From: Streptomyces sp. NBC_01244
GTDB taxonomy: Bacteria; Actinomycetota; Actinomycetes; Streptomycetales; Streptomycetaceae
Assembly: GCF_035987325.1 (NCBI RefSeq)
Contig: NZ_CP108488.1
Location: 1,674,001-1,738,000, forward strand
DNA length: 64,000 nt
Direction of reading: 5' to 3'
Below, piece by piece: positions 1 through 64,000 of this stretch (position 1 is the stretch's first letter; every line of letters begins with the position of its first letter). Under the pieces are notes generated by a model that worked only from the letters and a program-made list of their open reading frames with translations, ran no database searches and was not told the origin of the DNA. Made by a program: the position numbers and the translations under genes.

Positions 1-28
1 GTGTCGAACACGACGGCATGCGGGGCGC

Positions 29-718
29 TCACCCGGATCCCACGCGTCGGCCGGTCATCCTGGTGGGGGTAATGGACATCCAGTGCGTACGGGGTCCGCC
101 GGCCCAGGGAAGCGAGCGGGCGACCGAATACAGGTGGCTGACCCGCTCCCCGTCCGTGACACCGGACACCTCGCCGACGGCCATGACGCTCCAGCCCTCT
201 CGCATCACGTCGTCGATGTGGTCCACCTCGAAGGCGACCTCGGTCCCGGATGCCTCGGCGATCCGCGAGTCGGCCGCCGTGCGGAACGCGATCTCGTTTC
301 CCACGACGACATAGTTGACGGGGAAGACGGCGAGTCCTTCCATGCCGGAGAACCCGACCCGGCCGATGCCGTGGGTGGAGAGCAGGCGGAGGCACTCGGC
401 CTCGCTCAGCACCGTCGACGCGGAACCGCGCATTGCGGTCCCCATGCCGGGGGGACTGTCGGTCGTTCTCCCTGTCAGCTCGGCAACGGTGGTCCCCAGC
501 CCGTCCGCGAGACCCACGAGCATGCCCATGCTGGGCGCCGCCGCCCGCTCCTCCACGTAGGCGATGTACGACGCGGCGGCCCCGCAGCGCTCCCCGAGTT
601 CTTCACGCGTGAGGCCCAGCTCTACGCGGCGGGCGCTCACGCGTCGTCCGAAGTCACCACGGGCAGCCGGAACCTTGATCGGGGACGCATCTGCTGTGGT
701 CTCTCCCATGATCGTCAC
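29..718 (-). CDS. HTH-XRE / pyridoxamine 5'-phosphate oxidase-like fusion protein
   Basis: The 229-residue protein has an N-terminal XRE-type helix-turn-helix at about residues 20-75 (RRVELGLTREELGERCG followed by YIAYVEE). A C-terminal split-barrel flavin-binding domain of the PPOX family follows from about residue 105, with the typical 'GRVGF...FPVNYVV...IAFRTA' pattern. This fusion is common in actinomycetes and is usually annotated as a pyridoxamine 5'-phosphate oxidase family protein; its substrate is not known, and F420 or FMN binding is possible. The GTG at 718 follows an AAGGGT-like site; the ATG at 709 is an alternative start. A GGGCCG-type double palindrome lies about 90 bases upstream, so membership of the local stress regulon is likely (inference). 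Confidence 0.85.
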   Translation of the reverse strand: MTIMGETTADASPIKVPAARGDFGRRVSARRVELGLTREELGERCGAAASYIAYVEERAAAPSMGMLVGLADGLGTTVAELTGRTTDSPPGMGTAMRGSASTVLSEAECLRLLSTHGIGRVGFSGMEGLAVFPVNYVVVGNEIAFRTAADSRIAEASGTEVAFEVDHIDDVMREGWSVMAVGEVSGVTDGERVSHLYSVARSLPWAGGPRTHWMSITPTRMTGRRVGSG

Positions 719-803
719 ACCCTTGTTGTTCGAGGCCGGTACAGGAACTTGGCGACGCGCTGGGCGTCAACCTCAGGCTGTACCCGCTACCGGTGCACGC
801 ACA

Positions 804-840
804 GGGCCGGACGGTCCCCTACCGGGGCCTGTCGGGCCCC
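804..840. promoter_or_regulatory. Double palindromic operator, probable DevR/OsdR-type site
   Basis: GGGCCGGACGGTCCC at 804-818 is an imperfect palindrome. A second one, GGGGCCTGTCGGGCCCC, lies at 824-840. The pair sits about 90 bases upstream of the HTH-PPOX gene. The first box is identical to one at 12065-12079, and the second is the exact reverse complement of the box at 12085-12101. Assignment to the local response regulator is inference from position and from resemblance to DosR-family boxes. Confidence 0.6.
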
Positions 841-940
841 TGCGGCCCTCTCCCCGGGGTGTGACGGTGGAGGCCGGTTTCCCCTGCCGGAGGAAGGCCT
901 GTCATGTCCGAGGCGGCTTCGTTTCCGCCCCGCACACCAC

Positions 941-1384
941 CTACCTGGTCCACGGGGAGGAAACCGTTGGGAAACCCTCAGGACCGCTGTCCGCTTCCGG
1001 AACCAGTCGGCGGTGAAGTTCCGTGGTCATCGCGTGGATGGCACGGGTCAGTTCCGTATTGGTCTTGAGTTCCAGCTCCTGCTCGACGAAATCGTGGTCG
1101 GCCTTCGCCTGTTGGAACGCTGCCTGCCGGTTCTGCCCGATCATCACGAACGTCGACAGGAAGATCGCCTCCAGGGAGACGGCGAGCGTCAGCATCGGCC
1201 AGGGATTCGCCTCCACGAACAGCATCCAGAGGGCGAAGCCGATCGCGTGGAGATAGACGAACGGCATGGAGCCGGCGAACTTCGTGATCGCGTCAGCGAT
1301 GCGCGACTGGACACCGGCGGCCTGACTCGTGCGGTGTGCGACGACAACCGGATGGTGCCGCGCCTCGTCCTCGGTTGCGTTCAC
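941..1384 (-). CDS. DUF1003-type small membrane protein
   Basis: The 147-residue protein contains two adjacent hydrophobic segments (around FVYLHAIGFALWMLFV and MLTLAVSLEAIFLSTFVMIG), then a polar C-terminal helix rich in Q, E and K. This is the layout of the DUF1003 family, whose function is unknown. The reading frame stays open further upstream, but the GTG at 1384 is preceded by GAGGAGG, and the upstream extension has low-complexity composition, so this start is preferred. The gene diverges from the phosphoketolase, and the 289-base gap between them carries a GGGGCCG-ac-CGGCCCC palindrome that may control both. Confidence 0.75.
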   Translation of the reverse strand: MNATEDEARHHPVVVAHRTSQAAGVQSRIADAITKFAGSMPFVYLHAIGFALWMLFVEANPWPMLTLAVSLEAIFLSTFVMIGQNRQAAFQQAKADHDFVEQELELKTNTELTRAIHAMTTELHRRLVPEADSGPEGFPTVSSPWTR

Positions 1385-1552
1385 CTGCCTGCCTCCTCGG
1401 GACGAGCACCCGTGACACGGCTCTGTGTCCCGCATCGTCTCAAAACCATCGACCCTTCTCGGCGTACCGCCAGAGCCCGCCGTCGGCCGGGGCGGCGTGA
1501 CCCGGCAGAGACCCAGCCCGCCCACACTCCACCCCCCGCCGGCGCCGCAGAA

Positions 1553-1568
1553 GGGGCCGACCGGCCCC
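1553..1568. promoter_or_regulatory. Palindromic operator GGGGCCGACCGGCCCC
   Basis: This palindrome, with 7-bp arms around AC, is identical to the one at 10867-10882. It lies between the divergent DUF1003 and phosphoketolase genes, about 105 bases before the latter. A related half-site (GGGGGCCGTCCC) follows at about 1572-1583. It is probably a site for the DevR/OsdR-like regulator encoded at 4684-5373 (inference). Confidence 0.6.
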
Positions 1569-1673
1569 ATGTGGGGGCCGTCCCTGCCCTTCCCGCCTCC
1601 GGCCCCGTAGGAGCACGGTTCACGCATCGACTCAACCGGCGCATGCCCCGGCCTGCGGTTCGAAGGAGCTCTC

Positions 1674-4037
1674 ATGACCACCACGTACCGGATCACGGAG
1701 CTGGACGCGCACTGGCGTGCCGCGAACTACCTGGCCCTCGGCCAGATCTACCTCATGGACAACCCGCTGCTCGCCGAGCCGCTGCGGCCGGAGCACATCA
1801 AGCCGCGGCTGCTCGGCCACTGGGGCACCGCCCCCGGCCTGAACCTCGTCCACACCCACCTGAACCGGGTGATCAAGGAGCGTTCCCTGAAGGCCCTGTG
1901 CGTCTGGGGACCCGGCCACGGAGGGGCGGCCGTCCTCGCCAACTCCTGGCTGGAGGGCACGTACAGCGAGACCTATCCGGACATCGGCCGGGACGCGGAC
2001 GGGATGCGCAGGCTGTTCCGCCAGTTCTCCTTCCCCGGCGGCGTGCCGAGTCACGTCGCGCCGGAGACGCCGGGCTCCGTCCACGAGGGCGGTGAGCTCG
2101 GCTACTCGCTGGCCCACGCGTACGGGGCCGCCTTCGACCATCCCGGCCTGCTGGTGGCCTGCGTCATCGGCGACGGCGAGGCGGAGACGGGGCCGCTGGC
2201 CGCCTCCTGGCACTCGAACAAGTTCCTGGACCCGGTCCACGACGGCGCCGTCCTGCCGATCCTGCACCTCAACGGATACAAGATCGCGAATCCGACCGTG
2301 CTGTCGCGGATCCCGGAGCAGGAGCTCGACGCACTGCTGCGCGGCTACGGGCACGAGCCCCTCTACGTCTCCGGCAGCGACCCCGCCCTCGTCCACCCCG
2401 CCATGGCCGGAGCCATGGACCGGGCCCTCGACCGTATCCACGCCCTCCAGCGGGAAGCCCGGGCCGCGGGCACGGATCCGGGCGCTGAGCGTGCGCCCTG
2501 GCCGATGATCGTCCTGCGGACTCCCAAGGGCTGGACGGGTCCCGCGACCGTCGACGGGCAACCCGTCGAAGGCACCTGGCGCGCACACCAGGTGCCGCTC
2601 GCAGGGGTGCGCGAGAACCCCGAACACCTGAGGCAGTTGGAGAGCTGGATGCGTTCCTACCGGCCGGAGGAGCTCTTCGACGCCGAGGGCCGCCCCGTCT
2701 CCTCCGTACTGGCCTGCGTGCCGGAGGGGGAGCGCCGGCTGGGGGCGAGCCCGTACGCCAACGGCGGCCGGCTGCTGCGCTCGCTCCCGCTCCCCGCCCT
2801 CGACGCGTGGGCCGTCCCCGTGGAGAAGCCCGGAAGCACCCTGCACGAGCCGACCCGCGTCCTGGGCCGCTACCTCGCGCAGGTCATGAGGGACACCGCC
2901 GGACGGCGGGACTTCCGGGTCGTGGGGCCGGACGAGACGGCGAGCAACCACCTCGACGACCTGTACGACGTCACCGGCAAAGCCTGGCAGGACATGACGG
3001 AACCCACCGATCAGAACCTGTCCCGCGACGGCCGGGTCATGGAGATCCTCTCCGAGCACGTGTGCCAGGGCTGGCTGGAGGGGTACCTCCTCACCGGCCG
3101 CCACGGACTGTTCTCCACGTACGAGGCCTTCGCCCACATCGTCGACTCCATGGTCGGCCAGCACATCAAATGGCTCAAGAGCGCCCGCGAGCTGAGCTGG
3201 CGCGCGCCCGTCGCCTCCCTCAACTACCTGCTCACCTCGCACGTCTGGCGCCAGGACAGCAACGGCTTCTCCCACCAGGACCCCGGCTTCGTCGACCACG
3301 TCCTCAACAAGAGCCCCGAGGTCGTACGGGTCTACCTGCCGCCGGACGCCAACACCCTCCTCGCGGTGGCCGATCACGCGCTGCGCAGCCGTGACCAGGT
3401 GAACGTGATCGTCGCGGGCAAGCAGCCCTGCTTCGACTGGCTGCCCATCGGGGAGGCCCGCGCGCACGTGGCTCGCGGCGCGGGCGTCTGGGAGTGGGCG
3501 GGGACCGATCACGGCTCCTGCGAGCCGGACGTCGTGCTCGCCTGCGCCGGCGACGTGCCCACCATGGAGGTCCTGGCCGCCTCGGCCCTGCTCCGCGAGC
3601 ACCTCCCCTCGCTGGCCGTCCGGGTCGTCAACGTCGTCGACATCGCCCGGCTGATGCCCCACGAGGAACACCCGCACGGCATGACCGACACCGAGTACAA
3701 CGCCCTCTTCACCACCGACAAGCCGGTGGTCTTCGCCTACCACGGCTATCCGTGGCTCATCCACCGTCTCGCCTACCGCCGGACCGGCCACGCCCAGCTG
3801 CACGTCCGCGGCTACAAGGAGTCCGGGACCACGACCACCCCCTTCGACATGGTCGTACGCAACGACCTCGACCGGTACCGGCTCGTCATGGACGTCATCG
3901 ACCGCGTCCCAGGCCTCGCCGGTCGCGCGGCGGCCCTGCGCCAGACCATGTGCGACGAGCGGATCCGCCACCACGACTGGATCCGCGCCCACGGAACCGA
4001 CCTGCCGGAGGTCGCCGACTGGTCCTGGCCCTACTGA
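1674..4037 (+). CDS. xfp: D-xylulose 5-phosphate/D-fructose 6-phosphate phosphoketolase
   Basis: The 787-residue protein matches the usual length of Xfp/Xpk phosphoketolases. These thiamine-diphosphate enzymes split xylulose 5-phosphate (or fructose 6-phosphate) with phosphate into acetyl phosphate plus glyceraldehyde 3-phosphate (or erythrose 4-phosphate). Visible family blocks include [18 protein letters not shown] near the N-terminus, VWGPGHGG, a ThDP-binding GDGEAETGP at about 175-183, and the C-terminal [14 protein letters not shown]. The ATG at 1674 has AAGGAG 5 bases upstream. The enzyme yields acetyl phosphate, hence ATP, without the full glycolytic route, which fits a low-oxygen survival role in this stress island. 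A palindromic box lies upstream and a hairpin at 4046-4074 follows the stop. Confidence 0.95.
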
Positions 4038-4045
4038 TCGTCCCG

Positions 4046-4074
4046 CCCGGGGCGGTACGGGTGGGCCGCCCGGG
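4046..4074 (+). terminator. Hairpin after phosphoketolase
   Basis: CCCGGGGCGG at 4046-4055 pairs with CCGCCCGGG at 4066-4074 with one bulged base, nine bases after the phosphoketolase stop. No U-tract follows, as is common in Streptomyces. Confidence 0.5.
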
Positions 4075-4080
4075 TCGGGG

Positions 4081-4099
4081 AAGGTACCGAACGGCCCTT
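4081..4099. promoter_or_regulatory. Palindromic operator upstream of the cyclic-nucleotide-binding gene
   Basis: AAGGTACCGAACGGCCCTT is a degenerate member of the GGGrCCG-nn-CGGyCCC palindromes of this island. It lies 56 bases before the start of the downstream gene, which is the expected operator position. Confidence 0.45.
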
Positions 4100-4154
4100 C
4101 CCGGACGGGCCGACGGCGGCGGAGGGTGGAAGCGGACCCGAACGGAGAACCGCC

Positions 4155-4640
4155 ATGAGCACCTCTTCCCCCCACCGGCTCACCTCCTCCCCCATCCGCT
4201 TCGACCACGCCCTCTCCCCGGCGCACTGCGGCAGTCTGCTGGCCCTGGCCCACGAGGCGAACTTCGACGCCGACGCGCGACTGTTCAACCAGGGCGGGCA
4301 CGCCGACCGGTTCTGGGTCGTCCGGTCGGGCAGCGTCGGCATGGACGTGCACGTACCCGGCAGGCAGGCCGCGGTGGTCGAGACAGCCGGCCCGGGCGAG
4401 CTCGTCGGGTGGTCCTGGCTGTTCCGTCCCTACACCTGGCACTTCGGCGCCGAGGCCATGACGCCGGTGCGCACCGACGAGTTCGACGCCGCCGCCGTAC
4501 GGGCGCTGATGGACTCCGATCCCGCACTCACCTCCGCCATGTGGCAATGGGTGGGGCAGGTGCTCGCCCACCGGCTCGTCTCCGCCCGGGTCCGGCTCCT
4601 CGACCTGTACGCACCCCACGGCAGCGGAAGCCTCATCTGA
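4155..4640 (+). CDS. Stand-alone cyclic nucleotide-binding domain protein
   Basis: The 161-residue protein is essentially one cNMP-binding beta-roll: 'ADARLFNQGGHADRFWVVRSG' at about 37-57, then 'AAVVETAGPGELVGWSWLF' in the phosphate-binding-cassette region. It lacks the Crp C-terminal helix-turn-helix, ending soon after the C-helix with VRLLDLYAPHG. Such orphan Crp-like sensor domains occur in the S. coelicolor dormancy-type gene island (recalled). It lies between the phosphoketolase and the response regulator, and its own palindromic box precedes it. A ligand or partner cannot be read from the sequence. Confidence 0.8.
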   Translation: MSTSSPHRLTSSPIRFDHALSPAHCGSLLALAHEANFDADARLFNQGGHADRFWVVRSGSVGMDVHVPGRQAAVVETAGPGELVGWSWLFRPYTWHFGAEAMTPVRTDEFDAAAVRALMDSDPALTSAMWQWVGQVLAHRLVSARVRLLDLYAPHGSGSLI

Positions 4641-4683
4641 GACAATTGTCCCCAGACGTATCCGACCCGAGGGTGTGGCGTGG

Positions 4684-5373
4684 ATGTCCGATGCACCAGC
4701 TGCCGCCCCGGCGCCCATCCGGGTGTTCCTCCTCGACGATCACGAGGTCGTCCGGCGCGGACTGCACGACCTGCTGGACTCCGAGCCGGACATCGAGGTG
4801 GTGGGTGAGGCGGCGACGGCCACGCAGGCCCTGGCCCGAGGGCCGGCACTGCGGCCCGACGTCGCGGTGCTCGACGTACGGCTGCCCGACAGCGACGGCA
4901 TCAGCGTCTGCCGCGAGCTGCGCTCGCGCATGCCGGATCTCGCCTGCCTCATGCTGACGTCCTTCGACGACGAGGACGCCCTGCTCGACGCCATCATGGC
5001 GGGCGCGGCCGGGTACGTACTGAAGCAGATCAAGGGCTCGGACCTGGTCGCCGCCATTCGGACGGTGGCGACGGGCCAGTCGATGCTCGACCCCGCGACG
5101 ACGGCCCGTCTGATGAGTTCGCTCCGGGACCCGACCGCCGGGAAGCCGCCCGGAGACAAGCGACTGACGGTGCTCTCCGAGCGCGAGCGAGCCGTACTCG
5201 AACTGATCGGCGAAGGCCTCACCAACCGTCAGATCGGAAAAAGGCTCTTCCTGTCCGAGAAGACGGTCAAGAACCACATCTCACGGCTGCTCGCCAAGCT
5301 GGGCGTCGAACGCCGGGTGCAGGCCGCCGTCATCGCCGCCGAGGTGCGCGAGCACGACGAGACCGGCCGCTAA
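4684..5373 (+). CDS. NarL/LuxR-family response regulator, DevR/OsdR-like
   Basis: The protein has about 229 residues. The receiver domain shows the acidic pair in FLLDDHEVVRRGL, the phosphoacceptor Asp in VAVLDVRLPD (about residue 64) and the conserved Lys in YVLKQIKG. A linker leads to a LuxR-type helix-turn-helix (LSERERAVLELIGEGLTNRQIG ending in VKNHISRLL). Layout and wording closely resemble mycobacterial DevR/DosR and Streptomyces OsdR, which switch on dormancy genes. The ATG at 4684 is preferred because GAGGG lies at a good distance; the in-frame GTG at 4675 is too close to it. The gene converges on the histidine kinase gene, its presumed partner, with only 9 bases between the stops. 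Confidence 0.88.
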   Translation: MSDAPAAAPAPIRVFLLDDHEVVRRGLHDLLDSEPDIEVVGEAATATQALARGPALRPDVAVLDVRLPDSDGISVCRELRSRMPDLACLMLTSFDDEDALLDAIMAGAAGYVLKQIKGSDLVAAIRTVATGQSMLDPATTARLMSSLRDPTAGKPPGDKRLTVLSERERAVLELIGEGLTNRQIGKRLFLSEKTVKNHISRLLAKLGVERRVQAAVIAAEVREHDETGR

Positions 5374-5382
5374 GGCCCGAAC

Positions 5383-7149
<1,767 letters not shown>

Positions 7150-7263
7150 TCAGCGTAGTCCTCCGGCCGTCGGCCGGTGACGGTCGGAGCCACGGGTGAG
7201 GGGCAAGGGGGAGCTGGACCGGCGCGAATCCGTTCAGGCTGACACCCAGGACGCGATGCCCGT

Positions 7264-7741
7264 TCACCCGCCGGGGACAGTGATCACTGGGCAGTGCGCC
7301 CGGTGCAGCAGCCCGTGGACGACCGATCCGAGCCGGATGCCCGTGTAGTCGCCCCTGCCCCGCCGGCCCACGACCAGGGCCGGTGCGTGCTCAGCCGCCT
7401 CGGCGAGGCACTCCACCGGGTGTCCGGTCAGCACCTCGTGGGCGAGCTTGACCTCCGGGTACTCCTGCGCCCGGCCTGCCGCCTCTCGCTCAGCATGCGG
7501 CCAATCCGTCTCAGGGTGGCGCTCAGTGCCCAGACCGCGGGCTCTTCGAGGGCCTCCGCGCTGGCCTGCCGTACGGCATTGTGCTGCGCGGTGTCGTGGG
7601 GCGAGGGCGCGCGGCCAGGACCACACGGAGCCGGACGTTGCGACGGTGTGCCTCCTCGGCTGCCCAGGCGGGGGGGGCAGGAGTCGCCCTCCGGCGGAAT
7701 CGATCCCCACCGCGATGTCCCGTCTCCCCGATGTCCGTCAT
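7264..7741 (-). pseudogene. Universal stress protein, broken by several frameshifts
   Basis: Pieces of one UspA domain are found in order in three frames on the minus strand: the N-terminal strand (DIAVGIDSAGG), then APPAWAAEEAHRRNVRLRVVL, then AQHNAVRQASAEALEEPAVWAL, and last the C-terminal half (YPEVKLAHEVLTGHPVECL to RAHCPVITVPGG, with the ATP-binding GRRGRGDYTGIRLGSVVHGLL). At least three frame changes are needed. One lies near an 8-G tract at 7670-7677, a likely site of slippage or sequencing error. The start overlaps the stop of the intact upstream Usp gene by 4 bases (ATGA), so the two once formed a coupled pair. Confidence 0.75.
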
Positions 7742-8646
7742 GACGCGTCACTCCCCCGCGCCTGATCGTGCCGCGGAATGAGCTCCACGGGGCAGTGCGA
7801 GTGGTGCAGGAGACTGTGCGTCGTACGTCCCAGGGTGGGCCCGAAGTACCCGGGTGATCGCCGCCCTCCCATGACGAGCAGGTCCGCATGGCGTGATGCC
7901 TCGACCAGTACGGAAGCCACCGACACGCCCTTTTCGGCATCGGCGTTCACCGGCAACGCCGGGAACTCGTCGTGTACGCGGTCGGCGACGGACTTCAGAC
8001 CGCGGACATGGCGGCCGGCGAATTCGTTGACGTCGTCGAGCATGGTGACGACGGTTCCGGCGTACTGGACTATGTTCCACACGGTCAGCAGGCGCAGCGT
8101 TGCTTTGCGCAGCTCTGCTTCGCGGGCGGCACGTCGCGCGCTTTCGAAGTCGCACTCGTCCCGAACCGCGGCCAGCACCACGCCGTTCTCAGCGAGGTCC
8201 GCGCCGCCGCGCACCACGATCACCGGGGTCGTAGCGGCTGCCGCGACCCTCAGACCGACCGAACCCAGCATCAGCGACTCGAAGCCACCCAGCCCGCGGT
8301 GACCGACCACAGTCGTGCCGTACTTCGCCCCCACTCGGTGCAGACCGGAGACGGGGTCCCGGCGGCTGTACTCCGTAGTGACGTGGAGGGTCGGGAATCG
8401 CTCCGAGACCTGAGCGGCCGTAAGCTCCAACAGGTCACGGCCCTCCGTGTGGACGCCTGCGATGATCTCCGGCGACAGGTAGAAGATCCCGTCGGCGGTG
8501 TCGGCCGCGTAGAAGATGTGAAGGGCGCTGTTGCGTCGGGCTGCCTCGGCGGCGGCCCAGAATGCCGCTGTCAGCGCGGTGTCTGATCCGTCGACGCCGA
8601 CGACCACCGCGCCGAGGTCGGGACGGTGTGGGGTGGAGCCTTCCAT
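7738..8646 (-). CDS. Tandem-domain universal stress protein
   Basis: The 302-residue protein has two UspA folds. The first begins AVVVGVDGSDTALTAAFWAAAEAARR and carries the nucleotide-binding GHRGLGGFESLMLGSVG. The second begins at about residue 150 (GVVLAAVRDECDFESARRAA) and ends with MGGRRSPGYFGPTLGRTTHSLLHHSHCPVELIP. Usp proteins accumulate in stress and dormancy, and tandem forms are typical of DosR/OsdR regulons. The frame is open well upstream, but the ATG at 8646 is the only start with GAGGAGG, at 6-7 bases. A perfect 21-bp palindrome at 8732-8752 lies 86 bases upstream. Confidence 0.92.
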   Translation of the reverse strand: MEGSTPHRPDLGAVVVGVDGSDTALTAAFWAAAEAARRNSALHIFYAADTADGIFYLSPEIIAGVHTEGRDLLELTAAQVSERFPTLHVTTEYSRRDPVSGLHRVGAKYGTTVVGHRGLGGFESLMLGSVGLRVAAAATTPVIVVRGGADLAENGVVLAAVRDECDFESARRAAREAELRKATLRLLTVWNIVQYAGTVVTMLDDVNEFAGRHVRGLKSVADRVHDEFPALPVNADAEKGVSVASVLVEASRHADLLVMGGRRSPGYFGPTLGRTTHSLLHHSHCPVELIPRHDQARGSDAS

Positions 8647-8731
8647 GGCTTCCTCCTCTGTCGAACAGCGACGGGTGGTGTCTTCACCCTGCCACCCGGG
8701 CTCGCGCGAGGAATGGGCCGCAGGGGTCAGC

Positions 8732-8752
8732 CAAGGGACCGAAGGTCCCTTG
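8732..8752. promoter_or_regulatory. Perfect palindromic operator CAAGGGACC-GAA-GGTCCCTTG
   Basis: Nine-base arms (8732-8740 and 8744-8752) are perfectly complementary around GAA. This is the strongest palindrome of the set and is close in form to the DosR-type GGGACT-box. It lies between the Usp gene (start 8646, minus strand) and the CBS-BON gene (start 8913, plus strand). Confidence 0.65.
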
Positions 8753-8787
8753 CCCGCTACGCACCGCCTCATCGACCGCACACAGCC

Positions 8788-8823
8788 GGGACCGGTCAGT
8801 CCTGACACAGGACCGTTCGGCCC
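8788..8823. promoter_or_regulatory. Two degenerate palindromic boxes upstream of the CBS-BON gene
   Basis: GGGACCGGTCAGTCC (8788-8802) and GGACCGTTCGGCCC (8810-8823) lie 90-125 bases upstream of the CBS-BON start. The second matches the box at 9554-9568 in front of the slipin. Both fit the GGGrCCG-nn-CGGyCCC pattern. Confidence 0.5.
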
Positions 8824-8912
8824 TCGCACCGCAGGCGGACGCGGCGGATGGTGGCTGGTGAGGGCGCTCCGCAAGATGCGCCCACCGGCCGAAGCCGACA
8901 GGAGGGCCACAG

Positions 8913-9542
8913 ATGAAGCACGCCAAGGTCGGCTTCCTGATGACCGACGAGGTCATCTCGGTCCTCGGGAGGACTCCGTCCGCGGACGTGGCCGCGCTGC
9001 TCGTCGAACACGACATCAGCGGCATGCCCGTCCTGGACGCGGACGAGCGCGTCCTAGGGGTCATTTCGCGGACCGATCTGCTCGTCCAAGACCACCTCAC
9101 CGCTCAAGACCTGATGACCGCGCCGGCTGTCACGGTCCACGCCGAACAGACCGTCACCGAGGCCGCCCGCCTCATTACCCGACGCGGGGTGACGCGGCTG
9201 CCGGTCGTCGACGAGGAGGACCGCCTGGTCGGCATCGTGACCCGCCGGGACCTGCTCCGCGTGTTTCTGCGCCCGGACCACGAGATACACCGGGTGCTGG
9301 TCGAGGACGTGCTGTCGGACACGATGGGCATCGGTGCCGATGCCGTGAGCGTGGGTGTCGTGGACGGGGTCGTCACCTTGGACGGCCGACTGCCCAGGAG
9401 CAGCCAGATTCCCGTCGCGCTCCGGCTCGCCGGACAGTTGGACGGTGTGGTCGCGGTCATCGACCGGCTCACGGCCCACTCCAACGACACCCGTACCCGC
9501 ACCGCTCCGCCGGACCGCGGCGCCGAAGACGTTCGCCGCTGA
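8913..9542 (+). CDS. CBS-pair and BON domain protein
   Basis: The 209-residue protein has two CBS motifs (FLMTDEVISVLGRTPSADVA through VLGVISRTDLL, and DLMTAPAVTVHAEQTVTEAA through LVGIVTRRDLLRVF) followed by a BON domain (VSVGVVDGVVTLDGRLPRSSQ...GVVAVIDRL). CBS pairs bind adenine nucleotides and often report energy state; BON domains bind lipid or other partners. This CBS-BON layout recurs in actinobacterial dormancy islands, and a paralogue lies at 12222-12893. The ATG has AGGAGG 8 bases upstream. Palindromic boxes precede it. Its partner is unknown. Confidence 0.9.
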   Translation: MKHAKVGFLMTDEVISVLGRTPSADVAALLVEHDISGMPVLDADERVLGVISRTDLLVQDHLTAQDLMTAPAVTVHAEQTVTEAARLITRRGVTRLPVVDEEDRLVGIVTRRDLLRVFLRPDHEIHRVLVEDVLSDTMGIGADAVSVGVVDGVVTLDGRLPRSSQIPVALRLAGQLDGVVAVIDRLTAHSNDTRTRTAPPDRGAEDVRR

Positions 9543-9553
9543 TGAGGGATGTG

Positions 9554-9568
9554 GACCGTTCGGCCCCT
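9554..9568. promoter_or_regulatory. Palindromic operator upstream of the slipin
   Basis: GGACCGTTCGGCCCC shares its core with 8810-8823 and lies about 135 bases before the slipin start, just after the CBS-BON stop. This suggests the slipin has its own regulated promoter. Confidence 0.5.
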
Positions 9569-9702
9569 GCCCGCCCCATCCTCACCGCGCGAGCATGGAA
9601 GAGAGGCAGGCTCGCCGCACCCGGTCACACCCGTGCGGCGCCTTGCAGACGGACCCGGGCCATCCCCCTGCTCCGCCACCGCACTTCGTGAGGAGCACCT
9701 TC

Positions 9703-10566
9703 ATGGAAGTCCTGATCTTCGCCCTGATCGCCCTGGCCGTGGTCGCCCTGATAGGGCTGACCATGGCCCTGAAGATCGTCAAGCAGTACGAGCAGGGCGT
9801 GCTGTTCCGCTTCGGCCGGCTCATCGGGACCCGCGCGCCGGGCCTGCGGGTCATCGTGCCGTTCGCGGACGTCCTGCACCGGGTGTCCTTGCGGATCGTC
9901 ACCATGCCCATCCAGTCCCAGGGCATCATCACCCGGGACAACGTCAGCGTCGACGTCTCCGCGGTCGCCTACTTCCGCGTCGTCGACGCCGTGAAGTCGG
10001 TCATCGCGATCGAGAACGTGGGCGCGGCCATCAACCAGATCGCACAGACCACCCTGCGCAAGGTCGTCGGCCAGCACACCCTCGACGAAACCCTCTCGGA
10101 GACCGACCGCATCAACCTCGACATCCGCGAGATCCTCGACGTCACCACCGCCGAATGGGGCGTTGAGGTCACCCTCGTCGAACTGAAGGACATCCAGCTG
10201 CCCGACAGCATGAAGCGCGCGATGGCCCGCCAGGCCGAGGCCGAACGGGAGAAGAGGGCCAAAATCATCAACGCCGAGGGCGAATCGATGGCCGCCGCCG
10301 CGCTCGGCGACGCCTCCGACACCATGATGGCCCACCCCCTCGCCCTGCAACTGCGCAACCTGCAGAGCCTCGTGGAGATCGGCGTCGACAAGAACACCAC
10401 AGTGGTCTTCCCCGCACCGCTCATGAGCACCATCGGCGAACTCGGCGCCTTCCTCGCCCGCGAGACCGCGGCCGCGACGCTCCAGACGCCGCGTGCGCCG
10501 GAGATCACCACGCCGCTCCCCAGCCCGTCCCCGCCGAACGGAGCGCGAGCGGTCAAGAGCATGTGA
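9703..10566 (+). CDS. Slipin (SPFH/band 7 membrane protein)
   Basis: The 287-residue protein starts with one hydrophobic segment (VLIFALIALAVVALIGLTMAL) and continues into an SPFH/band-7 domain: VKQYEQGVLFRFGRLIGTR, GLRVIVPFADVLHRVSLRIV, DNVSVDVSAVAYFRV and EWGVEVTLVELKDIQLPD. A coiled stretch (MARQAEAEREKRAKIINAEGE) follows. Slipins are stomatin relatives that form oligomeric scaffolds on membranes and often work with a NfeD-type protein, which is not seen here. The ATG at 9703 has AGGAG at 9691; longer upstream starts would run through the preceding CBS gene. A bidirectional hairpin follows the stop. Confidence 0.9.
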   Translation: MEVLIFALIALAVVALIGLTMALKIVKQYEQGVLFRFGRLIGTRAPGLRVIVPFADVLHRVSLRIVTMPIQSQGIITRDNVSVDVSAVAYFRVVDAVKSVIAIENVGAAINQIAQTTLRKVVGQHTLDETLSETDRINLDIREILDVTTAEWGVEVTLVELKDIQLPDSMKRAMARQAEAEREKRAKIINAEGESMAAAALGDASDTMMAHPLALQLRNLQSLVEIGVDKNTTVVFPAPLMSTIGELGAFLARETAAATLQTPRAPEITTPLPSPSPPNGARAVKSM

Positions 10567-10577
10567 CCGAAAGTCAG

Positions 10578-10619
10578 CGGCGCCGCCGTGCGGAGGACGT
10601 TCTCCGTACGGCGGCGCCG
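10578..10619. terminator. Bidirectional hairpin between slipin and minus-strand genes
   Basis: CGGCGCCGCCGT (10578-10589) pairs perfectly with ACGGCGGCGCCG (10608-10619) over 12 bp, with an 18-base loop. It lies 11 bases after the slipin stop and downstream of the small minus-strand gene, so it can serve both. Confidence 0.75.
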
Positions 10620-10671
10620 ACTGCTGTGCTGTGGGCCGCGTTCAGTGGGTCGCCACGAGTTCGGCGCATTC

Positions 10672-10767
10672 TCAGTACGGCAGCACGCGCCCCGACGGCG
10701 TGCGCAGGTCGAGGGGCAGGGGGCGGTGCGGCCGTGGCCGGGGTGCCGAGATCTGGATCCGAGGCAT
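10672..10767 (-). CDS. Possible small Pro/Arg-rich peptide gene with in-frame TGA
   Basis: An ATG at 10767 follows AGGTGATCC and opens 31 codons beginning MPRIQISAPRPRPHRP and ending TPSGRVLPY, then TGA. The frame continues for nine more codons (ECAELVATH) to a second TGA at 10642-10644, as if the first TGA interrupted a 41-residue protein. Support comes from position: a palindromic box lies 100 bases upstream (10867-10882), and a hairpin lies 22 bases beyond the second stop. No family is recognised with certainty. It may be a real short protein, a gene with a nonsense mutation, or chance. Confidence 0.35.
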   Translation of the reverse strand: MPRIQISAPRPRPHRPLPLDLRTPSGRVLPY

Positions 10768-10866
10768 GGTGGATCACCTCTTCGGGAGCGAGACCCGGAA
10801 CAGGTCCGCACTCCAGAATCACCCGGTGGGAAGATCGCTTGGCAGGGCAAGACAGGGACAGAGGAG

Positions 10867-10882
10867 GGGGCCGACCGGCCCC
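10867..10882. promoter_or_regulatory. Palindromic operator GGGGCCGACCGGCCCC
   Basis: This is identical to 1553-1568. It lies beyond the 3' end of the alcohol dehydrogenase, so it cannot serve that gene. Its only plausible target is the small minus-strand frame at 10672-10767. Confidence 0.5.
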
Positions 10883-10900
10883 AGCGTCAGACCGGGGCCG

Positions 10901-11989
10901 TCACGCCTTCTGGACGCGCGACGGGTTCGATACGGCCAGGTCGTCGTGGCGCGGCCCGCCCAGCACGACCTTCAGCGCGCCCGTCCCACCGGCACGGGAG
11001 AACACCTCGTACGCCTCTTCCATCTGTCCCAGCTCGAAACGATGGGTGATCAGCGACGAGGTCGGCAGCCGGCCGGCCGCCAGCATGCGCAGCAGCATCG
11101 GCGTGGAGGAGGTGTCCACGAGGCCGGTGGTGATGGTGACGTCCTTGATCCACAGGTCTTCGAGGTGCAGGGTCGCCGGCTTGCCGTGGACGCCGATGTT
11201 CGCGACCCGGCCGCCGGGGCGGACCATGCGGGTGCACATCTCGAAGGTCTCGGGCACGCCCACGGCCTCCATTACCACGTCCGCGCCGAGACCGTCGGTC
11301 AGGTCGCCCACGAGCATCTCCGGTTCCTCGGCGGCGTTCACGACCGCGTCCGCCCCCAGCTCGCGCGCCGCCGCCAGCCGGGACGGCGCGAGATCGACGG
11401 CGATGACGCGTGCCGGCGAGTACAACCGTGCCGTGGCGATGGCCGCGAGTCCTACGGGGCCGGCGCCGACCACGACGACGGTGTCCCCGGGCCGCACGTT
11501 GCCGTTCAGCACCCCCACCTCGTAGGCGGTGGGGAAGATGTCCGCGAGCAGGACGGCATCGGCGCTGTCGACCGTGCTCGGCAGCGGATGCACGGAAAGG
11601 TCGGCGAACGGCACGCGGACGTACTCGGCCTGCGTGCCGTCGATGGTGTGCCCCAGCACCCAGCCGCCGCCCCCGCGGCACTGCCCGTAGCGGCTCTCGC
11701 GGCAGAACCGGCACCGGCCGCACGAGGAGATGCAGGAGACCAGGACCCGGTCGCCGGGGCGCACCGAACGGACGTCACCGCCGATCTCCACCACCGTTCC
11801 CACGGCCTCGTGCCCGAGCACCCGGCCGGGAACCACCTCCGGCAGGTCACCCTTGACGATGTGCAGATCCGTACCGCAGATGGTCACGGCATCGACGCGC
11901 ACGATCACGTCGGACGGATCCTTGATGCCCGGATCCGGCACCTCCTGCCACGCGGTGCGCCCCGGTCCCTGGAAAACAAGTGCCTTCAT
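10901..11989 (-). CDS. Zinc-dependent alcohol dehydrogenase (MDR superfamily)
   Basis: The 362-residue protein shows catalytic zinc ligands Cys38 (TICGTDLH) and His60-Glu61 (GHEAVG), a four-cysteine structural zinc lobe (Cys90, 93, 96, 104 in SSCGRCRFCRESRYGQC) and a Rossmann motif VVVVGAGPVGLAAIA. It is an MDR enzyme that interconverts an alcohol and an aldehyde or ketone with NAD(P); the substrate is unknown. Similar dehydrogenases occur in the OsdR-type island of S. coelicolor (recalled), and fermentative NADH reoxidation under hypoxia would fit. The ATG at 11989 follows GAGAGGTGG. Two palindromic boxes at 12065-12101 lie between it and the divergent CBS-BON gene. Confidence 0.92.
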   Translation of the reverse strand: MKALVFQGPGRTAWQEVPDPGIKDPSDVIVRVDAVTICGTDLHIVKGDLPEVVPGRVLGHEAVGTVVEIGGDVRSVRPGDRVLVSCISSCGRCRFCRESRYGQCRGGGGWVLGHTIDGTQAEYVRVPFADLSVHPLPSTVDSADAVLLADIFPTAYEVGVLNGNVRPGDTVVVVGAGPVGLAAIATARLYSPARVIAVDLAPSRLAAARELGADAVVNAAEEPEMLVGDLTDGLGADVVMEAVGVPETFEMCTRMVRPGGRVANIGVHGKPATLHLEDLWIKDVTITTGLVDTSSTPMLLRMLAAGRLPTSSLITHRFELGQMEEAYEVFSRAGGTGALKVVLGGPRHDDLAVSNPSRVQKA

Positions 11990-12064
11990 GACGCCACCTC
12001 TCCATGTATCCCGTGCTCCGGCAAAGGTCACCTCAGGCTGTCCCCGCCGCCCGGTTCCCGGACA

Positions 12065-12101
12065 GGGCCGGACGGTCCCGCACCGGGGCCCGACAGGCCC
12101 C
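12065..12101. promoter_or_regulatory. Double palindromic operator between divergent adh and CBS-BON genes
   Basis: GGGCCGGACGGTCCC at 12065-12079 is identical to 804-818. GGGGCCCGACAGGCCCC at 12085-12101 is the exact reverse complement of 824-840. The pair lies 76 bases from the adh start and 121 bases from the CBS-BON start and could control both. Confidence 0.6.
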
Positions 12102-12221
12102 TCCGGCCCGTGGCGTGGACGTGTGATGGTGGATGGCGGGGTCTCCTTCACCGGGAGACGGCCGCCGATCTCCGGGACGGCCCCGGGAACCCTTCGCCTT
12201 CTCATTGAGGACCACCCCGCC

Positions 12222-12893
12222 ATGACCTCCAGTCCACGTCTCGTCCGCGACGTGATGACGAGAACCGTCGTCAGCGTCACGCCCCTCGCCGAGTTCAAGG
12301 AGATCGTCGCCGTCATGAACCATTGGCGAGTGACGGCCGTACCGGTCGTTGAAGGCGAGGGCGCGAGCAGAGTCATCGGTGTGGTCTCGGAAGCCGATCT
12401 CCTTCCGAAGGAGGAGTTCCGCGACCATGACCCCGGTCTCATCGAGCAGATGCGGCGGCTGGGTGACACGCTGAAGGCCGGCTCCACACTGGCCAAGGAC
12501 CTGATGACGACCCCCGCCGTCACCGTTCGGCCTGACACCACCCTGGCCCAGGCGGCCCGGCTCATGGCGGAGCGGCACATCAAACGACTGCTGGTCGTCG
12601 ACCCGGCCGGCACCCTCCAGGGCGTCATCAGCCGCGCCGATCTGCTCAAGGTGTTCCTGCGCCCGGACAGTGAACTCGCGGACGAGATACGGCGCGAGGT
12701 GGTCGGCCGACTGTTCCCCCTCGCACAGCACAGGGTGCGGGTCGACGTCCACCACGGCGTGGTCACCCTCTCCGGCGGCATCCTCGACGCATCACTCATT
12801 CCGGTGGCAGCACGTCTCGCACGCGCCGTGGAGGGCGTGGTCGACGTCAACTGCGCCCTGACCACATCAGCCGCGCAGACGGCCGGAGCGTAG
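12222..12893 (+). CDS. CBS-pair and BON domain protein (second copy)
   Basis: The 223-residue protein is a paralogue of the one at 8913-9542. CBS1 is at about 8-65 (VRDVMTRTVVSVTPLAEFKE...IGVVSEADLL), CBS2 at about 90-145 (AKDLMTTPAVTVRPDTTLAQAA...LQGVISRADLLKVF), and a BON domain lies at the C-terminus (VRVDVHHGVVTLSGGILDAS...GVVDVNCAL). Unlike the first copy, it has a roughly 25-residue insertion between the CBS motifs (KEEFRDHDPGLIEQMRRLG). The ATG at 12222 has GAGGA at a good distance. An adenine-nucleotide sensing role is inferred from the fold. Confidence 0.9.
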   Translation: MTSSPRLVRDVMTRTVVSVTPLAEFKEIVAVMNHWRVTAVPVVEGEGASRVIGVVSEADLLPKEEFRDHDPGLIEQMRRLGDTLKAGSTLAKDLMTTPAVTVRPDTTLAQAARLMAERHIKRLLVVDPAGTLQGVISRADLLKVFLRPDSELADEIRREVVGRLFPLAQHRVRVDVHHGVVTLSGGILDASLIPVAARLARAVEGVVDVNCALTTSAAQTAGA

Positions 12894-13063
12894 AGCCTCC
12901 GCCTCAACGGAAACACCTGGTCAGAACCCCTTCTGATCTCCGCACCGGAGTAAGATGGAGCTACCGGGAGTATTTCGCGCATCGGATGCAACTCAGGTGT
13001 CGTTTCCGGCGATCAATACGCTGGGCCGTCGAACTGCGGGCGGCCCGGGGACAGGTCTCCACC

Positions 13064-13654
13064 ATGACCGTCATCCTGGAACGCACCGCACCTGCCACGC
13101 CATCCGCGCCAGCCGCTGCCGCGCCTCCTCGCCCCGCTCGCCTCGTGCTCACGCCGAAGACTGCCCTCGCCGGGCAGCTGGACGGCGCCTGGTGGCCCCG
13201 CTCCCGCGACCTCGCAGCCGAACTCCCCGTTCTCGTCGCCGCCTTGGCCGAGCCCTGGGGGCGCATCACCCGCGTCACCGTGAACCCCACCCGATGGCCC
13301 GTCATCCCGCACAAGGTCCCCGTCGCCGGGCACGCCGTGCACGTAGGCTGGTTCACCGAACAGGACCCCGACAAGCTGATCCTGTTCTCCTACACCGTCG
13401 GCCGCTGGGACCTCCTCGTCGTCCCGCCCCAGACCGCACCCGCCGCCGCGGCCCGGCTGATGGCCGCCGCCGCCGTCCCCGGCAGCGTCCTGACCGCCCG
13501 CGCATTGATCGCCGCCGAAGCCGTCATCGGCCGAATTCCCGACCTCCGGAACCGCGAAGACGCCTGGGAGGGCGAAGGCGGGGCGCGCGCATCCGACATC
13601 GGCTCCCTCGCCAGGCTGCCGGTCGGGCCGCTGTCCGCCGGCGCTTGGTGGTGA
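13064..13654 (+). CDS. DUF5994 family protein
   Basis: The 196-residue soluble protein has the hallmarks of DUF5994: LDGAWWPRSRDLAAELPVL, a WGRITRVTVNPTRWPVIP block and the SYTVGRWDLLVVPPQTA strand, then an Ala-rich C-terminal part. The family is common in Streptomyces, is often found near stress genes and has no known function. The ATG at 13064 gives the conserved length. The C-terminal 40 residues (EDAWEGEGGARASD onward) look divergent. No palindromic box of the island type was found in its upstream gap. Confidence 0.8.
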   Translation: MTVILERTAPATPSAPAAAAPPRPARLVLTPKTALAGQLDGAWWPRSRDLAAELPVLVAALAEPWGRITRVTVNPTRWPVIPHKVPVAGHAVHVGWFTEQDPDKLILFSYTVGRWDLLVVPPQTAPAAAARLMAAAAVPGSVLTARALIAAEAVIGRIPDLRNREDAWEGEGGARASDIGSLARLPVGPLSAGAWW

Positions 13655-13933
13655 GCCTCGTCCGCAGGATGTCGTCGTTGCGGCAGCAGGAGACGAAGCG
13701 TCGAGGCCTCGGGCGGCGCCGGTGGTACGGGAGGCCGTGGTGGGGCGAGCCCGGCAGGCACGTCCGGGTACGGCAAGGGCGGTGACGCCGGGAACAGAGG
13801 TACGGGCGGTGCGGGCGGCAGAGGTGGCCAATCCGCGGACTCTGACGGAGCTTGGGGGCGGCGCAGCGGCAACGTCCGCGTTCTGCTCAGGTCCTCCCCG
13901 GTATCAGAGGTTTTCAGGACTAGCCTTCGCACC

Positions 13934-14764
13934 ATGCTGAGCATTGCCGACACCCGGACCGGCCGCTTCGTGGAGATTCCCTCCGGGCGCCGCCACCTGC
14001 TGCGCATCTGTGTCCACCTGCCGGCCATCGGCATCCGGGTCGGCACAGTGGACCTGCGGGCGCCCCTGGTCGGTGACGTGCTGGCGCGTACCGCGGAGCT
14101 GCGTGGTCTGCAGGCCCTCACGGTTCTCATCACACCGGACATGCCGCATGAGCAAGGCCAGTCGCTCGATCGCGCCATGGCCGTTCTCGGCATCCATCCG
14201 CCCGCCACCGTCGGTGCACACGAGGTGACCGCGACACTGTGCGCTGCTGCCGACGTGCACCTTCTCGCGCACGGCGCTGCCACTCAGGACGGGGTCGGCG
14301 GGGTCCGGGTCGACGTGGGCCAGGTCAGCCCGGCACCCCCGGACGGGGACATGCCGGACGGAGCCGCTCTCCTCACCTCGGGTCTTCTGGACGAGTTCGC
14401 CCCGGCGGGGACCGATCCGCTGGCTGTGAGGATGCTGTTGCTCGGGCACGCCCACCGCACTCCGGTCACGGTCACCGGCGCAGGGCTCACCGAGGCCCGG
14501 CTGACGCTGCGACGCTGGCGGCAGCAGGTGGCCGACTGGGCGCAGGAGCCCTCCAGGCCGATCCCCGCCGACGTGCTGCGACAGGCACAGGCCGCGCTCG
14601 CCGACAATCTCGGCGTCCCTGTAGTCCTGGACATGCTGCGCAGCGTGGCCGGGCGCGCCGATGTGCCGGCCGGTGCCAAATTCGAGACGTTCGCCTTCCT
14701 CGACCGGATCCTCGGGCTGGACCTCGCGCGGGAGGTGGGGCACCAGCACCCGGCGAAGCCATGA
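13934..14764 (+). CDS. Degenerate MshC/cysteinyl-tRNA synthetase-like protein
   Basis: The 276-residue protein resembles class Ia synthetases of the CysRS/MshC type but is much shorter than the usual 400-460. The N-terminal strand LRICVHLPAIGIRVGTVDLRA is placed where CysRS has the cysteine-binding CGPT...HIGH region, yet neither the zinc Cys nor HxGH is present. The segment TDPLAVRMLLLGHAHRTPV aligns with the MshC/CysRS block before the anticodon-side helices (DPMAIRLALLAHHYRS-like), and the KMSKS loop is missing. The C-terminal part (QAALADNLGVPVVLDML) matches the helical bundle. It is probably catalytically dead; a binding or regulatory role is only a guess. Confidence 0.55.
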   Translation: MLSIADTRTGRFVEIPSGRRHLLRICVHLPAIGIRVGTVDLRAPLVGDVLARTAELRGLQALTVLITPDMPHEQGQSLDRAMAVLGIHPPATVGAHEVTATLCAAADVHLLAHGAATQDGVGGVRVDVGQVSPAPPDGDMPDGAALLTSGLLDEFAPAGTDPLAVRMLLLGHAHRTPVTVTGAGLTEARLTLRRWRQQVADWAQEPSRPIPADVLRQAQAALADNLGVPVVLDMLRSVAGRADVPAGAKFETFAFLDRILGLDLAREVGHQHPAKP

Positions 14765-14952
14765 CTCTGGCTGCGCGAGGCCGGCTGTGTTCCCGACCTC
14801 GTCATGTGTTCCTCCGCCCGGCGTGCCCGCCAGACGCGGACGGCTACGCCCTCGCCATCGCCCAGGTCCGACCCCACCCGCCCGCAGACGAGGCGCGTGT
14901 AATGACGGGCTCGACGTGACGAGCCGTGCCCGGTCATGCCGGGTTGGGCTGA

Positions 14953-15228
14953 TCAGGTGTGCAGGCGGCTGTTGGGGCCGTCATGGTCGCCCGCGCTCTC
15001 GTCGTTGAACCAGTAATCACCGGCGGCCAAGTACCGGAAGGAATGCGCGCCCTTGCTCGGCAGCTCGACCGTGACAGCCCGCTTCCCGTCCTTGCGGGGC
15101 CGCAGGGTGTGGGCACCGGGCTGCCAGCCGTTGAAGTCGCCCACCACGCTGACCGGGCCGGGTGGGGTGTCGGCGGGCAGGACGAAGGTGACCTCCGTGC
15201 GGTTCTTGCGCAGCGTGCGCTCCAGCAT
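14953..15228 (-). CDS. Isoamylase-early-set (CBM48/AMPK-like) glycogen-binding small protein
   Basis: The 91-residue protein is a single E-set/CBM48 domain. VSVVGDFNGWQPGAHTLRP carries the GDFNxW carbohydrate-binding motif, followed by SFRYLAAGDYWFNDESA. Free-standing CBM48 proteins of this size are common in actinomycetes and are usually annotated 'isoamylase early set domain-containing'. Binding to glycogen or maltodextrin is inferred from the family. It faces the CysRS-like gene convergently. Confidence 0.85.
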   Translation of the reverse strand: MLERTLRKNRTEVTFVLPADTPPGPVSVVGDFNGWQPGAHTLRPRKDGKRAVTVELPSKGAHSFRYLAAGDYWFNDESAGDHDGPNSRLHT

Positions 15229-15369
15229 GGTGCGGGCTCCTGACAGCAGGTGGGGTGGGGATCGTGCCCATCCTCGGACCTGAAGGGATGGCCCGCCTTC
15301 CGACGCCGCGACATCGAGGGACGGGCGTCACCCGTGTGCCTCGCTTCGTCGTCGACATGATGCAGAGCG

Positions 15370-15390
15370 TCACGCTGCGTGTCAGCGTGA
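15370..15390. promoter_or_regulatory. Palindrome TCACGCTG-cgtgt-CAGCGTGA
   Basis: A perfect inverted repeat with 8-bp arms lies 45 bases before the small hydrophilic gene at 15435 and 140 bases upstream of the divergent CBM48 gene. It differs from the GGGrCCG boxes, so it may bind another regulator. Confidence 0.35.
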
Positions 15391-15434
15391 TTCGAGAGGA
15401 ATCCGTACCCCACGCATCAAGAGGAGTCGCCGTC

Positions 15435-15647
15435 ATGGGCGGTACGCAGGACAAGCATCAGGAGCCGGGCAAGGGCCGTGAGGCGCAGGAGCACCGTCGC
15501 CCCGGAGACCCTGCGCAGCCCCAGCCGGGCAAGCCGTCCCGCGAGCAGGGCCAGAAGCCGGTCCGGAAGCCGGGCGAGGAAGAGGCTACACGTCGTCGCG
15601 AGGACGACCTGCTGCGCGAAGAGGACCTGCACGACGAGACGTTCTGA
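15435..15647 (+). CDS. Small, highly charged hypothetical protein
   Basis: The 70-residue protein is almost entirely hydrophilic (Gln, Pro, Lys, Arg, Glu), starting MGGTQDKHQEPGKGREAQ and ending with an acidic tail (REEDLHDETF). It has no hydrophobic core and is probably intrinsically disordered. A GAGGAG site lies 9 bases before the ATG, a palindrome lies upstream and a perfect 13-bp terminator follows the stop, so it is very likely a real gene. The composition recalls small stress or desiccation proteins, but no family is claimed. Confidence 0.7.
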   Translation: MGGTQDKHQEPGKGREAQEHRRPGDPAQPQPGKPSREQGQKPVRKPGEEEATRRREDDLLREEDLHDETF

Positions 15648-15673
15648 CCAGAGCACTACTCGTCCCCGTACGC

Positions 15674-15711
15674 AGAGCCCGGCCGGTCCACCGTCACCCC
15701 GGCCGGGCTCT
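15674..15711 (+). terminator. Strong hairpin terminator
   Basis: AGAGCCCGGCCGG (15674-15686) and CCGGCCGGGCTCT (15699-15711) form a perfect 13-bp stem with a 12-base loop, 27 bases after the small charged gene. Confidence 0.8.
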
Positions 15712-16179
15712 GTCACGTCGCGCCCGATGCCGACCTTGAGGCCCGCAGCTGCACACGCCGTCGACGCCACGGCAGGCCTGCGCTGTCCGGGAATCCACCA
15801 GCGGAGGGCGGATCTACCCCTGGAGACAGAGGCCTTGCCTCGTTCCGAGAGATCGAAGGAGATGATGATCGTCGTCGGCAGGGTGCAGACCGCGCGAGTG
15901 GTGTTGTCGTAGGTGCGCGTGCCTCCGCCGACCGCTATCCCACTTCTAAACGTGAACATGGTGCCTGACCTGCGCAAAAGCCCGGTCAGGCCCCATGCCC
16001 TGATCTCGGAACAGCTACGAAGTCGCGTGATTCCAGAGTTCACTTGCGGGTGCTCCGTCGCTGGTGAGGCTGAACGCTACTGACGAGGGCCCTGCGGCGC
16101 AGGCTCAGCCGCATGTGCGAAGGGAGAGGCAGAAGCACGCCGAGATTCATGCAGACCACGTGAGCCGCCGGCCCGTGGA
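15712..16179. other. Non-coding stretch before a decayed dehydrogenase
   Basis: No frame with convincing coding character was found on either strand in these 468 bases. The only long frame (minus strand) has no recognisable motif and poor composition. The stretch may be decayed sequence linked to the pseudogenes that follow. Confidence 0.4.
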
Positions 16180-16746
16180 ATCAGCTATGCCGGCGGTTGG
16201 GCCGAGTACACCATGACCCGCCACCAGTCACTCGTCCCCATCCCGGACACCCTGCCCTTCGAGCAGGCGGCGATCATCCCGGACGGTGCAGATCGCCCGC
16301 CTCGCCGGGGCAGTGCCGATCATCGCCTTCGACCCGGTGCCGGCGGCCCGCAGCCGAGCCCTGAGTATGGGCGGGGACCTGGCCTTCGACCCTGCCGACG
16401 CCGACGTCCCGGCCCGGGTCCACGGGGCCACGGGGCCACGGGGCCACGGGCGGATTCGGCCTGGATCTGGCGATCGACCTCGTCGGCCATCCGAGCTTAC
16501 GCAGCAGCGCCGCCGACCTTCTGGCGCCGCACGGGCGGCTCGTCCTGATCGGCATGGGCTCGCAGCCCATCACCATCCCCGACGAGACCGCTTCAACGCA
16601 CTGCAACACAGCGTTCACGGCGCCTGGGGCTCCGAACCCCGGGATCTCCACCTGCCCGTCAAGCTCGCGGCAGCAAAACGACTCGACCTGCCGGGGCCGG
16701 TCAGCGACGTCCTCCCTCTGAGCCGGGTAGAGGACGCGGTCAGGCG
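16180..16746 (+). pseudogene. Zinc-type alcohol dehydrogenase remnant (deletions and frameshifts)
   Basis: The fragments appear in order: YAGGWAEYTMTRHQSLVPIP and FEQAAIIPDG (end of the catalytic domain), then, after loss of the first Rossmann segment, VQIARLAGAVPIIAFDP in a second frame, GFGLDLAIDLVGHPSLR to IGMGSQPITIPDET in a third, and FNALQHSVHGAWGSEPRDL to VSDVLPLSRVEDAVRR back in the second. The N-terminal zinc ligands are gone. The first frame change coincides with an 8-bp tandem repeat (16421-16450). The 3' end abuts the convergent membrane protein gene. Confidence 0.75.
16421..16450. repeat. 8-bp tandem repeat CACGGGGC, 3.75 copies
   Basis: The units lie at 16421-16428, 16429-16436, 16437-16444 and a partial unit to 16450. 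Eight is not a multiple of three, so gain or loss of a copy by slippage shifts the frame of the dehydrogenase remnant exactly here. Confidence 0.85.
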
Positions 16747-17256
16747 TCAGTGGCCGGCGGCGGCCTTCACCACAGCGACGGCCGTGCCGATCGCCGCGTC
16801 GATCCCGCCGGCCAGCAGGGCGAACGCCGTCCCTCCGCCCATGCGGATCCCTCCGTAGCACCCCCATGCGAACAAGGTGGCGATGTTGACCCCGGCGGCC
16901 GTCACAAGGGCCGTGTCCAGGCCCATCACTCCCAGTGCCGAGACGCCGATCAGAACGAGCGGGCCCACCGCAGACAGCAGCAGTGGGCTGCCGACGAAGA
17001 GCATCGCGCGCAGTTCCCGTCCCCGGGCGAGAGCACCATGCATCACACGATGGGCCTGCTGATCGGCGACCAGCGCGGCCAGCCACAGACCCACCGAGGC
17101 GGTCAGGACCGTCGCCGCCGCACCGACGACCTCCACATGCCCGCTTCCCGCGAGCCCGATGACGACCGAGATCATGGTGATCGTCGCGTAGAGCCGTTCC
17201 TTGAGGTGGGCCGCGGCCGTCCGCGTGTCCACCGCGCCCGCCACACGTTCCGTCAC
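16747..17256 (-). CDS. Small integral membrane protein
   Basis: The 169-residue protein has about four hydrophobic segments: ATITMISVVIGLAG, TVLTASVGLWLAALVAD, LLLSAVGPLVLIGVSALGVMG and a Gly-rich C-terminal hairpin (TLFAWGCYGGIRMGGGTAFALLAGGIDAAIGTA). Similar uncharacterised membrane proteins are common in Streptomyces; a distant likeness to VIT-type proteins is possible but not claimed. The GTG at 17256 (VTERVAGAV) is chosen because upstream codons look non-coding, although no strong ribosome binding site is seen. It diverges from the frameshifted membrane gene at 17353. Confidence 0.65.
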   Translation of the reverse strand: MTERVAGAVDTRTAAAHLKERLYATITMISVVIGLAGSGHVEVVGAAATVLTASVGLWLAALVADQQAHRVMHGALARGRELRAMLFVGSPLLLSAVGPLVLIGVSALGVMGLDTALVTAAGVNIATLFAWGCYGGIRMGGGTAFALLAGGIDAAIGTAVAVVKAAAGH

Positions 17257-17352
17257 AGGGCCACCGTAAGGTTCAGCCCGGCCGCGCGCCCGGCACCGCA
17301 CCACCAGGACCCTCGGACTGCAGCCGAGGCGGTCCGGTGCCAGCATCGGATC

Positions 17353-17846
17353 ATGACGTCACAGCAGACGGGCGCCGGCCCTGGCCGGCGCAGACACGTA
17401 GTGCTCGGCGGCGGGACTCTGGTCGTCCTCGTGGCGGCCTACTTCGTCCTGGCCGCCACCATCCCCGCTGGTGGTCCCAACGGGTGGGCGCTGCGGTGGA
17501 CGGCCATCTGGGCACGGGGCTGATCCTCGGCCTGGTGTTCGACATCGCCTGCACACTGCTGCCCCTGATGGTGGCCTGGGTCGGTCTGAACAAGCGGCGG
17601 CCCTGGAAGGTCACGGCCGGCTGGCTCGCCCTGGCCGTCGCCCTCGCCCTCCCGAACCTGTGGACGCTGAGCGTGGTGGCGGGCGGCGGCAGCGCGTCGC
17701 ACGCCGGGCAGCGGGTCATGGACGTGGAGGCGCCGTGGTTCCGTGGCGCCACGTTGGCGGGCGCCATCACCTCCGTGGTGGCTTTCGCCGGGTTCCTGGT
17801 CTACACCCGGAAGCGCCGCGGCCGCCCTGCCAAGCGCGAGGGCTGA
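17353..17846 (+). pseudogene. Membrane protein gene with a frameshift
   Basis: The N-terminal part, from ATG 17353, reads MTSQQTGAGPGRRRH and a first membrane helix (LGGGTLVVLVAAYFVLAATIP). The frame then becomes meaningless, while the -1 frame continues as RWWSQRVGAAVDGHLGTGLI, further membrane helices and an MDVEAPWFRGATLAGAI block to the stop at 17846. A one-base deletion (or two-base insertion) near 17465-17475 explains it. As recalled, intact Streptomyces homologues run continuously through this junction. Function is unknown. The stop lies 3 bases before the next gene, so both belong to one transcript. Confidence 0.65.
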
Positions 17847-17849
17847 CCG

Positions 17850-18245
17850 ATGGGCGACTGGTACCAACGCCAGATCGTCGACCCGGGCAAGCAGCCGCTG
17901 CTCTTCCTCCTTCTGGGATTCCTCGGGGCGTTCCCGTTCATCCGGCTCAGTGTCCGGATGATCCGGGCGGGTCACCCCCGGCGGACTGCCAACGCCGGTT
18001 TCGCCCTGGTCGCACTCGGCAAGGGCAAGGCCTTCACCGGCCTGCTGGGGATCCTCGTACCGGTCTTCGCCGTGGTCGCTGCGCTACGGCTGGCCCGGCC
18101 CGGCTCCCCGTGGGCGCGTACCCACTACCCGGCCGGCGGCCGGAAGGCGGAACGGGCGCGGGTCCGGGAGGAGCGCGAGGGCTGGCAGCGCCACCTGCGC
18201 ATCAGGGTCTACGACGCCATCGCCGGAAAGCCCTCGGAACCCTAG
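17850..18245 (+). CDS. Membrane protein, probably internally deleted
   Basis: The 131-residue frame starts MGDWYQRQIVDPGKQPLLFL. Its beginning and end (LLGILVPVFAVVAALRLARPGSP then WARTHYP) resemble the two ends of a larger Streptomyces membrane-protein family of roughly 250-280 residues, which as recalled has a His-rich HIHH segment and several more helices in between. Here MIRAG is followed within a few residues by the C-terminal helix, suggesting an in-frame deletion of about 130 codons. It could still make a two-helix protein. It follows the frameshifted gene by 3 bases. Confidence 0.5.
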   Translation: MGDWYQRQIVDPGKQPLLFLLLGFLGAFPFIRLSVRMIRAGHPRRTANAGFALVALGKGKAFTGLLGILVPVFAVVAALRLARPGSPWARTHYPAGGRKAERARVREEREGWQRHLRIRVYDAIAGKPSEP

Positions 18246-18335
18246 CCTGCCCGGACGCCCGCCTCGGCGCCTCCCCCGTCGGGTCGGGTCGGCGACAGGG
18301 CGCCGGCAGGCTGAACTTCCGCCGCCCGGGATGTC

Positions 18336-18543
18336 CCGCGAGAGGACCCGGAGCTCAGCAACGACTTCCTCTACTTCGACGAGGACGAGCGCGGCTTCAC
18401 GTGCCCGGCGGGCGCGCACGCCCGGCGGATGAATCCACGAGACGCGCTCAAGAACGAGATCATCGACGATCACCCGGGGCGGCGAGTACTCCTTCATGCC
18501 GGGACTGCAAGCCCTGAACCGGCTCGCCGACCTCGACACCTGA
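18336..18543 (+). pseudogene. Dyp-type peroxidase remnant
   Basis: DPELSNDFLYFDEDERGF, CPAGAHARRMNPRDALKNEI and then, after a junction near 18475 and in another frame, RGGEYSFMPGLQALNRLADLDT and a stop. The GAHARRxNPR block is characteristic of dye-decolourising peroxidases and the last piece is their C-terminal end. The N-terminal half and the stretch between the two pieces, which includes the proximal His, are absent, so this is a deletion relic. Confidence 0.6.
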
Positions 18544-18725
18544 GCCGGGACGGCGCACCCATGGGGGTCGCGCGAAGGCCGCTGAGTTCAGGCGCCCGAG
18601 CACATTCACATGTCGTCCAATGCTCACGGAGAATTGACGCCGCATTCGGCACTGGCCAGGAACTCAACTCGCCTCAGTCAGAGGGGGGTTGTCATCAGGT
18701 CCGTGGAATCGGCTACGATCACGGC

Positions 18726-19178
18726 ATGATTACCGCGCGGTCACCCATCGGTGTTCTGCGGGCTCGGGTATCCACCGGTCCGCTGCGCGCCCTTTGGCTG
18801 ACCCTGCTGATGCTGGGCCTCGTGTACGCACACGGCGTCAGCGCCGAAAATTCGCCGCACCACTCCACCGGCCCCTCCATGGCCCTGCTGAATTCCAGCC
18901 ACACGCCTGCCGATACTGGCGAGATTTCGCAGAGCGTCGCTTTTGAGTCCACTGCGGTGGCTGACGAGGTCGCCACGAAGACGTCGGAGCATCCGGCCGA
19001 ACAGTGCATGCCCGGACAGTCACTGCAGGGCGCTGCCACGCCGCAGATCACCTGTCCGGATGTTCTTGGTTACGACGTGCGCTGCGATCGCGTCTCCCCC
19101 AAGGTTCCCGCGGCCGACGGCCGGGCGAACCGTCCGCCGTCGGCGGCATCAAGAGAGTCGGCGGTCCTGCAGATCTAG
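18726..19178 (+). CDS. Small secreted or membrane-anchored hypothetical protein (DUF6153-like)
   Basis: The 150-residue protein has an N-terminal hydrophobic segment (LRALWLTLLMLGLVYAHGVSAE) that fits a signal peptide or anchor, then a polar region with a His cluster (NSPHHSTGP), Cys residues in EQCMPG and ITCPD, and a YDVRCDR stretch near the end. It resembles the uncharacterised DUF6153 proteins of Streptomyces (recalled). A second small exported protein follows at 19390, and both precede the cysteine-synthase-like/MFS pair. The His and Cys residues make metal binding worth considering, but that is inference. Confidence 0.6.
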   Translation: MITARSPIGVLRARVSTGPLRALWLTLLMLGLVYAHGVSAENSPHHSTGPSMALLNSSHTPADTGEISQSVAFESTAVADEVATKTSEHPAEQCMPGQSLQGAATPQITCPDVLGYDVRCDRVSPKVPAADGRANRPPSAASRESAVLQI

Positions 19179-19389
19179 GTCCGGGGGCTCTCCTCGAGCT
19201 GTCGACTCCCCGTTGAACCATGCGGCTGACCTCAGCTGCCGTCTTCGGTGCGTCCGGTGGAATCGGACCCCCGCACCTTTATGGTTCACAGATCTGAACG
19301 GGACTGTCGACGGCGCCTCCCCGACCTGATCGATCTCTGTCTGCTTCCTTCTTCGGAGTTACCGAGAAGGGGCACCGCACGGAGGAATT

Positions 19390-19797
19390 GTGCCGTTCCA
19401 CCCGCTCAGGATTCTCTACGGTGCAGCCGGCCGAATGCGGAGCGCGCTGGCCGCCTGCATTCTCGCCGCAGTGACGATCGCTTCGATCATCTGCGTGGTC
19501 CATCCTCAGACAGCCGGGCACTCCCACGGCGAGACGCTCGCACCGCCCCACCACCGCACCGCCGAATTCACGAGCGGTGCACCCCAGGTGCCGGACTCTG
19601 CTGAACTTTGCCTTCCGGCCGGCCGCTCCCTGGCTGAGGCGAATCCAGCGCCCGCTCATACCCCGGCCGCCGCAATCCCAGCCGTGACCGGCGTCACCAT
19701 CAGCTTCCCGATGGCCCGGCGCCAGCCGGTTCCCAGACGTCTGGCCGTCAATACAGGGCGCTTCACTCTCATAAGAGACTGCCGGTGGCGAATCTAG
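19390..19797 (+). CDS. Small exported hypothetical protein with His motifs
   Basis: The 135-residue protein starts at GTG 19390, 4 bases after GGAGG. A hydrophobic segment ([19 protein letters not shown]) is followed by a short His-rich stretch ([14 protein letters not shown]), one Cys (AELCLPAG) and a basic C-terminus ending DCRWRI. The layout parallels the preceding gene and suggests related secreted proteins. No enzyme motif is visible. It lies 139 bases before the cysteine-synthase-like gene on the same strand. Confidence 0.55.
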
Positions 19798-19936
19798 AGC
19801 TCATCCGTGCGGCCGCCCGTACCGGCCGCCGCCGTTGCTGCCCGACGGACGCTGGAGGAATCTCCCTCCCGCCCCTGACCGCAGCAGTCGGCGAGATGCG
19901 CACACAAACAGCCATCTACGCATGAGAGCCGAAAAG

Positions 19937-21064
19937 ATGACCACTCTTCCCACTGCTGACACCCCGTCCGCCCGGTCCTCCCTGTCCGGGCTGGTCGGCA
20001 ACACACCGCTCCTTCGTGTATCCGAGCCCTTCACCCGGGAAGGCCGCGGCTTCTGGGCGAAGCTGGAGGGCTTCAACCCGGGCGGGATCAAGGACCGTCC
20101 GGCCCTGCACATGGTCGAGCGGGCCCGTGCCCGCGGCGAGCTGCTCCCCGGCGCCCGGATCATCGAATCCACCAGCGGCACCCTCGGCCTCGGCCTCGCC
20201 TTGGCCGGCATGGTCTACGGCCATCCGGTCACTCTGGTTACCGACCCCGGGCTCGAGATGTCCATGAACCGGTTGCTGACCGCGTACGGGGCACAGGTCA
20301 ACCTCGTCTCGGAGCCCCACCCGACCGGCGGCTGGCAGCAGGCCCGCCGCGACCGGGTGACCCGGCTGATGCAGCAGCACCCGGGCTCCTGGTGCCCGGA
20401 CCAGTACAACAACCCCGACAACACCACCGCGTACACCCCGCTGGCACTTGAGCTGGCAGCCGAACTCGGCCACATCGACGTCCTGGTGTGCAGTGTGGGG
20501 ACCGGCGGTCACTCCGCGGGTGTCTCCCGTGTCCTGCAGCAGCTCTACCCGGGACTGGAGCTCGTCGGCGTGGACACCATCGGCTCCACGATCTTCGGCC
20601 AGCCCGCCCGCTCCCGCCTGATGCGCGGCCTCGGCTCCAGCATCTACCCCCGCAATGTCGCGTACGAGAACTTCTCCGAGGTTCACTGGGTCTCCCCGGG
20701 CGAAGCGGTGTGGACCTGCCGCCGGCTCGCGGCCTCTCATTACGCCACCGGCGGCTGGAGCGTGGGAGCGGTCGCCCTGGTCGCGGGGTGGCTGGCCCGC
20801 ACGCTGCCCGCGGACGCTCGTATCGCCGCCGTCTTTCCCGACGGGCCGCAGCGCTACCTGGGCACGGTCTACGACGACGACTACTGCGCCGCCCACGGGC
20901 TGCTCGACGGGCCGCCCGCCGTCGAACCGGAGACGGTGGGCCGCATGGACGAGAAGGAGGTCACTCGCTGGACGCGGTGCACCACCGTGGTCGACCCCCT
21001 CACCCTCGCCGATGAGTCCGAGCCGAAGCCGAACTCCACCGCAGTGGAAGAGTGCGCCCGGTGA
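19937..21064 (+). CDS. PLP-dependent cysteine synthase family enzyme
   Basis: The 375-residue fold-type II PLP enzyme has [10 protein letters not shown] near the N-terminus, the Schiff-base Lys in [14 protein letters not shown], the substrate loop [15 protein letters not shown] and the phosphate-binding [10 protein letters not shown]. In typical cysteine synthases the last is GTGGT and the Lys motif is GS(V/I)KDR; GGIKDR and GTGGH here point to a variant substrate. The ATG at 19937 has AGAGCCGAAAAG upstream; ATG 19922 lacks a site. The stop overlaps the MFS start by 4 bases (GTGA), so an amino-acid product may be exported by its neighbour (inference). Confidence 0.85.
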
Positions 21065-22368
21065 AGAGCATCCTGGTACAGATGCGTTCCTACGAACACA
21101 GCGTCCAGCTGTTGATGGTGAATCAATTCACCATCAACCTCGGCTTCTACATGCTGATGCCGTACCTCGCTCAGCATCTCTCCGGATCGCTCGGGCTGGC
21201 GGGCTGGATCGTCGGACTCGTCCTGGGCGTACGCAACTTCAGCCAGCAGGGCATGTTCCTGATCGGTGGGACGCTGGCCGACCGCTTCGGCTACAAGCCG
21301 ATGATCATTGCCGGGCTCGCGCTGCGCATCGTGGGCTTCGCGACCCTCGGGCTGGTCGACTCCGTGCCCGCACTGATCGCCGCCTCCGCCGCGACAGGGC
21401 TGGCCGGAGCCCTGTTCAACCCCGCCACCCGGGCTTACCTGGCCGCGGACGCGGGTGAACGCCGGGTCGAGGCCTTCGCCCTGTTCAACGTCTTCTACCA
21501 GGCGGGCATCCTGCTGGGCCCCCTGGTGGGCATGGTGCTGACCGGGGTCGACTTCCGCATCACCTGCCTGGTAGCCGCCGCGATCTTCGCTCTGCTGAGC
21601 ATCGTGCAGATCCGGGCCCTGCCCGCCCGCCGGGGCAACGACGCGAAGGCCCGGGCGGAGGTCCCGCGCGAGAGCGTGCTCACGCAATGGCGCGGCATCC
21701 TGGCCAACCGCCCGTTCCTGCTCTTCTCCGTAGCCATGATCGGCTCGTACGTGCTCACGTTCCAGGTGTATCTCGCCCTGCCCTTGGAAGTGCGGCGCCT
21801 GGGCGGCGACGGGACGTTCGGTACGGGCGCCGCGGCCATGCTCTTCGCTGTATCCGGGCTCAGCACGATCCTCTTCCAGACCAAGGTGACGGCCTGGTGC
21901 AAGGCCCGGACGGAGCCGGGCCGGGCACTCACGTGGGGACTGCTCGCCATGGGCACCGCGTTCATCCCGCTGCTCATCGCCACGGCCGTCCCCGTGCCGG
22001 ACGGCGGTGCCGGGCTCTGGCTGCTCGCGGCCGTGCCCTCGACACTCGCCGCCCTGCTGCTGGCCCTGGGCACGATGATCGCCTACCCGTTCGAAATGGA
22101 CACGATCGTGCGACTCTCCGGCGACCAGTTGGTCGCCACCCACTACGGGCTGTACAACACCATCTGCGGCATCGGCATCGCCCTGGGGAACCTGGGCATC
22201 GGTGCGGCCCTGGACGCCGCCCGCGCTTCCGGGATGTCCGCACTGCCGTGGGCCGCGCTGGCCGCCCTCGGCTTCGCCTGCTCCACCGCGCTGTACGTGC
22301 TGCACCGCACCGGCCGCCTCAAGCAGCCGCCGCTGCCTGAAACCCAGAAACAGCCGGCGACGGCCTGA
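21061..22368 (+). CDS. MFS transporter, MdtH-like
   Basis: The 435-residue protein has about 12 membrane helices and the MFS loop motif [15 protein letters not shown] between helices 2 and 3. Helix 1 contains [21 protein letters not shown], typical of the MdtH/MdtG-like drug:H+ antiporter branch. The GTG at 21061 overlaps the stop of the PLP enzyme (GTGA), giving translational coupling. The pair probably makes and exports, or detoxifies and exports, a small amino-acid-like compound. A hairpin terminator follows at 22384-22420. Confidence 0.88.
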
Positions 22369-22383
22369 TCCGTCGACCCGTGA

Positions 22384-22420
22384 CGGAGGGGCGGACGGTA
22401 CGACAGCGCCCGCCCCTCCG
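22384..22420 (+). terminator. Hairpin terminator after the MFS gene
   Basis: CGGAGGGGCGG (22384-22394) pairs with CCGCCCCTCCG (22410-22420) over 11 bp, 15 bases after the stop. Confidence 0.75.
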
Positions 22421-23124
22421 CCCGACATCCCCACGGCCCCGACCACCCCGCATGCTGGTCGCGATCGGAGCCTCCCTGTCAGGTCGCAGGCGTCGACCGC
22501 GGCATCGGCGAAGGGACACGAGGGCCGGTCTCGTTGCGCCGGCGCCTACGCCTCTTGTTCTGCCTCGGCCTGGAAGCTCCGGTCCCGCTTGGCAGCGTTC
22601 CACGCCTAGTCACTCTTGCCGTGGCGCCAGCAGCCGGAGATCTCTTGTTCGTCCTCCGGGCCGGAGTCCCCCGATGAAGGCGTGCACAGTGGCCCCCGCC
22701 GAGACCCCCTCAAGGACGGCCGCGACGAGGGCAGCTCGTCGCGGACTCCCGGATGCCAATCAGTCCGGACCTCCAGGCAGGCCAGGGCGCCGCCCGCGAC
22801 CCGCGCAGGGCCGACCCAGTTCGCCGTGCGCTCGGCGCCCGTGGAGAGCTCCGCCAGCGATCCCCGGATGCCCTGGGCGCGGCCCACGATCGCCCGGTTC
22901 CACGGGCGCAGGCCGCTGCTCGGGCTCCTCCTGGCCGGCAGGCCGCCCAGGCCGACACGGTGGCGGCTCCGCGGCTGGGCGTCGTGGGAGCCGGTCGCGT
23001 CGGTTTCTACACCGCCCTCGCCTTCCAGCGCGCCGGGTTGATCGACAGCTGTGCGGCGTTCGACCCCGCGCCCGGGGCCGTCGAGCGGACACGGGAACGG
23101 TGACCGGCCGGAGCCGGCGCTGAG
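22421..23124. other. Stretch without an intact gene; possible gene relics
   Basis: No frame here has convincing start, length and composition together. On the plus strand a short piece at about 22975-23103 reads APRLGVVGAGRVGFYTALAF, a Rossmann-like dinucleotide-binding start with no continuation. A minus-strand frame at 22606-22887 (MGRAQGIRGSLAELSTG...) is coherent but unrecognised. Both may be relics. Confidence 0.4.
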
Positions 23125-26100
23125 CTATCCGCGAGGCTTGCAAAGCGCCTTGGTGTTGGCAAGTTGACCGCTCAATGTCAGCCTGTTCCCTGCTTCGGTG
23201 TCCTTCAGCCTGTCCAGTTGGTCGTCCAATTCCTGCTGGGCGCTCTTCGACAGCACCCAGCCCAGGGGGGCCTGTGTGCCGGGGCCTCTCACATTGGCGA
23301 ACGGAAGGTAGTGGGCACAGCCGAATGCCTCGAAGGCACGCTGACGTACGTTCGCGTCCATCGTGTTCACAGCAGCGGCTTTGCCCTGAAGCGGTACGAG
23401 GAGCTCACGCGGGCGGCCTGGCGGAGGAGCGGCCGCCACGCTGTTGTAGCCGTTGTCAATCTGGACGAGCACCACCTCCACCGAGCGGGCCGCAACAGTG
23501 CTGGTGACCCTGCAACCCTCCACAGCAGGGCCGCCCTTCACCCGTTGGTTGTGGCATGCGATCACCGGGGCGAGTTGCTCGCGCAGATCGACGGCGGTCA
23601 TGCTGCCGGTGCCTTCGACGTAGCCCCCGTCGACGATGGACACCTCGGCCCCCGGATACCCGCATTCGTCACCGGCGATCCTTCCGGAGGGTGTGATCCA
23701 GGGAAAGCGTGCGGACAGCAGCGCGGCGGTGGACCGGTTCACGTCCTGTCGGCCGCACAGGAAGCCACCACGCAGATCGATGAGAGTAGGGCCTCCCACC
23801 TGGGGCTCTTCCTGAGGGGCACCCGGCCGAAGAGGTTGCTCGGGGCGCTGGGTACACGAGGTCGCCCCGACGGGGCGGTCGAAGGCACCGAGCTGGACGG
23901 GGGCGGTCAGCACCCGGCATCCGCTCTCCGCCGCGGTGCCGTTGAACAGCGCCAGCGGGGTCCAGGCAGTGGTCGCGGTCTGCCATGTCGCGTAGAACGG
24001 GTCCTTCAGTTCCTTCTGTTGGTGTTCCCAGGACTGTTCGAGCACGGCTGCCCGGTCCTTCCCGCCAAAGCCGGTGAACGCCCGCGGCAGGTCGACGTAT
24101 GTCAGCCAGGCCAGCGCGCCGGAGAGGTGGTCCTTCCCGAAGACCACCTGGTGGCTCGGGGTCTCTCCCTGAACATCAGGGGAGTTCCTTGAGATCCAGG
24201 ACATCGCTCCGAGGCTGCCGCCCGAAATGCCACTGACGGCGAAGACCGGCGCCCGCCCGTCCGACGGCGGGCAACGGGATCCCGCAATATCCGGGACCGG
24301 CCCCGGAGGGAACAGCTGGTCGAGCACGGAACTGGTCCAATAGGCAGCACGGACACCGCCACCCGACGCGGCGACGATCACCAATCGCACGGGTGGGCTC
24401 GTCTTCGGATCACCCGTCATGTCGACGGCCAAGGGCACGGTCGCACAGTTGGCAGCGGCCCATCTACCGAACACCGCGTTCAGGTCCATGTCGTCGGCCA
24501 GGACAGGTGACCTGGCCTCCATCTCTCTGGTGCGCACTTGGTGATGGCCATGCGGATCGACCATCGAGGCCATCAGGAACCAGGCAATCAGCAGGACGAA
24601 CACGGGCGTGCGCTCCAGCTTCAGCGCCCGGAATCCCGTGACCGGCGTGGCGCGCTCGGACCAGCGCTGCAGTTCGTTCAGCACCACCAGCGCCAGGCAG
24701 AGGAACACGGTCAGCACCGCCATCGGCCCCACCCAGACAGGGATGTTCCATGTCCAGTCCACGATGAGCGTGGCGACCGAGGCAAGCACGAACAGCCCGC
24801 AGAGGACGGACAGCACGAGATACAGCCCGAACCTGTCGTGCCGCCTCGACGGCGGCATCGCCCAGCCCCAGCGCTTCCACTGGGCCCACTTCAACAAGTA
24901 CGGCAGTACGACGCCGGCCACCGCCGCGAGCAGCCCGAGGAGGATGAGGACGACCGCCGGAAAGCGACGAGGGCCCACGATGGCGGGCGCTACGGCGGAA
25001 CCTACTGCGAACACCCCCAGGACCAGCAGCGGCAGCGCGGCGAGCAGTCGGGCCGTGGTCTTCAGGCTCCTCCGTCGCCTGCCCGTGATCATGTTGGCAC
25101 GCTGCTGCGCCTTCGTCCCGGCGCTGGCAGCTCCAGGGTCCTGGCTCGAATCGAACCCGAACTTTGCGCCTCCGATCCAGGACAGGAGGAAGACAAATCC
25201 GAGGACGACTGCCAGTCCCAGCAGGCCACGGGCGAATCTCAGGCCCAGGGCCGCACAGACGAGGGCCGAGCCCAGCACCCACCACTGGTTGACCGGGGCC
25301 AGCGCCTCGTCCTGGGTAAGGGCGGTACGGTGCACACTGCGCCACAGCAGGAGCGAGAACACGAAGACGGCGACCGGGGTGGCGACAGCAGTGGGCCAGT
25401 GATCGAGCAGGCCGAGCAGGGCGTCCGGCACCTGCTGGATTCCGACTCCGGCGATGAGCAACAACAGCAGGGCCGACACGAAGAGCTGCACGCGCACGAC
25501 CGCGACGTTCTCCCGCCAGGGCAACCGCGCAAGCACCCTGGTATGCGCGATCAGCACGACCAGGACCAGTACGGCCAGGCCCACGAGCAGCCACTTGAAG
25601 ACGGCGGCCCAACCAACGATCTGGTAGAGCGTGTTGATCCGATCCGGTTTCAGACCATGCCCGGAGAGCCGCCACTGGCCTACGCCCTCCACCGCTTCGA
25701 CCAGCAACAGGGCGCCGATCAGGAACCAACGCCGGGACGGCGCTGTGGCCCAGAGCAGGGACGCACTCGTCGGCGTGTCCGGCTCCGACGACTCCGGTGG
25801 GGAGTCGGGGATCCTGGCGCGCAGGGAAATCAGTGCCTGGTACAGCAACACGACGTAGAGCAGGACGAGAAGCACGTCGAGTCCGACGTACCAGCGGATC
25901 AGCAGGCGCGCCTCGACACCCCCGGTCGGCGGCTCGAAGACCTTGCCGAGCCCCTCGCCGATGAACGCCTTGAGGCAGGACTCCACCCGCGGCCCCGGAT
26001 CGGAGCCCTTGTACGTGTCCTGGGTGATCAGCGGCCCCTGCTGGTCAGGCAGTGTGTTGAACCAGACGCACCATGCCGTGCGGGATCTGGTCCCGGCCTC

Positions 26101-26283
26101 CTCGGAGCGGGGGTCGAGTGTTACGAGACCGCTCCAGGTCGCAGAGCGGTATCCCGGTGCTTCGATCCGGCCGAGAGCGGCATCCACCCTCCCCGCGGCG
26201 ATGAAGAGAATCACCAGGAGGACCAGTGCCGGGGCCACCCACCCCCGCACGCGGCGCGGCCACTGCTTCACTTCCTCGGACAT
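23125..26283 (-). CDS. Large multi-pass membrane protein with a patatin-like phospholipase domain
   Basis: The 1052-residue protein has an N-terminal half with about 12 hydrophobic segments. The C-terminal domain has the patatin signatures: oxyanion-hole ASGGGVRAAYW at about residue 640, the nucleophile elbow GISGGSLGA (GxSxG) near 686, and the catalytic-dyad Asp in SIVDGGYVEGTG near 882. It is therefore a candidate acyl hydrolase acting on membrane lipids, tethered to the membrane; the large extra membrane half is unusual. The ATG at 26283 has GGGAG upstream and is preferred to a start ten codons earlier. No clear operon partner; it stands alone among decayed sequence. Confidence 0.8.
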   Translation of the reverse strand: MSEEVKQWPRRVRGWVAPALVLLVILFIAAGRVDAALGRIEAPGYRSATWSGLVTLDPRSEEAGTRSRTAWCVWFNTLPDQQGPLITQDTYKGSDPGPRVESCLKAFIGEGLGKVFEPPTGGVEARLLIRWYVGLDVLLVLLYVVLLYQALISLRARIPDSPPESSEPDTPTSASLLWATAPSRRWFLIGALLLVEAVEGVGQWRLSGHGLKPDRINTLYQIVGWAAVFKWLLVGLAVLVLVVLIAHTRVLARLPWRENVAVVRVQLFVSALLLLLIAGVGIQQVPDALLGLLDHWPTAVATPVAVFVFSLLLWRSVHRTALTQDEALAPVNQWWVLGSALVCAALGLRFARGLLGLAVVLGFVFLLSWIGGAKFGFDSSQDPGAASAGTKAQQRANMITGRRRRSLKTTARLLAALPLLVLGVFAVGSAVAPAIVGPRRFPAVVLILLGLLAAVAGVVLPYLLKWAQWKRWGWAMPPSRRHDRFGLYLVLSVLCGLFVLASVATLIVDWTWNIPVWVGPMAVLTVFLCLALVVLNELQRWSERATPVTGFRALKLERTPVFVLLIAWFLMASMVDPHGHHQVRTREMEARSPVLADDMDLNAVFGRWAAANCATVPLAVDMTGDPKTSPPVRLVIVAASGGGVRAAYWTSSVLDQLFPPGPVPDIAGSRCPPSDGRAPVFAVSGISGGSLGAMSWISRNSPDVQGETPSHQVVFGKDHLSGALAWLTYVDLPRAFTGFGGKDRAAVLEQSWEHQQKELKDPFYATWQTATTAWTPLALFNGTAAESGCRVLTAPVQLGAFDRPVGATSCTQRPEQPLRPGAPQEEPQVGGPTLIDLRGGFLCGRQDVNRSTAALLSARFPWITPSGRIAGDECGYPGAEVSIVDGGYVEGTGSMTAVDLREQLAPVIACHNQRVKGGPAVEGCRVTSTVAARSVEVVLVQIDNGYNSVAAAPPPGRPRELLVPLQGKAAAVNTMDANVRQRAFEAFGCAHYLPFANVRGPGTQAPLGWVLSKSAQQELDDQLDRLKDTEAGNRLTLSGQLANTKALCKPRG

Positions 26284-26564
26284 GAGAACTCCCACTCGAT
26301 CGACACGCCACATCGTGACCGCCGGCCGTGATCACGTGTAAGACGCCGAACGGGTACTGGACACGGCCCTGGCCGGACAACGGGCCGCCGTCGGACGGGC
26401 CACATGTGCGAGCTACGGCTACCTCGGCAACCGACGGGCGGCGAAGCGCCGCATAACGGAAATACCAGCCTGGTCCTGGTAGCCGTCGTCTCTGCGATCG
26501 TCCACGCGAAGGAAGCGCGCACCGAAGAGGCCTGGTCCGACGCCCGTGGGAGCCGTTCCGGGCG

Positions 26565-26664
26565 CTGGCGCTGCCTGCAGGAGATCCACCGCGTCGGGCT
26601 GATCCACTGGGACCTCAAGCCGGAGAACGTGCTGCTCGCCGAGGACCGCGTCCGGGCGTCGTGA
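26565..26664 (+). pseudogene. Serine/threonine protein kinase fragment
   Basis: A short frame reads CLQEIHRVGLIHWDLKPENVL and stops at 26664 after LAEDRVRAS. This is the catalytic loop of Hanks-type kinases (HRDLKPENVLL), with Trp replacing the usual Arg before the Asp. Everything before and after is missing, so it is only a fragment. Confidence 0.55.
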
Positions 26665-27236
26665 TCCTGCCGCCGAGTTGAGGACTATCTGTCCTCCTCG
26701 GAACCGGACCGGGAGCCTGCCAGGGCATGTGGCCCCGCCCGTGAACCGCTCACGCTGCTGGATGCCGCGCTAGTCGCGCGCGGATCGGTCCCCGCTCTGG
26801 TGCGCGGATCCCGGGACCGACTTGATGCTCGCGTGTCCGGGAAACAGCGCAAGTCACATCGCGCCGTCAAGAAGACCGTGCGGTTGGCCCGGGACATGCG
26901 GACCACGGACGAGGAACGCTCGCTCAACCCGCCGGGGCTGATGCCGTCCAAGCTGACCCGGGTCTCCGACCGGATCGTCACCGAGATGACCGAGCAGATC
27001 GAAGCGGACCCGAACCTCAGCACGGAGCTGCGCTCGACCGGCGTCCTGCGGCTTGCCTGGCGGGTCGTCAGGGTCGCGCTGGTCGTCTCACTGTGCACCG
27101 TGCTATCTCGCGCCAGTGACGCCACCTGCGGACCGTGGCGCGCACAGCATGACCAAGATCCGGGCCAATCCCGGACCAGGGCACGCCACTCCCCCACAAT
27201 CACACCCATTCCTGCTGGTCAGATGGGGTGCGGTGC
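26665..27236. other. Unassigned sequence, possible decayed gene
   Basis: A plus-strand frame runs through 26800-27130 with coherent composition (VKKTVRLARDMRTTDEERSL and EMTEQIEADPNLSTELRS). It shows no known domain and fuses without a break into the dispersed repeat and an IS relic downstream. It is not called as a gene. The long combined frame to 27651 ends in an HTH-like stretch (TGPTLAERLGCSERSGYRYL). Confidence 0.35.
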
Positions 27237-27305
27237 GTGTACCACCAGCACTCCAAGAACATTTATTGCAGTTATTCCCCGAAAGCAGTTGGGTTCTTCT
27301 AGAGC
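27151..27305 (+). repeat. Dispersed repeat, copy A, with conserved 21-codon peptide tail
   Basis: It shares GACCAAGATCCGGGCCAAT (27151-27169) with the copy at 38972-39133. At 27237-27302 a frame reads VYHQHSKNIYCSYSPKAVGFF, then TAG, against VYHQHTKNILTSYSPKKLGFF in copy B: 16 of 21 residues are identical while many codons differ at third positions. It seems to be the 3' end of a protein-coding unit whose start is not visible. Confidence 0.6.
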
Positions 27306-27364
27306 GCCAAGTCGAGCTCCCGGAAGGGAAATTAACCTCCCGAGGGCAGTTGCAAAGCGTCATC

Positions 27365-27470
27365 CATCGACACAGGACTTGCGCTCGTGGCGTCGGTCCA
27401 GGCGGCGGCAGCCGGCCAGCCAGGCTGGTGCGTTCCGCCGTCCAGCGGTGGCGGAGGCTGCCGCTACGGA
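27365..27470 (-). mobile_element. IS5-type transposase relic (short)
   Basis: On the minus strand, HRWTAERTSLAG and, one frame over, AWLAGCRRLDRRHERK match the C-terminal block HRWTVERTMAWLAGCRRL of the transposase relic at 28099-28475. About 35 codons remain, frameshifted. Confidence 0.6.
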
Positions 27471-27782
27471 GCCGAAGCCGCACCGCCAGAAGACGCGGCG
27501 GAAGGCCGTCCCCCTCCCCGTCGTGCAGAACACGATCGCCTTGATGAGGGCCAGCGGCGAGAAGGTCACAGGGCCGACGTTGGCAGAGCGGCTCGGATGT
27601 TCCGAACGCTCCGGGTACCGCTACCTCGGCGCGATCCCATGTGTCGCATGAGGGCACGTCAGCGCTTCATGATCAGCCAAGTGATGGCCGGTTCTCGCTG
27701 AGGGGAGCAAGGATCACCCCGAGGGCACGGGCTGCGGCTCTAGCCTGACGAGGACCGATCCAGTCGAGCCCAAGGGGCGTCC

Positions 27783-28082
27783 GTGAGCAGCAGCGAACCC
27801 GAGATCACTTCCGTCTCCACTGGCGAAGGCGTTCAGCAGATCCCGGCTCAGATCCAGGTCCAGGTGGTGCAGCCGCCCGCCGAGACCGAGGCCCGCGACG
27901 CGCTCCTGCGGGCTATCAGTCAGGAAGCGCAGTACGTCGCGGAGAAGTCCGCAGGGCAGGCAGCTGCGGCCCTGGTGGAACTCGCTCGCGCCTATGCCCT
28001 GGTGACCCAAGCAGTTGACGCGCCTTCAGCCGCATCCCCGTCCGTGCACACGCGGAACTTGGGGGACATGAATTTCGACTGA
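27783..28082 (+). CDS. Small hypothetical protein
   Basis: The 99-residue protein starts at GTG 27783. It is Gln/Val-rich at the start (VQQIPAQIQVQVVQPP) and then has a predicted amphipathic helix (EARDALLRAISQEAQYVAEKSAGQAAAALVELARAYALVTQA). The composition and third-position bias are those of a real gene. No domain is recognised. It sits between two IS5-type relics, with no co-directional partner. Confidence 0.55.
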   Translation: MSSSEPEITSVSTGEGVQQIPAQIQVQVVQPPAETEARDALLRAISQEAQYVAEKSAGQAAAALVELARAYALVTQAVDAPSAASPSVHTRNLGDMNFD

Positions 28083-28098
28083 CGTCGTTAGAGGTCAT

Positions 28099-28475
28099 CT
28101 ATTTGGTGAGCCTGCGGTAGCAGATGATGCTGCAGGCGATGCCGGTGCAGGCGAGGAAGTGGACGGCTTTGCGCTCGTAGCGTCAATAGAGGCGGCGGCA
28201 GCCGGCGAGCCAGGCCATGGTGCGTTCCACGGTCCAACGATGGCGGCCCGGTCGTTGTGAGGACTCAACTCCCTTGCGGGCAATGCGGTGCATGACGCCC
28301 CGCTCACGTAACCATTGCCGCAGGTGAGCGTAGTCGTAGCCCTTGTCCGCATGGAGCTTGCCGGGTTTGCGGCGTCGGCGTCCGCGGCGCGAACGGGTCG
28401 GCGGGATGCCCTCAACGAGAGGGATCAAAGCCTGACTGTCGTGCAGGTTGGCCCCGGAAATGCCGGCGCCACGAT
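28099..28475 (-). mobile_element. IS5-type transposase relic with in-frame stop
   Basis: The C-terminal half of a transposase reads SGANLHDSQALIPLVEGIP, KLHADKGYDYAHLRQWL, RIARKGVESSQRPGRHRWT and VERTMAWLAGCRRLY, then TGA at 28183-28185, after which RYERKAVHFLACTGIACSII and CYRRLTK continue in frame to TAG at 28099. The DKGYD and the final ...VER(T)...R regions are the DDE-type core of IS5-family (IS1647-like) elements. The 5' half is missing, and the sequence passes directly into the truncated P450, suggesting the element's insertion removed the P450 start. Confidence 0.75.
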
Positions 28476-29327
28476 GTTCGCCGACACCCCCGGCAGCGAC
28501 CTCACCAGCCTGCTGGCCGACTTCAACACCTTCTCGCACGGCATCTACCAGCGGATGCTCCTGCCCCACCCGCTCGACAAACTCCCCATCCCCGCCAACC
28601 GCCGCTACGACCGGGCCGCGCCCACCTGCAGCAGGCCATCGGCTCGATCATCGACGACCACCGCACCCGGAACCTCGACGGCGCCGACCTCCTCTCCACG
28701 CTGCTGGCGGCCTCCGAGGACGGACAGCGGCTGTCGGACAGCGAGATCGCCGACCAGGTCATGTCCTTCTTCTTCGGCGGTATCGAAACCACCGCCGCCA
28801 CCCTGGCCTGGGCCCTGCACCAGGTCGCCCGCCTCCCCGACATCGAGGAACGCCTGCACGCCGAGGTCGACGCGCTCGTCCCGGCCGGCGGACACGCCAC
28901 GTTCGACCTGCTGCCCCAACTCGAATACACCGGCCGGATCATCACCGAAATCCTGCGCCTGTACCCGCCGGGGTGGCTCCTGACGCGTATCACCACCACC
29001 GACACCCAGTTCGATGGCCACCCGATCGCCAAGGGCACGACGGTGGTGTGCAGCCCCTACCTCCCCGAACGCTTCGCCCCCGAACGCTGGGCCGGCCAGA
29101 ACACCAAGGGGCGCAACGGCGCGCTGATCCCCTTCGGCGGCGGCGCCCGCAAATGCATCGCCGACACTTTCAGCATCACCGAAGCCACGCTCGCCCTCGC
29201 GACCATCACCGCCCGCTGGCGACTCACCCACACCCCCGGAGCCGGCGTCACGCCTGCCCTCGGCGCCATCCTGAACCCCCGCGGGCTGAACATGCGCGCC
29301 ACGGTCCGCAGCACCTCACGCGCCTGA
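28476..29327 (+). pseudogene. Cytochrome P450, 5'-truncated and frameshifted
   Basis: The readable part begins FADTPGSDLTSLLADFNTFS, moves to another frame near 28615 (QQAIGSIIDDHRTRNLDGAD) and then holds the I-helix FFGGIETTAATLAW, the ExxR helix (EILRLYPPG) and the haem loop PFGGGARKCIADTF with Cys ligand. About ten residues normally found before PERFAPERW (the YPDP stretch) are missing. The N-terminal third is lost next to the IS relic. It probably once oxidised the terpenoid made by the genes downstream. Confidence 0.8.
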
Positions 29328-29466
29328 GAGCCGCGGTCGGCCGGCTTGGCAGGTCCCGCTCGAAAACGTTGCCGGTGGTGTCCGGGGTGGCGTGCGGGGC
29401 GTTTACCCGAAGTGCGCGGCGCCGCAGCGCGTCCGCAGGTGGTTGTCCTGAAGGCTGGGAGAGACG

Positions 29467-30501
29467 TTGAGGCAGGTAGTGAGGGTGACCCCGCGGGATG
29501 GACGGCAGCTGAGCCGGGACGTGGTGGCATTCCTGGATCCGCATATGCGGGCGGCGGTGAGCCGGTTGGAACAGCCGTTGCGCGCCATGGCGAAGTACCA
29601 CTTCCGGTGGGTGGACGCCGAGGGGACCCCGTGTCCGGTGGTTGCGAGCACACGGCGCCGGTACGGAAGTCTGTTCCTGCTGGCAGCCGGCGGCGGCGAG
29701 CAGGCGTGGGAGCAGGCCCGTAATGCGGCGGCCGCGGGAACGCTGCTGCTGGCGAGTGTGGCGGTGCATGACGACATCATCGACGAGGAGCCGGTACGCA
29801 ACGGCCGCCCGACGGTGCATGCCGTCTTCGGTGTGCCGGCCGCCCTCTATCTCGGCAATGCGCTGGTCGGGTTGGCTTCCGAGCTGCTGGCGGAGGAGCC
29901 TGCGCATCTGGCGGGGCAGCTGGGCAGGCGGCTTGCCGTGGTGGTTCGGGAGATCGCAAATTGTCAGGTCCTGGATGTGCGGTTCGGGGGTTCGTACGCG
30001 GTGACGCTCCAGGAGGCGCTGGCGGTGTCCGCGGCGAAGATCGCTCCCGGTACGGAGTTCGCCTGCGCGGCAGGGGCGTTGTGCGCCGGTGCGTCGCCTG
30101 AGCAGGTGGAGGCCGCAGCCGAAGTCGGCTCGGAGTTCGGCAAGGCATGGGCGCTGTGGGACGAACTCGAGGAGTATGCGCCGGGTGACCCGGCTGCCGC
30201 GGCGGACCGGCTGGCGGACCTCCGCCAACGCAGGATCGTCCCTTCGGTCGCGTACGCACTCCAAAGCCGGGGGCCGGCCCGCGAGAAGCTGCTCGCCTAC
30301 TTCCACGACACCGCCGCCCCGGACAGCGCAGGACTTCTTCAGGCGCGAGACCTGGTCGAGGAGTGCGGAGCGCTGACGTGGCTGCGCGAGCGGGTCGACG
30401 CCCATCTCGCCCGGGCCCTGCACCGGCTGCCCGACGCGGTCGGTGATCCGGTCGCCCGTGCGGAGTTCGCGTCCTGCCTTCGCAGCTGGACCCTCTCGTG
30501 A
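29467..30501 (+). CDS. Polyprenyl diphosphate synthase family protein
   Basis: The 344-residue protein has the all-helical isoprenyl synthase fold. The first Asp-rich motif is intact (VHDDIIDEEPVRNGRPT, DDxxD at 102-106). The second, usually DDxxD after GxxxQxxDD, is altered to WDELEEY at 231-237, so activity or metal binding may differ from that of canonical synthases. It would supply geranyl, farnesyl or longer prenyl diphosphate to the terpene cyclase at 33830. TTG 29467 has GGGAG upstream; GTGs at 29479 and 29485 are alternatives. The stop overlaps the SDR start (GTGA). Confidence 0.82.
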   Translation: MRQVVRVTPRDGRQLSRDVVAFLDPHMRAAVSRLEQPLRAMAKYHFRWVDAEGTPCPVVASTRRRYGSLFLLAAGGGEQAWEQARNAAAAGTLLLASVAVHDDIIDEEPVRNGRPTVHAVFGVPAALYLGNALVGLASELLAEEPAHLAGQLGRRLAVVVREIANCQVLDVRFGGSYAVTLQEALAVSAAKIAPGTEFACAAGALCAGASPEQVEAAAEVGSEFGKAWALWDELEEYAPGDPAAAADRLADLRQRRIVPSVAYALQSRGPAREKLLAYFHDTAAPDSAGLLQARDLVEECGALTWLRERVDAHLARALHRLPDAVGDPVARAEFASCLRSWTLS

Positions 30502-31409
30502 AAGCCCGACAAGGCCGGGCGGGGTCATGGCATCCGCGGGGGCGGGTGTGCCTGGTGACCGGCGGCGCCCAGGGAATCGGCTGGGCCGTCACACAGCTGC
30601 TGGCCCGGGCGGGCGCGCGCGTCTACGTCGCCGACATCTGCGAGGAGAATCTCCACGAGGCCCGGCAGCGGCTCGTCGGCCTCCCGGGCGGTGACCGAAT
30701 CCGCCTCGCCCGGGTCGACGTCACCGACCAGGACCAGGTGAGGGACTGGACTGCCCAGGCCATGCAGGACCACGGGCACATCGACGTGTTGGTCAACAAC
30801 GCGGCGTTCGTCCGCTGGGAGGACTTCCACGAGTCGAACCCCGAGGACGCGCTGCTGATGATGCGTACGGGATACGACGCGATGGTCCACACCGTGGCCG
30901 CCGTACTCCCGCACATGCGCAAGCAGCGCGGCGGGCACATCGTGAACATGGGTTCCTCGCTCAGCCGGGTGCGCGCAAAGGGGCCGGCAGCGGCCTATGT
31001 GGCGACGAAGGCCGCCGTTGAGGCCTTCACGGAAGTGACCCGCCTGGAACTGGCCGACCACGGGATCAGGGTCACCCTCGTACGCCCGGGCCTGGTCGCG
31101 GGAACGGACTTCTTCCGCCTCCACGTCCCCTCCGACCGCCTCCCGCGCTTCGCCGACCACCTGCCCCCGTGCACCCCTGGGCAGGTGGCCGCAGCCATCG
31201 GACGCGCCCTGGCCAACGGCACGGACACCGTCGACATCCCGGCCTGGCTGCCCCTCTCGTACGGCGTCTACCAGATGAGCCCCCGCGCGTTCCGCCGGCT
31301 GGCCGCGCTCGGCGGGCCCGCCCGCCGCGACTTCGGACATCCACACACTCCGCATCCTCGGCAATCCGGCCGGCCCCAGCAGTCGCCCACGATCGGGACC
31401 ACCCCATGA
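30498..31409 (+). CDS. Short-chain dehydrogenase/reductase
   Basis: The 303-residue classical SDR has the cofactor motif CLVTGGAQGIGWAV, then VNNAAFVRW, and the catalytic Ser and Tyr-x-x-x-Lys in MGSSLSRVR and AYVATKAAV. The C-terminal extension (about 45 residues after MSPRAF) is Pro/Arg/His-rich and probably disordered. It starts at a GTG overlapping the polyprenyl synthase stop and ends overlapping the next gene (ATGA), so four genes form one coupled operon. It probably oxidises or reduces a hydroxyl/keto group on the terpenoid. Confidence 0.88.
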   Translation: MKARQGRAGSWHPRGRVCLVTGGAQGIGWAVTQLLARAGARVYVADICEENLHEARQRLVGLPGGDRIRLARVDVTDQDQVRDWTAQAMQDHGHIDVLVNNAAFVRWEDFHESNPEDALLMMRTGYDAMVHTVAAVLPHMRKQRGGHIVNMGSSLSRVRAKGPAAAYVATKAAVEAFTEVTRLELADHGIRVTLVRPGLVAGTDFFRLHVPSDRLPRFADHLPPCTPGQVAAAIGRALANGTDTVDIPAWLPLSYGVYQMSPRAFRRLAALGGPARRDFGHPHTPHPRQSGRPQQSPTIGTTP

Positions 31410-32041
31410 CCCTGCCGCAGGAGCCCGAGCCGCAGACCCTCCCGAGCTTCCCGCCGGCCCCGTGGCGCATGTCCGGCGCGATGTGGATGGGACTCTTTCC
31501 CGCACCCCACCTTCCCCCTGTGCCCGGCGGGCTCTCCGCACTCCTGCCCCGACACCTCCTGGTCGCCGCGATCCGCTACCTCGAAGGGGACCTGCGCTAC
31601 GACGAGTTCGTCATCGCAAGCGCGGTGCGCTGCGGCTTCCGTGTCGGCACCTTCATCCATCACATCTGGGTCGACAGTGCCACCTCCCAGGAAGGCGGCC
31701 GCAGCATCTGGGGACTGGACAAACAACTGGCCCACTTCCAGTGGACCGAGCATCAGGTGCGCATCACTAGCGAGCAGGGCCTACGGGTCACGATGGCAGC
31801 CCACCCAGGGCGACGCGCCACGGTTCCCCTACTGATGCCCTTGCCGGCGTTCACCCCGCGGCGCGGACAGCTCAGCTACGCCGTCGCCCCGGTGCGCCTG
31901 TACGCCGGCCCCACCCAGGTGTCCCTCACCGACTGGCCCGAGGTGCTCCCCACCCTGAGCACAACCACCACCCGACTCGCCCTGCACTCACCGCGTTTCC
32001 GTGTGGCCGTCCCCGCGCCCCACCCGATCAACGCCCGTTGA
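31406..32041 (+). CDS. Acetoacetate decarboxylase-like protein
   Basis: The 211-residue protein fits the acetoacetate decarboxylase superfamily: PAPWRMSGAMWMGLF near the start and GGRSIWGLDKQLAHFQW, matching the ADC block 'WGxPKK' that carries the Schiff-base Lys. The Lys-Lys pair is Lys-Gln here, so the reaction may not be decarboxylation; other members act as aldolase-dehydratases or cyclases. The ATG at 31406 overlaps the SDR stop. Its presence in a terpenoid operon is unusual. Confidence 0.68.
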   Translation: MTLPQEPEPQTLPSFPPAPWRMSGAMWMGLFPAPHLPPVPGGLSALLPRHLLVAAIRYLEGDLRYDEFVIASAVRCGFRVGTFIHHIWVDSATSQEGGRSIWGLDKQLAHFQWTEHQVRITSEQGLRVTMAAHPGRRATVPLLMPLPAFTPRRGQLSYAVAPVRLYAGPTQVSLTDWPEVLPTLSTTTTRLALHSPRFRVAVPAPHPINAR

Positions 32042-32058
32042 CCACGGAGCACCCGCCG

Positions 32059-32775
32059 ATGCCCCCAGCCGATCCCGGCCCGCGCCGGCCCCCGGCCCCC
32101 GCCGCCGAGACCACCGGGCTGCCGCCGGTGCGGGCCGTCGTCTGCGACCTCGACCACACCCTCACCCCGCAGAGCTCCGTCGTCGAACTCAGCCGCGCCC
32201 TCGCCGCGCCCATCGGCGAAGTCGCCACCCTCTACCGCAGCTACCAAAGTGGACGGCTCACCCACGAAGAGACCCGCGCCCAACTCCTCGAACTGTGGAC
32301 CCGCGCCGGCCTTGCGACCCGTACCACCATCGAGACCGTCTTCCAGCAGCTGCCGATCAAGGACGGCGCCCTTCCCCTCGCCGCAGCCCTCACCGCGCGC
32401 GGCCTGCCCCTGTGCCTGATCACCAGCTCCGCCCAGCTGTACGCCGACATCATGACCCGCCGCCTTGCCGCCGCCTGCGGATACGGAAACGGCCGGCTCC
32501 TCTTCGACACCGCGGGCAACCTGGAAGACGTCGACTTCACCCGGGACACCGCAGACCTCAAACTCCGCCAGCTCGCCCAGTTCACCACCGATCACGATGT
32601 GGAGCCGGCCGAGGTCATCGCCGTGGGCAACGGGAGCAACGACCTCCTCCTGTTCGACGCCACCCACCGCGGGGTCCTCGTCACCACCACCACCTCCACC
32701 CGCCACAGCGCCCACGCCTGGGCGACGGTCCGCCACCTCGACGAAGTCATCACCCTGATCGACGCCGAACGGTAG
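32059..32775 (+). CDS. HAD-superfamily phosphatase (HAD-IB, SerB-like)
   Basis: About 238 residues with motif I VCDLDHTLTP (DxDxT), motif II LITSSAQLY, and motifs III/IV in GNGSNDLLLF. The helical cap follows motif I, as in the phosphoserine phosphatase-like HAD-IB group. In this operon it may dephosphorylate a prenyl or terpenyl (di)phosphate, a job done by HAD domains in some drimane-type terpenoid systems (inference). ATG 32059 has GGAG 9 bases upstream; TTG 32038, overlapping the previous stop (TTGA), is the alternative start. Confidence 0.82.
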   Translation: MPPADPGPRRPPAPAAETTGLPPVRAVVCDLDHTLTPQSSVVELSRALAAPIGEVATLYRSYQSGRLTHEETRAQLLELWTRAGLATRTTIETVFQQLPIKDGALPLAAALTARGLPLCLITSSAQLYADIMTRRLAAACGYGNGRLLFDTAGNLEDVDFTRDTADLKLRQLAQFTTDHDVEPAEVIAVGNGSNDLLLFDATHRGVLVTTTTSTRHSAHAWATVRHLDEVITLIDAER

Positions 32776-33008
32776 AAGTACCGCCCCACCAGACAATCCA
32801 CAGCACGGGATATCGCCCACCTGCCGCGACGGGTCCTCACTCGGCGCGAGCGGGCACACGCTCGGGCCACGCCACCTGCGCTGTCATACCGTTCCCTTGT
32901 GCTGCTGCGCAGAACCGTGCCCACAGCGCACCCCGATCGTTCCTCCTCACGTGATCACGACCCGGTGATCCCTTAACCATGCCAACGGCACACAAGGAAG
33001 AAGACACG

Positions 33009-33563
33009 ATGAGTAGCACGACAGGGGTCCTGGAACAGAAGCTGCGCCGTTTCTTCGCGATGCTGGACATCGACGGAGATGGCCGCCTGGCCGAGGTCGA
33101 CGCGCTCGCTGTCGCCGACCGGCTTGCCGCGGCCTTCGATGTCCAGGACACCGCGAAGATCACCCGGCTTCGCGGTGCACTGAGTGAGTTCTGGCGCAAG
33201 GACCTGTCGATCATGGCCGTCGACAGCAGCGGCTCGGTTAACGTCGCGGAGTTCGTCGCCGGCATGCCGAAGGCCCTGGGCAACGACCGCCAGGGTGTCT
33301 TGGAGCGGCTGACCGCGATGGTGGCCGGATGGATGGACATCGCCGACACCGACGGCAACGGCCTCATCGACGAAGACGAGTACGTCACCATGTTCTCCAA
33401 GACCGTGGGAGCCTCACCGGCGGATCTGAAGGCGGCCTTCGCGAAGCTGGACCGGGACGGCAACGGCACCCTGGACCGCGAGGAGATCCGCCGTGCCACC
33501 GAGGAGTACGGCACCAGCGAGGACCCGCAAGCCCCCGGCAACTGGCTCCTCGGCCCCCTGTAA
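33009..33563 (+). CDS. Calerythrin-like EF-hand calcium-binding protein
   Basis: The 184-residue protein has four EF-hand positions. Loop 1 is DIDGDGRLAEVD (20-31), loop 3 DTDGNGLIDEDE (113-124), loop 4 DRDGNGTLDREE (148-159); loop 2 (DSSGSVNVAE, 72-81) lacks ligands and is probably inactive. Size and this loop pattern match calerythrin of Saccharopolyspora. It would act as a Ca2+ buffer or sensor. The ATG at 33009 follows AAGGAAGAAG. It lies between the terpenoid operon and the terpene cyclase, which may or may not be meaningful. Confidence 0.9.
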   Translation: MSSTTGVLEQKLRRFFAMLDIDGDGRLAEVDALAVADRLAAAFDVQDTAKITRLRGALSEFWRKDLSIMAVDSSGSVNVAEFVAGMPKALGNDRQGVLERLTAMVAGWMDIADTDGNGLIDEDEYVTMFSKTVGASPADLKAAFAKLDRDGNGTLDREEIRRATEEYGTSEDPQAPGNWLLGPL

Positions 33564-33829
33564 CCGAAATCTACGCGCCGACACCGCGCCGTCCCGCTCG
33601 TCATCCCCTTCGGGGTAGTGCTTTCCGCACCGGTTGTCTGCTGACTGTCGCTGAAGCGGGTGGGATCGGCGGCATCTCCTGCGGCGTGCTCTGGCGCTCT
33701 GCTCTGCTGGGCCCTGGCCTGTGATGACCGCGGGCGAGTGGGGGTGGTGTTGCCCTGATCTGCCGTCGGCCTTGTGTCCGGCAGTGGTCCTGGCAGCCGT
33801 CCCTCGAAGATGCGAGGAGGCTGTGACCG

Positions 33830-35044
33830 ATGGATCCGGTGGCTGGGGCAGTACCGACCAGGCAGGGCAGAGGGCTGTTCCCGCAGGGACCCCGGGGGCT
33901 GGGGACTTCGGCCGCTCGTATCGTCCCAAACACGCCGACGAAACGCCAAGACATCAGCGTCCCGCCCTCACCCCGGTCCACAGCGGAACGCCGCTGGCCA
34001 GAACACTGGATCGCTTCGGCGCCGGCATCCAGCCCTGCAGCCAAGGACGCTTCCACGCCCCTGGGGGTGTCGCTGTACTGCCCGAGGCCGGTACGGGTGG
34101 ACGAGCCGCTGGGAGCCGAGGTCAACGAACGGCTCCTCACCTGGGTACGGCGCGTGGGGATCTTCCCCGGCCGCCTCGACGCCGTCCGCGCGTGCAACTA
34201 CGGCCGCTACGCCATGCTCATCCACCCCGACTGCGACGACCCCGAGCGGCTCCTGCTGGTCGCGCAGTGCATGGCAGCCCTGTTCGCCGTGGACGACTAC
34301 TACTGCGACGACGAACGCACCGGATCCGATACCGCGCTGGTGGGAAACCGTCTCACCCTCGCCCAGAGCGCCCTGGACCCCGCTCACCTGGTGGGCGTAT
34401 GGGGATACCACGAGCAGCTCGAGCGGGCACTCACCTCGGATCCCGTCCTGGTGGCACTGCGCTCCTACATCGACAACGTCGCGAGCATCGCCACCCCCGC
34501 CCAGGTGGGCAGGGTCCGCCACGAGACCGTGGCCATGTTCGTGGCCATGAACGGCGAAGCCGGCTGGCGAACCACAAAGACGACCCCCGCAGTGTGGGAG
34601 TACCTGGCTGCACGGCAGGTCAACAGCTTCCTGCCCTGCATGACGCTCATCGACGTGATCGGCGGATACGAACTGCCCGCCACCCTCTACAACCACCCGC
34701 CGGTACGCCGGGCGACCATGCTGGCGGCCAGCGCGAGCATCATCCTCAACGACCTGTACTCGATGGCCAAGGAGTCCGAACCCGGAATCGACGACGGCGG
34801 ACTACCCGACGTCATCGCCGCCGAACAAGGCTGCACCACCCAAGAAGCGGTCCGCCTGAGCGCCGCCTACCACGACGAACTCGTCCACGAATTCGAAGCC
34901 GCACACCGCGAACTCACCACCACGATGCCCTCGCCACAACTCTGGCGCTACCTCACCGGACTCCACTCATGGCTCGGCGGGAACCACGAATGGCACGCCA
35001 CCACGGGCCGCTACGCCACAGGAACCCGCGACCGCAGTGTGTGA
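33830..35044 (+). CDS. Terpene cyclase, 2-methylisoborneol synthase-like
   Basis: The 404-residue class I terpene synthase has the metal-binding motif DDYYCDDE at 155-162 and the NSE-type motif NDLYSMAKE at 307-315; both are close to those of 2-methylisoborneol synthase (DDCYCED and NDLYSYTKE). The N-terminal 80 residues are Pro/Arg/Ser-rich and disordered, as in MIB synthases, where such tails can direct loading into family-2 encapsulins. No GPP methyltransferase, cNMP-binding encapsulin shell or other MIB partner is beside it, so the product may differ. The ATG has GAGGAGG 9 bases upstream. Confidence 0.85.
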   Translation: MDPVAGAVPTRQGRGLFPQGPRGLGTSAARIVPNTPTKRQDISVPPSPRSTAERRWPEHWIASAPASSPAAKDASTPLGVSLYCPRPVRVDEPLGAEVNERLLTWVRRVGIFPGRLDAVRACNYGRYAMLIHPDCDDPERLLLVAQCMAALFAVDDYYCDDERTGSDTALVGNRLTLAQSALDPAHLVGVWGYHEQLERALTSDPVLVALRSYIDNVASIATPAQVGRVRHETVAMFVAMNGEAGWRTTKTTPAVWEYLAARQVNSFLPCMTLIDVIGGYELPATLYNHPPVRRATMLAASASIILNDLYSMAKESEPGIDDGGLPDVIAAEQGCTTQEAVRLSAAYHDELVHEFEAAHRELTTTMPSPQLWRYLTGLHSWLGGNHEWHATTGRYATGTRDRSV

Positions 35045-35202
35045 GGTCGGACGCGGTCCCTCGGAGGGGCATGATTCCGCGCCGGTTGCTGCCATGCAGG
35101 AGCCATCCAGGCCTGCCGTCCACACAGGCGTTCCCGGCCTGTTGCCTACCGTGCACCGCCTGATGACCGGGCGTCCGTAGCCACCGGCGGGCCCTGAATG
35201 CG

Positions 35203-35237
35203 AACAGCCCCCTCGACCTGGTGGTAGAGGGGGCTGT
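35203..35237 (-). terminator. Terminator downstream of the tRNA
   Basis: AACAGCCCCCTC (35203-35214) and GAGGGGGCTGTT (35226-35237) form a perfect 12-bp stem. On the minus strand this lies 5 bases after the tRNA CCA end. Confidence 0.85.
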
Positions 35238-35241
35238 TGCG

Positions 35242-35319
35242 TTGGTAGCGGGGACAGGATTTGAACCTGCGACCTCTGGGTTATGAGCCCAGCGAGCTAC
35301 CGAGCTGCTCCACCCCGCG
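35242..35319 (-). tRNA. tRNA-Met (CAT), initiator type, with an extra base in the anticodon loop
   Basis: The minus-strand cloverleaf starts CGCGGGGTGGAGCAG and ends CCCCGCTACCA, with T-arm CAGGTTCAAATCCTG. The first base pair C1-T72 is unpaired and three G-C pairs close the anticodon stem (GGG/CCC), both features of initiator tRNA-fMet. The CCA end is encoded. The loop between CTGGG and CCCAG reads CTCATAAA, eight bases instead of seven, giving 78 bases instead of 77. This is either a genuine insertion (a damaged or altered tRNA) or a homopolymer error in the assembly. Confidence 0.85.
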
Positions 35320-35535
35320 TCGGTACGGCAAGCCTACGGCACGGTTTCGGCGCCGCCCGCCAATTCTCCCCGCAGCCAGCGCAGGCCGACGGTGAGGGGC
35401 CCCACACTCGCCGCCGTGCCCGTGCCCACACAGCCGTCACCTGAGCGACCTTCCATCGTTGGGGATCTCGTCTTCGCAGGTCAGCGCGCTAGGTCACCGG
35501 CGGAGCGGAGGAGCTCATTGACCTGACGGGCGGGC

Positions 35536-36030
35536 TGGCCCGCGGCCGACCACAGCGGATCCGCACTCGCCCTCCGCGAAGCCACCGGCGCCCCCGTCGC
35601 CATCCACCGCGACGACGCCGACCAGCTCCGCCGCGGCGGACGCGTCGACCTCCAGCCGACCAGCCTCATGCCCCGGCTCATGAAGGTCATGCTCGCCAAG
35701 GCCGAAATCCCGGCCATAGAGCCCGACATCATCCTCGGCGACGAAGAAGACCTGACCCGCCACGGAGGAATCGGCCGGTCCTTCGTGACCCCCGGCCACA
35801 CCCCCGGATCCGTCTGCGTCCTGCTCCCCGACCACAGCATCCTGGCCGGCGACGCCCTCTCCGGCGGCATGATGCGAGCCCGCATGGCCCGCAAGCCCAT
35901 GTTCGCCACCGACCTGAACGCCGCCGCACACAGCATGCGCACCATCGCCGGCCACACCCCGACCACCGTCTACGTCGGCCACGGCGGCCACCTCACCGCA
36001 CAGTCCGTCGCCGCACTCAAAGCCCCGTAG
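35536..36030 (+). pseudogene. MBL-fold metallohydrolase, 5'-truncated
   Basis: The frame starts abruptly at about ADHSGSALALREATGAPVAI, the end of the HxHxDH motif, so the strand carrying the first zinc ligands and the start codon are lost. It continues with the later zinc site (FVTPGHTPGSVCVLLPD, then LAGDAL) and ends VYVGHGGHLTAQSVAALKAP, a normal C-terminus. Only about 165 codons remain. The break lies about 215 bases from the tRNA gene, which may mark the edge of an inserted or deleted segment. Confidence 0.65.
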
Positions 36031-36145
36031 ATCCACCACCACCCGACCCCACCGGCTCGCCTACCGCGGACACCTCATGCCGAGCACGCGAATCGCCCTC
36101 AGGCGGCCGGCGGAGGTGGCCGGCTCGGCCCCGATCGAAGATCCT

Positions 36146-36631
36146 TCATTCTCCGCCCGGATTGGACTCCATGGCGCGCTCGGCTTCCCCGGAGCGCTTC
36201 TCCATCTCGTCCGGCGGAACGTCCTCGATGTGCGTGGCGATGTTCCAGCGATGTCCGAACGGGTCCTCGAACTGGCCGGTGCGGTCGCCGTAGAACTCGT
36301 CCCTGATCGGCCGCAGCGCGGTGGCACCCCGGGCGAGGGCCTCGGCGAAGACCGCATCGACGTCTTCAACGTACACATGCAGGGTGACGGGCGTGCCGCC
36401 CACCGACTTCGGTGAGCGGAAGCCGAGGTCGGGGTACTCGTCCGCGAGCATGATGACCGAGCTACCGAGCTCCAGCTCGGCGTGGCCGATCTTGCCTCCG
36501 GATCCCGCCATCCTCATCCGCTCGCGCGCGCCGAGCACGGAGGCATAGAAGTCGATCGCGGCCGCGGCGCCGTCGATACAGAGGTACGGCGTGACGCGCG
36601 GATACCCCTCGGGAACGGGCTGGACAGTCAC
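36146..36631 (-). CDS. VOC-family protein (PhnB-like glyoxalase fold)
   Basis: The 161-residue protein has paired beta-alpha-beta units: PRVTPYLCIDGAAAAIDFYA and YVEDVDAVFAEALARGATAL, with FEDPFGHRWNIATH at the end, a typical PhnB/glyoxalase-like pattern. It could bind a metal and act on a small molecule or confer resistance; no substrate is evident. GTG 36631 (VTVQPVPEG) has AGGTGG upstream. It lies downstream of a TetR gene on the same strand, 205 bases away. Confidence 0.82.
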   Translation of the reverse strand: MTVQPVPEGYPRVTPYLCIDGAAAAIDFYASVLGARERMRMAGSGGKIGHAELELGSSVIMLADEYPDLGFRSPKSVGGTPVTLHVYVEDVDAVFAEALARGATALRPIRDEFYGDRTGQFEDPFGHRWNIATHIEDVPPDEMEKRSGEAERAMESNPGGE

Positions 36632-36836
36632 CGGCCACCTGCTTTCCGGACCGTGGAGGTCACGCCGACCGCCATCTGCGACCAGAGATATCCCGAACGC
36701 GCTGCGCATATGACCGCGCCGCGCGGCGGCCTGCCACCGGATGCCCCAAAGGGCTGCGGGCCGGCAGATCGCGGCCGACGCACACGCGAAACGGCCCGCC
36801 GTTCAAGCAGCGGGACAAGGCCGGCCCGGCCCGGAG

Positions 36837-37466
36837 TCACCCGTGAGGCGTGCCGTCTTGCCGCTGCGACCCTCCGCTGTCGCTGGGGACGTCATGCGGG
36901 TACTGGGTGTACAGGCCTTCCAGAAGGGCGGTCAGATAGCGGCGGGCGGTATCGACGCGAGTGGCGGGGACGCTGTGGACGTTTGCCGCGTAGGCGACTC
37001 CGCACATGAGTGGGACCAGGTCTTCGGAGGTCAGGTCCGGGCGCACCACCCCGGCACCGCGGGCGCGTTCCAGCAGCTGTGCGCCGACCGACCGCAGGGA
37101 TTGCTTCAGTTCGGTGGTGCGGGGCAGGGCATCCGTGGTCGCGGCGGCGACCGTGGGCAGAGACGCGTCGGTGACCTGTGCTTCGATGGTGCAGGCCAGG
37201 AATCCGGCGAGGGCGCTCCGAGGGTTGTCGTCGGCCAGTGCCCGTTCGCCGTGGGCGACGAGTGACTCCAGGCAGGGTGTGGCGACGGTCTCCAGGAGCG
37301 CCTCGGCGGTGGAGAAATGACGGTAGACGGTGCCGACGCCCAGGGAAACGCGCCGGGCGACGTCGTTGAGCTGGAGTGGTGTGCCTTCGTCCACCAGATC
37401 GCGGGCCACGGCGACGATCCGCTCCCAGTTACGGGCGGCGTCCTTGCGAAGCGGGGCAGTCGTCAT
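36837..37466 (-). CDS. TetR-family transcriptional regulator
   Basis: The 209-residue protein has an N-terminal TetR helix-turn-helix (IVAVARDLVDEGTPLQLNDVARRVSLGVGTVYRHF) and an Ala-rich ligand-binding domain of the common actinobacterial type (C-terminal TDALPRTTELKQSLR and YLTALLEGLY). It lies downstream of ridA and an SDR relic on the same strand. Its target may be the relic SDR, typical of TetR-SDR pairs, or the VOC gene. No clear operator was spotted in its own upstream gap, which is occupied by the relic. Confidence 0.88.
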   Translation of the reverse strand: MTTAPLRKDAARNWERIVAVARDLVDEGTPLQLNDVARRVSLGVGTVYRHFSTAEALLETVATPCLESLVAHGERALADDNPRSALAGFLACTIEAQVTDASLPTVAAATTDALPRTTELKQSLRSVGAQLLERARGAGVVRPDLTSEDLVPLMCGVAYAANVHSVPATRVDTARRYLTALLEGLYTQYPHDVPSDSGGSQRQDGTPHG

Positions 37467-37542
37467 GGGGGAAGCCCAACTGGATGACTCATCCGCATTT
37501 GCCGTGGCGGTGCGGGGATCCGATGAGCCACCCGTCCCGTCA

Positions 37543-38029
37543 GGCAGCGAGAGGCACGAGGCGCTCAGTCAGGCGGCGGACGGCGGCGGTGCGTGGATCG
37601 ATCGCCGACGGGAAGGGGCGACCGGTTGCACCTGCGTGCGGACGCCGAGGCCGGTCCGGCCGCTCAGCACGGCGTCGGTCGCGGCGAAGGGCGAAGGCTT
37701 GGCCGCCACGGACGCCGGGCCGGACGTCGAGCGTGCGAACTTCCGCTTGACCGGCGGCCAGATCAGCCGCAGCCCGGGCGAGAAGATCTTCGGGCTGACC
37801 AGGGTGCCGTTGGTCATGTCGGTCGCGGCCCGCCGGGATCCGCGGCGAAGACCGAGACGCCCCTGCCCTCAAGCCGGCCGGTCAGTTCCAGGGCTCAGGC
37901 AAGGTTGGCGAGCTTGGCGCGGCCGTACCAGTGGAATCCGTAGTAGCCGCCGGGCGGCTCGACCGCGTCGAAGGCGCGTGTAGCCACGCCGACCGCGCCT
38001 GAGGCAACGCTCACGATCCGGCTCGGAGC
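37543..38029 (-). pseudogene. Short-chain dehydrogenase relic
   Basis: On the minus strand the frame begins mid-protein (IVSVASGAVGVATRAFDAV), passes the active-site block GYYGFHWYGRAKLANLA (YxxxK), and meets an in-frame TGA right after. It then shows GRGVSVFAADPGG, shifts to DMTNGTLVSPKIFSPGLRL in another frame, and ends IDPRTAAVRRLTERLVPLAA. The cofactor-binding N-terminal half is missing and its place is taken by ridA, which ends one base away, so a deletion joined the two. Confidence 0.65.
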
Positions 38030-38437
38030 TCAGTCGACAACGGCGGTGGCTTCGATCTCCACAAGGTGCTCGGGTACGTCCAGAGCCGCGACGCCGATCA
38101 TGCTCGCCGGCGGGACCGGTGTGGCGCCCAGCCTCTTGGCCGCCCGTGCGATGCCCTCCAGCAGCAGGGGCATCTTGTCGGGGGTCCAGTCGACGACGTA
38201 CACGGTCAGCTTCGCCAGGTCTTCGAGGGTGGCGCCGACTCCACCCAGCGCGGTGGCGATGTTGACGTAGCACTGCTCGACCTGGGCGGCGAGGTCCCCT
38301 TCGCCGACCGTGACCCCGTCGGGGCCCCAGGCGACCTGTCCGGCGATGAAGACCAGCTTCGACCCGGTCGAGACCGACACCTGCCGGTAGACAGGGATTT
38401 CCGGCAATCCGTTGGGGTTGACCAGGGTGATGGCCAT
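38030..38437 (-). CDS. ridA: RidA-family protein
   Basis: The 135-residue protein has the YjgF/YER057c/RidA fold: LPEIPVYRQVSVSTGSKLVF, IAGQVAWGPDG, EQCYVNIATALGGVGATLED, and PPASMIGVAALDVPEHLVEIEATA with the conserved C-terminal Glu and the Ser/Pro block. The Arg that binds reactive enamine/imine acids in true RidA (xxR(P/A)) seems to be replaced (the block reads VPPASMIGV), so it may belong to another RidA subgroup. The ATG has GGAGG upstream. It diverges from an HxlR regulator, with a long palindrome between. Confidence 0.9.
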   Translation of the reverse strand: MAITLVNPNGLPEIPVYRQVSVSTGSKLVFIAGQVAWGPDGVTVGEGDLAAQVEQCYVNIATALGGVGATLEDLAKLTVYVVDWTPDKMPLLLEGIARAAKRLGATPVPPASMIGVAALDVPEHLVEIEATAVVD

Positions 38438-38477
38438 GCTGCCTGCCTCCGTGTGCTGTGAGAGACGCCGCGAATAG

Positions 38478-38514
38478 CACTCTCTTGTGGTTACTCAGAA
38501 ACCGTAAGAGAGTG
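38478..38514. promoter_or_regulatory. Long inverted repeat, probable HxlR operator
   Basis: CACTCTCTT (38478-38486) and AAGAGAGTG (38506-38514) are perfect 9-bp arms. Inside, GGTT and AACC extend the dyad to 13 of 15 paired positions on each side. It lies between ridA (start 38437) and the HxlR gene (start 38560), where such regulators bind. Confidence 0.7.
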
Positions 38515-38559
38515 GTCCCTGACATGGAAGAACGCACTTTTCGGTGACTGGGGAACCTG

Positions 38560-38940
38560 ATGGTGACCAAGCAGTACAGCGGCTCGCCCGAGGACGCGGA
38601 CCTCAGGCGCGCGGACTCCCTGGCGCGGGAGATCTTCTCGGACGTCGCCAACAAATGGGCGCTCCTGATCATCGAAGCGCTGGGGGAATGCACGCTGCGG
38701 TTCAGCGAGGTGCGCGGCGAGGTCGAAGGCATCAGCCACAAGATGCTCACCCAGAACCTGCGCATGCTGGAGCGCTACGGCCTGATCGAGCGCACGGTCC
38801 ACCCCGTCGTGCCGCCACGGGTCGAGTACACGCTCACCGAGCCTGGCCGGGCCCTGCGCGTCACGATCGACGGACTGTGCGACTGGACCCACCGGTACCT
38901 CGGCCACATCGAAGCCTCTCGCCACCGCTTCGACACCTGA
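38560..38940 (+). CDS. HxlR-family transcriptional regulator
   Basis: The 126-residue winged-helix protein has the HxlR pattern: VANKWALLIIEALGECTLRFSEV, GISHKMLTQNLRMLERYGLIERTV and the wing PPRVEYTLTEPG. It is divergent from ridA and the SDR relic; HxlR-SDR pairs are very common in Streptomyces, with the regulator answering to a reactive small molecule. A strong palindrome lies between the two starts. Confidence 0.92.
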   Translation: MVTKQYSGSPEDADLRRADSLAREIFSDVANKWALLIIEALGECTLRFSEVRGEVEGISHKMLTQNLRMLERYGLIERTVHPVVPPRVEYTLTEPGRALRVTIDGLCDWTHRYLGHIEASRHRFDT

Positions 38941-38971
38941 CCGAGGAACCGAGGAGGCGGCGCCCCACACT

Positions 38972-39133
38972 CCCCCACGACCAAGATCCGGGCCAATTGC
39001 GGGCCGGAGCCGGGCCGCCGTCAGCGAGCATCCCCATTCCGGCTGTTCAGAAGCGGTGTGGCCCGTGTACCACCAGCACACCAAGAACATACTCACCAGC
39101 TACTCCCCCAAGAAGCTCGGCTTCTTCTAGAGC
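38972..39133 (+). repeat. Dispersed repeat, copy B, with conserved 21-codon peptide tail
   Basis: It contains GACCAAGATCCGGGCCAAT (38979-38997), also present in copy A (27151), and at 39065-39130 the frame VYHQHTKNILTSYSPKKLGFF then TAG. CACTCCCCCAC lies before the shared block here but after it in copy A, so the copies are rearranged. The frame is open leftwards but has no ATG; the only starts are GTG at 39056 and 39065. Otherwise the 340-base gap after the HxlR gene holds nothing recognisable. Confidence 0.6.
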
Positions 39134-39280
39134 AGTGAAGTCCGTTTTCCGGGTGGGGTGTTGCCTGCTCCGGGCAACACCCAACCCGGGTACTCGGCGT
39201 GATCGATTGAGCGCACCCGATCGCGGTGCCGGAAGCAACGACTGAACCCACCCCCGTGCCTGGTGGGGTCCGGGCGGCGG

Positions 39281-40333
39281 TCAGGCCGGGCGCGGGAGGT
39301 ACGCGAGGCCGTGCGCGCCGGGCTCGCCCAGCTTGGCGATGTCCAGCCGGGCCAGGCGCTCCAGCGTCTCCAGGTCGACGATGTCGACGGTGGAGGAGAC
39401 GACGCAGGCCACATAGGCGAGCCGGCCGTCGGGGGACGAGGTGATGGTCAGCGGGAAGAGGCCGACCTCGAGGTCGCCCAGCTGCTTGCGGGTGTCGGCG
39501 CAGAACACGGTGAGGCGGCCCGGTGCGTGGCGCCCGAGTCGGGAGACCGCGTCGGGCGCCATGCGCACTTCGCCCGCGAGCAGCCTTCCCGTCGAGGTCA
39601 AGTGCACGGGCAGGACGATGTCCTCTGTGGGCAGGGTGTCGACGACGGCCGCTGTCCGGGTGTCGATGACCCGGATTCCGGTGGGCGGCCGTTCCTCGGC
39701 GGTGCCGGAAAAGTTGCCGTAGGGCGCGGCGACGAAGGCGTGCGCGCCGTCGGCGGAGACGGCGAGGCCCTCGCTGCCCGGTACCTCGACCTTCGCGGTG
39801 AGCGCGCCCCGGTCGAGGTCGACGACCGACACGAACGGCGCTTCCTTGTTGGTGGCGTAGCCCGTCCGCCCCGCCCGATCGATGGCGAACCAGTGCGGGC
39901 CGGGCGCGTCCGTGTCGATCCTGCCCACAGGCCGGCGGGTCTCCGTGTCGATCACCACGACACCGCCGGGCCGGTCGTCCGCACTTTCCACACTGACGTA
40001 GAGGCGACCGCGCACCGGGTCCAGCGCCAGTCCGTGCGGCCCGTGCTCCGGGGCGAGGTCGACGACCTCGACGATGCGGCGGGTGTCAGGGTCGATGACG
40101 GCCAGTTCGGTGCGCCGGCCGCCGTTCACGTGGTAATAGCCCGAGTGGTACGTCAGGGTGCACCACAGCAGTCGCTGCGTCGGGTCGAAGCACAACTCGT
40201 GTGGCTCTGCGGGGACTTGAACATCGCCGAGGTGCCGGTCGGAGGCGGCGTCGAAGAACGAGACCGTCGGTCCGCTCTGACTGACGACGGCCAGGACGTC
40301 ACCTTCCCGACCGGCACGGGGGGACTGCTGCAC
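39281..40333 (-). CDS. YncE-like beta-propeller protein
   Basis: The 350-residue protein consists of repeated propeller blades with the pattern 'VIDPDTRRIVEVVDL', 'VIDTETRRPVGRIDT', 'VVDLDRGALTAKVEV' and 'VIDTRTAAVVDTLPT', typical of YVTN/YncE and lactonase-like seven-bladed propellers. No signal peptide is visible, so it is probably cytoplasmic. Enzymatic activity is uncertain, as many members only bind ligands. GTG 40333 has AAGGAG upstream. It is divergent from a LysR regulator, which probably controls it. Confidence 0.82.
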   Translation of the reverse strand: MQQSPRAGREGDVLAVVSQSGPTVSFFDAASDRHLGDVQVPAEPHELCFDPTQRLLWCTLTYHSGYYHVNGGRRTELAVIDPDTRRIVEVVDLAPEHGPHGLALDPVRGRLYVSVESADDRPGGVVVIDTETRRPVGRIDTDAPGPHWFAIDRAGRTGYATNKEAPFVSVVDLDRGALTAKVEVPGSEGLAVSADGAHAFVAAPYGNFSGTAEERPPTGIRVIDTRTAAVVDTLPTEDIVLPVHLTSTGRLLAGEVRMAPDAVSRLGRHAPGRLTVFCADTRKQLGDLEVGLFPLTITSSPDGRLAYVACVVSSTVDIVDLETLERLARLDIAKLGEPGAHGLAYLPRPA

Positions 40334-40475
40334 AGCGGCTCCTTGAAAGGGGTGAAGGGAATGCCGCGCGTCCTCGCGGGCATCTCCACTCTCCGCGCCG
40401 GAGGATGCCGCAGCAATGCAAAGATTGGCACGCGATCATTGACCCAGGCGTAAAAATGCAGCTCAGGAGGTACCG

Positions 40476-41399
40476 ATGGATCTCAACCTGCTGCGAGTCC
40501 TGGACGCCCTGCTCCAAGAGAACAGCGTGACCCGCGCAGCGGAGCGCCTGGGCACCTCGCCCGCGGCGGTCAGCCGTACCCTGGCCCGGCTCCGCCGTGC
40601 CGTCGGCGACCCGCTGCTGGTCCGGGCCGGCCAGGGGATGGTCCCGACCCCGCGCGCCATGGAACTCCGGGAGGAGGTCGGCGCGTTGCTGCGCGGCTGC
40701 GACAACGTCTTGCGGCCCGGTCCCGGTTTCGATGCCGTGCATCTCCAGCGCACCTTCACGGTGCAGGCCACTGACCTGCTGCTGGTCGGACTGGCGGGGA
40801 GCCTGACCGAGCGGATCCACGCGGAGGCCCCGCAGGTTGACGTCGTCTTCCTGCCGGAGGCGATGGAGGGCGGCCCTGGGCTGCGGCAGGGCTGGGTGGA
40901 CGTCGAACTGGGCGTCCTGGGACACCTGGACCCGGAGATCCGGACCCGGCAGCTCACGCGCATGCCGCTGGTCGGCATCGCCCGCTGCGGTCATCCCCTC
41001 TTCGACGGGCGAATCGACGCCCGCCGTTTCGCCGCGACCGACCACATCGGCATCTCCCGGCTCGGCAAGCGCCTCGGGCCCATCGACAGCGCGCTCGCGG
41101 AACTCGGGCTGCAACGCCGGACCGCGGTCGTGGTGCCCAGCCACACGAGCGCGATGATGCTCGCCCGTGACACCGATCTCGTCGCGCTCAGCCTGGCCGG
41201 CTGGCTCCCCGACACCGTCACCGCCATGGGACTGCGGACGTTTCCCATCCCCCTCGACCTGGCACCCCTGGACCTCGGGATGGCCTGGCACCCCCGCAAC
41301 TCGACCGATCCGGGGCACCGCTGGTTCCGCGAGCACCTGGCGGCCGCCGTCCTGGCCCCGGCGGGACCAGGGGCGGCGGCCGCCCGCACTGCCAACTGA
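40476..41399 (+). CDS. LysR-family transcriptional regulator
   Basis: The 307-residue protein has an N-terminal LysR winged helix (LNLLRVLDALLQENSVTRAAERLGTSPAAVSRTLARLR) and a substrate-binding domain similar to NodD/NahR-type regulators (GFDAVHLQRTFTVQATDLLL, then GVLGHLDPEIRTRQL). The ATG has AGGAGG upstream. It is divergently arranged with the beta-propeller gene over a 142-base gap, the standard layout for a LysR regulator and its target. Confidence 0.92.
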   Translation: MDLNLLRVLDALLQENSVTRAAERLGTSPAAVSRTLARLRRAVGDPLLVRAGQGMVPTPRAMELREEVGALLRGCDNVLRPGPGFDAVHLQRTFTVQATDLLLVGLAGSLTERIHAEAPQVDVVFLPEAMEGGPGLRQGWVDVELGVLGHLDPEIRTRQLTRMPLVGIARCGHPLFDGRIDARRFAATDHIGISRLGKRLGPIDSALAELGLQRRTAVVVPSHTSAMMLARDTDLVALSLAGWLPDTVTAMGLRTFPIPLDLAPLDLGMAWHPRNSTDPGHRWFREHLAAAVLAPAGPGAAAARTAN

Positions 41400-41556
41400 C
41401 TTCGTCCTGCCCGACCGGTCGCACCGCGAAAGCCTGATCCGCCCTGCTCCGACGCCGAGGAGAACAGACTCCTCTCCCTGGACGAGGAACAGCGGCTGGG
41501 TCCGGCTGCCGGGTCAGACCGGTGACGCACCCGTGTTGGCCCAGGCCGTGACCCGC

Positions 41557-42375
41557 TTAGGGGTGCTCGGGCCGAAGGAACGCCCTGGCCCCGTCTTCCC
41601 CCCGCGGCGCCGGAATACGGGGCGGGCGGCCGAAGCGGACCGGGACTCCCGGGGAGTAGAGCACGCTGGCGGGCGGCCCGACCGGGGCCGGCAGGCCCGC
41701 CGCGGCCACCAGGCTCTCGTCGCAGTGCAGCAGCTCCGCGCGGTGCAGCGGCCAGCGGGGGTGCGTGTTCGGGAGGTAGAGCGGCCGCCCGAAGAAGGAG
41801 CTGTGCATGCCCCAGCGGGCGGTCAGGAAATGCTCGACACCGCTCGGTTCCTCGACCCGTCCGCCGATCCGTATCGCGAGGCTGCTGCGCGCGCCACGAG
41901 GTCCGGGCCAGCGTCGATCACTGCTGTACGTGACCATGGCGCCCTCCCTGCGGACCTTCATCCGCGACCAGACGTACGGAAGGCGGAACGCTGCCCGTCC
42001 GACGGCGACGGGGATCAGGCGGGACGCGTCGAGGGAGCGGAAGACCACGCCACGGCGGCCGTGGGCGTCCACGGAGTACAGGCGGACATTGGTCTCCGGG
42101 AAGGAGCCGAGGTACGGGATCCCGGGCAGGCGCAACCATCCGACGCGGTGCATCCGGAACGCGACGAGACCGACGTAGGTGACCCCGTCCAGGGTGTCCG
42201 GCCGCGTGCCGGCGGGCAGCAGCGGCGCGACGTCCGCCGGGTCGACGGGCCAGTGGAGGAAGGCCAGGTCGAGCCACGACTGGGTGAGCAACGGGCGGTC
42301 CGCCGCGTAAGGCGGGTCGGGCGTTACGGGTTCAGGGTCGGGGTCGGGGTCGGCGGTGCGCGGTGGCCTCGGCAT
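41557..42375 (-). CDS. YqjF-family protein (DUF2071)
   Basis: The 272-residue protein shows the DUF2071/YqjF pattern: LLTQSWLDLAFLHWPVDPADVAPLLPAG near the start, YVGLVAFRMHRVGW, the Phe-Pro-Glu-Thr-Asn-Val-Arg block in SFPETNVRLYSVDAHGRRGVVF and a HSSFFGRPLYLPNTHPRWPLH segment. It is related in fold to acetoacetate decarboxylase-like beta-barrels; its function is unknown. It has no close co-directional neighbour. Confidence 0.88.
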   Translation of the reverse strand: MPRPPRTADPDPDPEPVTPDPPYAADRPLLTQSWLDLAFLHWPVDPADVAPLLPAGTRPDTLDGVTYVGLVAFRMHRVGWLRLPGIPYLGSFPETNVRLYSVDAHGRRGVVFRSLDASRLIPVAVGRAAFRLPYVWSRMKVRREGAMVTYSSDRRWPGPRGARSSLAIRIGGRVEEPSGVEHFLTARWGMHSSFFGRPLYLPNTHPRWPLHRAELLHCDESLVAAAGLPAPVGPPASVLYSPGVPVRFGRPPRIPAPRGEDGARAFLRPEHP

Positions 42376-42614
42376 CGCACCAGTATCCGGACGCGCCCGG
42401 CGGGCGAAGCACGCGGGGCACGCGGGGCACGGCCACGGCGCGGGCGCCCGCGCCGACCCCTCGGCAGCGCCGGCTGCCGCCCACGCTACGAGCTCGCGAC
42501 GAACGCCTCAGCCAGGGAGAAGTCGTCCGATCAACACGAGCACGTCCATGGTGACCTCCCGGAGAAACGGTGGACCGAGTCACCTCATTTTCCTCACCGC
42601 TACCACGTCGGGGC

Positions 42615-43616
42615 TCAGGAGATCGAGGGTGGAGGCCCGACGGGCGTGGCGGTAGCGGCGTTGGCGTAGCGCCGGGCCAGGTGCGCGAAAGCGTCCTTGA
42701 GCGCGGGCGGGCCGACGACCTCGATGTCGGCGTCGAACCTGCCGATGGCGGCGGCCAGGCCTGGCCATGACCACGAGCCCAGGACGAGCCGGCAACGGTT
42801 CAGGCCAAGCTCTTCGACGACGCCGTCGCGGACGTACGGGAACACCTCGGCGGCGGGCAGGTCGAGGATCACCTCGCCGCGGCACGGCCAGCCTTCGGGG
42901 CCGCCGGAGCCGTCGTAGCCCTGGAACCTCGCGGCCACGAAGGCGGCCACGTCGCCTCCGGGCACCTCGCGCGGCGTGAAGCGGGGTCCCGTGGGGGTGC
43001 GCGGGGTGATCCGGTCGGCCCGGAAGGTACGCCAGTCCTCTCGGTCGACGTCCCAGGCGACGAGGTACCAGCGCCCGCCCCAGGTGACGAGGTGGTGGGG
43101 CTGGACCCGGCGGATCGGGCCGTCGGCGGCGGGCGCGTAGTCGAAGTACAGCACCTCGCGGGCGTGCACCGCGGCGCTGAGCGCCATCAGCACGCTGCCG
43201 TCGACCTGCGGGTCCGGCCGGGCTCCGGGCCGCTCGACGGCGGTGAACCGGAGGGTGTCGATCCTGTGGCGCAGCCGGGCGGGCATGACCTGCCTGACGG
43301 TGGCCAGTGCGCGCGCCGCGGCCTCCTCGATGCCGGCGCCGCTGGTGGTGGCGATCTGGAGGGCCACGGCCAGCGCGACGGCCTGTTCGTCGTCGAACAG
43401 CAGCGGCGGCAGCTCCGTGCCGGCGTCGAGCCGGTAGCCCCCGTCCGGGCCCTTGGCGGTCAGGATCGGGTAGCCGAGCTCGCGCAGCCGCTCGACGTCG
43501 CGGCGCACGGTGCGCGGGCTGACCTCCAGCCGGTCGGCCAGCACCTGCCCCGGCCAGTCCCGGCGGGCCTGGAGGAGCGAGAGCAGCGACAGCAGTCGCG
43601 CTGATGTCTTCTGCAT
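42615..43616 (-). CDS. WYL-domain transcriptional regulator (YafY/DeoR-type)
   Basis: The 333-residue protein has an N-terminal DeoR/HTH_11 helix-turn-helix (LLSLLQARRDWPGQVLADRLEVSPRTVRRDVERLRELG), a WYL domain (VLYFDYAPAADGPIRRVQPHHLVTWGGRWYLVAWD) and the WCX C-terminal extension. ATG 43616 gives MQKTSARLL, the usual family start; an ATG at 43625 is the alternative. It diverges from the VOC/AlkZ-like pair, and a perfect 15-bp-arm palindrome between them is its probable operator. WYL proteins often sense nucleic-acid fragments or other ligands. Confidence 0.93.
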   Translation of the reverse strand: MQKTSARLLSLLSLLQARRDWPGQVLADRLEVSPRTVRRDVERLRELGYPILTAKGPDGGYRLDAGTELPPLLFDDEQAVALAVALQIATTSGAGIEEAAARALATVRQVMPARLRHRIDTLRFTAVERPGARPDPQVDGSVLMALSAAVHAREVLYFDYAPAADGPIRRVQPHHLVTWGGRWYLVAWDVDREDWRTFRADRITPRTPTGPRFTPREVPGGDVAAFVAARFQGYDGSGGPEGWPCRGEVILDLPAAEVFPYVRDGVVEELGLNRCRLVLGSWSWPGLAAAIGRFDADIEVVGPPALKDAFAHLARRYANAATATPVGPPPSIS

Positions 43617-43630
43617 GCTTCCCATCCTGC

Positions 43631-43665
43631 CAGGAGAAGCGGACACATCCTGTCCGCTTCTCCTG
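43631..43665. promoter_or_regulatory. Perfect palindrome, probable WYL-regulator operator
   Basis: CAGGAGAAGCGGACA (43631-43645) and TGTCCGCTTCTCCTG (43651-43665) are perfectly complementary 15-base arms around CATCC. It starts 15 bases upstream of the WYL start and lies 64 bases before the divergent VOC gene. It could control both directions. Confidence 0.75.
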
Positions 43666-43728
43666 CGACGGTGGTCGTCACCGAGCGATCGGTACCAGGC
43701 GATGAATCGAGCGACGAGGAGAACCGTC

Positions 43729-44154
43729 ATGTCCGTCAACTCCGTGACCCACCTGAACTTCCGAGGCGACGCCCGCGAGGCACTGACCTTCTACCGGTCG
43801 GTGTTCGGCGGGGAGATGGCCGTGGTCACGTACAAGGACGCCGGAAACGTCCAGGAGCCGACCGAGGCCGACCAGGTGCTGTGGGGCCAGGTGACCGCCG
43901 AGAGCGGTTTCCGCGTCATGGCCTACGACGTGCCCGCGCGCCTGCCGTGGAACCAGGGCGAGAACGCGTTCTTCATCTCGCTCCGCGGCGAGACCACCGA
44001 GGAGATCACCGGCTACTGGCAGCAGCTCTCCGAGGGCGCGACCGTCGTCCAGCCGCTGGAGCCCTCACAGTGGGCGCCCCTCTACGGAATGCTCAAGGAC
44101 CGGTTCGGCGTCACCTGGGTCGCGGACGTGGTCAGCCGGTACGACGCGTCGTGA
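43729..44154 (+). CDS. VOC-family protein (PhnB/3-demethylubiquinone methyltransferase-like)
   Basis: The 141-residue protein is a PhnB-type VOC fold (THLNFRGDAREALTFYRSVFGGEMAVVTY, AENAFFISLRGETTEEITGYW-like stretch, and WAPLYGMLKDRFGVTWVADV at the end). The ATG at 43729 has GAGGAG upstream. Its stop overlaps the start of the AlkZ-like gene (GTGA), and it lies under the palindrome shared with the WYL regulator, so the three genes probably form one regulated unit. Its substrate is unknown. Confidence 0.88.
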   Translation: MSVNSVTHLNFRGDAREALTFYRSVFGGEMAVVTYKDAGNVQEPTEADQVLWGQVTAESGFRVMAYDVPARLPWNQGENAFFISLRGETTEEITGYWQQLSEGATVVQPLEPSQWAPLYGMLKDRFGVTWVADVVSRYDAS

Positions 44155-45251
44155 GCACCGGCACCGTCCTCGACACCAGAGCGCTCGGCCGCGCGACGCT
44201 CGCCCGGCAACTGCTGCTCGACCGCGCCGCCAGCCCGGTCCTCGACGCCGTCGCTCACCTTGGCGGCCTGCAAGCGCAGGAGCCGCAGGAACCGTTCACC
44301 GGGCTCTGGTCGCGGCTGCGCGCGTTCGACCCGGCGAGGCTGGACGACCAGCTGACCGGGCGGAGCGTGGTACGCACCCACCTCATGCGGCGCACCGTCC
44401 ACCTCGTCACCGCCGGCGATGCCCTGGCCTGGCGGGCCCGCCACGACACCATGCTGCGCCAACGGGTACTCGGGACCTACCGCCGCGAGCTCGACGGGAT
44501 AGACCTCGACGAGCTCGCCACGGCCGGCCGCGCGGTGCTGGCGGACGGCGAGCCCCGCTCGATGACGGAGCTCGCGCGGGCGCTCGCCGAGCGCTGGCCC
44601 TCACCGGGCCCCAGGGCACTGGGCGAGATGGTGATCGCCGCCCTCGTCCCGGTGGCGCAGCTGCCGCCGCGCGGGCTGTGGCGCACGAAGGCGGGAGTGC
44701 GCAACGTCCCGCTCTCGTCCTGGCTGGGCCGCGAGATCGCGCCGCCGTCCCCGGACGGCTCCGATCCCGTGGGCCAGGCGCTGGTACGGCGTTATCTGGC
44801 GGCGTTCGGCCCCGCGGCCTCGGCAGATCTGCGCGCCTGGTGCGGCCTCGCCGGGCTGCCGGCCGCGATCGCCGCGATGCGAGAGGAGCTCGTCGCCTTC
44901 CGCGACGAGCGGGGCCGGCAGCTGCTGGACCTTCCCGGCGCGCCACGCCCCGACCCCGACACGCCGGCACCGGTGCGGTTCCTGCCGGCGTTCGACAACG
45001 CGATCCTCGGCTACCACGACCGCAGCCGGATCATCGACGACGCCCACCGCGGCCTGTCCGTCACCGGCGCACGCGTCGTGTTGGTGGACGGCCGGGTCGC
45101 CGCGACCTGGACCGCCGACGCGGACACCGTGACCGTCACCCCGCTGCGCGGCCTCACCCGAACCGAGCACACCGCCGTCACCGAGGAGGGCCAAAGCCTT
45201 GCGTCCTTCCTGTCCGACAACGAAAGCGACCGCGTACGGATCCAGGTATGA
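44151..45251 (+). CDS. AlkZ-like winged-helix protein (HTH_42 family)
   Basis: The 366-residue protein belongs to the HTH_42 superfamily of tandem winged helices. It carries the QxQ signature in HLGGLQAQEPQEPFTGLW, the catalytic motif of the DNA glycosylase AlkZ, and the later family block RFLPAFDNAILGYHDRSRI. AlkZ proteins remove alkylated or cross-linked bases, some giving self-resistance to DNA-damaging metabolites; others in the family are resistance proteins or regulators of unknown type. It is coupled to the VOC gene by a 4-base overlap. Confidence 0.82.
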   Translation: MSTGTVLDTRALGRATLARQLLLDRAASPVLDAVAHLGGLQAQEPQEPFTGLWSRLRAFDPARLDDQLTGRSVVRTHLMRRTVHLVTAGDALAWRARHDTMLRQRVLGTYRRELDGIDLDELATAGRAVLADGEPRSMTELARALAERWPSPGPRALGEMVIAALVPVAQLPPRGLWRTKAGVRNVPLSSWLGREIAPPSPDGSDPVGQALVRRYLAAFGPAASADLRAWCGLAGLPAAIAAMREELVAFRDERGRQLLDLPGAPRPDPDTPAPVRFLPAFDNAILGYHDRSRIIDDAHRGLSVTGARVVLVDGRVAATWTADADTVTVTPLRGLTRTEHTAVTEEGQSLASFLSDNESDRVRIQV

Positions 45252-45350
45252 GCTGAGGCAGGGAGGTTGTTCCTCCTCGGCCGGACAGGCGCCACGGCCT
45301 GGGAAGCATGGACTCCACTTGGGGCACGGCAGTCCCTTTGGGCATGGCTT

Positions 45351-45650
45351 TCAAGGGGCCGGTTTGACTGCCTGAGGGCGCAGGCTCAAGCTCAGGCTCC
45401 GCAGAGCGAGCATGCCCCCGATACCGGGCACGAAGGAGAGGCCGCGGGCCCCCGCCGAGGTGCCGGCAGCCGTGCGGGAGAACGTCATCGCGATGATGAT
45501 GAGATAGGCCGCACCGTGCACGGGCCCGGCGAGCGAGGCGACCGGCGCAGCGTGCACCGTGAGCAGATTGACCAACAGGGCGAGCAGGGAGACGGCCTCG
45601 ACGCCTGCCGCGACGCGCAGGACCTTCATGCTGTTCACGCTCACGCTCAC
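45351..45650 (-). CDS. DUF3817 small membrane protein
   Basis: The 99-residue protein has about three hydrophobic segments (GVEAVSLLALLVNLLTV, GPVHGAAYLIIIAMTF, FVPGIGGMLALRSLSL). DUF3817 proteins are common small membrane proteins in actinomycetes, of unknown role. GTG 45650 overlaps the stop of the upstream gene by 4 bases (GTGA), so coupling supports this start; further GTGs at 45644 and 45638 and an ATG at 45629 are in frame. Confidence 0.75.
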   Translation of the reverse strand: MSVSVNSMKVLRVAAGVEAVSLLALLVNLLTVHAAPVASLAGPVHGAAYLIIIAMTFSRTAAGTSAGARGLSFVPGIGGMLALRSLSLSLRPQAVKPAP

Positions 45651-46123
45651 GCCCCCGTCGTGGAGCCGGGGCGGACGATCATCAGGACGACGACGGCCGC
45701 CCACAGCACGTTGAACATCCCGGTGAGCATGGCCAGTCGGGAGGCGGCAGCGTCGAGGGCGCCGGTGACGTTGTCCTGCCGGTCCAGCGAGAGCAGCCGC
45801 TGCTGGCGCGGCAGGATCGCCACCGCGAGCAGGATGGCGGCGAGCGCGGTGAGGACCATCGATGTGATCAGCCACGCGTCGGTGAGGACGCCGAGCTGAG
45901 CGCCGGTGGCAAGACCGAAGACCGGCACGACGAGCCCGGCGACCGCATAGCCACGGCAGACCCGGTGCAGGAATGAAGCGACACCCCAGGAGCGCCCCTC
46001 ACCCCCCGCGGGATCGGTAACCGCTTGTTTCGCGTAGCGCGGGAACATCGAGGCCGCCACGGCGATCGTTCCGACCGCGAGGATCGCAGCGAGCACGTGC
46101 ACGGACAGCAGGAACTTGGTCAC
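45647..46123 (-). CDS. DUF2269-like integral membrane protein
   Basis: The 158-residue protein has four membrane segments, beginning KFLLSVHVLAAILAVGTIAVA and ending MFNVLWAAVVVLMIV. His in the first helix and the layout resemble DUF2269-type proteins. It is co-transcribed with the downstream DUF3817 gene and divergent from a PadR regulator, which may control it. Confidence 0.75.
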   Translation of the reverse strand: MTKFLLSVHVLAAILAVGTIAVAASMFPRYAKQAVTDPAGGEGRSWGVASFLHRVCRGYAVAGLVVPVFGLATGAQLGVLTDAWLITSMVLTALAAILLAVAILPRQQRLLSLDRQDNVTGALDAAASRLAMLTGMFNVLWAAVVVLMIVRPGSTTGA

Positions 46124-46162
46124 GGCGGGGCGTCTCCAGCCTCAGGGAAGGAAAGTAGGTCG

Positions 46163-46182
46163 CCAATACATTGGCTACCAAT
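46163..46182. promoter_or_regulatory. Overlapping CCAAT/ATTGG palindromes, probable PadR operator
   Basis: CCAATACATTGG (46163-46174) and ATTGGCTACCAAT (46170-46182) share a half-site, giving three ordered half-sites in 20 bases. The site lies between the DUF2269-like gene (start 46123) and the PadR gene (start 46224). Confidence 0.5.
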
Positions 46183-46223
46183 AGATAGCACGCCTACCGG
46201 TTTCTTGTGTAGGCTGCCCACCC

Positions 46224-46568
46224 ATGAAGTCGGATGCGGTGCGCGGCCATTTGGACGGACTCCTCCTGGCGGTCCTCGAACCGGGACCCCTGCACGGATA
46301 CGCGATCATCGCGGCGGTGCAGCAGCGCAGTAGCGGTGCGCTCGAACTGCGCACGGGCACCATCTATCCGGCACTCCAACGCCTGGAACGGCTCGGCCTC
46401 CTGGACAGCAACTGGGACGCCGTGGGCGAACGGCGCCGCCGCCGCTACGAGTTGACAGAGGCGGGCCGAGGCAGCCTGGCCCAGGAACGGAGCGCCTGGG
46501 CGGAGTTCGCGGCGGCGATCGGCTCGGTCCTCAACCCCGCGATCCCGCCGGCGGGACAGACCGCATGA
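46224..46568 (+). CDS. PadR-family transcriptional regulator
   Basis: The 114-residue protein has the PadR winged helix (HLDGLLLAVLEPGPLHGYAI-like start, LRTGTIYPALQRLERLGLLDS, wing RRRRYELTEAGRGSL). It overlaps the following membrane protein gene by 4 bases (ATGA), a frequent PadR-permease pairing, and diverges from two other membrane protein genes. The CCAAT palindromes upstream probably mediate autoregulation. Confidence 0.92.
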   Translation: MKSDAVRGHLDGLLLAVLEPGPLHGYAIIAAVQQRSSGALELRTGTIYPALQRLERLGLLDSNWDAVGERRRRRYELTEAGRGSLAQERSAWAEFAAAIGSVLNPAIPPAGQTA

Positions 46569-47290
46569 GCATCCCGTCCGCCAAGAGGGCGCAGGTGAGG
46601 AAATCGCCCATCGACGCGGTGCGGCGCGCACCTTCGGACCCCATCGACGCGTACGCCGCCACTCTGTCGCAGGCCCTCCACGGCCCGGCGCGCGCCAAGG
46701 CCCGGATGATCGAGGAGCTGCGGGGTGGTTTGGAGGACACCGCTGCCACATACGCCGAGAGTGGTGTCCCGGCGGGGCGGGCAGTGGAGTTGGCCGTACG
46801 CGATTTCGGCACCCCGCACCTCGTGGCACCCGCCTTCCAACGCGAGCTGACCATCGCCCAGACGCGGCACACCGCGCGTGCCGCCGCGCTCGCCGTGCCA
46901 TTGGTGGTGGGCTGCGCCCTGCTGGTCTGGGGCGCCGGTCACTACCGCACCGCGCAGCTACCCCACGCGTCACAGCTGCTGATCGTGCTCCTGGCCGGTG
47001 TCGCGGCGGCCTCGTCCGCGCTGGCCGCGGCCGCCCTGGCGGCCACGGGGCGCCTCGCCCGCAGGCTGCCCATGCCGAGGCAGCTCCCACGCATCGTGGC
47101 CTTGACGGGCACGGCCGCGAGCATCGCGATGGCGCTGGCCGTGTTCGCCCTCGCCGCCCTGTCCGCCACCATCACCGACTGGCGCCTGGCGGTGGCCGCC
47201 GGCGCACTCGCCGCCACTGCGCACGCCGTACTGGCCGCATCCGCCCGCGCCTGTCGGCGGTGCACCAGACTCCCTTCCGTCCAAGGGTAG
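46565..47290 (+). CDS. Membrane protein with permease prefix domain
   Basis: The 241-residue protein has a soluble N-terminal domain (PIDAYAATLSQALHGPARAKARM, then ELRGGLEDTAATYAESG), typical of the 'permease prefix domain' found beside PadR regulators, followed by about four hydrophobic segments rich in Ala/Leu and a basic C-terminus. Start and PadR stop overlap (ATGA). Probably a regulated membrane protein of unknown cargo. Confidence 0.82.
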   Translation: MSIPSAKRAQVRKSPIDAVRRAPSDPIDAYAATLSQALHGPARAKARMIEELRGGLEDTAATYAESGVPAGRAVELAVRDFGTPHLVAPAFQRELTIAQTRHTARAAALAVPLVVGCALLVWGAGHYRTAQLPHASQLLIVLLAGVAAASSALAAAALAATGRLARRLPMPRQLPRIVALTGTAASIAMALAVFALAALSATITDWRLAVAAGALAATAHAVLAASARACRRCTRLPSVQG

Positions 47291-47409
47291 GCACCGACCG
47301 CGTCGACCGAACACGCACCCCGCCCGGGTGCCCGGGTACGACTGGATCGGATCTGGAGCAGGAACGTCCGTTAAGGACGCGCCAGTTGAACTCACGGAAC
47401 AATCGCTGC

Positions 47410-47452
47410 CGCCGGGGCCGCCGCACCCCCCTCAGGTGCGGCGGCCCCGGCG
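47410..47452. terminator. Very strong bidirectional hairpin
   Basis: An 18-bp perfect stem (47410-47427 with 47435-47452), core GCCGGGGCCGCCGCACC, and a 7-base loop. It lies 19 bases beyond the stop of the subtilisin gene (minus strand) and downstream of the permease-prefix gene (plus strand). Confidence 0.85.
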
Positions 47453-47471
47453 CCTTCACGGACGGCTCCGA

Positions 47472-48686
47472 TTACTGTGCAGACACCTTCAGCAGCTTGT
47501 TCGGGGTTCCGCTGCTCGGGTTGGTGATCTTCCCCGAGGTCGCCCCTTCGATCAGGGCCTGTGCGACCTGTGCGGGCGACGCGTCCTGGTGTCCGGCCAG
47601 GTAGAGGGCCGCCGCTCCCACCACGTGCGGGGTCGCCATCGAGGTGCCGGAGATGACCTTCGTGCCGCTGTCACTGTCGTTCCAGGCGGAGGTGATGTCC
47701 GAGCCCGGTGCGTAGAGGTCCACGACCGAGCCGAAGTTGGAGAATGAGGACTGCGAGTCGTCGGATGTGCTGGAGGCCACCGTGACGGCCTCCGGGACCC
47801 GCGAGGGAGAGCCCTGCCCGGCGTCGGCGGACTCGTTGCCCGCCGCGACGGCAAAGGTGACACCAGCGGCTATCGACCGACGTACCGCCTCGTCGAGCGC
47901 CTCGTCGGCGCCACCGCCGAGGCTCATGTTGGCGACCGAGGGCCCGCTGCGATGCTGCGTCACCCAGTCGATGCCCGCCACGACCTGCTCGGTGGTGCCG
48001 GACCCGTTGTCGTCGAGCACACGGACGGCGACGACATTGGCCTTCTTGGCCACCCCGTGGGAGGTGCCCGCGATGGTGCCGGCGACGTGCGTGCCGTGCC
48101 CGTTGCCGTCGTCGGCGCTCTGGTCGCCGTCCACTGCGTCGAAGCCGTGTGCGGCCCGGCCACCGAAGTCCTTGTGACTGATCCGCACGCCGGTGTCGAT
48201 GACGTAGGCCGTGACACCCTCGCCACCAGCGTCGGGGTACGTGTACTTCTTGTCCCCGGCCGTCTCCGTCTGGTCTATGCGGTCGAGGCCCCACGACGGC
48301 GGGTTGTCCTGGGTGCTGTTGATGGAGAATTTCTTGTTCTGGACGACCTTGCCCACCGCCGGATCAGCGGCGAGTCGCTTGGCGCTGGTCTCCGAAAGCC
48401 CGGACGCGGAGAAGCCGTTGACCGCCGACGCGTAGGTGCGCTTCAGCTCGCCGCCGTACTTCTTGGCGAGCGCCTGCTTATCCGCGTCCTTGTCGAGTAT
48501 GACGATGTAGCTGCCGCTGAGCGCACCGGGTGCGCCGAGCCCGTACACCGTCCCCTCGGCCGGAGTGTTCGCACCGGCGAGGGGGGACATCAGCATGCAG
48601 ACACCAGTTGCAGTGGCGACTCCCGTGGCCACCGCAAGGACTCGGAAGCCGCGTGAACGGGTGCGTGCGTGCTTGTGAGTTGACAT
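47472..48686 (-). CDS. Secreted subtilisin-like serine protease (S8 family)
   Basis: The 404-residue prepro-protein has a signal peptide (residues 1-39, RVLAVATGVATATGVCMLM ending LAGA), an I9-type inhibitor propeptide (GSYIVILDKDADKQALAKKYG, about 58-125) and a subtilase domain with the triad Asp164 (YVIDTGVRISH), His200 (GNGHGTHVAGT) and Ser349 (ISGTSMATPHV), plus oxyanion Asn284. It resembles extracellular Streptomyces alkaline serine proteases of the aqualysin/proteinase K group. It has no C-terminal extra domain. A strong terminator follows. Confidence 0.95.
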   Translation of the reverse strand: MSTHKHARTRSRGFRVLAVATGVATATGVCMLMSPLAGANTPAEGTVYGLGAPGALSGSYIVILDKDADKQALAKKYGGELKRTYASAVNGFSASGLSETSAKRLAADPAVGKVVQNKKFSINSTQDNPPSWGLDRIDQTETAGDKKYTYPDAGGEGVTAYVIDTGVRISHKDFGGRAAHGFDAVDGDQSADDGNGHGTHVAGTIAGTSHGVAKKANVVAVRVLDDNGSGTTEQVVAGIDWVTQHRSGPSVANMSLGGGADEALDEAVRRSIAAGVTFAVAAGNESADAGQGSPSRVPEAVTVASSTSDDSQSSFSNFGSVVDLYAPGSDITSAWNDSDSGTKVISGTSMATPHVVGAAALYLAGHQDASPAQVAQALIEGATSGKITNPSSGTPNKLLKVSAQ

Positions 48687-49433
48687 GGAGAGAGAGCTCC
48701 TCGTGTTGACGTGTGGGGCGTCAAAGCATGTTGCGTGAGCCCTCCGGAGCCGGAAGATCTCCGGGGGTTCAGCTCGAAACCCTGACCGATTACCGGAGTT
48801 GATTCAAGGCCGCCCCACGTGTCAGCGTTATTCAACAAGGTTTCTTAAAGAGACCTCCTCGTCGGCCCCCCAGAATGACCACACTCTTCGAACCACCCAC
48901 ACATACACACAACTTCCGGATGCATTCGCGAACACGCGGCTGGAACAACGCGCGTTCGTCGCGTGGATCCGGACGTCAGGCCCGGTAGACCACCGCGTGC
49001 CGCATCCGGGTCCTGCCGCACACGGCTTCCTTCCGGACCTGCCGGCGATCCCGCCCGAGGCGGCTCGGCGGGCCAAGCCGTTCTGAGCCTGCCGGACCTT
49101 TCGGTCAGAGCGTTCGGAGGTCACGAAGCACCGCTGAGCGGACAACCACCCTGGGCGAAAGCCACACAAAGCGCCCGCACCTCATTGCTACTTCTGAGTA
49201 CCCACACGGTCATGTAGCGTCCGGAACCGCTTGATCCGTTTCGGCGTTCCCGACCACCGATGAGGACTCATGATCACCCCATGCGACGCTCCGATCACCG
49301 CCGCCCTGAGACGGCGATTCAGTAAGGACGCCGCCCCTCGCACGCTTCGGGGGCTTGACACCATGAGCGCTGCTGCCCTGCCGTCCGACAGAGGAAGGCC
49401 ATCTCGGACAACGGGCGGAGGAGCACTGATCCC
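48687..49433. other. Long intergenic region between subtilisin and flavohemoprotein
   Basis: About 750 bases with lower GC than the neighbourhood near 48830-48950. Short frames exist on both strands but none has a supported start and coding bias. It must contain the promoters of the divergent subtilisin and flavohemoprotein genes. No tRNA, convincing palindrome or repeat was seen. Confidence 0.4.
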
Positions 49434-50690
49434 TTGAGATTCCGGATCAATCGCCCGACCAGTTCGTTCACGCCTCCGCACCAGGAGTGGAGCCTGCCGG
49501 AGCCGGCCGCACCCGCTCCGGCCGTAGAGACCGTGGAGCCGCAGGCCGTCGAAGCGCCGCTGTCGCCCCACGAGATAGCCCTCATACGCGCCTCCGTCTC
49601 GGTGGTCGAGCCACTCGCCGCAGAGATGACGGTCTACTTCTACGCGATCCTGTTCGCCCGCTACCCCGAGGTCCGTCCCATGTTCCCGCCGGGAATGGAC
49701 GCCCAGCGCGGCCGGCTGCTGCGCTCGCTGTTGCGCATCGTTGACCTGGTCGACGATCCGCAGAGCCTGGTCCGATTCTGCGGACACCTCGGACGCGATC
49801 ACCGCAAGTTCGGCACGCTCAGCGCGCACTTCCCCGCCGTGGGCGAGTGCCTCCTCGCCTCCCTTGCCCGCTACGCCGGCCCCGCCTGGACCGCGGACAT
49901 CGCCGCCGCCTGGACGAAGGCGTACGGCGCGGTCGCCCAGGTCATGATCAGTGCCGCCGAGGAAGACGAGGCGCTACGGCCCGCCGTGTGGCCCTGCACC
50001 GTCGTGCACCGCGTCTCGCGGGGACACGGCATCGCCGAGATCACGGTCAGCCCCCATCTGCCCTACGAGTACGCCGCCGGACAGTACGTGAGCCTGGAGG
50101 CTCCCTGGTGGCCGAAGCAATGGCGCTACTACTCGCCCGCCAACGCGCCCCGTGAGGACGGCACCCTCACCTTCCACGTGCGCGCGGTGCCCGGCGGCAC
50201 GGTCAGCACCGCGCTGGTGCACCAGGCGGCGGTGGGCAGCGTGGTCCGGCTGGGGCCCCCGATGGGAGACATGGTCCTGGACGCCGCCTCCTACAACGAC
50301 CTGCTCTTCGTGGCGGGCGGCACCGGCCTCGCCCCGATCCGCGCGCTCGTCGAGGAGGTCGCCCGCCGCGGCGAGCGCCACCAGGTCGACCTGTTCCTCG
50401 GCGCCCGTACCGGCGACGAGCTGTACGGGGTGGACGACATGCTCAGGATGTCCCAGCGACACCACTGGCTGACCATCAGGGGCGCGGTCTCCCACGAGTA
50501 CATCCCGGGACTGCGCGGGTCCCTGCCGGACGTGCTGGCCGAGTTCGGACCGTGGCACCACCACGACGTCTATCTCAGCGGCCCGACCCAGATGGTCGTC
50601 TCCGCCACCGAGACGCTCGCGCGGGGCGGCACGCCGCCCGACCGCATCCATCACGACCCGTTCGAGACGCCCGTCCTGTCCCTTCCCTGA
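49434..50690 (+). CDS. Flavohemoprotein-type globin/FAD-NAD(P) reductase
   Basis: The 418-residue protein has a Pro-rich N-terminal tail (1-42), a globin domain (about 43-180) with B10 Tyr in VYFYAILFARYPEVRPMF and a proximal His in HLGRDHRKFG (His123), and a ferredoxin-reductase domain with FAD motif WRYYSPAN and NAD motif VAGGTGLAPIRAL. This is the flavohaemoglobin layout: nitric oxide dioxygenase turning NO and O2 into nitrate. TTG 49434 has GGAGGAG 10 bases upstream. It is followed by a PPOX-fold gene, possibly co-transcribed. Confidence 0.9.
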   Translation: MRFRINRPTSSFTPPHQEWSLPEPAAPAPAVETVEPQAVEAPLSPHEIALIRASVSVVEPLAAEMTVYFYAILFARYPEVRPMFPPGMDAQRGRLLRSLLRIVDLVDDPQSLVRFCGHLGRDHRKFGTLSAHFPAVGECLLASLARYAGPAWTADIAAAWTKAYGAVAQVMISAAEEDEALRPAVWPCTVVHRVSRGHGIAEITVSPHLPYEYAAGQYVSLEAPWWPKQWRYYSPANAPREDGTLTFHVRAVPGGTVSTALVHQAAVGSVVRLGPPMGDMVLDAASYNDLLFVAGGTGLAPIRALVEEVARRGERHQVDLFLGARTGDELYGVDDMLRMSQRHHWLTIRGAVSHEYIPGLRGSLPDVLAEFGPWHHHDVYLSGPTQMVVSATETLARGGTPPDRIHHDPFETPVLSLP

Positions 50691-50727
50691 GCCCAGCGCT
50701 CACCCGTCCGCCAGGAGAACGCGCCCC

Positions 50728-51345
50728 GTGGCGATACCCCCACAGCCCTTCGGATCAGCAGGCGAGCACCGGCTGCAGCAGCAACTGGGCACCGCCGACC
50801 GCGCCGCCCGGTTCTACGACCAACAGGTACGCCCGCACCTCACACCCGAGATGCGCGAGTTCATCGGCCGCCAGGCCATGGTGTTCCTCGCCACGGCCGA
50901 CTCCCGGGGAGAATGCGACGCCAGCTTCCGTGCCGGCCCACCGGGATTCGTCCACGTCATCGACGACCACACGCTCGCCTACCCCGAATTCCACGGGAAC
51001 GGTGTCCTCGCCAGCGCGGGCAACATGACGGAGAACCCCCACCTCGGCATGCTGTTCGTGGACTTCACCCACCACCACGTGGGGCTGCACGTCAACGGGG
51101 TGGCCCGGCTCTACACCGACGTAGGCCTGCGCTCCCGCCACCCCGGCCTGCCCACCGGCCTCACGCCCGGGCGGAGCCCTGAGATGTGGGTCCATCTGCA
51201 CATCGAAGAGGCCTACATCCACTGCTCCAAGTACTACCCCACCTGGCGCCCGCCCCCCGTCCCGCCAACCATGACGCCGTGCGCCCCAAGGACTCGAACT
51301 ACTTCACCGGACTCCGCACGCCGCGATGAGTCTTCTTCCAGCTAG
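50728..51345 (+). CDS. Pyridoxamine 5'-phosphate oxidase-family protein
   Basis: About 205 residues as read. It has the split-barrel PPOX fold of the type often paired with flavohemoproteins: FIGRQAMVFLATADSRGECDAS, GFVHVIDDHTLAYPEFHGNG, NPHLGMLFVDFT, and VEEAYIHCSK-like HIEEAYIHCSKYYPTW. After RPPPVPP (about 51250) the reading frame looks wrong; another frame gives RPKDSNYFTG and LRTPR then TGA at 51327-51329, the expected ending. A frameshift in a C-rich run near 51250-51260 is therefore likely. GTG 50728 has AGGAG upstream. Confidence 0.78.
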   Translation: MAIPPQPFGSAGEHRLQQQLGTADRAARFYDQQVRPHLTPEMREFIGRQAMVFLATADSRGECDASFRAGPPGFVHVIDDHTLAYPEFHGNGVLASAGNMTENPHLGMLFVDFTHHHVGLHVNGVARLYTDVGLRSRHPGLPTGLTPGRSPEMWVHLHIEEAYIHCSKYYPTWRPPPVPPTMTPCAPRTRTTSPDSARRDESSSS

Positions 51346-52217
51346 GGGAAGTCCGCTGTCGGCAGAGGGTGTTGCCCTCCCCGAACAACACCCTCCGCGG
51401 CCGGCCCCGCGGTTCGGACGGCGAGCCGGGAGAGGGCGTCCCCGGTGGGAGTGCCGGCAACGGGTTGGTAGACGATGAGTTGTTGGCCCGGGGCGGCGCG
51501 GACGTCGAAGGACTGGTAGGTCACGGCCAGGGAGCCCACCGTCGGGTGGTGCAAGTGCTTGGTGTCCAGGGTCTTGCTCAGGGCGTCATGGGTGGCCCAG
51601 AGGCGGGCGAAGTCCGGACTGCCGGCGGTCAGGGTGCGCAGGAGAGACCGCAGGCGTGGGTCGTCCGGTGTGATGCCGCAGGTCTGCCGAAGGTGGGCCG
51701 CGGTGGCCCTGGCCGTACAGGTCCAGTCGGTGTAGAAGTCCCGTCCGGCCGGGTCGAGGAAGACCATGCGCGCCAGGTTGTCCACCGCCGCGAACGGTGA
51801 ATGCAGGGCCTCGGCGCGGGGGTTGGCGGCCAGGACGTCCAGGGCTGCATTGATGACGAACGCCGGGGTGTCGGAAAAGCCGTCCAGGAGTTGGCGGAGG
51901 GCCGGGCTGATCCGGTCGGTGGCCGACCGGTCGGCCGGGGGTGCGCCGGCCAGGCGGTGCAGGTGGGCGTGGGTGTCGGGAGCCAGGCGCAGGGCCCGGC
52001 CGAGGGCGTCGAGGACTTGGGGCGAGGGATGGCGTTCGCGGCCCTGCTCCAGCCGGGCGTAGTAGTCCGCGTTCATTCCGGCCAGGTCGGCGACCTCTTC
52101 GCGCCGCAGGCCGGTGACCCTGCGTACGCCGTGGCTCGCAACGCCGACGTCCTGTGGCCCCAGGGCCGCCCTGCGCGCGCGGAGGAACTCTCCGAGGAGA
52201 TTGCCGGTCACGGTCAT
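51342..52217 (-). CDS. XRE-family regulator with MmyB-like ligand domain
   Basis: The 291-residue protein has a helix-turn-helix with the family phrase VTGLRREEVADLAGMNADYYARLEQGRERHPS and a MmyB-like C-terminal PAS-related domain (FVINAALDVLAANPRAEALHSPF, TDWTCTARATAAHLRQTCG). It is divergent from an SDR gene at 52341, the standard arrangement in which such regulators control a neighbouring oxidoreductase. ATG 52217 is chosen by the family start; longer upstream frames are spurious. Confidence 0.93.
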   Translation of the reverse strand: MTVTGNLLGEFLRARRAALGPQDVGVASHGVRRVTGLRREEVADLAGMNADYYARLEQGRERHPSPQVLDALGRALRLAPDTHAHLHRLAGAPPADRSATDRISPALRQLLDGFSDTPAFVINAALDVLAANPRAEALHSPFAAVDNLARMVFLDPAGRDFYTDWTCTARATAAHLRQTCGITPDDPRLRSLLRTLTAGSPDFARLWATHDALSKTLDTKHLHHPTVGSLAVTYQSFDVRAAPGQQLIVYQPVAGTPTGDALSRLAVRTAGPAAEGVVRGGQHPLPTADFP

Positions 52218-52340
52218 GGCCTCAGGCCAGGGGCGGGCGAGGACTGCTGCCTGGGTGTGGTGCGTCCTGGTTGGCCGGCCTCTGCTTGCACACACTCGGT
52301 CGGGCGGAGCCATCCGTTTCGAACGAGGAGTAGGACAGGT

Positions 52341-53075
52341 ATGAGGAACGAAGCCAAGGTCGTGGTCATTACCGGAGCCAGCAGCGGGATCGGGGAGGCG
52401 ACGGCTCGGCGGCTCGCTGCGGACGGGCACCGGTTGTTTCTTGGCGCACGGCGTACCGATCGGCTCGATGCGCTGAGCCGGGAGATCGGTGAGGCAGGTG
52501 GAACCGCGGTCTTCCAACGGCTCGACGTCACTGACGTCTCCGATGTACGGGCCTTCGTGGCCGCCGCCGGGGAGCATTACGGCCGAGTGGACGTGATGGT
52601 GAACAACGCCGGGGTGATGCCGCTCTCGCCGCTGGACGCGCTGAAGGTCGACGAGTGGGACCGGATGATCGACGTCAACGTGCGGGGCGTGCTGCACGGG
52701 ATCGCCGCCGCCCTGCCCGTGATGCGCGCCCAGGGCGGCGGGCACTTCGTGAACGTCGCCTCCGTCGGTGCGTACGAGGTGTCGCCCACCGCGGCTGTCT
52801 ACTGCGCGACCAAGTTCGCCGTCCGAGCCATATCCGAAGGGCTGCGCCAGGAGTCGGACGGCTCGGTCCGGGTCACTCTGGTCTCTCCGGGCGTGACCGA
52901 GTCCGAGCTGGCCGAAGGGATCTCCGATCCTGTTGCGAGGGAGGCCATGAAGGCCTATCGAGCCGTGGCGCTTCCGGCATCCGCCATCGCCGAGGCCATT
53001 GCCTATGCCGTCGCCCAGCCGGCCGGGGTCGACGTCAACGAGATCGTCGTGCGTCCCGCCGCGAGCGCCCGGTGA
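52341..53075 (+). CDS. Short-chain dehydrogenase/reductase
   Basis: The 244-residue classical SDR has VVITGASSGIGEATAR, VNNAGVMPLSPL and the catalytic Ser and YxxxK in NVASVGAYEVSPTAAVYCATK. It is of the type regulated by a divergent XRE/MmyB protein in Streptomyces; the substrate is unknown. The ATG at 52341 follows AGGAGTAGGACAGGT. Its stop overlaps the start of the SnoaL-like gene (GTGA). Confidence 0.92.
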   Translation: MRNEAKVVVITGASSGIGEATARRLAADGHRLFLGARRTDRLDALSREIGEAGGTAVFQRLDVTDVSDVRAFVAAAGEHYGRVDVMVNNAGVMPLSPLDALKVDEWDRMIDVNVRGVLHGIAAALPVMRAQGGGHFVNVASVGAYEVSPTAAVYCATKFAVRAISEGLRQESDGSVRVTLVSPGVTESELAEGISDPVAREAMKAYRAVALPASAIAEAIAYAVAQPAGVDVNEIVVRPAASAR

Positions 53076-53542
53076 CCGCCGGGAGGCAGGAGGACCTGCT
53101 GTGCCGACTGCGGGTCCTGGAGGACAAGGAAGCGCTGCGGCGGCTCGTGATCCGCGGTTGGCGGGCGCTGGACCGGAAGGACTGGCATGCCTGGATCGCC
53201 TGCTGGGCCGAGGATGCGGTGCTGGAGTTCGGGCCGTGGGGAGAGATCCACGGGAGGGAGGCGGTCCGGGCGAAGGTGGAGGAGGCGGAGGCCCACTTCC
53301 CGAGCATGCAGCACCACATTCTGAACATGGACTTCCAGGTGGAGGGGATCGGGCGACGGGCGTGGGGTACATGTGGTTCGTCGCCGTCACGCGCAGCGGG
53401 CAGAGCGCTTCGCCCTACTCCATGGGCGGTCCGTACGACTGGGACTTCCGCCGGGGCCCCGAGGGCGGTTGGTTCCTGGTCCGCCAGAGGCTTGGCGTCT
53501 TGGTGGACCGACGGGGACGAGCCGCCGGGCGGCCTCGGCTGA
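53072..53542 (+). pseudogene. SnoaL-like (NTF2-fold) protein with frameshifts
   Basis: From GTG 53072, overlapping the SDR stop, the frame reads LEDKEALRRLVIRGWRALDR, HAWIACWAEDAVLEFGPWGE and HHILNMDFQVEG, a typical SnoaL_4/NTF2 start. Near 53345 the meaningful sequence moves to another frame (GYMWFVAVTRSGQSASPYSM, then DWDFRRGPEGGWFLVRQRLG) and near 53500 it moves back (WWTDGDEPPGG). Two compensating one-base changes would restore a normal protein of about 157 residues. It is either a pseudogene or assembly error. Confidence 0.7.
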
Positions 53543-53601
53543 GGGCTGTCCCGGGGCGTCTGTGCGCGACCCGGGTCGGATGCCGGTCGGCTTCGGCGCC
53601 G

Positions 53602-53949
53602 TCAGCGGTGGCCCAGCACGTTGATCACCCGGCCGCTGGGGTCGCGGACGAAGAACCGCCGCACCCCCCACTCCTCGTCCTGCAGGGGGTGGACGATCTC
53701 GGCGCCGCGCTCCCGCATGACCGCGTAGGCCGCGTCCACGTCGTCCACCTCCACGCTCAGGTCCGGAACGACCGGCGCGGTCCGGTCGGCGGCCATAAAG
53801 CTGATCTGCGCTGCCGGGTGGGAGGGAGAGGCGAGCGTCATGATCCAGCCGAGGTTCATGACCTCCTCGAACCCCAGCGATCCGTAGAACTCCCGGCTCT
53901 CCTGCACTGCCTGCGACCGGACGTTGGGCACGACACGACGAACGGACAT
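53602..53949 (-). CDS. VOC-family protein
   Basis: The 115-residue protein is a single VOC unit pair: PNVRSQAVQESREFYGSLGFEE, VDDVDAAYAVMRERGAEIVHPL and FFVRDPSGRVINVLGHR. It resembles bleomycin-resistance/glyoxalase-like proteins, without a full set of metal ligands that I can assign. It is convergent with the SDR/SnoaL pair. Confidence 0.88.
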   Translation of the reverse strand: MSVRRVVPNVRSQAVQESREFYGSLGFEEVMNLGWIMTLASPSHPAAQISFMAADRTAPVVPDLSVEVDDVDAAYAVMRERGAEIVHPLQDEEWGVRRFFVRDPSGRVINVLGHR

Positions 53950-54186
53950 CCGACGACTCCAAGCGATGGGAAGGGCACCTGCGGGACTACCCAGGAGTGC
54001 CAGGAGTACCAGGAGTACTACGGCGCAGCCCTCCGCGCACGCAACCCCACCCCGTGGTTCAACTCCGCCGGGCGTCTTCGACGATCGTCCGCCTCCCCCA
54101 GGAAGCTGACGGGGGTCTGACCGTCCGCCGTATTCGCCCCTTGTCCTTCACCGGACTGCGGATAGGGTCCCGTCCGGGGGTGGCAG

Positions 54187-57100
54187 ATGCGCGGAGCTTT
54201 CGGTGGAGCTGTCAAAGGGGTGCTGCTGGCCGGCGGTTCGGCCGTGCTGGCCGTTCTGATCTCTCTGGCCGTCAATCAGGCGACCGAGCGGCCTGAATGG
54301 GGGCGGGTGGACTGGCTTCGGCGCTATCCCTGGTGGTGGGTGGGCGGCCTGACGGCCGTGGTCGTACTGCTCGCGGGAGTGGCGGCCTGGCGGCAGGAAC
54401 GCCCCGCCGTGGTCGCCGGGGACCCGCCACCGCCTCCGCGGGTACCGGTCCCGGACTGGGTGGTCGACCGCGGCGAAGCCCGGCAGGCGGTTGCGGCGGT
54501 CCGCGTCCCTCACCAGGGCTCCGGGACAGCGGCCGTGGGCATCACCACCTCGCTCGAAGGGGCCGGCGGCTTCGGCAAGACCACTCTCGCCGGGGTCGTC
54601 GCAGCCGACGGAAAGGTCCGGCGCCACTTCAAGGGCCGGGTGTACACGGTCACCATCGGCCGGGACGTCCGCGGGCGGTCGGCGATCGCCGCCAAGGTGG
54701 CCGAGGTGACCCGGTTCGTCACCGGCGACTCCGAGACCTACGAGGACCCACAGCGGGCCGGCGAGCACCTCGGGCGGCTGCTGGAACTGCGGCCCCGTAC
54801 CCTGCTGGTGCTGGACGACGTGTGGGAGGCCGAGCAGCTCGCCCCGTTCCTGCTCGGCGGCCGGAACTGCGTACGACTGGTGACCACGCGGGTGGCCGGG
54901 CTCCTCCCCGAGGGATCGGTCCGGCTGCGGGTGGACGAGATGTCGCCCGAGCAGGCGCGCACGCTACTGACCCAGGGGTTGCCGGCACTGCCCGCCGAGA
55001 CCTTCGAGGGGCTGCTGCGCGCAACCGGCCGCTGGGCGCTCCTGCTGCGGCTGACCAACCGTCTGATCGCCGGTCAGGTGGCCACCGGCGCGGACCCCGC
55101 CGCCGCTGCCGCCGAGGCCCTGCGCGTCCTGCGCGAGGGCGGACCCGCCGCCGTGGACGCGCTGGCGCCCGGCGCGCCCGTACAGCCGCTGGACCTGAAC
55201 GATCCGGTCCGCCGGGCGCAGGCCGTGCGTGCCACGGTGGAGGCGGCCACCGGGCTGTTGCCGCCGGACGGGGCGCGGCGCCTGGCAGAGCTGGGCGTAT
55301 TCGTGGAGGACGAGGCCATTCCGGTGCCGCTGGTGGTCCGGCTGTGGGCAGCCACCGGGGGGCTCACGGAGGCGCAGTCACGGAACCTGTGCGGACAGTT
55401 GCACCAGCTGTCGCTGGTCTCCCTCGAACCGGCGGACGGGGGCCGGCTCGGTCTCCACGACGTGTTCCGCGACTACCTCCGCGATGAGTTGGGCGTCGAT
55501 GAGGTGGGCCGACTGCACCAAGTGCTGGTGGACGCGGCGCTGCCGCCCGGCGCGCATGCGTGGGAACTGACCGACGGCTACCTGCTGGACCACCTGGTCC
55601 GGCACCTGCTGTCCTGCGGACCGGCCGAGCGCGCGCTGGAGATCGCCGGCGATCTGCGCTGGGTGGAGCGCCGCCTGCGTCAGCGCGGGCCCGCCGGCCC
55701 CTGGAGCGACCTGGCCCGGATCCCCGGCCCCGAAGCGGCGCCACTGGCCCGCGATCTCAACCGGCTCGCGCATCTCGTAGGACCCGTGGAGCCCGCCGGG
55801 GCCCTGCGCAACATCCTGTACGACCGGCTGGGCCATCTCCCGCACTGGGGAGCGCAGGTGCAGCGCCTCCAGTCCGGCGCCGAGCCCGCGGTGCGGCCCG
55901 CGCTGCTGGCCCGGCTGCCGCAGCCCGACCTGCCGGACCCGGCGCTGCTGCGGACGCTGACGGGGCACGGTGCTCACGTCGCCTCATTGGAGATCTCCGC
56001 CGACGGCGCCACGCTCACGAGCACGGATGCGACGGGCGAGCGACGAGCGTGGGACCGGGACAGCGGAACTCGGCTCCCCGACACCGGTTCAGCCCGTGGC
56101 ACCGGCCCCTTCGCCACCCACGCCACGGACACGTGGTCCGCATCCACGTACGGTGGGAGCCCCGGATCGGTATACATCCACGACGTACCCGGAGGAGCGA
56201 CCCGCACCGCACTTCCGGGACACGTAGGGAACATCGGGGCGCTGGCCGTCGCTCCTGACGGCTCCTGGCTGGCCGCGGCGGGTGAGGATCACCTGATCCG
56301 CCTGTGGGACGCCGCCACTTGGACCTGCCGTGCGGTCCTGCAGGGCCACACCAGCCCGGTGGAGGCCATAGGCGCAGCTCCGGACAGCAGCTTTCTCGTC
56401 AGCAGCTGTCAGAACGGGGACCTCTGGTGGTGGCAGGCGACCACCCCGTTCACCCCCCGGGTGATCACCACCGCGGCCGGCCGCGTGCATGTGATCGCCG
56501 TCGCGCCCGACGGCAGCTGGTTCGCCGACGGCGGGGAACAGGGCGTGGTCCGCTTCTTCGACCTGGCCTCGACCCGTTGTACGGCCGTCCTTTGGGCACA
56601 TGTCGGCGAGATCCGGGCGCTGGCGATCGCGCCCGACGGGAGCTGGGTGGCCAGCGGCGGGGCGGACGGCGCGATCCGCCTGTGGGAGACCGCGGCCGCC
56701 CGCAACGAACCTCCGAACGACCGCTGGACGTACCCGGTGGCGGGAGTGGCCACCTCCCCGGACGGCACCCTCCTGGCCTCGGTCGGTCATGACGCCACCG
56801 TACGCATCTGGGCGACGGAATCAGGGGCTCCCGTACACACCCACGGCGGGGAACACGGCATGGCCACCTGCGCGGTGGTCTGGGACCCCGCCGGCTCATG
56901 GGTGGCCACCGCCAGCGCGAACGGGATCGTGGTGGTCCGGGAGGTGGCCACAGGACGGGTCCTGGACCGCGGCGAGTTCCCTTCGGCGACCGCGTTGGCG
57001 GTCTCCCCGGATGGTGTCTGGCTGGCAGTGGCAGGTGAAGACAACGCGGTCCGGCTGTGGAACCGCGCAACCGGCAGCACTTCGACACAATCCTTCATCC

Positions 57101-57435
57101 GTCCCGTGCGCAGACCGGTCTTCGTCCCGGACGCCGCGCCGCTCCTGGCCGACCACGGCCAGGACTTGGCGGATTGGGTCGGGAACAACCCCGGGACCTC
57201 GTTGCAGGCCGCGCTCGCCGGGCCGGTGGACACGCTCGCGTTCTCTCCGGACGGCCAGTGGCTGGCCACGGCCGGCGCGGACGCCGTCCTACGGATCTGG
57301 GCCCGCGGTGCGCAGGAGGCGGCCACCGCCGTGCGCACGGAGGCCCCGGTGCGCTCGCTCGCCTGGACCCCCGATGGCCGGACCCTGGCCGTCGGGGGCG
57401 AACGCGGTCTGTACGTTTACGACTTCAGGCCATGA
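54187..57435 (+). CDS. Membrane-anchored NB-ARC/WD40 STAND ATPase
   Basis: The 1082-residue protein starts with two hydrophobic segments (12-30 and 50-67). An NB-ARC domain follows: P-loop GAGGFGKTT with Lys131, Walker B LLVLDDVW at 206-212, and LVTTR. A winged-helix/helical region leads to a C-terminal WD40 propeller from about 590, with repeats of the form VAPDGSWLAAAGEDHLIRLWD. No effector domain (TIR, nuclease, protease) is recognised; the N-terminus is membrane helices instead. STAND proteins switch on by ligand-driven oligomerisation and include defence and signalling proteins; a membrane-acting effector is a possible reading. It appears monocistronic. Confidence 0.88.
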   Translation: MRGAFGGAVKGVLLAGGSAVLAVLISLAVNQATERPEWGRVDWLRRYPWWWVGGLTAVVVLLAGVAAWRQERPAVVAGDPPPPPRVPVPDWVVDRGEARQAVAAVRVPHQGSGTAAVGITTSLEGAGGFGKTTLAGVVAADGKVRRHFKGRVYTVTIGRDVRGRSAIAAKVAEVTRFVTGDSETYEDPQRAGEHLGRLLELRPRTLLVLDDVWEAEQLAPFLLGGRNCVRLVTTRVAGLLPEGSVRLRVDEMSPEQARTLLTQGLPALPAETFEGLLRATGRWALLLRLTNRLIAGQVATGADPAAAAAEALRVLREGGPAAVDALAPGAPVQPLDLNDPVRRAQAVRATVEAATGLLPPDGARRLAELGVFVEDEAIPVPLVVRLWAATGGLTEAQSRNLCGQLHQLSLVSLEPADGGRLGLHDVFRDYLRDELGVDEVGRLHQVLVDAALPPGAHAWELTDGYLLDHLVRHLLSCGPAERALEIAGDLRWVERRLRQRGPAGPWSDLARIPGPEAAPLARDLNRLAHLVGPVEPAGALRNILYDRLGHLPHWGAQVQRLQSGAEPAVRPALLARLPQPDLPDPALLRTLTGHGAHVASLEISADGATLTSTDATGERRAWDRDSGTRLPDTGSARGTGPFATHATDTWSASTYGGSPGSVYIHDVPGGATRTALPGHVGNIGALAVAPDGSWLAAAGEDHLIRLWDAATWTCRAVLQGHTSPVEAIGAAPDSSFLVSSCQNGDLWWWQATTPFTPRVITTAAGRVHVIAVAPDGSWFADGGEQGVVRFFDLASTRCTAVLWAHVGEIRALAIAPDGSWVASGGADGAIRLWETAAARNEPPNDRWTYPVAGVATSPDGTLLASVGHDATVRIWATESGAPVHTHGGEHGMATCAVVWDPAGSWVATASANGIVVVREVATGRVLDRGEFPSATALAVSPDGVWLAVAGEDNAVRLWNRATGSTSTQSFIRPVRRPVFVPDAAPLLADHGQDLADWVGNNPGTSLQAALAGPVDTLAFSPDGQWLATAGADAVLRIWARGAQEAATAVRTEAPVRSLAWTPDGRTLAVGGERGLYVYDFRP

Positions 57436-57637
57436 ATCAGCCGACGTGCCGTACTGGAGGGGCAGAGTCGGCGTGCTCCCCGTAGACCGCGGGTATCTGG
57501 ACGCCGGCGCTCCCCCAACTCCCACAACTCCCCCAGTTCCCCCGGCTCGGCCCAGTCGCTCCCCGGGCGCCTCCTGGTCACGGGCCCCGGACGGCGCCAC
57601 ACTGAAGGATCCGCGACCCCGCACCGGTAGGAGCGAC

Positions 57638-58594
57638 GTGCCCGTCCCGATCATCATCGACTGCGATCCCGGACACGACGACGCCCTCGCGATCATGCTG
57701 GCGGCCGGGGACCCCACGGTCGATCTGCTGGCCATCACCACGGTCGCGGGCAATCAGACGCTCGACAAGACCACCCTGAACGCGCGGCGCGTGTGCACCG
57801 TGGCCGGGATCACCGATGTGCCCATCGCGGCGGGCTGCGGCAGACCGCTCGTCCAGGCGCTCAGCGTCGCGGAGGACGTGCACGGCGCCTCCGGCCTCGA
57901 CGGGCCGATGTTCCCGGAGCCCACCGTGGACGTCGTCCCGGAGCACGCGGTGGACCTCATCCACCGGATACTGACCGGGCATCCGGAGCCGGTCACCCTC
58001 GTGCCGACGGCGCCGTTGACCAATATCGCCCTCCTGTTGACCCGCTTTCCGCAGGACGCTTCCCGTATCCGCGAGATCGTCCTGATGGGCGGATCGACGG
58101 AGCGGGGCAACCGGACCCCTGCGGCCGAGTTCAACATCCTCACGGATCCGGAGGCCGCGGACATCGTCTTCCGCAGCGGCGTTCCCGTCACCATGTGCGG
58201 TCTCAACGTCACTCACCAGGCGCTGGCCACGCCCGAGGTGGTGGCCCGCTTCGAGGGGATCGGTACGCCCCTCGGACACATGTGCACCGAGTTGTTGACC
58301 TTCTTCGCGTCCACGTACCGCACGCTGTGGGGGTTCCCGCACCCGCCGTTGCACGACCCCGTCGCGGTGGCCCGTGTCATCGATCCCGGGCTCGTGCACT
58401 GCGTGGACGCGAACGTCGTCGTGGAGTTGCACGGCCGGTACACACGCGGCGCCACCGTGGTGGACCTGCACCGTGACGTCGACCGCCCGGTCAACGCCCG
58501 AGTCGCGGTGGGTCTGGAGACCGACCGGTTCTGGGACCGGATGATCGCCGCCGTCACGGCCCTCGGAGCCCGTACGCCGCGCGAGCGAGGATAG
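57638..58594 (+). CDS. Inosine-uridine-preferring nucleoside hydrolase
   Basis: The 318-residue protein has the Ca2+-binding DxDxxxDD signature in IIIDCDPGHDDALAIMLA, then ITTVAGNQTLDKTTLNA, VLMGGSTERGN and EFNILTDPEAA, with the His-bearing FPHPPLHDPVAVA near the end. These enzymes split ribonucleosides into base and ribose for salvage. It is closest to the RihA/RihB pyrimidine-type group by pattern. GTG 57638 has AGGAG 5 bases upstream. A VOC gene follows 8 bases after the stop, probably in the same transcript. Confidence 0.93.
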   Translation: MPVPIIIDCDPGHDDALAIMLAAGDPTVDLLAITTVAGNQTLDKTTLNARRVCTVAGITDVPIAAGCGRPLVQALSVAEDVHGASGLDGPMFPEPTVDVVPEHAVDLIHRILTGHPEPVTLVPTAPLTNIALLLTRFPQDASRIREIVLMGGSTERGNRTPAAEFNILTDPEAADIVFRSGVPVTMCGLNVTHQALATPEVVARFEGIGTPLGHMCTELLTFFASTYRTLWGFPHPPLHDPVAVARVIDPGLVHCVDANVVVELHGRYTRGATVVDLHRDVDRPVNARVAVGLETDRFWDRMIAAVTALGARTPRERG

Positions 58595-58602
58595 GGGCCA
58601 CG

Positions 58603-58986
58603 GTGCACGTACTGGGCAGCAGGATTCTGCTGCGTCCCACGGACCCCGAGCGCTCACGCGCCTTCTACGGCGACACCCTGGGGCTCGCCGTCCACCGCGA
58701 GTTCGGCACCGGTCCTGAGCGGGGGACGGTCTACTTCCTCGGCGGCGGGTTCCTCGAGGTATCGGGGCGCGCCCAGGATCCGCCCGCGCCCGGCATTCGA
58801 CTGTGGCTCCAAGTCGCGGACGTGCAGGCCGCGTACGAGGAACTGAGCGGCCGGGGCGTCGAAGTGCTGCGGCCGCCACGGCGCGAGGCCTGGGGCCTGA
58901 TCGAGATGTGGATCGCCGACCCCGACGGCGTGCGCATCGCCGTGGTGGAGGTGCCGGCGGACCACCCGCTGCGCTTTCGCCCCTGA
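58603..58986 (+). CDS. VOC-family protein
   Basis: The 127-residue glyoxalase-fold protein shows SRILLRPTDPERSRAFYGDTLGL, VADVQAAYEELSGRGVEVL and MWIADPDGVRIAVVEVP. It starts at GTG 58603, 8 bases after the nucleoside hydrolase stop, without a strong ribosome binding site, so coupling is likely. Substrate unknown. Confidence 0.85.
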   Translation: MHVLGSRILLRPTDPERSRAFYGDTLGLAVHREFGTGPERGTVYFLGGGFLEVSGRAQDPPAPGIRLWLQVADVQAAYEELSGRGVEVLRPPRREAWGLIEMWIADPDGVRIAVVEVPADHPLRFRP

Positions 58987-59028
58987 CCGGGTACGGACTC
59001 GCCGCCTGCGCCTCGCGTGCCATGTGCC

Positions 59029-60249
59029 CTAGCCGCCCGGGACGAACGTCACCGGCAGTGTCAGGGGGCCGCGGAGGCCTCCGGGGCGCCAGGGGATCTC
59101 CGCCGGGGAGACGGCGAGGGTGAGGCCGGGCAGGCGCCGCAGGGCGGTGCCGATGGCGATCCGGCCCTCCAGGCGGGCCAGCGGAGCGCCCAGGCAGTAG
59201 TGGATGCCGTGCCCGAACGCCAGGTGGGCGTTGTCCGGCCGGGCGATGTCCAGGCGGTCGGGATCCGGGAACCGCTCCGGGTCCCGGTCGGCGAGGGCCG
59301 AGCCGATCAGCACGGTCGCGCCGCGCGGGATGTGCACGCCCGCGATCTGCACGTCCTCGCGCGCGAAGCGGGCGATGCCGGGGCTGACCGGGCCGTCGTA
59401 GCGGAGGAACTCCTCGATCGCGCCCGGCAGCAGGCCGGGATCGGAGCGCAGCAGGTCGAGCTGGTCGGGGTGGGCGAGCAGCATGGCGATGCCGCCGCCG
59501 ATCAGGTTGACCGTGGTGAGGTAGCCGGCGGCCAGCAGCAGGAACACCATCGCGACCAGCTCGTCCTCGGTCAGCCGCTGTTCCTCGTCCCGGGCGGTGA
59601 TGAGGGCGCTGAGCAGGTCGTCGCCCGGGTCCGCCCGCTTGGCGCGGATGAGTCCGGTGACGTACGCGCGCATGTGCTGCCACGCCTCGTTCACCACGGC
59701 GGGGTCCGGCGGCTCCGTGCCCCGCATGATCATGCGGTCGGTCCAGTGCTGGAACTCGTGTCGCTCGTCCACCGGGACCCCGAGCAGTTCGCTGATCACC
59801 GTGACCGGGAGCGGCAGCGCGAAGTCCGCGACGAGATCGGCGCGGCCGGCCGTCACGACCGCGTCCAGCAGCCGGTCGGTGACGGCCTGGATCCGCGGCC
59901 CCAGCTCGGCCACACGGTGGGCGGTGAACGCTGTGGAGACCAGGCGGCGCAGGCGGGTGTGGTCGGGCGGATCACTGCGCAGCATGTTCCCCAGCATCGC
60001 CTCGCGCTCCGTGTCGGGCAGCTGCTTCAGGAGCCGGGTGTCCGAGGCATCGCGCACGTCGCTGCTGAGGCGGGAGTCCGACAGGGCCGCGAGCCCGTCC
60101 TCGTGGCGGGTGACGAGCCAGGCTTCCAGACCGCCCGCGATGACGACCCTGCGGACCGGGCCGTCCTCGCGGAGCTGCCGGTACAGCGGGAACGGGTCCG
60201 CGACGAAGGCCGGGTCGGCGTAGGGGAGAAGGACGGGGCGCTCGCTCAC
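59029..60249 (-). CDS. Cytochrome P450
   Basis: The 406-residue bacterial class I P450 has the I-helix LLLAAGYLTTVNLIGGG (AGxxT region), ExxR in IEEFLRYDGP, and the haem loop FGHGIHYCLGAPLARLEG with Cys ligand. Other family blocks are SDPPDHTRLRRLVSTAFT and PEIPWR-like AEIPWRPGGLRGP. It resembles CYP105/107-type biosynthetic enzymes. GTG 60249 overlaps the stop of the FAD monooxygenase (GTGA), so both are co-translated. The neighbouring LanKC gene suggests a tailoring role in a RiPP or other natural product. Confidence 0.93.
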   Translation of the reverse strand: MSERPVLLPYADPAFVADPFPLYRQLREDGPVRRVVIAGGLEAWLVTRHEDGLAALSDSRLSSDVRDASDTRLLKQLPDTEREAMLGNMLRSDPPDHTRLRRLVSTAFTAHRVAELGPRIQAVTDRLLDAVVTAGRADLVADFALPLPVTVISELLGVPVDERHEFQHWTDRMIMRGTEPPDPAVVNEAWQHMRAYVTGLIRAKRADPGDDLLSALITARDEEQRLTEDELVAMVFLLLAAGYLTTVNLIGGGIAMLLAHPDQLDLLRSDPGLLPGAIEEFLRYDGPVSPGIARFAREDVQIAGVHIPRGATVLIGSALADRDPERFPDPDRLDIARPDNAHLAFGHGIHYCLGAPLARLEGRIAIGTALRRLPGLTLAVSPAEIPWRPGGLRGPLTLPVTFVPGG

Positions 60250-61505
60250 GGCGCCTCCCGCACGCCGGAGCCGCCGCGGATGGATTCCGACGGCGGCCGC
60301 TCGCGCAGGGCCCCGTAGGCGATGAAGTAGGCCGGCACCCGGTTCAGCCACCGCGAGTCGGTGACGAGCTCGGTCAGTCGTTTCGCCGCCTGCGGGTGGC
60401 CGAACGCGGTGCGCCCGGCCAGCATGGGTTCGATGACCCGGGCGTGGGCCAGGCGTTGCAGGCCCTGGGTCGCCACCGTCGTGGGCATGCGGCGGCGCTG
60501 TACGCGGCGCACGTCGTGCAGTCCCACGTTCCCCGCGCGCAGCGGTCCCACGAGGTGGCGGGCCGCGGCCACCGCGTCCTGCACGGCGAGGTTGATGCCG
60601 ATGCCGAAGACGGGCGACATGGCATGGGCGGCGTCGCCGATGCACAGCAGCCCCGGCCGGTGCCAGCGGCGCAGCCGGTCCAGGCGTACGTCGAGCAGCT
60701 TGACCTCGTCCCAGGAGGTGACCGAGTGCGCCCGGTCGGCCAGCCAGGGGACGGCCCGCGTGAACCGGGCCATGAACCGGTCCAGGCCTTCCGCGCGGAG
60801 CTCGGCATCGGTTCCCTTGGGGATGAGCCCGGCGATCTGCCAGTAGTCGCCGCGGTCGATGAGCGCGCTGAAGAACCGCTCGCCCAGGCCTCCCACGAGC
60901 CCGCTGGGATCGCTTTCGTGGCGCGGCATCCGGAACCACCAGGCGTCCATCGGGCACGGGAAGTTCTCCAGGCCGAGCTCGGGCAGCACCCTGGCGAAGG
61001 ACCCGCGGCCGTCGCAGGCGACGGTCAGCGTGGCCCGGAGTTCGCCGGCGGCGCCGTCCGCGGTGCGGTACCGCACGCCCGCCACCCGGCCGTGTTCCAT
61101 CAGGAAGGACGTCGCCTCGGTGTCCATGCGCAGCCGGAAGGAGGGTTCCCTGCTCGCCTCGTCGGCGAGCAGGTCGAGCAGGTCCCACTGGGGCACCATC
61201 GCGATGTAGTTGTACTTCCCGGGCAGCGCCCCGATGTTCCCGACCGTGACGAGGGAGCGGTCCGGCCCGATGGGCAGCTGGACGGAGGTCACCCGCCGCT
61301 GGGGCAGCCGGGCGAACCGCTCGGCGAGGCCGATGTCGTCCAGCAGCGACAGGGTGGACGGATGCACGGTGTCGCCGCGGAAATCACGGAGGAAGTCGCC
61401 GTGTTTCTCCAGCACGGTGACCTCCACCCCGGCCCGGGCCAGCAGCAGGGACAGCACCATCCCGGCGGGCCCGCCTCCCACCACACAGCAGGTCGTACGC
61501 TCCAC
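60246..61505 (-). CDS. FAD-dependent monooxygenase (PHBH-type)
   Basis: The 419-residue protein has the N-terminal dinucleotide fold CVVGGGPAGMVLSLLLARAG, FRGDTVHPSTLSLLDDIGL with the second FAD contact, and GDAAHAMSPVFGIGINLAVQDA at the C-terminal FAD motif. This is the aromatic hydroxylase/halogenase-like group A flavoprotein family. The GTG at 61505 (VERTTCC) matches the usual start; ATG 61529 is possible. It is coupled to the P450 gene and divergent from the LanKC gene across a 350-base gap that must hold both promoters. Confidence 0.9.
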   Translation of the reverse strand: MERTTCCVVGGGPAGMVLSLLLARAGVEVTVLEKHGDFLRDFRGDTVHPSTLSLLDDIGLAERFARLPQRRVTSVQLPIGPDRSLVTVGNIGALPGKYNYIAMVPQWDLLDLLADEASREPSFRLRMDTEATSFLMEHGRVAGVRYRTADGAAGELRATLTVACDGRGSFARVLPELGLENFPCPMDAWWFRMPRHESDPSGLVGGLGERFFSALIDRGDYWQIAGLIPKGTDAELRAEGLDRFMARFTRAVPWLADRAHSVTSWDEVKLLDVRLDRLRRWHRPGLLCIGDAAHAMSPVFGIGINLAVQDAVAAARHLVGPLRAGNVGLHDVRRVQRRRMPTTVATQGLQRLAHARVIEPMLAGRTAFGHPQAAKRLTELVTDSRWLNRVPAYFIAYGALRERPPSESIRGGSGVREAP

Positions 61506-61855
61506 GGCAACCCATCCCTTCGCAGACATCTGCCAGGCCCAACGACGTATACCCCACGAGGGGCTCGGTCGCTGTGGCGCCTTGCGAGTCGGCCGGCCAT
61601 TGGCTCGAACGCGGCCCGGTTCGGCCGCCCTTCGCCCCTCCACCACCGACGAGCCCGGCACACCACCACCGCTCGACCGCCGACGGCGAAAGTTCGACGT
61701 GCCCCTGCCCGGCCGCCATCCCCCCTCCTCGACCCCGACCCCACCTGGCGACACCGGACCCATGCCGCCGCTGAACCGCCTCCACAACTGCCGGTCCCGG
61801 CGTCCGGCGCGCGAGACCGTTGTGGCGGCCCGCTACCACCCCGCGAGGAGATTCC
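61506..61855. other. Divergent intergenic region before LanKC
   Basis: These 350 bases separate the FAD monooxygenase and LanKC genes. They contain short frames but no credible lanthipeptide precursor: no leader-like acidic/Leu-rich peptide with Ser/Cys-rich core and ribosome binding site is seen. GAGGAG at 61845-61850 serves LanKC. Confidence 0.45.
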
Positions 61856-64000
61856 GTGCTCGAAGGCTTCGGCGAAGCGCTCGCGGACCGGGAGTACTAC
61901 CTGCCGCTGCCCAGCGTGACCGACCCCGGGCCGCGCCTCGCTCCCGGCGAGGTGCCGCCGGGCCTGCGCGGCGCCGACCAGGGCATCTGGACGGCCTGGG
62001 GCAGCGCGCGGACCGGGCTCGCCGAGCAGGGCTGGAAGATCCACATATCGGCGCGGCTGGACCGGGCGCAGCACGTGCTCGACACCGTCGCCCGGATCTG
62101 TTTCTCCGAAGGCGTGCCGTTCAAGCATCTGAGCGCCCGGCTCTTCTTCCTGTTCCTCCATCACAAACACGCAGGGCGGGCCCAGGCGGGCAAGTTCTGC
62201 GCCGTCTACCCGCCGGACACCGCGACCGCCCGCCGGCTGCTGGAACGCCTGCGCGACGCGCTCGACGGGGAGGAGGGGCCGTACGTCCTCACCGACCGGC
62301 GCTTTCGCGACTCGCGGACGGTCCACTACCGCTACGGCTCCTTCAGCGGCCACGGCCGGCTGCTGGCCGACGGCACCCGGCAGGGGCTGGTCCGCGACGG
62401 CTCCGGCCGCGAGGTCCCGGACCTGCGGCTGCCCGCCTTCCACCTGCCCGCGGGGATCGCGGACCCCTTCGTCGAGCAGGAGGAGCAGCCGCACACGGGC
62501 CCGATCCTGATCCGCGACTACGAGGTGACCCGCGCGGTGCGCCTGAGCAACGCGGGCGGCACCTACCAGGCCCGGGACCGGCGGACCGGCCGCACCGTCT
62601 TCGTCAAGGAGGCCCGCGCCCACAACGGTCTGGTCTTCGACGGGACCGACGCGCAGCAGCGGCTGCGGCACGAGTACCGCGTGCTGCGCGAGCTGCACGC
62701 GGCCGCCCCCGGGGTGGGCCCGGAGCCGCTGGACCACTTCACGGAGTGGGAGCACGACTTCCTCGTCACCGAGTACGTCTCCGGGCAGCCGCTGGTGGGC
62801 TGGCTGAGCCGGTCCTCCCCGCTGGCCCGCGCCGACCGCACGGCCGGGTCCGTCGCCGCGTACTACGAGGCGTGCCGGCGCCTGCTGGCCGCGCTGGACG
62901 CCTCGCTGGAGCGGCTGCACTCCGCCGGCTACCGCTTCGGTGACCTCAGCCTGGGCAACGTCATGGTCACGCCGTCGGGCGGGATCCGGCTGGTGGACTT
63001 CGAGGCGGCCTCGGCGCTGTCCGCGGCGCCCTCCGCAATGGGCACCCCGGGATTCACGCCGCCGCCCGGCGTGCGCCGGGCCGGCAGCGATCCGCTGCTG
63101 CAGGACCGGTACGGCATGTCGGCGGTCGCGCTCGCCTTCCTGGCGCCGTTCAACGAGATCGCCGAGCACGCGCCCGCCAACCTCGCGCTGCTGCGCCGCG
63201 ACCTGGCGGACGTGGCTCCGCCGCAGGACCTGTGGCAGCGGGCCACAGCCTTCCACCTGACGGGGAACCAGACGCAGGACCAGACCCAGGAGCAGACCCA
63301 GGACAAGGCGCAGGACAAGGCGCAGGACAAGGCGCGGGGCCAGGCCCAGGACGGTCCCGACCGCCTGCCCTCCCCCGCCGAGCTGGACACCGATCCTCGT
63401 GGCTGCCTCACCCGGCTGGCCGGGGAGGTGGCCGCGGGGCTGCTGGAGATGGCCGACGCCGACCGGCCGGAGTGGGCCTTCCCGCCCTCGCCGGAAGCGT
63501 TCCGGACGAACAACGTGTGCCTGGCCTACGGCACGGCCGGGGTGGTGCACGCCTTGCACCGCGCCGGGGCCGCGGTGCCGGAGGAGATCCGCGAACGGCT
63601 GCGCCGGGACACGCTGGCGCAGCGCGACGCGCTGCCCCCCGGACTGCTCGTCGGCTCGGCCGGCATCGCCCGGGTACTGGCCGGCCTCGGCCTGCTGGAC
63701 GAGGCCGCCAGCCTGCTCCGGGACGCCGACGACCACCCGCTCACCGCCTCCTGCGGCACGCTGGCCGGCGGGCGGGCCGGGGTCGGCCTGGGCTGGCTCG
63801 CCCTGCACCGACTGACCGGGGAGAGCAGCCACCTGGAGCGCGCCGCCGCGGCGGGGGAGGGCCTGCTGCGGACCCCCGACCTGCCTGCCACGCTCGGCGA
63901 GCACGACGCCCGCGGCCTGCTGCACGGCCGCTCGGGGCTCGCCCTCTTCCTCCACCGCCTGGCCCGAGACACCGGCGAGGCCCGCTACCTGGAGGCGGGC
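61856..64000 (+). CDS. Class III lanthionine synthetase LanKC-type protein (3'-incomplete)
   Basis: The frame opens at GTG 61856 (GAGGAG 5 bases upstream) and stays open for 715 codons to the window end. The N-terminal lyase-like domain is typical of LanKC (GWKIHISARLDRAQHVLDT, VPFKHLSARLFFLFL, KFCAVYPPD). The Ser/Thr kinase-like domain follows, with VFVKEARAHNG and the loop FGDLSLGNVMV near 362, then VDFEAAS in place of DFG. After a Gln/Asp/Lys-rich repeat linker (about 470-505) comes a LanC-like cyclase start, with GLLHGRSGLALFL near the end. It would dehydrate and cyclise a precursor peptide; the zinc ligands lie beyond the window. Confidence 0.88.
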   Translation, partial: MLEGFGEALADREYYLPLPSVTDPGPRLAPGEVPPGLRGADQGIWTAWGSARTGLAEQGWKIHISARLDRAQHVLDTVARICFSEGVPFKHLSARLFFLFLHHKHAGRAQAGKFCAVYPPDTATARRLLERLRDALDGEEGPYVLTDRRFRDSRTVHYRYGSFSGHGRLLADGTRQGLVRDGSGREVPDLRLPAFHLPAGIADPFVEQEEQPHTGPILIRDYEVTRAVRLSNAGGTYQARDRRTGRTVFVKEARAHNGLVFDGTDAQQRLRHEYRVLRELHAAAPGVGPEPLDHFTEWEHDFLVTEYVSGQPLVGWLSRSSPLARADRTAGSVAAYYEACRRLLAALDASLERLHSAGYRFGDLSLGNVMVTPSGGIRLVDFEAASALSAAPSAMGTPGFTPPPGVRRAGSDPLLQDRYGMSAVALAFLAPFNEIAEHAPANLALLRRDLADVAPPQDLWQRATAFHLTGNQTQDQTQEQTQDKAQDKAQDKARGQAQDGPDRLPSPAELDTDPRGCLTRLAGEVAAGLLEMADADRPEWAFPPSPEAFRTNNVCLAYGTAGVVHALHRAGAAVPEEIRERLRRDTLAQRDALPPGLLVGSAGIARVLAGLGLLDEAASLLRDADDHPLTASCGTLAGGRAGVGLGWLALHRLTGESSHLERAAAAGEGLLRTPDLPATLGEHDARGLLHGRSGLALFLHRLARDTGEARYLEAG
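63299..63334 (+). repeat. 12-bp tandem repeat in the LanKC linker
   Basis: Three perfect copies of CAGGACAAGGCG encode QDKA x3, in the middle of a longer QxQ-rich linker between the kinase and cyclase parts. Being a multiple of three, copy changes keep the frame. Confidence 0.85.

Follow-up and report, generated by a model that had tools for sequence, protein, structure and literature searches.

Genes and palindromes of the island

The window, a 64,000-nt stretch of the Streptomyces sp. NBC_01244 genome, begins with a cluster of Usp and other stress genes interspersed with palindromes (Table 1). To the left of the window lie further Usp and CBS-BON genes together with a GH65 enzyme and a cation ATPase (4 of the 10 left-hand proteins scanned were without match), and the left edge of the cluster, a site between Usp and CBS-BON genes, is located about 6.0 kb outside. 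Nitrate reductase was absent from the 22 neighbouring proteins that were scanned.

Table 1. Genes, palindromes and other features of the island, in window coordinates. Palindrome scores are those of the OsdR weight matrix.
Feature	Position	Strand	Remark
HTH + pyridoxamine-phosphate-oxidase-like protein (HTH-PPOX)	29..718	-	PF12900 9e-24, PF13560
OsdR-type palindrome, 14.5	803..818	-	-10-like box in register towards HTH-PPOX
Second, weaker palindrome, 9.7	824..839	+	-10 register towards short + strand ORF near 903
DUF1003 protein	941..1384	-	PF06210; start chosen by us
OsdR-type palindrome, 17.3, in DUF1003/phosphoketolase gap	1553..1568	.	-10 register towards DUF1003 only
Phosphoketolase (XFP)	1674..4037	+	
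Variant palindrome, 12.2, before cNMP-regulator pair	4083..4098	+	-10 register present
Cyclic-nucleotide-binding-domain (cNMP) protein	4155..4640	+	PF00027; first gene of presumed operon with regulator
DevR/OsdR-like NarL-family response regulator	4684..5373	+	Response_reg and GerE matches
DevS/DosT-like sensor kinase, GAF-GAF-HisKA_3-HATPase	5383..7104	-	Convergent with regulator
Usp protein, apparently truncated	7264..7710	-	PF00582 positions 61-141 (C-terminal part of domain only)
Tandem-Usp universal stress protein	7738..8646	-	
Perfect-arm palindrome, GGGACC-N3-GGTCCC type, 11.2	8732..8752	-	96 bp before Usp start; without -10 register
OsdR-type palindrome, 17.9	8809..8824	+	-10 register towards CBS-BON
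CBS-BON protein	8913..9542	+	
OsdR-type palindrome, 12.7	9552..9567	+	-10 register towards slipin
Slipin (SPFH/Band 7)	9703..10566	+	
Strong hairpin in slipin/microprotein gap, probable two-way terminator	10579..10620	.	121 nt folded, z -4.1
31-residue microprotein ORF, C-terminus DLRTPSGRxLPY	10672..10767	-	Ribosome-binding site GAGGTG
OsdR-type palindrome, 17.3	10867..10882	-	107 bp before microprotein; no -10 at usual register
Zinc-type alcohol dehydrogenase	10901..11989	-	
OsdR-type palindrome, 14.5	12064..12079	-	-10 register towards alcohol dehydrogenase
Weaker palindrome, 9.7	12086..12101	+	-10 register towards second CBS-BON gene
Second CBS-BON protein	12222..12893	+	

A preliminary description of this DNA listed eight palindromes, all held to be intergenic and to precede named genes. 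All eight were found where it had placed them, and the arms of 8732-8752 are indeed perfect over 9 bp, around a GAA centre. Most precede the genes named; 10867-10882 does not, being located on the 3′ side of the stop codon of alcohol dehydrogenase, ahead of a 31-codon minus-strand ORF. Six match GGRCCGNNCGGYCC exactly, those at 4081 and 8732 being variants, and sites fitting AGGGCCGATCGGCCCT stand upstream of the Usp/stress-gene cluster. This motif has been published as the consensus of OsdR sites (PMC5069765), so palindromes of this kind are already known.

Since circularity was to be avoided, sites were scored with a symmetric weight matrix derived from published sites alone, the 25 distinct 16-mers in Table 1 of the S. 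coelicolor OsdR paper (PMC5069765), which are predicted sites, tested in part by EMSA. The matrix was applied to the window and to a background of 19 stretches of 20 kb from the same genome, a twentieth (L127) having been dropped because a DevR paralogue lies inside it; the whole genome was scanned by exact patterns. The first 13 kb contain 8 sites of at least 11 where 0.48 are expected (Poisson 5e-8), as compared with 2 against 1.88 expected in the remaining 51 kb. Weaker additional sites were detected at 824, 12086 and 12095, and one at 20091 was set aside as coding.

The motif is not over-represented in the 10.0-Mb genome as a whole: the 14-mer GGRCCGNNCGGYCC occurs in 120 places (125 for the reversed control) and the exact 16-mer RGGRCCGNNCGGYCCY in 26 (control, 28), 7 of them in the cluster and 19 elsewhere. 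Eight of the 120 GGRCCGNNCGGYCC places fall within a single 26-kb interval here (Poisson 2e-9, for an interval picked post hoc). At least one distant site exists, a variant palindrome preceding a Usp gene at C1:8261871. A search for the Usp family gave 27 matches, merged by hand to 18 loci, of which three carry a site of at least 9 within 450 nt (two in the cluster and the distant one). For BON, 3 of 4 loci have such a site within 700 nt, all three in the cluster.

The claim that all eight palindromes are intergenic depends on gene starts. It holds when starts are trimmed to domain and ribosome-binding site and fails with the longest ORFs, which overrun the sites at 1553, 8735, 8809, 9552 and 12064. 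On raw longest-ORF calls, exact RGGRCCGNNCGGYCCY sites lie outside ORFs in 3 of 7 cases in the cluster versus 3 of 19 elsewhere; once parts of ORFs whose third-position G+C excess is small are trimmed (L149 being a doubtful case), the figures become 6 of 7 versus 3 or 4 of 19. As the contrast is weak on raw calls, we count it as minor evidence, and the odds given below are based on the matrix, on the relatives and on the -10 register. The cluster sites are found 65-176 bp ahead of start codons.

The DevR-like regulator and the motif in its relatives

The preliminary description also placed a DevR-like regulator and a DevS-like GAF kinase in the island, and both assignments stand. The regulator is of NarL type with a receiver domain; among solved structures DevR is its best relative (3c3w, E 2e-74), and alignment with M. 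tuberculosis DevR over 208 residues gives 59% identity. Both share the recognition helix EKTVKN, whose residues we take to contact DNA. The GAF-A domain of the kinase is closest to DosT/DevS (best match 2vzw, 5e-54) and retains the HPPM column, whose histidine is presumably the haem ligand. No site of at least 8 precedes the kinase gene by the OsdR matrix. The two genes are convergent here and do not form one operon; among 80 named relatives of the regulator, the gene called next after it encodes a convergent kinase in 18 and a tandem one in 7, and is some other gene in 44, the regulator itself being uncalled in 11.

These 80 relatives, with up to 10 kb on each side, formed the comparative set. 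A site of at least 10 was present within 400 nt upstream of the regulator in 66 of them, and 62 of 86 listed sites are located 75-150 bp from it. The kilobase before the regulator holds 1.2 sites per kb, versus 0.06 in the reversed-sequence control. By called gene, sites were found ahead of 53/76 response regulators, 19/37 PPOX, 9/19 cNMP, 36/81 Usp and 20/55 CBS genes, as compared with 11/56 histidine kinases, 0/6 GH65 enzymes, 1/13 cation ATPases and 95/588 other genes. The link of the palindromes to a DevR-type regulator, which had been proposed from DosR/OsdR biology, thus gains support from the relatives, binding itself being a prediction; in S. coelicolor, EMSAs have shown binding of OsdR to such sites (PMC5069765).

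The regulator promoters share a second feature. In 61 of 63 relatives whose best site scores at least 13, a -10-like box occurs in a fixed register, as judged by a crude test for an A-N3-T pair (the -10 box core) 38-40 bases from the site start; other offsets gave 2.3 on average and 6 at most. The box begins 21-23 bp past the palindrome, whose centre would thus fall near -42, beside the -35 element, as it does with class II activators. Of 10 gene-facing orientations in the window, 6 keep the register (PPOX, DUF1003, cNMP, CBS-BON 1, slipin and alcohol dehydrogenase), versus 6 of 178 orientations of background sites (binomial 3e-7). It was also kept at the left-hand CBS-BON promoter, at the distant Usp site and at the weaker sites 824 and 12086, and was absent at 12095 and 20091. 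At the relatives' loci the test was positive for 49/66 regulator and 11/21 PPOX genes, and low for cNMP (1/9), histidine kinase (0/12), Usp (8/45) and other genes (14/106). A palindrome followed by a -10 box 21-23 bp on would provide a simple rule by which direct targets could be predicted in Streptomyces.

Outside the cluster, the 19 exact sites show the register in none of 38 orientations and mostly lie inside ORFs. For these reasons the regulon looks compact, as first described, except that it has at least one distant member.

Taken together, these results argue that the palindromes are candidate operators of a DevR/OsdR-family regulator, most likely the island's own 4684-5373 product, a reading to which we give a probability of about 0.8. 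The OsdR/DevR regulon is published, and the island would represent one more case of it, a view that the comparative evidence supports well. Beside the computed results (motif, clustering, conservation, -10 register and protein families), a mechanism can be proposed. The convergent kinase would phosphorylate the regulator in response to oxygen or NO, and the phosphorylated dimer would bind with the site centre about 42 bp before the transcription start, beside the -35 element. It would thereby activate Usp, CBS-BON, HTH-PPOX, DUF1003, slipin and alcohol dehydrogenase and, as positive feedback, the cNMP-regulator pair; the operon structure of the island genes is likewise presumed.

Functional sites, the core paralogue and known systems

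The eight sites need not all be functional. That only some of them are, the one at 1553 for instance serving DUF1003 and not phosphoketolase, we consider nearly an even bet. The register is missing from 1553 towards XFP and from the strong site 12064 towards the second CBS-BON gene, as it is towards Usp and the microprotein. Moreover, only 8 of 30 XFP genes (the 30 loci listed, out of 106 matching genomes among 121 searched) carry a site of at least 11 within 430 nt upstream of the domain. This idea is countered by the crudeness of the register test and by control stretches inside the XFP gene, none of which has a site (0/30). Phosphoketolase as a universal target was rejected on the same 8/30 count, and a feedback loop through acetyl phosphate therefore stays speculative.

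A second question is which regulator uses the sites. The genome core encodes an orphan DevR-like regulator (C1:4971171-4971800), 65% identical to the island regulator and with a similar recognition helix, EKTIKN. From its gene neighbourhood we take it to be probably of the SCO3818 type. In a tree in which, as in the other comparisons, the S. coelicolor OsdR sequence was not among the rows, M. tuberculosis DevR pairs with this core paralogue (98/92) on long branches. For this reason we call the island protein DevR-like only, and we are unsure of its orthology to DevR. SCO3818, a NarL-type orphan, is reported as a second partner of OsdK, which would phosphorylate it too (PMC9739842, PMC5069765). 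The core orphan could therefore be the main user of the sites, either by itself or by way of cross-talk from the kinase of the island. This appears unlikely given the promoters: the core paralogue has no upstream palindrome, and among 24 orphan copies from the genus none carries a site of at least 11 within 400 nt upstream (one reaches 10.1), in contrast to the 66 of 80 island-type genes with at least 10. Six orphan matches from other families include one site of 15.1 and one of 9.8. Finally, we consider it very improbable that no regulator is involved and that the sequences form hairpins or terminators or represent dispersed repeats. Their G+C-rich, inverted-repeat nature would fit this, as would the 3 exact sites, of 19 outside the cluster, that lie beyond gene calls near gene 3′ ends. 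Against it speak the location of the cluster sites 65-176 bp from start codons, the -10 register in six orientations and the recurrence of the motif upstream of the regulator in relatives.

The island resembles the OsdR/OsdK regulon of S. coelicolor (SCO0204/SCO0203; PMC5069765), with which it has in common the 16-bp consensus, a DevR-type regulator, a DevS/DosT-type kinase, clustered Usp, PPOX, dehydrogenase and Crp-like genes, and several sites near the regulator. It differs in that the regulator follows a site-bearing cNMP gene, the kinase is convergent instead of sharing one operon with the regulator (PMC5069765), the neighbours scanned lack nitrate reductase, and phosphoketolase, slipin and DUF1003 are present, along with a microprotein ORF led by one site. 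That paper predicts 43 OsdR sites over the S. coelicolor genome (PMC5069765), whereas few were found outside the island here. The M. tuberculosis DevR/DosR dormancy regulon is similar in its regulator and in the GAF-A domains of DosT and DevS, and Usp genes belong to its set according to the comparison in the OsdR paper (PMC5069765). Our palindrome, however, is G+C-richer and the gene set is different, strict orthology being unsure.

The position of the feedback site separates one group of relatives. No site immediately precedes the island regulator gene; the closest one stands 65 bp before the cNMP start. In the tree the regulator falls into an 11-row clade (support 100/100) whose members all lack a site of at least 10 within 400 nt directly upstream; the same holds for its ten closest named relatives. 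Outside the clade, 66 of 70 relatives have a direct site. One member, L042, has a site of 9.9 at -116. In the window and in L037, a 95%-identical relative, a site leads the preceding cNMP gene, and in L038-L041 a cNMP or CBS gene; no clear arrangement of this kind was seen in L042-L046. At the 4083 site L037 keeps the arms GGTACCG and CGGCCCT and differs in the two centre bases. We read this as a feedback site that may have moved to the operon promoter before the cNMP gene, the 43-bp gap between cNMP and regulator genes suggesting co-transcription. A known dormancy-type regulon would then extend to a clade with its feedback site at a cyclic-nucleotide-binding partner gene. Both this clade without direct site and the microprotein appear to be new.

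A microprotein ORF behind the palindrome at 10867

The palindrome at 10867 leads the 31-codon ORF, which a hairpin separates from slipin. A protein search gave matches in 91 of 199 genus genomes at E ≤0.05 (about 10 expected from the E-value). At a cut-off of 1e-5 a 19-member profile detected the microprotein in 77 of 246 genus genomes; at 1e-3 it did so in 55 of 394 genomes of the class, spread over 23 of 137 genera. When 23 copies were compared over their last 14 codons, the mean entropy at codon positions 1, 2 and 3 was 0.20, 0.21 and 1.15 bits, versus 1.72 after the stop, a result partly favoured by the recovery of these copies through protein similarity and peptide pattern.

Presence of the palindrome ahead of the ORF goes with the neighbourhood. 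Among 24 copies in genus loci (L285 and L334, which lack the peptide pattern, were excluded), a site of at least 10 within 200 bp upstream was present in 11 of 14 copies with at least two island-type neighbours and in none of the 10 others (Fisher 1.5e-4). The -10 register was observed at 1 of 13 microprotein promoters, that of the window being without it. The peptide pattern occurs in none of the 80 named regulator loci (up to 10 kb each side), and the copies scanned outside the genus have no upstream site of at least 9.

Pfam and NCBIfam contain no model of the microprotein (one member reaches Pfam E 0.11), and PADLOC gave no convincing match. A PDB search, with chains below 20 residues absent there, gave no relative (best E 1.5). 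A 42-residue reading of the ORF has no homologue in the protein database, which may omit such short proteins, and the peptide letters were not found in the open-access full-text literature. RPRPPR is a motif of proline-rich antimicrobial peptides of the ribosome tunnel, such as Bac7 and oncocin, and several microprotein copies contain it. Unlike those peptides, this is an actinomycete gene with the conserved C-terminus DLRTPSGRxLPY. A role as leader peptide is unlikely as the downstream gene varies and is often convergent, although in four loci a PPDK-cluster gene is located 8-32 nt downstream of the microprotein.

Any function of this predicted ORF is a guess. Our tentative reading, against which the odds still run, is of an unnamed microprotein of about 31 residues, conserved in actinomycetes and drawn under OsdR/DevR control in Streptomyces stress islands. 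Judging from an N-terminus rich in Arg and Pro, it may act on nucleic acid or the ribosome, and it would possibly damp translation in the arrest brought on by low oxygen. Annotation seems to overlook this conserved gene, which, if translated, would offer a handle on the role of the stress island.

Neighbourhoods of the microprotein

At four microprotein loci (L267, L268, L269 and L273), the gene that begins 8-32 nt after the microprotein ORF belongs to the pyruvate phosphate dikinase (PPDK) cluster, Pfam having been applied for this cluster assignment to the L268 member only. OsdR sites are listed for SCO0208, the S. coelicolor PPDK gene (PMC5069765). The host chromosome of the window carries another microprotein copy (L333, see table), which is without palindrome and adjoins an NB-ARC/STAND ATPase gene.

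Additional microprotein copy
Feature	Coordinates	Locus	Location
Microprotein copy 2, diverged	G000:C1:1828850-1828936	L333	Same genome, beyond the window

In another actinomycete family, two microprotein copies occur with some kilobases between them (L317, L318, L321 and L322), and glycosyltransferase and PIG-L deacetylase clusters are found close by.

Paired promoter regions and the Usp gene

About 50 bp, compared by eye, are nearly identical between the promoter regions at 804-850 and 12065-12110, the common sequence being the palindrome together with a second, weaker palindrome. Judged from their sequences, the two regions resemble each other as if by duplication, and the second target may have left a remnant in the form of a short ORF near 903.

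The domain match of the Usp gene at 7264-7710 is confined to its C-terminal part, and the gene looks truncated or frameshifted. A G-run near 7665 lies beside this match.

Co-resident regulators

One island (L038 and L041) holds two distinct DevR/OsdR-like regulators no more than 10 kb apart, and these co-resident regulators fall on separate branches of the tree.
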